Virus record (IMG/VR): IMGVR_UViG_3300033149_005717 | Location: 1-31,365 of that record | Strand: one strand, 5' to 3' | DNA from: a virus | Length of the DNA: 31,365 nt | Shown here: positions 1 through 31,365 of the stretch, in pieces | Position numbering within the stretch: the stretch's first letter is position 1 | Layout: each line of letters begins with the position of its first letter | Program-made: the position numbers and the translations under genes | Notes under the pieces: generated by a model | What the model saw: the letters and a program-made list of their open reading frames with translations, nothing else | What the model was told of the DNA's origin: nothing | Database searches by the model: none

Positions 1-172
1 CTGCCAAAATCAATGGGCTCCAGAAATCATCCACAGCCTTAAGGCAACAACCTAAAGCGCAGCCCATTTCCGAAACCCAATCGGTGCGAACGGAGAAAGT
101 AACCTCGTGGCTACCACGCACCTCGTCTTCATCGTGCACTATCGAAACCTTGACAAAGTTCTTGTCAGTCAT
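1..172 (-). CDS. Partial hypothetical protein, C-terminus beyond window edge
   Basis: The minus strand is open from an ATG at 172 to the left edge, giving 57 residues that begin MTDKNFVKVSIVHDED and continue with no stop. A strong Shine-Dalgarno sequence (AAGGAG) lies a few bases upstream of the ATG. The start overlaps the stop of the preceding HTH gene by eight bases (ATGACTGA), so the two are probably translationally coupled. The visible part is acidic and contains an alternating polar/hydrophobic stretch, but I recognise no family. It continues the leftward small-gene operon of the phage. Confidence 0.65.
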   Translation of the reverse strand, partial: MTDKNFVKVSIVHDEDEVRGSHEVTFSVRTDWVSEMGCALGCCLKAVDDFWSPLILA

Positions 173-650
173 TGCTGTTCTCCTTCAATTTCAAAAACAG
201 CGCCGCCCGCAATTGGCGTGCTCGCTTCTTCGTTATGCCTAAGGCGGCGCCGATCTGGGGCGTCCGTGCCCCCTGCAAACATAGGTCAAACATCTTTTTC
301 TCTCGCCCCGATAGCCGGCTTCTGAGCGCCGTGATTTCGTCTTGCCGTATCAGTTCTTCATCCACCGCCGGCACGGTTCGCCCCCAAACGGCCCTCGCGT
401 ACTCTCGCTCAATCTGTCGGTCGCGGCGGGCCCGTCTCCCGTAGTACCACAACCACGTGCTCAGGGCCCGTTTGCAGTTCACGTAATCAGCCTTCCGCAT
501 ATATCTGCCCTGTATCAACCAGGTGATGTTTGCCAATTCTTGCTTATCGTACCCCCTGTATCCTCGCTCTATCGCCCACGCAGCGACCGCCTGGCACACC
601 CTCCAAATATCAGGGCTGAAATGAGCACTCTTGTTTCGCAAGGGCCTCAT
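165..650 (-). CDS. Sigma-70 region 4-like HTH protein, candidate phage late-transcription regulator
   Basis: A 161-residue basic protein. Residues about 113-156 form a sigma region 4 / LuxR-type helix-turn-helix: LSGREKKMFDLCLQG, then a turn and a recognition helix around GITKKRARQLRAALFLKLK. The N-terminal half is Arg/Trp rich and unfamiliar. Size and C-terminal HTH resemble the ArpU/RinA-like regulators that many phages carry just before the small terminase to turn on late genes. If this genome is circular, the gene would lie upstream of the terminase at the right end. ATG at 650 overlaps the previous stop (ATGA), and GGAG lies 8 bases upstream. HTH assignment is well supported; the late-activator role is inferred from family and position. 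Confidence 0.65.
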   Translation of the reverse strand: MRPLRNKSAHFSPDIWRVCQAVAAWAIERGYRGYDKQELANITWLIQGRYMRKADYVNCKRALSTWLWYYGRRARRDRQIEREYARAVWGRTVPAVDEELIRQDEITALRSRLSGREKKMFDLCLQGARTPQIGAALGITKKRARQLRAALFLKLKENSND

Positions 651-862
651 TTGTGCTCCAGGACCTCCACGATGTGATGGGTTATCCGGTTCGGGTCGGT
701 TTGGTCTGGCTCAAACCAGGACCGGATTTCCACGACTTTCAGTTCTGCCCTTGCTGTTAGCGCCACTGTGTTCGGGTCGGCAATGATAAACAACTGGCGG
801 CCAGCGACGTAAACGGTCGCGATAGACAAAACAATCAGCAGGCTAACTATTAAGGTTCGCAT
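647..862 (-). CDS. Small single-pass membrane protein
   Basis: 71 residues. The N-terminus (residues about 3-21, TLIVSLLIVLSIATVYVAG) is one hydrophobic helix with a short positive start, so it is a signal anchor or uncleaved signal peptide. The rest is a small soluble domain with alternating beta-like segments. A near-ideal GAAGGAG ribosome site precedes the ATG. It overlaps the next gene by four bases (ATGA). In a phage late or lysis cluster such a protein could act in lysis (spanin or holin accessory) or in superinfection exclusion, but nothing in the sequence decides this. Confidence 0.6.
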   Translation of the reverse strand: MRTLIVSLLIVLSIATVYVAGRQLFIIADPNTVALTARAELKVVEIRSWFEPDQTDPNRITHHIVEVLEHK

Positions 863-876
863 CGTATGTCTCCTTC

Positions 877-1110
877 TTATCTTTCACCTCTCGCGTAGCT
901 GTCGCATATCGCCCGTTCCCATTTGGCTTGAGTCTCAGGCCCTAAAATCCCGTCGGGCTTTGCGCCTATACGCTCCTGGATTTCCTCGATTGTGGGCAGC
1001 GGCGCAGGCGGGTCGGGCCGTGCATCCCTGCACAGCCAACCGACCCAACCCGCAATCAGTAGGGCGACTGCAAGCCCTGTAATTTGAGCGATAGATTTAA
1101 TTGCTTGCAT
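877..1110 (-). CDS. Membrane-anchored protein with short peptidoglycan-binding-like motif
   Basis: 77 residues. A transmembrane segment (about 8-27, AQITGLAVALLIAGWVGWLC) is followed by a Pro-rich linker. A motif at about 41-67 (IEEIQERIG, then DGILGPETQAKW) matches the core of the PG_binding_1 fold: helix, DGxxGPxT turn, helix with Trp. Only this half-domain is present; the usual fold is about 60 residues. A tethered wall-binding mini-domain next to other small membrane genes suggests a lysis role such as holin, pinholin or spanin partner, which is inference. It overlaps the upstream gene by 14 bases. Confidence 0.6.
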   Translation of the reverse strand: MQAIKSIAQITGLAVALLIAGWVGWLCRDARPDPPAPLPTIEEIQERIGAKPDGILGPETQAKWERAICDSYARGER

Positions 1111-1291
1111 TACGGTTCAATCCTTTGGGTTTTTCTTCAAAATCAAGCTCATTTACGGCTTCTCGTAATGCCACATAAACTTCGCAATAGCAGCACGTAC
1201 AGTGTGGAGAGTGTTCAGATTGTCGTTGGTCAATTTCCCGTAAAATGGTTAGAAACTGGTGCAATAATGCCTTTAATCTGCCAATACTCAT
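1097..1291 (-). CDS. Small Cys-rich hypothetical protein
   Basis: 64 residues with a tight HCTCCYC cluster at about 31-37 between two amphipathic helices (RLKALLHQFLTILREID and YVALREAVNELDFEE). The cluster could bind a metal, but no known zinc family is apparent. The start is supported by a strong AAAGAGG ribosome site seven bases before the ATG. It is part of the same leftward operon as the membrane genes and overlaps the next start. Confidence 0.55.
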   Translation of the reverse strand: MSIGRLKALLHQFLTILREIDQRQSEHSPHCTCCYCEVYVALREAVNELDFEEKPKGLNRNASN

Positions 1292-1310
1292 CGTCTTACC
1301 TCTTTAATAA

Positions 1311-1502
1311 TCAGGCCCGCTCGGCCGGCCCTGCCCCGGCTCCGGTATTACGGTCAACGTCGTTTGGGCGCCACGTGTATCGCCCCCGGACAACCCGACG
1401 CTTTCCCCAAGTTTTTTCGGTCTGCACGTCATCTCGCCGTGCTGCGAGCGGGCCTGGTTTATCAATCAAGTAATATGGATTAAAAAGGGGCAGGGCACGC
1501 AA
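1311..1502 (-). CDS. Possible small hypothetical protein (TTG start, doubtful)
   Basis: An open frame of 63 residues starting at a TTG, rich in Arg and ending in a Gly/Ala-rich tail (NTGAGAGPAERA). Its stop lies 19 bases before the well-supported start at 1291, which fits an operon. There is no convincing ribosome-binding site, no recognisable domain, and composition could be chance in this GC-rich stretch. Listed only because the space is otherwise empty. Confidence 0.25.
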   Translation of the reverse strand: MRALPLFNPYYLIDKPGPLAARRDDVQTEKTWGKRRVVRGRYTWRPNDVDRNTGAGAGPAERA

Positions 1503-1679
1503 CCTGGCGTTTTCTCGGCAATTCCCTGTCTTTGCACAACTTGCCCTGTTCCGGTTCCCCGGCAGCGGCGTTAGTCAAGTTTCGCCCCGCCCCGGATTGT
1601 CATATATGCGGCGACCTGGCGAACCTTATCGCAGGCCGCCCACGACATAGAGACTGGTCAATGCTGCGCCGTAACAGAG

Positions 1680-1700
1680 AGTGGTAAGTGGTGAGTGGTG
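1680..1700. repeat. Three tandem 7-bp repeats (AGTGGTR), candidate integrase arm sites
   Basis: AGTGGTA, AGTGGTG, AGTGGTG follow each other without a gap about 170 bases from the tRNA-derived core. Tyrosine integrases of lambda type bind short direct repeats in the attP arms. That role is inferred from position only. Confidence 0.35.
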
Positions 1701-1769
1701 CGCCGCGTGTAGCCTCGATGTAGGTCGCCGCAGAAAGGAGACGCTATCAGCTTGACAGTGCAGTTCAAT

Positions 1770-1806
1770 AAAAAGGGCCGTACTTGGCTTGCCGCTTTTC
1801 CGGCCC
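1770..1806 (-). terminator. Rho-independent terminator downstream of integrase
   Basis: Read on the minus strand: GGGCCG, a loop of about 20 bases, CGGCCC, then TTTTTATT. It lies about 90 bases past the integrase stop and would end the integrase transcript before the leftward small-gene operon. Confidence 0.6.
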
Positions 1807-1870
1807 CTTCGGAGGAGGGTGATGAAACGATTCACATCAAAACAGGTGACTTATTACTGTGTTTTCGTTC

Positions 1871-1919
1871 ATCCTGTTTTACACGCAGGAGGTCAGAGGT
1901 TCAAGTCCTCTACCGCCCA
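1871..1919 (+). other. attP core: 3' half of a tRNA-Val(UAC) gene
   Basis: The plus strand can be folded as the 3' part of a tRNA: anticodon stem CCTGT/GCAGG (1873-1877, 1885-1889) around loop TTTACAC, giving anticodon TAC; variable loop AGGTC; T-arm AGAGG-TTCAAGT-CCTCT (1895-1911); acceptor strand ACCGCCC (1912-1918) and discriminator A (1919). CCA is not encoded. The matching 5' half (acceptor GGGCGGT and a D-arm) is absent upstream, so this is not a working tRNA. The integrase reads into it from the right and its last residues (AVEDLNL) are encoded by the T-arm and acceptor. This is the usual form of a tRNA-targeting phage attachment core. Confidence 0.8.
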
Positions 1920-2891
1920 GCGGTGTGAAGCGTTTAACGCTTCAGTGTTCGGGGGGGTGCTGTAACCCAGCATCCCCCTTTTTACACCACAGGATGCGAT
2001 TTTGCGGGCATCAGAGTACATTGACTCCCTGCACGCCGTGTAATAAGTCCTCATCGTCCTACTGCTTGAATGACCCGAAAGCCGTAAGACGAAGTATTCG
2101 GGCAGATTGTTGGCCATCTCCGTGATGTATGTTTTCCGCAAGCTGTGGAAGTCACCAATCTGCCGACCAAAGGCCCGTCGCTGGATCGCAACGAAGGTCC
2201 GTCGGAAATTCGGATCGGGGCATTTGCACCGGTCCTCGTCGAGCATCCGGGCATCCTTGAGCCGCAGCATATTGCGGTAGATGTACAGCGTCAGCAGCGG
2301 ATAGTAACAATCGCTGAGCCGCTGGACTAATGTCCGGAGCTCGTCTATTATCGGGACCTTTCGGATCTCCCGGTCCTTCGGTTCCCAGGGCCACGTCCGC
2401 TTTGTCTCCCGTTTCGGTTCGACGTAGATGAAGTCGCCCCGGATGTTATCGAGCGTCAGGTTCAACAACTCCCCGCGACGCAATCCGGTCGTCCTGGCAG
2501 CCAGGAGTATAGCCCGCCATCTCTCGTTCGGCGCGAATCTATACATCCTTTCAAACTCCCAGTCCTCGTACACCCGGATAGGCTTTTGCGTTACCCGGAA
2601 AGGCTTGATGTCCGCGGCAGGATTAACGCGGATGAGTTTCTGCTGCACTGCCCATTGGAGGACGGGGCGGATCGCCCGAAGATAGATGTTCGCTGTATTC
2701 TTCGAGCGCCCGGTCCGCAGCAGGTAATTCCGGAACTTCTCGCAACCGCAGGCATCGAGCCGGTCAACATTGATGTTGCCGACCACTTCCGCGAGGTAAC
2801 GAAACGCACGGGTCGCATTTTCTTTGGTCTTTTTTGCGTACCAGAAGTTTTCGTCGAAGTACCTCTGGCACAACGTCAGAATCTTCAGCAT
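1893..2891 (-). CDS. int: Tyrosine recombinase / phage integrase
   Basis: 332 residues. It integrates and, with a directionality factor, excises the phage at a tRNA-Val gene. An N-terminal SAM-like core-binding domain (about 1-95) precedes the catalytic domain. Catalytic residues visible are Arg138 (TGLRRGELL), a probable Lys172 (PKDREIRKVP), His249 and Arg252 (DFHSLRKTY), His274 (LSGHSSS) and the nucleophile Tyr284 (or 283) in TYYTA. The start at 2891 has an excellent AAGGAGG site. The last residues are encoded within the tRNA-derived attachment core. A Cys pair between the active-site boxes (RCKCPDP, about 221-227) is an unusual insertion. A terminator follows at 1770-1806. Confidence 0.93.
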   Translation of the reverse strand: MLKILTLCQRYFDENFWYAKKTKENATRAFRYLAEVVGNINVDRLDACGCEKFRNYLLRTGRSKNTANIYLRAIRPVLQWAVQQKLIRVNPAADIKPFRVTQKPIRVYEDWEFERMYRFAPNERWRAILLAARTTGLRRGELLNLTLDNIRGDFIYVEPKRETKRTWPWEPKDREIRKVPIIDELRTLVQRLSDCYYPLLTLYIYRNMLRLKDARMLDEDRCKCPDPNFRRTFVAIQRRAFGRQIGDFHSLRKTYITEMANNLPEYFVLRLSGHSSSRTMRTYYTACRESMYSDARKIASCGVKRGMLGYSTPPNTEALNASHRWAVEDLNL

Positions 2892-3041
2892 AAGCGCCTC
2901 CTTTCTGCCCCATTGTGGGGCCGAGATGTGCGAACCGGTTCATCAACACCTCACCGGCTCGCATTCTACCAAAAAGGCAGGCGCTCTGCCAACGCGAAAG
3001 CCCGATTCAGTTGTCAAAGAGCACCTTAAATTGGCCTACGA

Positions 3042-3062
3042 AACCCCGTTTATAGGGGGGTT
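3042..3062. promoter_or_regulatory. Hairpin in the integrase upstream region
   Basis: AACCCC ... GGGGTT forms a 6-bp stem with a 9-base loop, nested between two GGCC elements, about 150 bases upstream of the integrase start. It has no T-run, so it may be an operator or leader structure. No clear integrase promoter is seen. Confidence 0.3.
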
Positions 3063-3144
3063 GGGGCCTCTATCTTGGACGAACTCCGAGTATCGGGGTC
3101 TATGATAGGTCATTTCGCTGTTTCGGCGATTAAACCCCATTTTT

Positions 3145-3321
3145 TCAGCCTTTTTCTCTATACCGCCACAACGGGCAAGTGGTATCCGTGCACCGCTCGA
3201 CTTCCTCTGCTACCCACCCGCAGCATTCAAGGCAAAAGCAGCGGATCGCTGCTTTCCGGCTCTTTTTGGCCATCGCCCGGCGATACAGTCCTTCGTATCT
3301 GGCTGGAATCAACCGTTCCAT
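3145..3321 (-). CDS. Small Cys-cluster phage protein (CLECC...CPLW type)
   Basis: 58 residues, MERLIPARYEGLYRR..., with CFCLECCG at about 28-35 and CTDTTCPLWRYR at about 44-55. The pattern CLxCCG - V/E-rich strand - C(x4)CPLxxYR recurs in small proteins of phages and mobile elements and probably binds one zinc; its function is unknown to me. The ATG has a strong AAAGGAG site 7 bases upstream. The gene lies between integrase and a divergent promoter region, so it probably belongs to the leftward early or lysogeny transcript. Confidence 0.7.
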   Translation of the reverse strand: MERLIPARYEGLYRRAMAKKSRKAAIRCFCLECCGWVAEEVERCTDTTCPLWRYREKG

Positions 3322-3333
3322 CGTTACTCCTTT

Positions 3334-3441
3334 TTATGGCCTCAGAGATTTTTTCCTTGCAATCCGCCGCAAATTCGGGAGGGGGATATTGCCGATTCCC
3401 GCGGCCTTTCGCTTGCTGTGATTGTTGGCGCTGCTGTCCAT
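3334..3441 (-). CDS. Possible small basic peptide gene
   Basis: 35 residues from an ATG with GAGGT nine bases upstream. The product is very basic (SKRKAAGIGNIPLPNLRR, then IARKKSLRP). Its TAA stop sits directly before the ribosome site of the following Cys-cluster gene, a tidy operon arrangement. A second frame over the same DNA looks more protein-like (QYPPPEFAADCKEKISEAIKR) but has no start codon, so either a base change shifted the frame or the choice here is wrong. Confidence 0.35.
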   Translation of the reverse strand: MDSSANNHSKRKAAGIGNIPLPNLRRIARKKSLRP

Positions 3442-3529
3442 TTCAGCGACCTCAAATCCATTTGTTAATCAACTACAGGGTATTATCGGCTCGCAAGGCT
3501 TGGGTAGTCAAGAAGAAATTACAGAAATT

Positions 3530-3594
3530 TTATAGGTGGCTTATAGTTATATCTGCAAGATTTCTATAATTGACTGAATAACAAAGAGTTATAG
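3530..3594. promoter_or_regulatory. AT-rich divergent control region with TTATAG repeats
   Basis: TTATAG occurs at 3530, 3541 (exactly 11 bases later) and 3589, with the inverse CTATAA at 3564-3569. A TATAAT box (3565-3570) lies within the array. The region separates the leftward integrase-side genes from the rightward gene at 3598. Repeated half-sites around a promoter suggest a repressor operator. Confidence 0.4.
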
Positions 3595-3597
3595 ACT

Positions 3598-3912
3598 TTG
3601 GGTGTGTCCGAGAAAAATAACAAAAAAATAGCAGCAGGCTGGTATATCCCTGTTGATGTAAGGGATAAGTTTGCTCAATTCTGCGCACAAATGGGTTCAA
3701 TTATTCAGGAGGATTGTGCTGGCGCTCTGATTGTCTGGCAGCATCTCCCACCGGAGATCCGAGAATTGGCAAAATTGGAAGCAAAAGGACTTCGTGGGGC
3801 AGATGAGCAGTTTTGGGCCGATTTTGAAGCTGGATTGCGGTTGGGTATTCGCGCCCAATTAGGTAGCCAGCCGCAAAAGCCGGAGAAAGGAAAAAGCCCG
3901 CGGAGGAAGTGA
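3598..3912 (+). CDS. Small protein, possible ribbon-helix-helix DNA-binding regulator
   Basis: 104 residues from a TTG, with GTG at 3604 as an alternative. After a basic start comes AAGWYIPVDVRDKFAQFC, then GALIVWQHLPPEIRELAKLE. One beta strand followed by two helices resembles RHH proteins, but the match is by shape only. The tail (PQKPEKGKSPRRK) is basic and probably disordered. It is the first gene right of a promoter region carrying TTATAG repeats, so autoregulation or an immunity role is possible. No catalytic motif is seen. Confidence 0.55.
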   Translation: MGVSEKNNKKIAAGWYIPVDVRDKFAQFCAQMGSIIQEDCAGALIVWQHLPPEIRELAKLEAKGLRGADEQFWADFEAGLRLGIRAQLGSQPQKPEKGKSPRRK

Positions 3913-3946
3913 ATTTGGAGCGAGTGAATTGCGAGTCCATTTACAC

Positions 3947-3973
3947 ATAACCCCCATTTCCTCAAAGGGTTAT
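3947..3973 (+). terminator. Weak hairpin after the RHH-like gene
   Basis: ATAACCC (3947-3953) pairs with GGGTTAT (3967-3973) over a 13-base loop, 35 bases after the stop. A second inverted repeat, CCGCTCCG / CGGAGCGG, spans 3976-4024. Neither has a clear T-run, so termination is uncertain. Confidence 0.3.
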
Positions 3974-4054
3974 TACCGCTCCGACGGTTTCCGCATCCTG
4001 GCTTCGTTTGTATCGCCGGAGCGGCTATCATAATTGTAAATCGGAAGTTCAGAA

Positions 4055-4657
4055 TTGTCAAGCAACGCGGAGCCAAAAAAATCAACAGAAGGGGTGCTAA
4101 GAATTGTCTGTGCGAATTGCGGGGCGCGGTTGAAAATACCGAGCGACTACGTAGGTCGAGAGGCGAAGTGTCCTAAATGCCGCAAGCCTTTTCGGGTCGC
4201 CGCTCCCCAATCGCGGCCAATGATGACTGCCCACCCAACAACGATCAGTGCCGCGCCAAATCAGTCACTTCGCCCCCAAGAACCCGAAGTCGAGCCCGCG
4301 AAACAGATCGCAGAACCCAAGTGTTTGCTGTGCGGGGGATCGCTTGAAAAACGCCGACCAAATACGTGGGCGGCGATCGCCGCAAAGATAACGGCAGGAA
4401 CGGCCATTGTTTTGCTTGCAATAACGATTATTTCGTTTGTATTAGGCCTCCTTACGCCATTTCTTAGGCCGGCCTTTGAAGATGTATCCCTTTCGTATGC
4501 TGTTTCTCGCGGCTCCTTGGCCGGAGAAATGTTAATTGGAATCTTTATCTTTGCGATGCTGTTTGTTCCTGTTTGTGCGTGGGCCGCTATTTTGCGTGGC
4601 TTCGACCGTCGCGTGTGGCGATGCAAAAACTGCGGGGCAACATTTGAAAGATTGTGA
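4055..4657 (+). CDS. Zinc-ribbon membrane protein of planctomycete type
   Basis: 200 residues from a TTG (GGAAG upstream); a GTG at 4094 is an in-frame alternative. Domains in order: a zinc ribbon with C19/C22 and C39/C42 (CANCGARLKIP, then KCPKCRKPFRV), a Pro/Gln-rich linker, a CLLC pair at 90-93, two transmembrane helices (about 107-134 and 158-180), and a final CKNC pair at 190-193. The first ribbon closely follows the 'CxxCGAxLKxPxxxxGxxxxCPKC' pattern common in planctomycete proteins, often next to membrane segments. Function unknown. It reads toward the coiled-coil membrane gene and probably shares its transcript. Confidence 0.7.
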   Translation: MSSNAEPKKSTEGVLRIVCANCGARLKIPSDYVGREAKCPKCRKPFRVAAPQSRPMMTAHPTTISAAPNQSLRPQEPEVEPAKQIAEPKCLLCGGSLEKRRPNTWAAIAAKITAGTAIVLLAITIISFVLGLLTPFLRPAFEDVSLSYAVSRGSLAGEMLIGIFIFAMLFVPVCAWAAILRGFDRRVWRCKNCGATFERL

Positions 4658-4670
4658 AAAGGAGAGAGAG

Positions 4671-5465
4671 ATGAGCGGAAAACACATTACCGTAGCAGTC
4701 GTCTTCGCAGCGATCGCTTACGTGATCGGTATGATTATCGGGGTCGGTATCGCCCGCAATAAAGACGCCGAGGCCGAGATAAAGCGGCTCAAGGCAGCGT
4801 TGAACGAGTCGCGAGCACAAGCGGCCGCCCAGGCCCGTGAATTCCAGAATCAACTTGATGCCGAACGTGCGAAGTACAAGTCTGCTGCTGCGAGCCCTCC
4901 AAAGCAGCAAAAACCAAGAGAAGTGCGTCGTGCAGTGCCGAACGTCCCGCCTCGGCGCGAATCGCAACCTATTGAGACACGACAACAGTTCTTTGGCGTG
5001 CGCTTAGGGCAAACTCTTTCATCGCTAAAGACAAGATTTCACGTGGCGCCATTGGCATATGGCCCCAAAGACCCGGATTATAGAAATTTGCTTACGCTGT
5101 GGCTTTTGACACCAACAAGCCCTGATGTTGCTCTCTTGGGGGTTTCTATATTTCAGAACCGAGTATGCAGCATCAACGTTCATTTCTCCGATACAAGCGA
5201 AGCAAATTACCGCGCGTTGACGCAGGCGTTCAAGGCAAAATATAAGGTCGAGAAGTCTGAGGGATTTGCCGACGAACTCTTTGGCGAGTTGAATTTTACA
5301 ACAGTTGTGGATGGAGTTCCTGTAAGCATTTCATTGAATCGAGACGATAATTTTGGCCTCGAGGCGGATACCTTGACTGTTACGTATTCTCACATCCCGC
5401 TTATTGCTGAACTCGATGCGCAAAGTCAGGCGCGGAAAGCCGCCAGAGTACGGGATAACCTGTAG
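4671..5465 (+). CDS. Membrane-anchored coiled-coil protein
   Basis: 264 residues. The ATG at 4671 is chosen because AAGGAG lies ten bases upstream and 13 bases after the preceding stop; a longer frame from 4536 would run through the upstream gene. An N-terminal transmembrane helix (about 7-28) is followed by a coiled coil rich in Glu, Lys and Ala (about 32-70), a Pro-rich linker, and a C-terminal globular domain of about 160 residues starting at FFGVRLGQTLSSLKTRF. No known family is recognised. With its neighbour it may be a lysogenic-conversion or superinfection-exclusion module at the membrane, which is inference. Confidence 0.7.
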   Translation: MSGKHITVAVVFAAIAYVIGMIIGVGIARNKDAEAEIKRLKAALNESRAQAAAQAREFQNQLDAERAKYKSAAASPPKQQKPREVRRAVPNVPPRRESQPIETRQQFFGVRLGQTLSSLKTRFHVAPLAYGPKDPDYRNLLTLWLLTPTSPDVALLGVSIFQNRVCSINVHFSDTSEANYRALTQAFKAKYKVEKSEGFADELFGELNFTTVVDGVPVSISLNRDDNFGLEADTLTVTYSHIPLIAELDAQSQARKAARVRDNL

Positions 5466-5608
5466 AATTTCGGCCTTCTTGCCGCCCAGGCAGGCTATTA
5501 CCACTAACTCCAGTGCACCCAGGAACTTACGAAAATTTTATCCGCGGGCTTGCGAAATGCCGATAACAAGATAGACTGCAATAGGGCCATTTGGAGAAGC
5601 GATTCGCC

Positions 5609-5637
5609 TTGTATTTGCAGATGGGATTGACTATAAT
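5609..5637 (+). promoter_or_regulatory. Promoter for the hicB-hicA-like pair
   Basis: TTGTAT (5609-5614), a 17-base spacer, and a perfect TATAAT (5632-5637), about 70 bases before the HicB-like start. It agrees well with a vegetative sigma promoter, though the -35 box is imperfect. Confidence 0.55.
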
Positions 5638-5650
5638 ATGTGAGGATTCA

Positions 5651-5675
5651 GGTTCGGGGCAAGTGTTCCCGAAAC
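5651..5675. promoter_or_regulatory. Inverted repeat between promoter and hicB-like gene
   Basis: GGTTCGGG and CCCGAAACC form an inverted repeat (one bulged base) just downstream of the TATAAT box. HicB-type antitoxins repress their own promoter, so this is a candidate operator. Confidence 0.4.
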
Positions 5676-5709
5676 CAACACCAAGATCTGGAAAGGAAGG
5701 AGGATAATT

Positions 5710-6093
5710 ATGGGCCGGGGCGCTCGGAATCGTCGGCATCGCGCGTTTCGCTGTGTTATCTATTATTCACGCAAAGACAAGTGCTGGGTTGCTCACAGCC
5801 TTGATTTGGATCAAATTGGCACCGGAGATTGTGTGCTTGATGCCCTTGTTGGATTACTTCGGGCCGTCGATCACGTTTATCATTACGCCCAGAAGGACCC
5901 CAGTCTTTGCGTATATCGCGATGCGCCCGATTCTGTTTGGGATATGTTCAAAACGGCGCAGCAGTTGCCGGGCGAGATTTTCGAGATCGCCCACAAGATA
6001 GTGCATCATACTTGGCCGGAGGATATACACGCCGATTTCGATACCAAGAAAAACCAGAAATTCAAACATCAGCTTAAACCGGCAATGGCATAA
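5710..6093 (+). CDS. HicB-like antitoxin
   Basis: 127 residues. The N-terminal half has the HicB fold pattern: a strand (RCVIYYSRKDK), then CWVAHSLDLDQIGTGDC, then a helix (VLDALVGLLRAVDHVYHY). The C-terminal half is unusual; it lacks an obvious HTH or RHH and ends in a Lys/Gln-rich tail. A very strong ribosome site (GGAAGGAGG) precedes the ATG. The TAA overlaps the next ATG by one base (TAATG), so antitoxin and toxin are coupled in HicB-HicA order, the reverse of the most common order. It should neutralise the downstream partner; as phage cargo it may stabilise lysogeny or act against other phages (inference). Confidence 0.65.
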   Translation: MGRGARNRRHRAFRCVIYYSRKDKCWVAHSLDLDQIGTGDCVLDALVGLLRAVDHVYHYAQKDPSLCVYRDAPDSVWDMFKTAQQLPGEIFEIAHKIVHHTWPEDIHADFDTKKNQKFKHQLKPAMA

Positions 6094-6341
6094 TGACTCG
6101 CCCAACGATAACTTGGGCACAGGTCCGGAGATATTTTACCCGTCGTGGCTACTTGATCAAATCTCGCGGAGGCGACAAGATCATCCAAGCACCACGCGAG
6201 CAAACTTCTTCTGGTAAACGCAACCAGGTCGTAATTGGCCATAAATGCTGCAACCAACACAACGCTGTCGTTTATTCCAGCTATCTAAGTGCGCTACACA
6301 GGGCTTTCGGTGTCACGCGAAACGATATTCTCAGGGGATAA
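6093..6341 (+). CDS. HicA-like protein lacking the usual catalytic His
   Basis: 82 residues with the layout of the HicA/YcfA double-stranded-RNA-binding-like fold: a first helix (TWAQVRRYFTRRGYLIKS), then GGDKIIQAP, a strand ending in VVIGHKC, and a last helix (SALHRAFGVTRNDIL). In HicA toxins the segment after the first helix reads GSH and its His cleaves mRNA. Here that place is GGDK, with Lys29. His50 aligns with the later conserved His. It is either an inactive or altered toxin, or a relative that binds RNA without cutting it. It is coupled to the HicB-like gene. Confidence 0.55.
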   Translation: MTRPTITWAQVRRYFTRRGYLIKSRGGDKIIQAPREQTSSGKRNQVVIGHKCCNQHNAVVYSSYLSALHRAFGVTRNDILRG

Positions 6342-6441
6342 TAAAGCAATGTTCCGCCCCCGCGCTGCTGTTATTTTTTTTTAATTACAGCATCGTTATT
6401 CAAAATCTGAGCGCCAAAATTTAGCAAGGTCTATCGGCGAA

Positions 6442-6546
6442 TCAATCCCGCCGCCAATCTCGGCCCATCAGATAGCGATACGCCTCCCAGGGCGTCGGGA
6501 AGGCGATATGCTCGAATCGGTCCGGGTGATAGACGACTGTTGGCAC
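6442..6546 (-). pseudogene. Protein-like frame without its own ribosome site
   Basis: The minus frame encodes GVPTVVYHPDRFEHIAFP and then TPWEAYRYLMGRDWRRD, which looks coding. Its only near start is a GTG at 6546 lying 21 bases from an excellent AAGGAGG. The ATG properly spaced from that site (6562) is in a different frame and gives a poor peptide. A two-base deletion near the start (a lost TG in an ATGTGTG run) would explain this. It may be a recently shifted small gene or an assembly error. Confidence 0.35.
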
Positions 6547-6562
6547 GCCGATCGGTGCACAT

Positions 6563-6748
6563 TTAGACCTCCTTCGGGAATTCCCCAATAGCCTTTTTAA
6601 GCCCGTCAAGGCATTCCTTAAGGTCCAGGATATAAGTCCGAATGTCCCGTGGAGATTGAGCGAGCATCACCTCGGCCACCTGCCCCTGCAACGCAATCAG
6701 TTTCACTAACAAGCTGTCCTTGTAGTGATTATTGATGACCATAGTCAT
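6563..6748 (-). CDS. Small helical hypothetical phage protein
   Basis: 61 residues from the ATG at 6748, chosen over an upstream one because it overlaps the preceding stop as ATGA. The sequence is mostly helical (SLLVKLIALQGQVAEVMLAQ, then YILDLKECLDGLKKAIGEF). No domain is recognised. It is coupled to the membrane protein upstream and sits downstream of the tail genes, where lysis genes are often found. Confidence 0.55.
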   Translation of the reverse strand: MTMVINNHYKDSLLVKLIALQGQVAEVMLAQSPRDIRTYILDLKECLDGLKKAIGEFPKEV

Positions 6749-6951
6749 ATCTTCGCAAGAGACCTGATAAGCGCATATACCGCCCCACCGCCACCGATGC
6801 CGCTGCCGATACACAGCCCGATTAAGAGCATTCGGCTGCGCATCAAGAACTGGCCGTGCGGGCAGGACTTAATATGCTCGATTAGCACTTCTTTGACAAT
6901 CTCCCGCGCAATCTCGCGGCATTCGGCCTTATCGCTTTCTGAAAGAGCCAT
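6745..6951 (-). CDS. Small membrane protein, holin-like candidate
   Basis: 68 residues from ATG 6951; an upstream ATG at 7002 lacks a ribosome site. An acidic helix (SESDKAECREIAREIVKEVL) leads to the motif EHIKSCPHG, then a glycine-rich transmembrane helix (MLLIGLCIGSGIGGGGAVYAL). The 'H(x3)CPHG plus one TM' layout is common among small genes near the tail or lysis end of phage genomes. A holin or holin-accessory role is plausible from size, topology and place, but not proven. Confidence 0.55.
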   Translation of the reverse strand: MALSESDKAECREIAREIVKEVLIEHIKSCPHGQFLMRSRMLLIGLCIGSGIGGGGAVYALIRSLAKI

Positions 6952-7125
6952 AGCTGATAATCCCCGATACATCATTTCTACAGTGTAGATTAAGCCATAC
7001 AAGCGGGATGCTCACTACCTGGGCTGGGCGGGAAAAAATGGGCACAAAAATTTCTCGCTGCGCGCCGTGCCGAGATGACCGCATTCGCCGATGTCTTTGG
7101 AAGGACCCGCATTTAGTTCGCATTA

Positions 7126-8115
7126 TCAGTTCCCCGTCGTAAACGCTGTTATTTTGGTGCCATTTGGCAGATCAAGCGAACCGCCCTTTACAAGAATTGC
7201 ACACCCGCTCGTAAGCGTCAGGTTGCCGGCCTGAGCGGTTGCATCGAAGGTTCCGCCATATAGCTTCCAAGTTTCGGATGCGTTGCCGATAGTCTTATCG
7301 CCGGTTCCTGTGACGGTAATCGTTCCGCCGTGCATAGTGCAGTCGGTTATCTTGCCCGGCGCCCGCCAGGTGAAGTTGCCGCCCCATAGTTTCAGCGTAG
7401 CCAGGTCAATTGATGCGGCAGAAGGCGCTTCGGTGAGCAGGGACCCGAACGCTGCCGTCCCGCCGTAGAGTTCAAGTAGGGTCAATGGGCTGTCCGCCGT
7501 AAATGAGCCGCCGTATTGATAGATACTGCAGGCCGGGCAGTCCTCGCCGATAGTTATCGTTGCCGTGCCGAAGTTGTAGATGTCCGTAACCTTCGTATCG
7601 TCTTCTATTTCCAACGTGCCGCCGCCGAATAGCTCTATCAATTCCCATATTGCATTAGTATCGTTGACGCCGGAGATTTTCAGCAGGCCGCTGGTTGAAT
7701 TGTGCACGACGGCCGGGACAGTCTTACTTGCCGTCTTAATCTTCAGGAGGCACGGCTCATCACCCTGGTAGATAATACGCTTGCCGGAGGCCACGGATAG
7801 CTGTAGCGCACCTTCGATGTCGTCTGAAGTTATACCGATGCGGCCGGTGAAATCGCTCGCTATAACGACCCCCTGGCAATCGTCCGGCCCACTGGCCATA
7901 TTGTGGTAGCAATTGTAATGCTTGCCGGCTGTGTGTTTTGTTCCGCTGTAATCGGACGGCACTGTTGCGGCTCGCCCGTCAAAGACAATCACATCAGAAC
8001 TTGTCGGCACAGAACCGGCGCCGCCCGTCGCCGTTTGCCAGTTGCTGGCATTGTTGAAATCACCGTAATCATCGTCGTCCGATCCGGCGCCGCCTTTCCA
8101 ATACAAAGTCGCCAT
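7126..8115 (-). CDS. Phage fibre-like beta-solenoid protein
   Basis: 329 residues. The start MATLYWKGGAG leads to an N-terminal module with NNASNWQ and PTSSDVIVFDG, of a type seen at the head of adhesins and tail fibres. From about 160 onward it is built of irregular repeats of about 16-27 residues ending in GG(T/S/N)(F/L/I), with GG at about 164, 202, 218, 245, 263, 287 and 311. This predicts a beta-helix. The ATG has GAGGTGA upstream. It is the last structural gene after the tail-tip protein and probably forms a fibre or spike that contacts the host surface. No enzymatic residues are apparent. Confidence 0.6.
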   Translation of the reverse strand: MATLYWKGGAGSDDDDYGDFNNASNWQTATGGAGSVPTSSDVIVFDGRAATVPSDYSGTKHTAGKHYNCYHNMASGPDDCQGVVIASDFTGRIGITSDDIEGALQLSVASGKRIIYQGDEPCLLKIKTASKTVPAVVHNSTSGLLKISGVNDTNAIWELIELFGGGTLEIEDDTKVTDIYNFGTATITIGEDCPACSIYQYGGSFTADSPLTLLELYGGTAAFGSLLTEAPSAASIDLATLKLWGGNFTWRAPGKITDCTMHGGTITVTGTGDKTIGNASETWKLYGGTFDATAQAGNLTLTSGCAILVKGGSLDLPNGTKITAFTTGN

Positions 8116-8129
8116 AAATCACCTCACAA

Positions 8130-10739
8130 TTACAGGTCAATTTGAACGAAGTTGTTCGGGTCATCTTCAAAAACGGATTCCGGTACTTTATCCCAGTCGA
8201 TTTCCAAAACACACCACCGATCCATATCATCGCCCGCTGCATCTACGGCTGTTGCAATCCCCAGCAGCGTATCTCGTTCGGGCAAAAATTCGTTCGGTTC
8301 GGGCCAGGGTGTCAAAAGATGGGAATCGAAATAGCACGTGTATTTCCAACACGACTCAGAAGAATCGTACCACCAATAGTCTTCTCCGTCCGCAAAGAAG
8401 CAGCGCGTATAGCCTATGCGCTCGGCTGCCCCTGGTTCGGCATAGATTGTCAAATCGCCGAATCCAATTTCGCAGCCTCGCGTAAACGAGGTGAGTATAG
8501 GATATCCATTCTCATCAGGTTCGCCTTTATAGGCTACGCGGACAAGCAGGTTTGAGATTCCCATCGGCTCGTCAATTTGGAGGGGGCCGTCGGAGCCAAT
8601 TGCTTTGGCGACATCCAGATAGAAATGTTGCCGCCACATATTGTATCCCGTCGGGCTGCACGGCGTATAGTCGGGCGCCGTAAGCTCATATTTCACGCCC
8701 GTGCCATAACCATAATGTTGATACCCGCTTATCTGCGTATAACCCGGCTCATCCGCAAGCACGCCAGCCCGACCGGCGCAGTAAGCATCCTTTGCGGTCG
8801 AAAATAGATTGCCGAAAGCAATGTCGTCCTCTTGGGTATATGTCCAGGCTGTAATTTCAAGGCCGCTGGTATCGACGATTCGCAACTGCAGCAGCACATT
8901 GCGCATATCGTTGACAATATCGTGGTGCAGCTCATAAACCGGATGATGTGCCCATTTAGATTGGCCAGCTTTCTCGTCGTAATATCTAATGTGCCGCGTA
9001 TGTACCGGATCGTGTCGCTTGGCTATCAACCGCTCTGCGCTATCGCCGTATGCGGCAGCGTGTAGTGCTTCTACATCAGGGCAAGCGTAATATTTGCGAT
9101 TGGCAACCGGTATTTGGGCGTAAACCGCTGGCGAGACGATAAACTTCATCGGCTCATATCCCGGCGGATCGCCGTATTCGCCTGGCCACATCAAATCGCC
9201 CAGTCGACCTGGTGAATGTTTCCACGTTCGCCTCCAGCACCCACGCGGCAAAGGCCAGTCGCCGGGATTCTCGTTCTCGCGCTTCTTTCGCAACCAGTAG
9301 GGAATTGCCGGGTGGGCTGTATCCCACCACCAATCATATTGCACGACCTTGCCCCAAAAAGCCGCGTTATCTGGGCTGCGATCCGGGTGCGATTCGTGCT
9401 CAACGAGGCATCTCTTGCAAGAATCGCCATATTGAACGACTTCGCCCTTATAATACAACCCGTGATCCGCTGCCCAGGTTGGATAAACGCTTTCGTTTTT
9501 GCCGAGGTCGCGCAAACAAAGCTCGAAGGCCGAATCGTTGCAGCCCCACATCCAGCTGTAACTCGTTTCCGGTTGAGTGCTCGCCTTGCGCCCTAATTCC
9601 ACATATACCGGGTGGCTGCGTATGTATTCCGGGTTGTATGCGGGTGTCGCCCAGTATTCTTGCCAGTTTTCGCCTTCGCCGGGCTCGTTGGTTGCGCTCG
9701 AGGTGTGGGCTACTTTCGCTACGTACAGAATTTCATCGTCCGGCGTCTCCTTGTAGACAATATCGCCGACGGCATAATTGTAGCTCAACGTCCATAGTAA
9801 TTTCGGTTGCAATGCTGTCCAGGTAGCGATCCATTCGGCATCGACTTTCTTCAGATACTTGGAGCCCTGTGATTCCACGATATGGATGATATGTGCTTGA
9901 TAGCTGCCGTTGAGTTTTGGGTCCTGGGGACACTGGTTCGAGCGATTGCATTCGCTGTCGGGGTCATCGCAGTCTCCTTTCCACGGCACGCCGTCGCTGA
10001 GAATGTACTCGCTCGTCCTTTGGGGCCTCGTGCAAGAATCGTCGTTGTCCGTCATATCCCATTCGGTTTGCAGGCGATTTGCGATGATGTCTTTGCAGAT
10101 TTCGACGTGTTGGTACCGTTTATGCAACGGCCCGCTCTTGCCGTAACGAATCGGTGATAATTGGCTTGACGGGTCAACCTGTCGCGGCAACCAGGCCCGG
10201 GTCCGGCACCAATAGACATATTCCTGGAAATTGCAAGGATTTGGCGGGCCGGGCTTCTCGTAATATCGCACGTCCCACCGGCCGCCCGCGTTTATCTCCG
10301 GTCGGTCCGCGTTATACGCATAGGTGGCGTATAAATTCGGATTTTCAGCGAGCCGCCAATGTGCATCAAGCGTACCGTCAGCGCGTAAGGGCGGATGCTT
10401 GTTTACGGTGGCGCCGGTCATTTCGGCCATATTGATATAAAGGTCCTCGACGCCGTCCGCGCCGCGAAATAACACCGTAATCTTTCCTGGGCGATAGAGT
10501 TTGCTCGTATCCCAGTTCGCCCAATTGAATCGAGTATAAGGGACGAATTGACGTTCGCTCCCAGTCCATATCTGTTTGCCATAACCACGCACCAGGTCGA
10601 TGAATCCTGCGTCTGGTTGTCTGATAAGGAATATCCGTTTGCGAATGTCCTCCAAGTGTGCAGAATCTATTTCGTCGGCCCTATTGACCGGCCATTCGCC
10701 CTTCTCCCACCAGCATTTTTCCCGCGGATCGAGTGCCAT
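8130..10739 (-). CDS. Large Trp/Cys-rich tail-tip protein with carbohydrate-binding-like modules
   Basis: 869 residues, unusually rich in Trp, Tyr and Cys. Residues about 315-363 (YAVGDIVYKE, ILYVAKVAHTS, P, then WQEYW) and about 421-466 (YYKGEVVQYG, CKRCLVEHES, P, then AAFWG) each follow the CBM5/12 pattern: G-D/E-V-V strand, a Y or C-K/L strand, a Pro, a terminal Trp. No gpJ or Dit/Tal domain is recognised. Its size and position, after the tape measure and two tail genes, make it the likely tip or receptor-binding protein. The many Cys suggest disulphides or metal sites. Function beyond glycan binding is inference. Confidence 0.6.
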   Translation of the reverse strand: MALDPREKCWWEKGEWPVNRADEIDSAHLEDIRKRIFLIRQPDAGFIDLVRGYGKQIWTGSERQFVPYTRFNWANWDTSKLYRPGKITVLFRGADGVEDLYINMAEMTGATVNKHPPLRADGTLDAHWRLAENPNLYATYAYNADRPEINAGGRWDVRYYEKPGPPNPCNFQEYVYWCRTRAWLPRQVDPSSQLSPIRYGKSGPLHKRYQHVEICKDIIANRLQTEWDMTDNDDSCTRPQRTSEYILSDGVPWKGDCDDPDSECNRSNQCPQDPKLNGSYQAHIIHIVESQGSKYLKKVDAEWIATWTALQPKLLWTLSYNYAVGDIVYKETPDDEILYVAKVAHTSSATNEPGEGENWQEYWATPAYNPEYIRSHPVYVELGRKASTQPETSYSWMWGCNDSAFELCLRDLGKNESVYPTWAADHGLYYKGEVVQYGDSCKRCLVEHESHPDRSPDNAAFWGKVVQYDWWWDTAHPAIPYWLRKKRENENPGDWPLPRGCWRRTWKHSPGRLGDLMWPGEYGDPPGYEPMKFIVSPAVYAQIPVANRKYYACPDVEALHAAAYGDSAERLIAKRHDPVHTRHIRYYDEKAGQSKWAHHPVYELHHDIVNDMRNVLLQLRIVDTSGLEITAWTYTQEDDIAFGNLFSTAKDAYCAGRAGVLADEPGYTQISGYQHYGYGTGVKYELTAPDYTPCSPTGYNMWRQHFYLDVAKAIGSDGPLQIDEPMGISNLLVRVAYKGEPDENGYPILTSFTRGCEIGFGDLTIYAEPGAAERIGYTRCFFADGEDYWWYDSSESCWKYTCYFDSHLLTPWPEPNEFLPERDTLLGIATAVDAAGDDMDRWCVLEIDWDKVPESVFEDDPNNFVQIDL

Positions 10740-10740
10740 T

Positions 10741-11349
10741 CTATTTGTACACCGCCATTATCCGTTTGTCCTGGTCGTTCCATTGCAACGAGGTTAAGAG
10801 CTTTTCCTCGTCGTGTTTTTCGACCTTGCCGACCGTCGCTACGATGTACCAATCATTGGGTTTCGGGAGACTGTCGTGTTTTATCACCTCGACAATGTCG
10901 TTCGCCTGAAGCCAGGGGGTGGTTTGAGTCAAATCATTGTTGTATTGATAGCCGAAAACATAGGCGTCGGGATTCAGAATCGTCCAGTACGTCTCGTTAG
11001 TGGGGCTGCGTGAATCGTGTGAGATATGTCCCTTAGTGCATTGGTAATCAATGCCCTTGTGGGTTACCTTATCACCGGTCTTGTATTCGCCGTGCGTTGC
11101 CGACCAATCGTCGTAGGCCGCCTCGCTCAGCAGCTTGATTTTGTACGCGGTATGTGCTTCGGTGGGGGGGTCTGTCGTGGGGTCGGCTCTTCTTAGGCCC
11201 CGGACTATGCGGGCATAACGCTTGGTGAGTCCGCCGCCGGCTTGTCGGCGCCTGCGCAGGTATTCCGGCGGTGCATAACGTTCCATCCGCCGCAGTAGCC
11301 GCTCCAGCCTTTCGGCGTCCCTCTCCGACAATATGTATCCAGTAGCCAC
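10741..11349 (-). CDS. Tail protein with CBM5/12-like module
   Basis: 202 residues. A charged helix at the start (ILSERDAERLERLLRRMERY) is followed by an Arg-rich linker. A compact module at about 85-125 (HGEYKTGDKVTHKGIDYQC, KGHIS, P, YWTIL) is the same CBM5/12-like pattern found twice in the next gene. A further beta-rich segment ends the protein (NDIVEVIKHDSLP, WYIVATVGKVEKHD). It stops one base before the tip protein start, so the two are probably co-translated and may assemble together. An adaptor between tail and tip is the likely role. Confidence 0.55.
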   Translation of the reverse strand: MATGYILSERDAERLERLLRRMERYAPPEYLRRRRQAGGGLTKRYARIVRGLRRADPTTDPPTEAHTAYKIKLLSEAAYDDWSATHGEYKTGDKVTHKGIDYQCTKGHISHDSRSPTNETYWTILNPDAYVFGYQYNNDLTQTTPWLQANDIVEVIKHDSLPKPNDWYIVATVGKVEKHDEEKLLTSLQWNDQDKRIMAVYK

Positions 11350-11351
11350 AA

Positions 11352-12215
11352 TTAGCCTAACCCCAATTTACTGAAAGGCAATTTGCGCCGAACATCGAAT
11401 TCAAGAAAAACGGCGCTTGCCCCGTCATCCAATTTCTTGCCATTCCCGTCGAGCAAAGTCGGCTCGGTCAGCGGATTGCCTTCGTTGTCAGTGAATTGTT
11501 TATAAAGAGGCGCGCCATCCGCACCCGTGCCCACGTATTCCCGGAAACCCTGGTCCAGCACCCGGCGCTTCCAGCCATCGAAGCGCACCTGAAATTCGTA
11601 TGTCACTCTATAATACTTCATATACGGCGTATAAACCTCGTCGCCCGTGAAAACCCGGCAAAGAACCGTTTCAGGTGGAAAGCCCCGAAAAGAATCGCTG
11701 TTGATAGAGCCGATATATTCGTATGCCATCACTGGATTGTACGCGACCTGATTCTTGATGATTCGCCCGACGAGGTCGTGAAACTCGCGCGTCAGCGGCG
11801 GGTCAAATGATTCTCCGGCCGAATTGGTCAGAGGATTGCCTTCAATGTCCCTGTCTATCGGCTCGTTCGTAGTGGCGAAATACCAATTCTCTTCCGGCGG
11901 CATTGCAAGGGGTGATACGGGCGTATCGTCCCGGCCTGTCTTTGACTTGGTTTCCGCCTTGTAGGTAACGGTCACCTTGTACAGGATCGGGCTTATCGTT
12001 TCGACGTGCTTTGCCTGCACCGTCATCCATCGGTGATATGGGTGACTTGCCCAGGGCCGAGGTATGCCTGGTGCACTACGGGCCAGAAGAGGACGGGCGG
12101 CCGGATCGTCTTCTTCGTCGAAAAGAACGGTGAAGACGCGCACGGCGATTATTCGGCCCGGCTCTTCTTCGACCGTTCTGGCCGACCAATCCTCTTTTAC
12201 GTCCACTACGCTCAT
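11352..12215 (-). CDS. Phage minor structural protein of the distal tail
   Basis: 287 residues. The N-terminus is acidic and beta-rich (GRIIAVRVFTVLFDEEDD), then RPLLARSAPGIPRPW, HPYHRWMTVQAK and several strand-rich segments including YRVTYEFQVRFDGWKRRVLD. No named family is recognised. It lies directly after the tape measure, where a distal tail or baseplate hub protein sits in siphoviruses, and ends two bases before the next tail gene. The role is inferred from synteny. Confidence 0.5.
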   Translation of the reverse strand: MSVVDVKEDWSARTVEEEPGRIIAVRVFTVLFDEEDDPAARPLLARSAPGIPRPWASHPYHRWMTVQAKHVETISPILYKVTVTYKAETKSKTGRDDTPVSPLAMPPEENWYFATTNEPIDRDIEGNPLTNSAGESFDPPLTREFHDLVGRIIKNQVAYNPVMAYEYIGSINSDSFRGFPPETVLCRVFTGDEVYTPYMKYYRVTYEFQVRFDGWKRRVLDQGFREYVGTGADGAPLYKQFTDNEGNPLTEPTLLDGNGKKLDDGASAVFLEFDVRRKLPFSKLGLG

Positions 12216-12238
12216 ATTGCATTACTCTCGTAACCGCA

Positions 12239-13717
12239 TTAGCTAAACGCGGTAATTGCCAATTCGGGCATTATTGCCGGCGCGACCTTGAACCGGCCTT
12301 CCAATCTTTCCCAGGCCATCTCAAGGGCAGTCAGAGAATCTTTCATTTTTTCCTGGAGCTTCGTTTGCCGTTCGGCGTTCCGCGCCATTTTCTGGGTCAA
12401 ATCAAATTCGCGCCCGGGCGCAAAGGTGAGAAAGCGCGCCTCTATGGGATGCAACGTCCGCTTGACACTCGCAACCAATTGCTGAATAGCATCGGCTACG
12501 CCACCTGCTGCGCCACCTGGCGCCTCGCCTGGTGCGCTTGGCACTCGCGGGCCTCCGGCAATTGCGGCAAGCCTGGCTTCAAGTTTGGCAAAGGCTTCGT
12601 CGGCTTTTTTTGCCAAATCTTCGGGCATCAACCTACGTATTTTGGCGAAGGTCTGGGCTCGTATTAGTTCAAGTTCTGCGCGGTAATCAATTGGGGCCGC
12701 AAACCGACTTGATGAGTCGAACCCCCACTTTTCCTTAAATGCGAGCCAAAATGCCTTTGGCCAAATCATTGCCGCCGAATCCCGGAATCCACCAAGCCAT
12801 TTATCGGCAGCCATCTGGCCAAGTATCTTCATACTTCGGGCAAAACCGATCATTAGCTCAGTTGCCGCGTCCAGCGCAAAAGATAGACCGGATTTCCAAT
12901 CAATTTTGAGGTAGTCGATAAAGGCGACAAATACATCCTTAATCAGCCCCATATATGCTATGGCTTTTTGCGCCCATATCCCGATTTGTTCTTTATTGTC
13001 TATCGCCCATTGCTTTACTCGCTCGGCCCAGTCCTTGAAGACCGGCATAAGGGCTGCGCCGATCTCCTCTTTGATGTCCCCGAGAACATTTCGCATTTGT
13101 GTGACGGTGCCGACATAGGTTTTCGTCTCGCCCTCGGCCAGCTTGAAGTTGCGCGCCCCTATTTCTAATACCTTGTTGAATTTCTGCTGGGCATCGAGGC
13201 CCTCTTCGAGTTTGATGCCATAGCGAGTCAGGGTGCTTGTATCACCGACTGCGGCACGAGCCACCAATCGCATCGCGCCGGCAAGTTCTATCTTGTATGC
13301 TTTTGAAAGACCGATCGCCGCTTTAACGCCCTTCTTGAGCATTTCGCCGTGCAGCTTGCCCATTGCCGCGCCCATCGCCGCAAGTTCGAGGACCTGCTCG
13401 TCGCCGAGCGTCGTAATTTTCTGGATTTCCCCGGCCCATTCCTGCATATCGCGAACGTTCTCGGTCGTCGCTTGGCCGATAAGCGCATAGGCATCGACAA
13501 GCGACTGCACCGCTTGTTCTTGGCGACCAAAGGCCGCAAGGGATTCCTGGACGAAATTCTTGACGGCTCGCGCCGAAAAATACACCGCTGCCATCGCAGC
13601 AGCCTTGCGAATCATCGACCCCATAGACAAGGCGCTCGAGCCAATCAGTTTGAATTTCTTGCTCGCATCATCCCTGGCCTTGATAGCAACGTTGACCGTA
13701 TTTCTTGTTGCTGCCAT
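12239..13717 (-). CDS. Tail tape measure protein
   Basis: 492 residues. The N-terminus (NTVNVAIKARDDASKKFKLIG, then AAAMAAVYFSARAVKNFVQE) and the following helical region (QEWAGEIQKITTLGDEQVLE, AVGDTSTLTRYGIKL, KTYVGTVTQMRNVLGDIKEE) are typical of phage tape measures: long amphipathic helices with a hydrophobic centre. It sets tail length and is ejected with DNA. It is short for the family; at about 1.5 angstrom per residue it implies a tail near 75 nm. It follows the chaperone pair by one base, as in lambda H. Confidence 0.85.
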   Translation of the reverse strand: MAATRNTVNVAIKARDDASKKFKLIGSSALSMGSMIRKAAAMAAVYFSARAVKNFVQESLAAFGRQEQAVQSLVDAYALIGQATTENVRDMQEWAGEIQKITTLGDEQVLELAAMGAAMGKLHGEMLKKGVKAAIGLSKAYKIELAGAMRLVARAAVGDTSTLTRYGIKLEEGLDAQQKFNKVLEIGARNFKLAEGETKTYVGTVTQMRNVLGDIKEEIGAALMPVFKDWAERVKQWAIDNKEQIGIWAQKAIAYMGLIKDVFVAFIDYLKIDWKSGLSFALDAATELMIGFARSMKILGQMAADKWLGGFRDSAAMIWPKAFWLAFKEKWGFDSSSRFAAPIDYRAELELIRAQTFAKIRRLMPEDLAKKADEAFAKLEARLAAIAGGPRVPSAPGEAPGGAAGGVADAIQQLVASVKRTLHPIEARFLTFAPGREFDLTQKMARNAERQTKLQEKMKDSLTALEMAWERLEGRFKVAPAIMPELAITAFS

Positions 13718-13718
13718 T

Positions 13719-14072
13719 TCAGTTCAGAATCCCCAATTTACTCTTCCAATATCTTTCTTCCGCCCATATAAATTGACACGCCGCCAGAAAAATCTGTGCC
13801 TGGTCGAGCACTCCGCCCATAACCGGAGGCAGTCCCTTCTCGTATAACGCCGCATACTCGATGACCTGCCAGACGTCGCGCGTCACGTATTGCTGTGGGC
13901 ACATAGTTACGTCTAAATATCCCTTGCCATCGCACTGCTCGCATCCGGCGCCGTTGCAATTGAGGCAATCCATTTGAATCGGTTGCATCTTGTCCGGTAC
14001 GTCCTTGCATCTTTTTATTCCTCTGCATTGTTTGCAGAGTTGCCCGTACTTGAGAGCGACGCCGACTCGGAT
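13719..14072 (-). CDS. Tail assembly chaperone, frameshift extension (gpT-like)
   Basis: This -1 frame is open without a stop from the nine-A run at 14072-14080 to 13719, adding 117 residues to the first 120 of the upstream chaperone (fusion of 237). An ATG at 13988 exists but has no ribosome site, so frameshifting is the better explanation. The joined part has six paired or single Cys (LCKQC, RC, DCLNC, GCEQCDGKG) like a DnaJ-type zinc ribbon, then a helical end (EYAALYEKGLPPVMGG, FLAACQFIWAEERYWKSKLG). In lambda the G-T fusion binds tail tube protein and the tape measure during assembly. Confidence 0.7.
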   Translation of the reverse strand: MRVGVALKYGQLCKQCRGIKRCKDVPDKMQPIQMDCLNCNGAGCEQCDGKGYLDVTMCPQQYVTRDVWQVIEYAALYEKGLPPVMGGVLDQAQIFLAACQFIWAEERYWKSKLGILN

Positions 14073-14431
14073 TTTTTTTTGTCCTCTAATGTCGGATACT
14101 GGCCCGCATATAGCTGTTGTGCCAATTCCATCGCCTCTTGCATACTCATCACTTCAGGCAAGCGCTGCGGATCGAAAGGTATCGGGTTGCCGTCCCGGTC
14201 TCGGATGTTCTTCCAATCGACCAGTCCAGTTGCTGCGGCCTCGAAAATGCGCTTGATTGCCTCCGAACCGCTCGACGATTGCTCCAGTCGGTCGAGCAAG
14301 TCCGCGAGTTCCATCTGTTGCAAGCCGGTCAAATAGTGGTAGATGAATACCGGCCGCTCGGCCTCCGGGCGATCGGCGTCGCTTGTCAGGCTCAATTCAA
14401 ATTTTGCGTTTGGATTTGTCGCCAGCGGCAT
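14015..14431 (-). CDS. Tail assembly chaperone (gpG-like)
   Basis: 138 residues, acidic, mostly helical after a short beta start (FELSLTSDADRPEAERPVFIYHYLTG). It lies between tail tube and tape measure genes, the place of lambda G. The codons for DKKKS contain nine consecutive A, where some ribosomes would slip to -1 and make the longer product. The unshifted product ends NSANNAEE soon after. It should coat the tape measure before the tube polymerises. Confidence 0.7.
   Translation of the reverse strand: MPLATNPNAKFELSLTSDADRPEAERPVFIYHYLTGLQQMELADLLDRLEQSSSGSEAIKRIFEAAATGLVDWKNIRDRDGNPIPFDPQRLPEVMSMQEAMELAQQLYAGQYPTLEDKKKSESASLSSTGNSANNAEE
14072..14080 (-). promoter_or_regulatory. Slippery A9 run for -1 programmed frameshift
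   Basis: On the minus strand C-AAAAAAAAA-T read as GAC AAA AAA AAA TCC. A -1 slip gives AAA ATC and enters the downstream open frame. Position and effect match the programmed shift of tail chaperone genes. Confidence 0.7.
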
Positions 14432-14582
14432 CTTTGACTTTCTCCAGGTATTTCTTCTGTGTCTCGTCGTCCAACGACCGCCAGATCGTCAATATCTGGT
14501 CGTCTGTGGCATTTTTGAGGCCGCCCCGATGCTTCGTAACGGCCTTGCGGATTTGCGTTATGCCTGCCATTGATATATTCAT
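14397..14582 (-). CDS. Small helical protein between tail tube and chaperone
   Basis: 61 residues from ATG 14582, preceded by GGAG nine bases upstream. A longer frame from 14699 would overlap the tail tube gene and is rejected. The protein is basic and helical (ITQIRKAVTKHRGGLKNATD, then WRSLDDETQKKYLEKVKDAA) with a KSKRK end. It overlaps the chaperone start by about 35 bases. Function unknown; it may be part of the chaperone system. The ribosome site upstream is duplicated. Confidence 0.55.
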   Translation of the reverse strand: MNISMAGITQIRKAVTKHRGGLKNATDDQILTIWRSLDDETQKKYLEKVKDAAGDKSKRKI

Positions 14583-14617
14583 TGGTGTATCTCCTTTATT
14601 TGGTGTATCTCCTTTAT
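14582..14617 (-). repeat. Perfect 18-bp tandem duplication carrying a ribosome-binding site
   Basis: Two identical 18-bp units (14582-14599 and 14600-14617), each containing AAAGGAGATACACC. They give the following small gene two ribosome sites in a row. The tail tube stop lies inside the upstream copy. Confidence 0.9.
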
Positions 14618-15531
14618 GAGGTCGCAACGGCAATCGAGATTGCATCGTCGCCGCTGTTATTATTGAGTTGTCCGGTGACATCGTAGATGAGTATCCCATC
14701 GCGGTCGCCTTCTGGTATCTCCCGGTATTGCAACTTGGGCGCCGAGATAGTTATCTCCTTGCCAGCCCCGCTGCCGACAACGATGCTCAGGGCAGCCTCC
14801 GTGCCCGCAAGCCATATCCCATTGATGTCGTAAATGGCGACCTGCTCGGCCTCCAGGTCGCAGCCGAAAGTCGGTTCGTAGTCCACTATTTCGGCGTGAG
14901 CGATTCCGCTGGTAGTGGTCATATCTTCACGGAGTTTTATGCTGGCGCCGAGGTCGATCGTAAACCGGCTGACTTTCCGGGCTGTGCCACCGATTGTAAA
15001 CGTCGCGCCGATTAGCAATGGGGGAGGTTCGCTGCCGGGCGAGAACGCAGGCAAAGCCATATCCGCAGGCGACATCCAAATACCCTGAAAATCGAAATTG
15101 CAGATAATGCGCCGGGCTGATGCGCTCTCCAGGGTTACATTCCCCATCGCCCCGTAAATGGTCTTACAGATACCGTCCTCGTAGACGCGAATCGTGACGG
15201 ATTTATGGTCACTTACATCCGAACTTGGGGCGTATGTCTCGGAGCTATTCTTCAGCCCGCAACCCTGAAGCAGAATCGCCAGGCCCTCGTCCATTCCATC
15301 TGTGCCATTCCCGCGCAGCTCGGCTGAGCACGTGAATGTTCCGGTTCTTTCGCCGACGATGCCGGCCACTGCGTTACCGAGGTAATTACCCGACCCTCGC
15401 CGAGGCTCAAAAGGCGCGGTCGGTCGGATTTCAGGGTCGAACACAAGTACATCAGTGAAGCCGGTAGTTTCGGCCGTGCCTTTCGTGGCCTCCAGCTTCA
15501 CCTGAACAACTTTTTTACGAGTAAGCAACAT
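14614..15531 (-). CDS. Major tail tube protein
   Basis: 305 residues, beta-rich. It starts MLLTRKKVVQVKLEATKGTA, the pattern common to tail tube proteins ('K...i.vK.Et..Gta'), then GERTGTFTCSAELRGNG and further strand segments. AAGGAG precedes the ATG. Order (U-like protein before, chaperone after) is that of lambda V. No sheath gene adjoins it, which supports a non-contractile tail. Confidence 0.75.
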   Translation of the reverse strand: MLLTRKKVVQVKLEATKGTAETTGFTDVLVFDPEIRPTAPFEPRRGSGNYLGNAVAGIVGERTGTFTCSAELRGNGTDGMDEGLAILLQGCGLKNSSETYAPSSDVSDHKSVTIRVYEDGICKTIYGAMGNVTLESASARRIICNFDFQGIWMSPADMALPAFSPGSEPPPLLIGATFTIGGTARKVSRFTIDLGASIKLREDMTTTSGIAHAEIVDYEPTFGCDLEAEQVAIYDINGIWLAGTEAALSIVVGSGAGKEITISAPKLQYREIPEGDRDGILIYDVTGQLNNNSGDDAISIAVATS

Positions 15532-15544
15532 TTCAATACTCCTT

Positions 15545-15588
15545 ATATCTGTGTATATGGGTCATCATATCTGCGTATATGGGTCATC
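15545..15588 (-). repeat. 22-bp tandem duplication at a gene end
   Basis: Two 22-bp units (15545-15566 and 15567-15588) differing at one base. One copy encodes the C-terminal DDPYTQI and stop of the tail terminator gene; the other repeats that DNA in the gap before the tail tube gene. Confidence 0.9.
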
Positions 15589-16029
15589 ATCTTTCGTGCG
15601 ATAATGCACCGTTATCTCTAAGGCGATGCCGGAAAAGCCTCGACCGTCGCTGATAATGTCGCTGCCGACCAATTCCGTATCGAGGGCATAACCGCCGCGT
15701 TGCGGGTCTTCCATCAGCTTTTTGTGGATGTCGGCGCGGACCTGGTTGATTCGGGTATCTATCGAATTCGTGGCCTGGTCACTATCGAGAACCAGGGCCC
15801 ACAATATGAACGTCTGCGCCCAACTTTCGCCGCCGGTCGGCCTGGTCTCTTTGGCCTCGGCGCCCTGCATCACCAGCACGTGCCCGTCTCGGGGCGTCAA
15901 ATCCTGCCCATAGTCGAGTCGTTTCGGGCGAATCGCAACGAGGTCCTGGTTGAAGCCGTTCGCGACCGTTACCTGGCCGATTGCGGTTGCGATGTTCGCT
16001 GCAATATGTTCAACTATCGGCGTACTCAT
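15565..16029 (-). CDS. Tail terminator / completion protein (gpU-like position)
   Basis: 154 residues with the alpha/beta mix of tail terminators: an N-terminal helix (IVEHIAANIATAIGQVTVAN), then QTFILWALVLDS, a helix (TRINQVRADIHKKLMED) and a last strand (GFSGIALEITVHYRT). The ATG overlaps the preceding stop (ATGA). Between the Z-like and tail tube genes, as lambda U, it should cap the finished tail and bind the head connector. Confidence 0.65.
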   Translation of the reverse strand: MSTPIVEHIAANIATAIGQVTVANGFNQDLVAIRPKRLDYGQDLTPRDGHVLVMQGAEAKETRPTGGESWAQTFILWALVLDSDQATNSIDTRINQVRADIHKKLMEDPQRGGYALDTELVGSDIISDGRGFSGIALEITVHYRTKDDDPYTQI

Positions 16030-16658
16030 TTCAGTCCGTGTTTGCTCAACACGTAATCAATCTGACTCTTGATGTTCTTTCGCAGCGCGTTTGTCGCTTC
16101 TGTGTTCACTCGCTTGGCTCGCGGGTCAAGCTGCGCATAAATTTCGCCGAGACCAGGACCGTATAGCTCGACGATTGGAAGGCGTTTCGTCTCTTCAGTC
16201 TTGCGGCGGAAAATGCCACGATGTCCCCGAACAGTAGTAATGAAAGGTGCCGGCGGCCCCGTGATTCGCTGACGGCCGGCGCCAACTCGCGCAATCACAT
16301 CGCCGCCTCGCGTCGTGATTACAGAGCTAACGCTTGTCGAAATCGTAAATGAAACACCCTTTTTGATTTGTCGGGCGCCACGGTAATCAATGAGCGGAAT
16401 GCGCCGGCCGAAGATGCTGATTACCGCCTTGAGGCGCCTGCGCGTTGCCTTGCTGATTTTGATGTGGCTTCGAATCGTCTTTGCCCTGAGCTTGACCGTG
16501 CCCATCAAGCGCTTCACCAGCGCAGCGCGTATCGTCGTAGCCGTGCGGTTAATCGCACGCGACATTACTCCTGGTGCGGCCTTCGGCACCTCGCTCAGGC
16601 GCCGTCGTATGTCCGCCAGCTTGTGCTTATCGAATTTTATGTCTACTTGCACCGGCAT
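16026..16658 (-). CDS. Minor tail protein, gpZ / HK97 gp10-like
   Basis: 210 residues, very basic. The first part (LADIRRRLSEVPKAAPGVMS, then INRTATTIRAALVKRLMG) and a central IRSHIKISKATRRRLKAVIS fit the prophage minor tail protein Z family. A later segment (IFRRKTEETKRLPIVELYGP) also fits. It is needed at the head-tail junction. TAATG overlap joins it to the connector gene upstream and ATGA overlap to the terminator downstream. Confidence 0.75.
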   Translation of the reverse strand: MPVQVDIKFDKHKLADIRRRLSEVPKAAPGVMSRAINRTATTIRAALVKRLMGTVKLRAKTIRSHIKISKATRRRLKAVISIFGRRIPLIDYRGARQIKKGVSFTISTSVSSVITTRGGDVIARVGAGRQRITGPPAPFITTVRGHRGIFRRKTEETKRLPIVELYGPGLGEIYAQLDPRAKRVNTEATNALRKNIKSQIDYVLSKHGLK

Positions 16659-17002
16659 TATCGCAGTTCCAATTCGAGCATTCCGGCATCTTGGTTTCGG
16701 ATTTGGGTGATCCGTCTGCGCGAGGGCGTATCCCCGACGCGCAGTGGTACCTGGATTTCGTCACCTCCGATGTCTATTTCCGTGCTCGCAATACCTGTCG
16801 TCGCGTCATTTTCGACGAACACGATAAGGACCGGAGAATGTCCCCGGATCGACCCTTCAAGGATTTCTGGCGGTTGTCGCTTTACGACCGCAGTAATCTC
16901 GCGGCTGCCTCCACTGGCCGGATAATAGGTGACGGTCTCCCCGAAGGTATCGGTAAAATCCGATGCGCTGTTGGCCAGTAATGTGTCGAATTCGCTTGTC
17001 AT
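16658..17002 (-). CDS. Head-tail connector (gpFII-like)
   Basis: 114 residues: TDTFGETVTYYPASGGSREI, then VLIVFVENDATTGIAS and VPLRVGDTPSRRRITQIRNQ. Short beta-barrel proteins of this layout close the head and receive the tail. Position before Z and U fits lambda FII. A terminator-like hairpin (17021-17058) stands 18 bases before the start and is almost identical to one before the gpW-like gene. Confidence 0.65.
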   Translation of the reverse strand: MTSEFDTLLANSASDFTDTFGETVTYYPASGGSREITAVVKRQPPEILEGSIRGHSPVLIVFVENDATTGIASTEIDIGGDEIQVPLRVGDTPSRRRITQIRNQDAGMLELELR

Positions 17003-17020
17003 ATACGCCCTGCAAACAAA

Positions 17021-17058
17021 AACGCGCCGCCCGGACTCCCGGCCCGCTACGGCGCGTT
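17021..17058 (-). terminator. Terminator-like hairpin repeat, copy 1
   Basis: AACGCGCCG (17021-17029) and CGGCGCGTT (17050-17058) form a 9-bp stem with an inner CCGG/CCGG pair; on the minus strand TTTTT follows. 35 of 38 bases are the same as at 26543-26580. It lies between the 17105-17992 gene and the connector. Confidence 0.6.
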
Positions 17059-17104
17059 AACTTCTGCCTTCAATTTGTTTTGTCAGTCGCTGTTTGTTTT
17101 GACG

Positions 17105-17992
17105 CTAATCTCCGTCGAGATACACTGCGTGCGCATCAATCCTATCTGTGCGCTTTGTCGTGTCTTTCGTAATAATGATGTACAACTCGTAGGTCCCTAT
17201 CGTATTCGTACCGCGGCTGGTTTCGACTTCGGCATATTCGATAATTCCTTTTAGCGTATCGGGCAAGATGCCTGAATATCCGCCTGTGCCTTCGCCGTCA
17301 CTGGTTAACGTGATGTCTATGCCGTTTTCGATGCCGACAAGTAACGATTCGCGCCCGCTCATAGTTTCGGCCGTGTATGCGGATTCGACGACGATTTCAT
17401 CTTCGCTCGTCGTTGCATCGACCGTATATGTGCCGTCATAATTCTTCGTTCCCTCGATTCGGATGTGGTCGCCGGCCGAGACCTCGTGAGCTATAACCGG
17501 GATTCCCACCTTGTTCGGCACGCCCCCTTTGTTTACGACATCGCCCCGGAATAGATTACGCGTCTTGATGACCAGGGTTGAATTGGCGTTTGTCGGCCCG
17601 GTCAGATTTGAAAAATCGAAATCGAACGAAGGTGCATCAACGAACGTTTCGGCCCACGTAAATTTCAAACCATTGGTGCCCTCGTCGAGCGGTTGACCGC
17701 TTACGGCCACGTCGCCGGTAGTCACGTTATTGAGCGCTTCGAGCTCTGATTGAATCCGCCACAAGTCCGCATCATAGGGAATTGCACCCGTCGTTTCTCC
17801 GCTGTAGGTGAGCGTCCAGGTTCCGGCCGTTGCTACAGCGTTCGGCGTCAGAATCGCGAGCTTGGGCCGGCCAAGCCGCCTGTACAGAGTCATCGAGACG
17901 GTGGCATCGTTGATGTAATTGCCTGTCTCAGCGTCTCTGAGTTCTGTACATTTGACTAATGTATCTGTGTCGATATTTATATTGATGGTCAT
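17105..17992 (-). CDS. Beta-rich phage structural protein, head-tail region
   Basis: 295 residues. It opens with ININIDTDTLVKCTELRDAE, then NYINDATVSMTLYRRLGRP, a pattern of small beta-sandwich (Ig-like) modules in phage structural proteins. The middle (GDHIRIEGTKNYDGTYTVDA) is another beta unit. No named family is recognised. It sits in the extra block between capsid decoration and connector, followed by a terminator-like hairpin. A decoration or joining role is inferred. Confidence 0.5.
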   Translation of the reverse strand: MTININIDTDTLVKCTELRDAETGNYINDATVSMTLYRRLGRPKLAILTPNAVATAGTWTLTYSGETTGAIPYDADLWRIQSELEALNNVTTGDVAVSGQPLDEGTNGLKFTWAETFVDAPSFDFDFSNLTGPTNANSTLVIKTRNLFRGDVVNKGGVPNKVGIPVIAHEVSAGDHIRIEGTKNYDGTYTVDATTSEDEIVVESAYTAETMSGRESLLVGIENGIDITLTSDGEGTGGYSGILPDTLKGIIEYAEVETSRGTNTIGTYELYIIITKDTTKRTDRIDAHAVYLDGD

Positions 17993-18004
17993 TTTGTAGT
18001 TATT

Positions 18005-18847
18005 CTAATTGGGAATAGCGGTTATTTTGCAGCCTAACTTGGGTTCGACTTCAGCAGTAACCGACAGCTTTCGGCCAACCGCCGTTTCTAAATCGAAAAC
18101 ACGAAGCGCCGTCGGGGCAAAAATTTCGACGAGAGAAATCCTGCTTGGTCTCGCGAACATTGCGAAGGGCTCGCGGTAAAGCCAGGCCACTTCAGCGTCG
18201 GATAAAGCGCGCCTCCAGATCATCAGATGGTCAATGACGCCGTCGTAAAAAGTGGACCCATTACCCCTTGCCGCAATATAGAAATTCCCGCCAAAACTTG
18301 ACCAGTTGTCCGCCGAATATCCCCCGGAACCTATCAAAACCCCATTGAGATAAAGCCTATTTTCCAAGTTTCTCATACTGGCGACAACGTGATACCACCG
18401 GCCCGGCTCGATGGCCGTGTAGTACCGGCCTGTGTCCGCATTATCAATATCATCGTAGATGCCAAGATAATTGGCGGCGCTTTTGTAGAGGCCCCAGGCA
18501 TCGGCAGTAGAATAGAACTTGTTGAAGATCCATCCAGCAATGCCCGTCCCGGCATCCTTCACCCAAAGACTGACCGTTACGTCGCCGATTGTGTTCCAGG
18601 GGTCCGGTCCTCCACAATCGACATAGCCATCAGTCGCGAATTCTATGCCTAAACCGAACCGTGAAGGTTTCCAAGTGCTGCCACCATTCAAACTGCCGTT
18701 ATTTCGCCAGCCACTTGCGTCGTGTGCGGTAAGACCGCTCCTGTCGTTAAACGGCCAACAGGCGATCAACTCCTTCGTAAGCGGATGACCGAGTTGCAGC
18801 AGCCCTGCCAACGGTGGTTTTAGCTTGTAATCAGTAACAAAAAGCAT
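18005..18847 (-). CDS. LamG / concanavalin A-like lectin domain protein
   Basis: 280 residues. The LamG fold covers about 25-230: ELIACWPFNDRSG, HDASGWRNNGSL, FATDGYVDCGG, VTVSLWVKDAGT, WYHVVASMRN, LYLNGVLIGSG and IDHLMIWRRALSDAEVAWLY. That last segment is typical of phage-borne laminin-G domains. The C-terminal part (ALRVFDLETAVGRKLSVTAE) is separate. Such domains bind sugars; encoded among head genes, it may be displayed on the virion surface. Confidence 0.7.
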   Translation of the reverse strand: MLFVTDYKLKPPLAGLLQLGHPLTKELIACWPFNDRSGLTAHDASGWRNNGSLNGGSTWKPSRFGLGIEFATDGYVDCGGPDPWNTIGDVTVSLWVKDAGTGIAGWIFNKFYSTADAWGLYKSAANYLGIYDDIDNADTGRYYTAIEPGRWYHVVASMRNLENRLYLNGVLIGSGGYSADNWSSFGGNFYIAARGNGSTFYDGVIDHLMIWRRALSDAEVAWLYREPFAMFARPSRISLVEIFAPTALRVFDLETAVGRKLSVTAEVEPKLGCKITAIPN

Positions 18848-18849
18848 CG

Positions 18850-19326
18850 CTATACCGACTGTGCCAGAACGCCCACGTATTTCTTGGTGTGATTAGCCTC
18901 GGTCGAATCCAGGGCCGATCCGGTTTTGTTCTCGACGATAATACCCCAAGCTGGAGGTAGAACGCCCCCGAATGCAGCGGCGACGTCCATAACATCCGAT
19001 TCGTAACTTGTCGCCGCCGCCGGCGTGCTGATAATCCCTATCAGCTTCGTATTGTCCAGCGTGCCCGAAAAAGCTGAATCGCTACCTGATGCGCCGCCGC
19101 TGTAGCCCAAGCCAGACGAATCGGCAGTGCCGTAAGCATAGACGCGTATTTGTTTGTCGCCGCTGACGGTCGCACCGGTCTTTATTTTCAGTTGGACGAG
19201 AGCGTCAAGGTAAAGGTTCGTCATATTGTCGATCGCGTTCGATTCGCGCTTGCCATCATCCGCAAGCGATGCCAGCGTGATAGTTATGTTGGCCGCTGAA
19301 TCATATTGGGTCTTTATGCTCGCCAC
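18850..19326 (-). CDS. Conserved-type phage structural protein
   Basis: 158 residues. The start, MASIKTQYDSAANITITLAS, then NMTNLYLDALVQLKIKTG, matches a small beta-sandwich type I associate with phage structural clusters, of unknown function. Gly/Ser-rich loop SGLGYSGGASGSDSAFSG links two halves. It ends two bases before the LamG gene and probably forms part of the same surface complex. Confidence 0.5.
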   Translation of the reverse strand: MASIKTQYDSAANITITLASLADDGKRESNAIDNMTNLYLDALVQLKIKTGATVSGDKQIRVYAYGTADSSGLGYSGGASGSDSAFSGTLDNTKLIGIISTPAAATSYESDVMDVAAAFGGVLPPAWGIIVENKTGSALDSTEANHTKKYVGVLAQSV

Positions 19327-19351
19327 CGTTTAACTCCAGTTCGATTCCTAA

Positions 19352-20737
19352 TTAAAAGCTACAAGTCGCATCTATCGTTACCCACTCATCGCCAGACCAC
19401 GCCAAAATCCAATAATCCGTCGTGGCGTCGAACGTTCCGACTTCGGGGTCGCTCGTTTTGTGATGTGTCACGGTGACGGTCGAAGAATTCGTCGCATCGC
19501 TCATCCGGATAACTTTGATGTCCCCTGGCATAAGACCGTCTGGTAATGTTGCCGTCACCGCCCCGCCGGATGAATCAAGGTAAGACGTGCTAAATTGCTG
19601 GAGCGTAACCGTACCCGTAACCGTCTCGTCGTCGTTCACGTTTCCTCTCACCGAGGTTGGGGCGACCGCGCCGGTTAGGGTAATCGCCCGCTGCCCCGAC
19701 GCCCGGTTGTAGAAGATATTGTTAGCTATCGAAATATTCGAGACAGCTTGGCCGTTATCCCAAATGGCGGGCTTTCCATTCGTGTTCGTAAAGCTAAAGT
19801 AGCAGTTGGAAATTATCACCCTACGTGCACCACCCGCCTGAAACTCAATCGCCCCGTAAGCCCCGTTATCCTGGTTCCAGGTGTTGAAAAAACAATTCGA
19901 TATAATCATCTCGACGGGTGTTTGTAAGTATAACTGAGTCCTTCTCGTATCCGAGAACCGGCAGTTGATGATGAAATGCTCCGACGCGACCGCGTAGATG
20001 TCTTGCTTGTTACCGCGAAAGTAGCAGTTCACAACCCAGTTCCGGTAATCACTCAGGTAGAGGGCCCCTGTCGCCGAGGCACAGTCTTCAATATCGCAGT
20101 TCTGAATCCAGGCTCCGTGACAGTTCAGCTTTATCGGGTACTCATACGGCAGGTAGAAAAACCCGCAGTGGTAAATGCAGAAATCGCCTTCGCTTGAAAT
20201 GTCCACCGCGATACTGCCCACCCCTACATAAGACTGGTAGGATGGCTGGCCGCAAAAACCTATCTCGTATAACCCCCCGAAGTACATCCCGGACGTCCCT
20301 GGATTGGTGCTATGGTACACAAACAGCGACGACGCCCCGCTGCCAGTGTTGCTCTCGCTCGGCACAATCATTGTCCCGACGTAGTTGTCTCCAGGGTATC
20401 CGCTCCAGTACCAGTTGACTCCAGCCCCTCTAAACACAATCGGCTTGTCTTCGACGAGGATGTTATCATCGAGGAAGAAGACACCGTGCAGGTAAATCTC
20501 GCCGCCCTCGCTGCTAATCGCGTCCACTGCCGCTTGAATCTCTTTCTCGTCGGCTGTGCCGTCACATACATAATCCGCCTGAGCCTTGACGTGTGCCGGT
20601 GCATTCGAGGCCGCCACCACGTATGTCGCCGTCCTGGCCTTGCGCGTAAAATCGTATCGTCCCCGCAAATTCAAATCGGCCCGCACGAGGCCGGGTGGAA
20701 GCAGCAAGAACAAGATGCACAATAGTCGCGTTTTCAT
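19352..20737 (-). CDS. Pectate-lyase-like beta-helix protein with signal peptide
   Basis: 461 residues. An N-terminal signal peptide is clear (MKTRLLCILFLLLPPGLVRA). Then VCDGTADEKEIQAAVDA, GGEIYLHGVFFL and a long right-handed beta-helix to about 370, with repeated NC/SNC turns (VVNCYFRGN, IINCRFSD, IISNCFFN, VIISNCYF). The C-terminal 80 residues (TATLPDGLMPGDIKVIRMSD, DYWILAWSGDEWVTI) are a small domain that also ends the decoration protein at 21475. Beta-helices of this kind cut or bind polysaccharide. A signal peptide is unusual for a virion protein: it may be an exported depolymerase or a cargo gene. Acidic catalytic residues cannot be assigned by eye. Confidence 0.65.
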   Translation of the reverse strand: MKTRLLCILFLLLPPGLVRADLNLRGRYDFTRKARTATYVVAASNAPAHVKAQADYVCDGTADEKEIQAAVDAISSEGGEIYLHGVFFLDDNILVEDKPIVFRGAGVNWYWSGYPGDNYVGTMIVPSESNTGSGASSLFVYHSTNPGTSGMYFGGLYEIGFCGQPSYQSYVGVGSIAVDISSEGDFCIYHCGFFYLPYEYPIKLNCHGAWIQNCDIEDCASATGALYLSDYRNWVVNCYFRGNKQDIYAVASEHFIINCRFSDTRRTQLYLQTPVEMIISNCFFNTWNQDNGAYGAIEFQAGGARRVIISNCYFSFTNTNGKPAIWDNGQAVSNISIANNIFYNRASGQRAITLTGAVAPTSVRGNVNDDETVTGTVTLQQFSTSYLDSSGGAVTATLPDGLMPGDIKVIRMSDATNSSTVTVTHHKTSDPEVGTFDATTDYWILAWSGDEWVTIDATCSF

Positions 20738-20747
20738 TTTCGCACCT

Positions 20748-21377
20748 CTAATTGAAATTGCTTATCAACGCGCCTGCACTGGTAGCTTCTGCGCCACCAC
20801 CGCCAATGTCACGAATCACGATTGTGAAAAACTGGTATTCGCACGAATCAAAAACGAGTTTCGCAATGCCTCCACCGCTGACTATTGCATCCGGTGCGCC
20901 GTTGATGACGCTGACAGGCTGGTACCATTGCTGGTCGGTGATTGTGATGGTATCGCAATAGTATCGACCGGCAGTCCCGGTTTGCGTCGCACCGGTTACG
21001 GCGGTGCCGTGGGCGACATACTCGGCAGGACTGCTGCCGCTCTTGTACGCCCAGATCGTCCAACTTAAAGTCTTGTTCGCTGCCAAAGAACCGATAAAGG
21101 CCACCTGGACTGCGCCGACCGGCAATTGGAAATACACTGTGCCGTCGGCGGTTATATCGGGCGCGTTCTTTTGGGTGCTGCCCGTCAGCTGGGTGTCTTC
21201 CGTTGTTTTCACCGTCCGCCACGTCACCCAACCGGTAGTCGTGCCGGGGCCGACCGGCCTGGTCGTCAACGCGATACTTGTACCCGCCAGAATAATGCAG
21301 ACTATCGCGATAGTGAGCCATCGCAGAGTGAGCCGTCGCAGCCCACGCTCGCTGTACGTTTGGACTGGAAACCCCAT
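20748..21377 (-). CDS. Membrane-anchored beta-rich protein in the head gene block
   Basis: 209 residues. After a basic start comes one transmembrane helix (about 18-36, RWLTIAIVCIILAGTSIAL), then a Thr/Gly-rich beta domain (TVYFQLPVGAVQVAFIGSLA and further strands) ending in a Gly/Ser-rich tail. It is next to the signal-peptide beta-helix gene, so both products seem to leave the cytoplasm. No family recognised. It could act at the cell surface in the lysogen or during infection; that is inference. Confidence 0.5.
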   Translation of the reverse strand: MGFPVQTYSERGLRRLTLRWLTIAIVCIILAGTSIALTTRPVGPGTTTGWVTWRTVKTTEDTQLTGSTQKNAPDITADGTVYFQLPVGAVQVAFIGSLAANKTLSWTIWAYKSGSSPAEYVAHGTAVTGATQTGTAGRYYCDTITITDQQWYQPVSVINGAPDAIVSGGGIAKLVFDSCEYQFFTIVIRDIGGGGAEATSAGALISNFN

Positions 21378-21474
21378 TATCCCGCCCTTTCATATCTTCT
21401 GATTGCGATTTTTGAAGGCGAGGCCGGCGCAAACGCAACCGGCCCCGCGCCGTAGCGGCTGTTGTCAGGACCAA

Positions 21475-22209
21475 TTACGTCTCGGTCTCCCAGGTACCGC
21501 GCATAGCGTCGATGCTCCAGCCATTGCCAGCGACATCCGGACGTATAATCACATAGTCCCAGTGAACGGCCGTCGCTTTTGTGTTGATCAGGTCCTTGTT
21601 GTCGGTGCCCGCTATATCCGGTCCCATAATCTTGTCGTTGGAGTTCGGGCTGACGTTGATTCCGACGGTACCGTCGGCGCCGCCGTTGATAATCGCGATC
21701 GGGCCGAGGCCCGAAGCCGTAGCTGGCAGCGTAATCGTCTTGGCATCGGCGGTCACGATGAAGGCTTTGCCGCAATCCTGGGCATCCAGCGTCTTGTTGG
21801 CACTGACGGTCTCGAAAGTGAAACCGTCGAACGTCGGCTGCGTCGGGACAAATTCGTTGAGCGCAACCAGGGCCGTCTCGTCGGTTGCAGCAGCAGCGGC
21901 GACAAGCGAACCAACAAGGAAATCAGCGTCCGTCAGAATGGTCGTCAAGGCGCCAGAACCGGCGACACCACCGTAGGGATCGCCGTCCTCATCCCAGCCG
22001 ACAGGGTCACCCGCATTGCCGGCCACCTGGGCCTTGACGATCTTGATGATGCCCTTGACCTGGACCGCCCCTTTCTCGCTGGCGGCCAAATCCGTCGTGC
22101 AAATGCCAGCTCGACCGCCTACCTGAACTACCTGCCCAGCGGTACGGGCCGCAGCGGGCGTGTAATCCAGATAATTACCCGTCTGGTAATTCATAGCTTC
22201 AGTGTTCAT
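21475..22209 (-). CDS. Capsid decoration protein (DUF2190-like) with C-terminal fibre domain
   Basis: 244 residues. The N-terminal part (AAARTAGQVVQVGGRAGICT, then GAVQVKGIIKIVKA) fits the DUF2190 beta-barrel, which trimerises on capsids and serves as decoration. A helix-poor linker leads to a C-terminal domain (KTITLPATASGLGPIAIING, then DYVIIRPDVAGNGWSI) matching the end of the beta-helix protein at 19352. The gene follows the capsid gene, at the place of lambda D/FI. Confidence 0.65.
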   Translation of the reverse strand: MNTEAMNYQTGNYLDYTPAAARTAGQVVQVGGRAGICTTDLAASEKGAVQVKGIIKIVKAQVAGNAGDPVGWDEDGDPYGGVAGSGALTTILTDADFLVGSLVAAAAATDETALVALNEFVPTQPTFDGFTFETVSANKTLDAQDCGKAFIVTADAKTITLPATASGLGPIAIINGGADGTVGINVSPNSNDKIMGPDIAGTDNKDLINTKATAVHWDYVIIRPDVAGNGWSIDAMRGTWETET

Positions 22210-22212
22210 AGC

Positions 22213-22449
22213 TTAGCTCCTACTTTTGGATTTCTTTTTGCTCTTTGTCGTTTGAACTGCCTTTGGTGCCGGCGATTTCACAGGTTCCGGCTCTATCGCG
22301 AGCGGCGCGTGGCAATTGAAACATCTATCGCCAGGCGCACTGCAGCCGTGTCGCGCTGCATCCAGAACCCAACCGTCGGCAGTCTTGACCAATTCGTTAT
22401 CTTGCCCGCAGGGGCACTTGACATTTTTCGTTTTGGGTTGCTCGTTCAT
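22213..22449 (-). CDS. Small zinc-binding-like protein between capsid and decoration genes
   Basis: 78 residues with CPC (12-14), C36 and CFNC (43-46), likely one zinc site, then a Pro-rich stretch and a Lys/Ser-rich basic tail (TTKSKKKSKSRS). No family is recognised. It lies 3 bases before the decoration gene and 13 after the capsid gene. A DNA- or capsid-binding accessory is possible. Confidence 0.5.
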   Translation of the reverse strand: MNEQPKTKNVKCPCGQDNELVKTADGWVLDAARHGCSAPGDRCFNCHAPLAIEPEPVKSPAPKAVQTTKSKKKSKSRS

Positions 22450-22462
22450 TCTTATGCTCCCG

Positions 22463-24838
22463 TTACGCCGTATTCTTCTGCATCGTGCGGAAATCGAGGG
22501 CCTTGACGCCGACGTCGTGATAGATGCGGTAAATCACACCAAGCACGTCGGGCCCTGGGTTGAAGCGCTCGAGCGTCGGCTGCTGTCGGCCGTTCAGGAA
22601 TGCCACTTCAAGGGTGTCGGCCACGTTGGGGTCGGCGACCAGATACCAGGTCGTCGTCGAATAGCCAGTGAAGTTCGCATTGCTTAACCGCCGCTCCATC
22701 ACCAGCTGCAGCGTCCCTTTATGTATGTTTTTCGACGGCCTCGTGCTGTCAGTGGACCCGGCCATAATCAGGTAATCCGATTGGAGGATTTCCTTCGCCG
22801 TCGCCTCAAGGTCGGGTGGCACGAGCAGATATGCAGGGTCTACAGCGATCGACCGGCCTGTTTTGTCGGTCTGCTTGTAGAAGGCGATTTTCGCCGTACT
22901 TAGATTCGCATACGACAGACCGTTGCTTGTATTCAGATTGCTATGATCCGCGTGGAAAAGAGCCGTGCCGTCTTGCATAGCGCCGTTCGCCAACAGATGC
23001 GCATAAACCAAGTCGGCAATTTTGCGCTTGGCGACCGTGCCCCATTTCTGCGGGATGCGCGTCAAGGCACGCAGGTCATCGTTGATGATGTCCCGGCGCG
23101 TCACGGCGAACTGCTTGGCGTATGTCGAGACGCTGAACTGCTCGTATTCCTCTTCGGCCCCGCCGTGCTTGACTTCTCCGCCGGCTCCGACCTCTTCGAG
23201 TTCGCCCGTATCCGTCAGTCGTGCCCTGGTCTGCGTCTTGAAGTCCGTCACCGAGCCGATAACGCACCATTGCCGCCAGGTCTCGTCGGGATAGTTATAC
23301 CCGCGAAGCATACTCTTGTTGGCAACGTTGCCGAGGATAATCGGCAGGCTTGTCGTCGAGAAGGCCGCCCGAATCAAGTCCTCACGGCCTGTCGGCACAT
23401 CCCTGCCGTCCAATTGGAGCGCGTGACGGCAGATGTCGATGAGGGACATATCGCGATAACGGTCTGCCTTTTCGGCCCGCTGCTCACCGTTTTGCTTGTC
23501 CTCCAGAATGGCATCTTCCATCCCCGCGCGCAAGAGAATAGCGTCCTCAAGCACCGTGCGCTCGGTTATCCCCTCGCGTACAATGCCCCCCGGCACACTG
23601 ACTTTCGGTCGATTGCGCCGGATAGCCTTGAGAACCTCGGCCCGGGCCTCGTCGACTGTCAGGCCCTCGCTGATGCAGCGCTCGATGACTTCCGGCTCTA
23701 CATCGTCGCCGGCCAATTCCCGGATCGCGTTCACGCGCTCGCGCTCCTTGCGGACGGCATCCTGCGCCACTTTCTCTGGGTCGATTGTCGACTCATTTCG
23801 TTTCGCCTGTGTGGCGGCCTCGTCCGGCTGGTCTGCCGCATCTTTGCGCTGAGCCGGGACAGCATCCCCCCCATTGGTCTGCTGTCCAGTGGTCTCTGCG
23901 TCGAATTCGGCCCGGAGCTTCTCGCGCTCCTCGTCGCCGAGCTCGGCCGGCACAAGGCCACGCTGTTCCAACCATTTTTCGAAATCCATAGTGCTTTCCT
24001 TTCTTTTTGAGTTAATCAACCTGTCTTCTCTCATTTTCGCCTGCCTGTCGGCGCCGATAGGCAGCACGCTGTTTTCGACGATTTCCCAATCGGTAACGAT
24101 CCGCAGGTCTCGCGCCTTTGTGGCCTTGAAAGTGCGGCCTGCGTATTCAAGTTGTTCTCCACGCTCGACAATCTTCGATTGGTAAATGCGATAGCCGATG
24201 GAATTATCCGTCAGATGTCCCTCGCGCGTTAATGTCCAGGCGTGTTCGGCTACCGGTGATTTGCTGTAATAGTTGCGGGCAATGAGCTTGTTGCCTTCAA
24301 CGCGGAAATCCCGCGTAGAACCGTATTGCTTCTGGACGCTCGTCCGATCGTGGGAATCAAGAAGGGGAACCTGGCCGTTTTTTGGCATCCGCAATCCGCC
24401 CAGCAAAACTATCTCGTCGATGACCCGCCAACTTGACAAATCAAAGACTGCGATGCGCGATTCGGTGGCAATAACCGCTTCGATGGAGCGGTTTTCTTCG
24501 TCGAGGGTTTTCAAGTCAATCTGATAGGCCCGGACGGTAAGGTCGGATTGGAATCGCGGGATTGTTTCCGTGTCGAATCCGTCGTAGAAATTTCTGCCAT
24601 TCTTTTTGGCAGCTGGCTCAAAGAAACCTTTGTGGAGTTTGCAGTGAGTCCGCGCCGCCGATTCCGTCCAGACCGATTTCGGGTATCGCAGTGCCTGAAT
24701 CTCTGATTTGCCGCCCTTGATGCCGTAGATAACGTCGATGCACTTGCCGTCGGATTTCTGCGCACAATTCTTTCGCGCAAAACGGTCGTATTTGTCTGGG
24801 TCTTCTAATCTGCAACTGTGTTCGTTGGGGTAGGGCAT
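22463..24838 (-). CDS. Fused prohead protease and major capsid protein (Mu gpT-like)
   Basis: 791 residues. Order: a short N-terminal module (SEIQALRYPKSVWTESAART, then HCKLHKGFFEPA), an S78-type prohead protease (about 100-270) with probable catalytic His163 (LLDSHDRTS) and Ser213 (LTDNSIGYRI) and the late NSVLPIGAD motif, a charged helical scaffold/delta region (about 284-430), and a capsid domain (TRRDIINDDLRALTRIPQKW, GTALFHADHSNLNTSNGLS, AYLLVPPDLEATAKEIL) of the Mu gpT-like type. In most phages these are two or three genes. An internal start at 23989 with a good ribosome site could supply scaffold-capsid without protease. The protease would free the capsid protein by cutting the delta region. 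Confidence 0.85.
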   Translation of the reverse strand: MPYPNEHSCRLEDPDKYDRFARKNCAQKSDGKCIDVIYGIKGGKSEIQALRYPKSVWTESAARTHCKLHKGFFEPAAKKNGRNFYDGFDTETIPRFQSDLTVRAYQIDLKTLDEENRSIEAVIATESRIAVFDLSSWRVIDEIVLLGGLRMPKNGQVPLLDSHDRTSVQKQYGSTRDFRVEGNKLIARNYYSKSPVAEHAWTLTREGHLTDNSIGYRIYQSKIVERGEQLEYAGRTFKATKARDLRIVTDWEIVENSVLPIGADRQAKMREDRLINSKRKESTMDFEKWLEQRGLVPAELGDEEREKLRAEFDAETTGQQTNGGDAVPAQRKDAADQPDEAATQAKRNESTIDPEKVAQDAVRKERERVNAIRELAGDDVEPEVIERCISEGLTVDEARAEVLKAIRRNRPKVSVPGGIVREGITERTVLEDAILLRAGMEDAILEDKQNGEQRAEKADRYRDMSLIDICRHALQLDGRDVPTGREDLIRAAFSTTSLPIILGNVANKSMLRGYNYPDETWRQWCVIGSVTDFKTQTRARLTDTGELEEVGAGGEVKHGGAEEEYEQFSVSTYAKQFAVTRRDIINDDLRALTRIPQKWGTVAKRKIADLVYAHLLANGAMQDGTALFHADHSNLNTSNGLSYANLSTAKIAFYKQTDKTGRSIAVDPAYLLVPPDLEATAKEILQSDYLIMAGSTDSTRPSKNIHKGTLQLVMERRLSNANFTGYSTTTWYLVADPNVADTLEVAFLNGRQQPTLERFNPGPDVLGVIYRIYHDVGVKALDFRTMQKNTA
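23987..24002 (-). promoter_or_regulatory. Internal ribosome site and ATG inside the protease-capsid gene
   Basis: On the minus strand AAAGGAAAGCACT precedes ATG (23989-23987), in frame, at Met284 where the scaffold region begins (MDFEKWLEQRGLVPAEL). Use of it would give a 508-residue scaffold-capsid product, recalling nested Nu3 in lambda C. Confidence 0.5.
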
Positions 24839-24841
24839 AGA

Positions 24842-26314
24842 CTATCCTTTCGCTACATTTGGTAGATTCTGGCCGCCCTTCGTTGCCGCAGGTTCCGGCA
24901 GGCCGAGTTCCTTGAGCAGTTCGCGCTCCTTCGCCAACTGCCTCAATTCGCGCTCGTAATCCCTGCCCTGGGCCGCATACTCAGCCGCTAACGTAGTAGT
25001 CAGATTCGTCAGGCGAGTCTTTTGGGCCACCGCCTCCTTGACCGGATCGACGTGTTCAGCGCCAGGCCAAAACCATTGGATCATCAGCCGGTCAGTATCT
25101 ATCGGCGGTAATTGCATCGAGCGGATAAGCTGAGCCTCACGCAGCCAGGCGAAAAACACGCGATCAAGGAAATGTTCCTCCAGCCACGCGCGCACGGTAC
25201 GGATGAAACGGAAATATATCTGCCAGTCGAGCCGGCCAGAGGCATAGTTATAGTCGGCGCTGTTCGCGGCGGCGACGTTGAACGGCATATTCAGACAGCG
25301 GGCGATCTCGTTGATTAGCTCCCGCTTGAAATCACTGTACGTGCTGCTGGGTTGCTCCGGTTTGAACTGATTCATCCGGCGCCCGGGCGGTAGGGTAAGC
25401 ATCGCATTGCGCGCGATCTCGACCTCATCCATCACGTCGATTTCATCCTCCCATTCCGCTCCGGTGGGGTCGGACTCGATCGTCGCCGATATGTTTGCGG
25501 CCGTTTCCGCCGCCGAGACCGTCGCTAACGTGAAGCGCCGCAATTGGGCAAAAAGCGGGATCGCCGGCGTTATCCACGGCACACCACGTGATTGCCCAGG
25601 CCGGTCTTGTCGGTAGAGGTGGATTACGTGGTTGGCATCTACGATGTTATACTCGTAAGCGCCGACAATATCGATCCGGTCTGAGCCGGGGTGGGCCTTG
25701 AGCACGTAGTAGCGCGCCGGCCGACCGTCCTCATCGTATTCGATTCCGTCCCGGACATTGTCCCGGTCGAACAAGCCGGGACTCGCTATGCGATCGGGCT
25801 CGACTACCCGCAAGCGCAGAGATACGTCCGGTCGGTTCGCCCGAAAGTTCAGCCAATGTGCCCTCGGGCGCTTGTTCTCCAGGATGACGAATGCCTCGCC
25901 GCTTTCGTCTTGTTGCAGGCTGCCGACGAGACGCAGAATCTCATTGAATTTCAGTCGGCCCTCAATATCGCAGTCTTCGGCCCACAAGCCGAATAAGTCT
26001 TCGACTCGACGATTAAAACCGGGGTCATCGCTGAGCACTTGCAGCCGAGGCCCCGTGCCGACTATGTCATTCGCCTTCGTCTCAACGATGCCTTTCGCGT
26101 AACAATTGTTGCGGATTTCATATCTCGCCCGATTGCGCAGGGTCGCCAGATCGGCCCTGATAAGGCTGTCTGCGTCGCGTCCGTCGGCGTAAAGCCAGTG
26201 GTTTTCGGTGTGCCGCGTAGTGGCCGCCGCATCGTAGCTTCGCCATCGAAATCGCGGCTGGTCTGACAAGCGAATTATCGTCGGTTGCTTAGACTGTTTT
26301 TTGGCTTTGGCCAT
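24842..26314 (-). CDS. Portal protein (lambda gpB family)
   Basis: 490 residues from ATG 26314, three bases after the gpW-like stop; longer frames from 26473 run through that gene. Lambda-type portal signatures: RFRWRSYDAAATTR, LATLRNRARYEIRNNCYAKG, ANDIVGTGPRLQVLSDD, HVIHLYRQDRPGQSRGVPWI and DFKRELINEIARCLNMPFNV. It forms the dodecameric DNA channel at one capsid vertex. It stops three bases before the capsid gene start. Confidence 0.92.
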   Translation of the reverse strand: MAKAKKQSKQPTIIRLSDQPRFRWRSYDAAATTRHTENHWLYADGRDADSLIRADLATLRNRARYEIRNNCYAKGIVETKANDIVGTGPRLQVLSDDPGFNRRVEDLFGLWAEDCDIEGRLKFNEILRLVGSLQQDESGEAFVILENKRPRAHWLNFRANRPDVSLRLRVVEPDRIASPGLFDRDNVRDGIEYDEDGRPARYYVLKAHPGSDRIDIVGAYEYNIVDANHVIHLYRQDRPGQSRGVPWITPAIPLFAQLRRFTLATVSAAETAANISATIESDPTGAEWEDEIDVMDEVEIARNAMLTLPPGRRMNQFKPEQPSSTYSDFKRELINEIARCLNMPFNVAAANSADYNYASGRLDWQIYFRFIRTVRAWLEEHFLDRVFFAWLREAQLIRSMQLPPIDTDRLMIQWFWPGAEHVDPVKEAVAQKTRLTNLTTTLAAEYAAQGRDYERELRQLAKERELLKELGLPEPAATKGGQNLPNVAKG

Positions 26315-26316
26315 AT

Positions 26317-26523
26317 CTATCGAGGCCCCCCCGCCTTGAGGTTCGTGATTTTGAATCCGCGTCCGGTGGCGTTCAGGCCGGCGTAATATCTCCGTGCGGC
26401 TATAAGTTCGCTCAACGCACGATAAGTGATGCTGCGACCGCCAATTGAAAGCGAAACCGGTTTGCCTGCCCAATTTTCGATTGCAGTATCAAGTGCAGCG
26501 ATTATCAAGTCGTATTGCCCCAT
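26317..26523 (-). CDS. gpW-like head-tail joining protein
   Basis: 68 residues: YDLIIAALDTAIENWAGKPV, SLSIGGRSITYRALSELIAA, RRYY. This is the two-helix-plus-hairpin gpW layout, and the place directly before the portal is that of lambda W. The start is the ATG at 26523; it has no clear ribosome site, and a terminator-like hairpin lies 20 bases upstream. Confidence 0.75.
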   Translation of the reverse strand: MGQYDLIIAALDTAIENWAGKPVSLSIGGRSITYRALSELIAARRYYAGLNATGRGFKITNLKAGGPR

Positions 26524-26542
26524 ATTCGCAAAGCAATAAAAA

Positions 26543-26580
26543 AACGCGCCGCCCGGATTCCCGGTTCGCTACGGCGCGTT
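26543..26580 (-). terminator. Terminator-like hairpin repeat, copy 2
   Basis: AACGCGCCG (26543-26551) and CGGCGCGTT (26572-26580) pair with an inner CCGG/CCGG; TTTTTTT follows on the minus strand. Nearly identical to 17021-17058, with weaker similarity extending past the stem (CAATT and GTTTT runs). It would end transcripts coming from the AlpA-like regulator just before gpW. Confidence 0.65.
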
Positions 26581-26761
26581 AGCCTATACCACCCCAATTG
26601 TGTTTTAGTTAAAGATGCTTATCCGGCGGGATTTGTCCAGAAAAAATGCCGAAGAATTGCCGCCTTTGCCAAAAAAGGTACATATATAGACCAAACCAAA
26701 TCTTCACTGCGAAAAAATTCCGCTTTGGGCCTCGTTCGGGCGGCTTTTTTGTTTCGTTTGT

Positions 26762-26801
26762 ATTGCAACTGCATTGCAACTACATTGCAATCGTATTGCA
26801 A
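26762..26801. repeat. Four ATTGCAA repeats at exact 11-bp spacing (iterons)
   Basis: ATTGCAA begins at 26762, 26773, 26784 and 26795. Each unit has a different 4-base filler, so it is not a simple slippage tract. The core TTGCAA is a palindrome and one helical turn separates the copies. The array covers the end of the AlpA-like gene. Confidence 0.85.
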
Positions 26802-27049
26802 TCTACTCGCATAGCCTCAAAAGTCTGTCGCTCAGGACAACCCTGCTCGATCCACCGTTCGATGTCCCGCCGCCTCCATAGCACGCTGCCCCCCACCCGC
26901 ACCGGTCGGGGCAATTGACCCGCCGCATCCATCCTGGTGATAGATTTGGCCGAGCGGGAAAGCAGCCGTGCAACAGCCTTGCGCGTCAGCAGCAATGGCT
27001 GCCCCAATGCCTCGCTCGCGCCGCCTTTACCTGTTGTCTTCCCACCCAT
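26780..27049 (-). CDS. AlpA/excisionase-like HTH regulator
   Basis: 89 residues. Residues about 19-74 form a winged HTH of the MerR/AlpA type: LLTRKAVARLLSRSAKSITR, then MDAAGQLPRPVRVGGSVLWR and RRDIERWIEQGCPER. Such proteins act as excisionase or as transcription regulators in planctomycete phages and mobile elements. GGGGGAG lies upstream. The last codons and stop fall inside an array of 11-bp repeats, which could be its own binding sites. Its place between terminase and portal is not where lambda has a regulator. Confidence 0.75.
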   Translation of the reverse strand: MGGKTTGKGGASEALGQPLLLTRKAVARLLSRSAKSITRMDAAGQLPRPVRVGGSVLWRRRDIERWIEQGCPERQTFEAMRVDCNTIAM

Positions 27050-27555
27050 TTGTGCTCCCCCAGGAAATGTGAGCCGTTTTTAGTTGGGTCTGGGCACGGA
27101 GAAACAGCGGACAAAATGGAAAAAAGGGGATTACCCAGGCTAACCCCCGCCATAAACACCGCCGAGACAAGCATTTAGACGGTTGGGAAGAAGTGAAATT
27201 TTTCTACGAGTTTTCTCCGGTTTTTTCTCCGCGCACCGGAGAAAACGGTCGTGGGAATCGCCGGCTCATACGCCTCATTTGCACTGTTGCTCAGATTCCC
27301 AGCGATCGAATTCCTCTTTGGTGGAGACGGAAAGGCTGTAGAAGGACTTCTAAGGACGGTTTCGCGGGCTGTTACGATTTTGGCAGATGGAGAGAGATGG
27401 ACAGAATCGCGTATTTTTCGCAGAACCTCACGAGAATAGGTGCAGATTTTGCGCCCTTTTAGGCACAAACCGGATAGCTGGATTATCCGCTGTTGGGGCG
27501 AAAATCGGCCTTTTTGGGCTAATATTAGGGGTGCAAATTTTTTGAAAAATCCGGT
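27050..27555. other. Gene-poor regulatory stretch between the HTH ORFs
   Basis: About 500 bases with no convincing gene; a 97-residue minus frame (27175-27468) starts at a TTG with no ribosome site. The stretch holds the 12-bp inverted repeat at 27210-27246 and a further CGGAGAAA near 27098-27105. It is the upstream region of the AlpA-like regulator. Confidence 0.5.
27210..27246. promoter_or_regulatory. Inverted repeat with TTTCTCCG half-sites, operator candidate
   Basis: GTTTTCTCCGGT (27210-27221) and ACCGGAGAAAAC (27235-27246) are a perfect 12-bp inverted repeat. The 13-base middle contains another TTTTCTCCG. Three half-sites here and one near 27100 suggest a regulator operator upstream of the AlpA-like gene. 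Confidence 0.5.
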
Positions 27556-27942
27556 TTAATCCGGTTCGTCCCGCTCAATCTTTAGCCGCAAGACGGACAT
27601 TTTGTTCAAGCGCCGCTTCTTGCCCTCGTGACCATTGCTGATTATTTTTCCCCAGTCCGCCCAACGCGAAACCGTCCTAGGGTGAACCCCCAATATTCTT
27701 GCAGCTTCGGTTACAGTGATCCACTCAACCGCTGGGCGTATTTGCTCACCGCCGACCTGCGCCGCTGAGCCTTTGCCCTCGCCAATGACCTGTTGATACT
27801 CCCGCCAAAGTTTATCGCAAAGACTTTGGCTTTCAGTCCGGCTTCTCCACAGCGGCCATTCAACCTGCGGGGGTAACTCCCGTTGTAAGGCGCGAAATGT
27901 CTGTTTTCTATCTTTCTTGAATAGCCCGTTGGTGTTCTTCCG
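27556..27942 (-). CDS. HTH ORF without a start codon, in +1 frame to the upstream gene
   Basis: The frame is open for 128 codons from a TAA at 27943 to a TAA at 27556, with no ATG or GTG, and a TTG only inside the HTH. Residues about 73-115 are a clear AlpA/MerR-type HTH: WITVTEAARILGVHPRTVSR, WADWGKI, then KKRRLNKM. Before it comes FRALQRELPPQVEWPLWRS and a helix (LCDKLWREYQQVIGEGK). It overlaps the end of the upstream gene by 35 bases and its LPPxxxWP motif repeats that protein's C-terminus. It is either reached by a +1 shift (for example at AGA-T-AGA by the TAG stop), or one gene cut by an indel. Confidence 0.55.
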   Translation of the reverse strand, partial: RKNTNGLFKKDRKQTFRALQRELPPQVEWPLWRSRTESQSLCDKLWREYQQVIGEGKGSAAQVGGEQIRPAVEWITVTEAARILGVHPRTVSRWADWGKIISNGHEGKKRRLNKMSVLRLKIERDEPD

Positions 27943-28501
27943 TTATTTGGGTGGATATGCGCGTAGTATCTTTGTGGATTTCCGACACCGGCCAATCTGC
28001 AACAGGAGGCAGTGTCTTGCTATTCAACTCTTGGATTGTCATATCCCGCCACTTGCGGGCCTTATCCCCGTCGGTTTTCGTCTCCAGAGCTTGCCGGCGC
28101 CGTATTCCCGCACCTAAAGCCCGTGCTTTTGCAACGGCCACAGCCGTTTCTATTCGCTCTGAAAATCGCATCGCCACAACCAACGCCGATAATCCTGCGT
28201 CCGGTCCGAAAGTCGTAGCTCTCCTGGGCCAACTTTCGATAAGGTCAGGATCGTCTTTTAGGATTTTCTTGGAGCGTTTCAAAAACTCTGCCAAATATGA
28301 CCAGGTGGCCACGAATATCCGAGGTTCTGTTGAGTTCTGCGCACGGCTCATCTTTGCAATCTGGGCAGCATTGGCGAAGGCAACATAAACGTAGTTGTAG
28401 AGTAGCGTTAGCTGCTGATTGCGAGCACTCAACTTTTGAACATCGGGCAGTTCTTTACAAGAATCTGCTGTTTCGTCTGCCAAACGCCGCGCAAGCTCCA
28501 T
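27908..28501 (-). CDS. Helical hypothetical protein upstream of the start-less HTH ORF
   Basis: 197 residues from ATG 28501, with no strong ribosome site; the frame is open and coding-like back to a stop at 28559 but without another start. It is mainly helical (MELARRLADETADSCKELPD, QLTLLYNYVYVAFANAAQIA), with VATWSYLAEFLKRSKKILKD and a C-terminal LPPVADWP (164-171) followed by a helix. No family recognised. It is preceded by a promoter and terminator-like leader (28571-28704). It probably forms one unit with the HTH frame that follows. Confidence 0.55.
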   Translation of the reverse strand: MELARRLADETADSCKELPDVQKLSARNQQLTLLYNYVYVAFANAAQIAKMSRAQNSTEPRIFVATWSYLAEFLKRSKKILKDDPDLIESWPRRATTFGPDAGLSALVVAMRFSERIETAVAVAKARALGAGIRRRQALETKTDGDKARKWRDMTIQELNSKTLPPVADWPVSEIHKDTTRISTQITEEHQRAIQER

Positions 28502-28570
28502 CTGCGACCATATCGTACCGTGCTCATTCGCTTTAGCGTTTTTCTCGGGGCTTATTGTTCAGACCCTCAC

Positions 28571-28629
28571 AAAAAAAGACCGGCCCCAGCACGCACGCGA
28601 CCGCACGTAGGTTGTGCCAGGCACCGGCC
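28571..28629 (-). terminator. Imperfect hairpin with T7 run
   Basis: Minus strand: GGCCGG-TG-CCTGGCAC, a loop of about 20 bases, GTGCTGGGGCCGGTC, then TTTTTTT. The loop carries CGGTCGCG (plus 28596-28603), complementary to CGCGACCG upstream (28654-28661), so an alternative pairing is possible. Confidence 0.5.
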
Positions 28630-28676
28630 CTTTTGCTGTCTTGTTTGATTCTACGGTCGCGCGACTCATCGCCGCT

Positions 28677-28704
28677 ACGATAAACGCTCGCTCAGCGTTG
28701 TCAA
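28677..28704 (-). promoter_or_regulatory. Promoter at the end of the zinc-ribbon gene
   Basis: On the minus strand a perfect TTGACA (28704-28699), a 16-base spacer and TATCGT (28682-28677). It would start transcription near 28670 toward the terminator at 28571 and the gene at 28501. Confidence 0.5.
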
Positions 28705-28918
28705 CCTCTAATTTCTTTGGTCCGAATCCGCTTGCCGCAATATCTGCATATCCTATAGCGGCGTATCGCGCCTGGCAGGCTAACGGTCTTGAGCACTCTC
28801 CACGGCCGGCCCAATTCGTCCCCAATTCGTCCCGGAAATCGGGGCAGCCGCAGCGAGGGCATCTGATTCCCTTCGGCGGCGATTCTTCGCTTTTTGGTTT
28901 CTTTCCACCAGCCGTCAT
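28701..28918 (-). pseudogene. Zinc-ribbon protein disrupted by an 11-bp tandem duplication
   Basis: As read, the frame from 28918 gives CPRCGCPDFRDELG (Cys20, 23, 25) and then goes astray, ending at 28559 (119 residues). Removing one of the two 11-bp copies at 28810-28831 restores a 68-residue protein continuing RPWRVLKTVSLPGAIRR, YRICRYCGKRIRTKEIRG and a stop at 28701. That product is a complete four-Cys ribbon (CPRCGC ... CRYCGKRIRT) like other small phage zinc-ribbon proteins. The ATG overlaps the large terminase stop (ATGA). It is either broken, phase-variable or an assembly error. Confidence 0.7.
28810..28831 (-). repeat. Perfect 11-bp tandem duplication inside the zinc-ribbon gene
   Basis: Two identical 11-bp units (28810-28820 and 28821-28831), minus-strand GACGAATTGGG twice. 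11 is not a multiple of three, so one extra copy shifts the frame. Confidence 0.95.
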
Positions 28919-30918
28919 AGCAGCCCCCGTTTTGCGGCCTGCAATTCGGACAATTTGATTTTTCGCTTTCGCGCTGCCGGCCTGGCTGTCGTCGCCGGAG
29001 TATTACGGTCTCGCAAGCGCCAGACGCCCTTATAATACGCGGCGGCCGCGGCCAGAACCGCAGTATCAAGCGAATGGGTCGGTGCGCCGCTTCGAACCGG
29101 TCGCCAGGCATAGCGGACATTACCGTTGCGATCCCGGACTTTCACCTTCTGCTCGTTGCTGAATTCGCGCATATAATATTCCGGCAACTCGTCATAAAAC
29201 TGGGTTTTCGCCTCTGAGACGATCTTGCCGTCCTGGTCCCGCTCCGGCATCACCCACGAGGTGACTTGGTTCTTGAAATATGAGGTATCCACGATTAACA
29301 GTTGCAGACCCCGGAAATGACGGCGCCTGGCACGGTTCAGCCGTCTTTGGGTGGCCACCTCAAGGTCGGATGCCTGTAACGGTCGTAAGCGCGGCCCGGG
29401 CTCGCCTTTCGTCGGGAAAACTAAACCTGGATGGCGCAGACAAAACTCGTAGACATCATCAGGCTCAAAGCCCGAATCAATCAGCAGCGCTGTAACCGCC
29501 AACCAGGGCCGCTTCTCATTATCCGTCCCATCCGCCCAGGGCAAAGCCGGCTGCAAAACGTCACGTTCCAGTTCCTCGAAGCTCGCCAATGAACCAGAAT
29601 CGACAACCCAATTGCGCAACTCAGGCCCGAATCCGCGAATCTCGTAATCAATTCGCACAATGCCTCGCGCCCGGCTCTTGTGATAATCGGCCCCAGCGAC
29701 GAGTAGTTTACATTCGACCGGGACGGTCCGCTTATTATAACCGCCTTTCAACTGGATTAGAGATTCCGGCTTTATGCGCAGGCCGGTCTCTTCGAACGGT
29801 TCTCCAAGAGTTTCGTTGAAAAAAATGATGATTTTTCCCTGGGCTTTACCTTCCTCGCTGCTTGCGGCAAACCAATCGGCCATAATGTTCGGCCAAGATG
29901 CGCCCGGGAATGGACTCAACAAGCCGCTTATGTGGTAGCCGCTATGCCGCTTGCTTCGCGCTGGCTGGCCGTGTATATTCCCATCGGCGTCAATCGTCTG
30001 GCCTTCCGGAACCCAAACGCCGGCCGCCACACATTCTTCCTTGTCTGCCTCGCGTATCTTGTGCGCGCAATAGACACATTCGTACCATACATCAGCCGAT
30101 GCCTTGATTTCGTCCGGCTCGCGAAGCGATTTCGGTACTTTTAGCTGTGTGAACACCCAGACCTGATATTCTCCGCATCGCGGACAAGGCACGTAATACT
30201 TGCGCATATCACTTTGGGCGTAATGCGCGGCGATAAAGCCGGTTTTGCTCGTCGGTGTACAGACGTTGACGATCTTGCGGTCCCAAAAGGCTTGTGTGCG
30301 TTTCTCCGCGAGGTCTGCCGGCGGGCCACCGCGTCCCGTGAACGCCGGATATTTATCCGGCTCGTCGCGAAAGAGGTATCGTATCGTCCGGCTCGCCAGC
30401 GCCGAGGGCGAACCTGCCCAGCCAAAAAACAGGTCCATAGTGTCGTAGCGATGATGATGCGCTTTGAGGGCCCGCTTACCGTGCCAATGACGCCGCAGAA
30501 TTGGCGATTCGGTGACCATATTTTTGATGCGCTTCTGGGCGACGTATTCGACCGCCTCCTCGGTGGGCACGATATAGAGCGCCGGGCCCGGTTCGCGGTC
30601 TATCGCCCAACCGATCATATTCTCGATGCTGCGGCTCTTGCCGACCTGCGCCGAAGCCATTACGCTGATTTCCGTCACCTCAGGATCGCAGAAGGCGTTC
30701 ATCACCTCGCGCATATACGGCGTGCGGCTGGTTTGATAGGGCCCTGGTTCGGCGCTGGTCTCCGCATCCAGGATGCGAAACGCATCGGCCCAATCGGCGA
30801 CCTTGAGCGTTTCCGGCAGAGTCCAGGCCCGACGCTCGGCCTCCGACCAGAGCGCATCAAACAGCGACTCTTCAACTTGCTGCGAATTTGCTGATTGCCC
30901 TTTTGATTTCATCATCAA
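28915..30918 (-). CDS. Terminase large subunit (lambda gpA family)
   Basis: 667 residues. ATPase: adenine-side motif and Walker A-like SAQVGKS (89-95), Walker B YLFRDEPD (Asp185, Glu186), coupling motif CTPTSK (220-225). A zinc ribbon interrupts (C245/C248, C281/C284). Nuclease: Asp411 (AGADYHKS), Asp481 (LLIDSGFEPDDVYEF) and Asp618 (HSLDTAVLAAAAAYY). DEPDKYPAFTGRGGP is typical of GpA terminases. It packages DNA into proheads and cuts cos-type or headful ends. It overlaps the small subunit gene by 47 bases; the exact start among MMM is uncertain. Confidence 0.93.
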   Translation of the reverse strand: MMMKSKGQSANSQQVEESLFDALWSEAERRAWTLPETLKVADWADAFRILDAETSAEPGPYQTSRTPYMREVMNAFCDPEVTEISVMASAQVGKSRSIENMIGWAIDREPGPALYIVPTEEAVEYVAQKRIKNMVTESPILRRHWHGKRALKAHHHRYDTMDLFFGWAGSPSALASRTIRYLFRDEPDKYPAFTGRGGPPADLAEKRTQAFWDRKIVNVCTPTSKTGFIAAHYAQSDMRKYYVPCPRCGEYQVWVFTQLKVPKSLREPDEIKASADVWYECVYCAHKIREADKEECVAAGVWVPEGQTIDADGNIHGQPARSKRHSGYHISGLLSPFPGASWPNIMADWFAASSEEGKAQGKIIIFFNETLGEPFEETGLRIKPESLIQLKGGYNKRTVPVECKLLVAGADYHKSRARGIVRIDYEIRGFGPELRNWVVDSGSLASFEELERDVLQPALPWADGTDNEKRPWLAVTALLIDSGFEPDDVYEFCLRHPGLVFPTKGEPGPRLRPLQASDLEVATQRRLNRARRRHFRGLQLLIVDTSYFKNQVTSWVMPERDQDGKIVSEAKTQFYDELPEYYMREFSNEQKVKVRDRNGNVRYAWRPVRSGAPTHSLDTAVLAAAAAYYKGVWRLRDRNTPATTARPAARKRKIKLSELQAAKRGLL

Positions 30919-31342
30919 TCATCTGCCGAATCGCGCTTTCTTTTTTGCCGACCAATCGCGGCGCAAGTTTGCGCCCGAGACCAACCAACGTCCGTCGCAG
31001 GACGACTACCTTGCGGACGTTTTGTTCTTCCATCTCATCACGTGCGATATATTTGCCTTGCCGAATCGCAAGTTCCAATTTAGCCAATTGTGTGCGAGTC
31101 TCGCGAAATTCGGCCTCGGCGATTTCCTTGCGGGACGAATCGAGTGGGCGCTCGTTATCGTTGTTGCGTTTGAAGGCGTCTAAAATGGACTTGGCGTAAT
31201 ATACCTTGCCGTCCAGGATGACGGTGGGCATATTGCGCTCGTGAATCCAGCGGCGGATAGTTCTGCGGCTTACGCCGGCGTAGGCTGCCGCTGCGGTTTG
31301 TGTGGGCAGTAATTGGTCGTGATCACGGACATCTGATTTCAT
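30872..31342 (-). CDS. Terminase small subunit (Nu1-like)
   Basis: 156 residues. A winged HTH at about 12-57 (LPTQTAAAAYAGVSRRTIRR, WIHERNMP, VYYAKSILDAF) is followed by a long helical region (EFRETRTQLAKLELAIRQGK, RTLVGLGRKLAPRLVGKKES) for oligomerisation and binding to the large subunit. This is the Nu1 layout. It recognises the packaging site. The ATG at 31342 has only a weak ribosome site. Confidence 0.85.
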   Translation of the reverse strand: MKSDVRDHDQLLPTQTAAAAYAGVSRRTIRRWIHERNMPTVILDGKVYYAKSILDAFKRNNDNERPLDSSRKEIAEAEFRETRTQLAKLELAIRQGKYIARDEMEEQNVRKVVVLRRTLVGLGRKLAPRLVGKKESAIRQMIDDEIKRAISKFAAS

Positions 31343-31365
31343 AACTTACGCAAAGAAGCTGTCCT

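Follow-up and report, generated by a model that had tools for sequence, protein, structure and literature searches.

A phage sequence of 31,365 bases (a virus record, the whole of which is called the window here) very probably encodes a tail assembly chaperone that is lengthened by programmed −1 frameshifting, with an extension that carries a probably zinc-binding Cys4 knuckle and that, by analogy with phage lambda, would recruit tail tube subunits. The late genes of the window all lie on the minus strand and comprise terminase, portal, capsid-protease fusion, tail completion, terminator, tube, chaperone and tape measure genes. Features of the chaperone locus and its neighbors, all on the minus strand, are as follows.

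12239..13717, minus strand: probable tape measure protein, 492 aa (position; weak match to PHROG 8125, tape-measure, E=0.0098; same order in annotated phages)
13719..14072, minus strand: −1 frame extension (T-like), 117 aa plus stop (homologue in metagenomic contig L027, E=8e-7)
13800..13835, minus strand: C-terminal motif GLPPxxGGxxxQ of the extension (alignment of 10 extensions)
13899..14036, minus strand: Cys module of the extension, C13 C16 C22 C36 C39 C44 C47 C58 (alignment of 10 extensions)
14015..14431, minus strand: tail assembly chaperone, short form (gpG-like), a 138-aa ORF between tube and tape measure (homologue in L027)
14021..14039, minus strand: RNA hairpin CUCUGCA-AACAA-UGCAGAG, candidate stimulator (z about −2 to −3)
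14072..14080, minus strand: A9 slip site, identical in the near relative IMGVR_UViG_3300021467_000011 (L002)
14614..15531, minus strand: tail tube protein, Phage_tube_2 (Pfam PF18906, E=4e-7; relatives)

Within the chaperone gene, the A9 run is read as GAC AAA AAA AAA TCC (D K K K S) and contains the heptamer A AAA AAA (14078-14072, minus), the sole in-phase heptamer in the gene. After the slip, the −1 frame reads IRVGVALKYGQLCKQC... and continues for 117 codons to a stop ending at 13719; upstream of the slip it is open as far as 14153. A slip would join the first 120 aa of the 138-aa short form to the extension, giving a fusion of 237 aa with the predicted junction sequence LEDKKKIR. This anatomy, at 14431-13719 on the minus strand, agrees in every element with the sequence-only reading of this DNA, which had described nine consecutive A residues in DKKK, an open −1 frame of 117 codons and a 237-residue fusion. 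The tape measure ATG directly follows the extension stop (TGAAATG), and, by analogy, the tube protein is the partner to which the T-like extension would be expected to bind.

By similarity alone, the chaperone half was recognized weakly, with a match to PHROG 313 (tail assembly chaperone) over residues 62–96 (35 aa, E=0.007) and, in an hhalign comparison with a mixed set of other chaperones, a weak match over 30 columns (E=7e-4, probability 27%). The chaperone of Rhodobacter phage RcKemmy matches PHROG 313 at 1e-10. Between the tube and chaperone genes is a small ORF (14397-14699, minus) that probably starts near 14582, would encode about 60 aa and overlaps the chaperone start. The same place in other phages also holds small, unrelated-looking ORFs, and comparison by eye revealed no likeness between the window ORF and those of JP1, L338C, RcZahn and others. 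Elsewhere in the window, genes for beta-helix and laminin-G-like proteins (19352-20737 and 18005-18847, minus) separate the capsid genes from the tail genes, an unusual location for what may be receptor-binding or decoration proteins, and a putative protein on the opposite strand (4055-4657, plus) has zinc-ribbon-like ends and apparent membrane segments, with Pfam matches below cut-off.

The A9 run alone means little, since the window contains two (the second at 6382-6374, minus) against 0.8 expected by chance. An off-frame stretch of 117 codons stays open approximately 1–1.5% of the time, and eleven window genes, 5175 codons in all, contain 8 in-phase X XXY YYZ heptamers as background. The combination of an in-phase heptamer, an open −1 frame, a location flanked by the tube and tape measure genes and one heptamer per relative is well beyond chance. 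The second A9 run is situated just past two adjacent small ORFs (5710-6341, plus) that appear HicB/HicA-like by eye and had no Pfam match at E 0.01.

Three lines of sequence evidence address the coding status of the −1 frame. In a codon usage model trained on the eleven window genes, the log-likelihood of the −1 frame was +7.8, versus −36 and −25 for the other frames. Comparison with the near relative showed 5 differing codons in the extension, 3 of them synonymous changes at the third position, while all 4 changed codons in an overlapping +1 ORF (14028-13738) would be non-synonymous; these substitutions are few, yet they point in the same direction. Finally, an HMM built from eight phages, with the window and its metagenomic relatives left out, ranked the −1 ORF first among 465 window ORFs (E=7e-6; next best 0.48). 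The agreement of codon usage, the near relative and the held-out HMM confirms, at the level of sequence, that the −1 frame is coding. The reading of the locus as a tail chaperone pair joined by a −1 frameshift is thereby upheld, on the strength of the tube/tape-measure position, the single in-phase heptamer in each relative and the coding −1 frame.

Relatives were identified by several routes. Among viral contigs, only the near-identical L002 was found, in which A9 and both frames are kept while 10 other bases in the gene differ. A pattern search with the extension in genome contigs and tblastn with the fusion in a phage collection found no relative, and alignment-based scans found nothing, no stretch being conserved enough. 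A capsid search reached L027, whose chaperone and extension are each approximately 29% identical to those of the window (extension E=8e-7); the two frames are offset by −1, with AGA AAT TTT ACG (A AAU UUU) in the overlap. A search with the tube gene yielded nine isolated phages, every one with the order tube, chaperone, −1 ORF, tape measure, and a search with the extension of Agrobacterium phage JP1 yielded Rhizobium and Rhodobacter phages. The capsid also led to RcKemmy, in which the gene order is the same and the chaperone is annotated as a join; through the RcKemmy extension two further phages were reached, Nostoc phage Nsp-JY21 and Synechococcus phage Sc-Yong805-1, whose sequences in this region are mutually identical. 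A further contig with a capsid 49% identical to that of the window has a different tail module and is uninformative on the chaperone locus.

In the resulting 19 loci (the window, two metagenomic contigs and 16 annotated phages), each chaperone gene has a single in-phase X XXY YYZ heptamer, which invariably falls within the −1 open overlap. The heptamer is A AAA AAC, G GGA AAC, A AAA AAG, A AAU UUU or A AAA AAA. Conservation of both the A run and the open −1 frame had been proposed as a check; the slip site and the open frame are conserved in 19/19 loci, but in the form of varied heptamers and not of an A run throughout. Relatives that lack a slip site and have a second ORF with its own start were also sought, and every relative examined keeps the slip site and two-frame layout. 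In most loci, the RNA that follows the slip has a more favorable fold than shuffled sequence (z < −2 in 12/19; window z = −2.27). The candidate hairpin in the window has 7 bp and sits 32 nt past the A run, which is far from the slip site.

Annotation of these loci is uneven. The genome paper for RcZahn (MW677529) reports that frameshift sequences were not clearly evident (PMC8601537). In that phage (L044 2495-2917), genes 27 and 28 overlap, GAA AAA AAC is present in phase (A AAA AAC) and a −1 Cys4 extension follows, so that on sequence grounds the statement can be questioned. Alteromonas phage P24 (L034 4236-4574) has a −1 extension with no annotated gene of its own, and the chaperone of Synechococcus phage S-LBS1 (L033 3934-4314) bears the evidently mistaken name of an ABC-type cobalamin/siderophore transport ATPase. 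PHROG 680, which holds extensions of the DUF1799 type, is named "tail length tape measure protein", a doubtful name.

From these features we infer that ribosomes shift frame at the A run and that the two products differ in abundance. A different route to the same protein is transcriptional slippage, in which the polymerase adds one A to A9 to give A10 mRNA; insertion of one A yields DKKKIRV, the same product as a ribosomal slip. In many bacterial genomes, selection against slippage first shows at A runs of nine, and a run of this length is used by Thermus dnaX (PMC1088944). Nevertheless, the heptamers at the same place in relatives (A AAA AAC, G GGA AAC, A AAA AAG, A AAU UUU) are of the ribosomal type and unsuited to polymerase slippage. 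Ribosomal slippage is preferred for this reason, and we consider it unlikely, though worth keeping in mind, that the fusion is made mainly by the polymerase. Both processes may contribute in the window phage.

We next consider the extension itself. It has 9 Cys among 117 residues (7.7%, versus 0–2.8% in other window proteins counted). Alignment of ten divergent extensions revealed an invariant CxxC-x(4-9)-C-x(10-35)-CP pattern followed by a GxLPxxGGxxxQ region, and every invariant column is present in the window extension, where the family-invariant cysteines are C36, C39, C44 and C58-P. The family is defined here by two motifs encoded in the −1 frame downstream of the chaperone, CxxC...C...CP and GxLPxxGGxxxQ. 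A second extension family, of RcKemmy-like and Nostoc/Synechococcus phages, has a compact CxxCxxxCxxCP; the RcKemmy and Nsp-JY21 extensions are 46% identical, and their C-terminal half belongs to PHROG 11212.

The sequence-only reading had likened the cysteine pairs to a DnaJ-type zinc ribbon and had regarded them as unusual in a gpT extension. Neither idea was borne out as stated. The DnaJ central zinc domain (PF00684) has four CxxCxGxG motifs, whereas the extension has two complete ones, in tandem, and reaches 11 bits where the cut-off is 32.7; its conserved core follows another Cys4 pattern. The DnaJ look comes from additional upstream cysteines and a doubled CxxC that the window has in common with L027. 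The Cys module is absent from DUF1799-type extensions but is conserved throughout a whole family of −1 extensions in diverse phages. The window extension matches neither DUF1799 (PF08809) nor PHROG 680, and profile comparison of the Cys family with DUF1799 extensions showed no convincing homology (hhalign E=0.09, 10 columns).

CxxC pairs accompanied by a further C and CP are a typical zinc-knuckle pattern, and tail assembly chaperones of the G/GT kind act in the reducing cytoplasm. On this sequence basis, the Cys4 module probably binds zinc. Alternatively, with the frameshift still real, the cysteines may be conserved for a different structural role that involves no zinc. PDB searches found no solved structure of the family. 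AlphaFold predictions, run on the extension by itself and with L002 and L027, were poor (pLDDT 49 and 45), of a quality at which zinc geometry is not visible. Since the pattern is typical of zinc knuckles and the compartment is a reducing one, we regard a role without metal as improbable, to about the same degree as a polymerase origin of the fusion. Foldseek with the first of these poor models returned no match below E=4. The best hit of the PDB sequence search was a tRNA ligase that shares a short Cys stretch (E=0.43), and this is not evidence.

Is slippage needed to make the Cys module? In L027, P24, JP1, RcTiptonus, RcKemmy and Nsp-JY21, the stretch from the slip to the final Cys of the motif contains no ATG, GTG or TTG in frame with the extension, and therefore only frameshifting can make the module in these relatives. 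In the window, the first ATG of the downstream ORF is at 13988, after three cysteines and before the four that are invariant in the family. The claim that this ATG lacks a ribosome site needs modification: an AAGGA core is present 13 nt upstream, with a best duplex of −6.0 kcal/mol versus −6.4 at the chaperone's own start, but its spacing is too far for a good ribosome site. Mechanical ORF calling also places the start of an 89-aa protein at 13988, and with the near-equal duplex energy this is the case for regarding the extension as an independent protein with no fusion. Such a reading is very unlikely given the poor spacing, the lack of any comparable start in L027 and several phages, and the conservation of −1 coding sequence upstream of the ATG (VGVALKYG in the window, VAVALSYG in L027). 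A separately started short product from 13988 may be made in the window phage; it would be without this N-terminal stretch.

That A9 is an assembly or sequencing error in what is really one continuous ORF is scarcely credible: homopolymer runs are error-prone, but the separate contig L002 keeps A9 and the two-frame layout though 10 other bases in the gene differ, and the layout is also preserved in other relatives that have no long runs.

We therefore return to a chaperone made in two forms by programmed frameshifting, for which the following scheme is proposed. The majority of ribosomes would end at 14015 and produce the 138-aa chaperone, which would coat the tape measure protein. A minority would slip −1 on A AAA AAA at 14078-14072 to produce the 237-aa chaperone, whose extra 117 aa consist of the Cys4 knuckle, additional CxxC pairs in the window phage and then the GLPPxxGGxxxQ segment. 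As in lambda gpGT, the extension would recruit tube subunits onto the chaperone-coated tape measure. According to a review (PMC5009743), it is the short chaperone of lambda that binds the tape measure; the tube protein is bound and recruited through the T-domain of the long form. A similar, tube-binding role for the window extension is likely by analogy because the place and architecture are the same and the tube gene adjoins.

The slip device itself is textbook knowledge and common to many phages. The less familiar part, and the part worth following, is a Cys4 module conserved in phages of very different bacteria. Limited searches of open-access literature found no description of a Cys module, zinc or CxxC in tail chaperone extensions. 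More tentatively, and with somewhat more doubt than belief, we suggest that these extensions constitute an undescribed, widespread family of frameshift-only zinc-knuckle T-domains, in which the zinc site would be found solely on the minority, frameshifted chaperone and would contact tube subunits or the tape measure. If this is true, tail assembly in these phages would be dependent on zinc. The T-domain, a little understood piece of the tail assembly machinery, would then perhaps be a zinc module in one broad lineage, which is testable. The signature CxxC...C...CP followed by GxLPxxGGxxxQ in the −1 frame also has a practical use, as it identifies frameshifted chaperones where they are unannotated (Alteromonas phage P24) or were reported without clear frameshift signals (RcZahn, PMC8601537).

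Comparison with known systems, by architecture and family searches, places the window beside lambda gpG/gpGT, which reportedly was established as a programmed −1 frameshift tail assembly chaperone by Xu, Hendrix and Duda in 2004. The device is the same; the lambda slip site differs from A AAA AAA within A9, and the window extension carries a Cys module. Cyanophage S-LBS1, Rhodobacter phage RC1 and the like have the same device in the same place and a homologous tail tube, with extensions of the DUF1799/PHROG 680 type that lack the Cys module. RcKemmy (gp15/gp16; MW677517) and Nsp-JY21 share head and tail gene order with the window; RcKemmy also has a homologous capsid-protease fusion, and its −1 join is annotated. 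The slip is G GGA AAC in RcKemmy and A AAA AAA in Nsp-JY21, and the extensions of both have a compact Cys4, unlike the window's spacing, and a C-terminal half outside the GxLPxxGG family to which the window belongs. Homologous extensions are those of Alteromonas phage P24, Agrobacterium phage JP1, Rhizobium phages L338C, RHph_I4 and RHph_TM16, Rhodobacter phages RcZahn and RcTiptonus, Microcystis phage Mae-JY22 and the metagenomic L027. These have the invariant Cys4, the GxLPxxGGxxxQ motif and the operon place of the window (22–33% identity where listed); their heptamers differ, and the extra Cys pairs of the window are found in L027 only.
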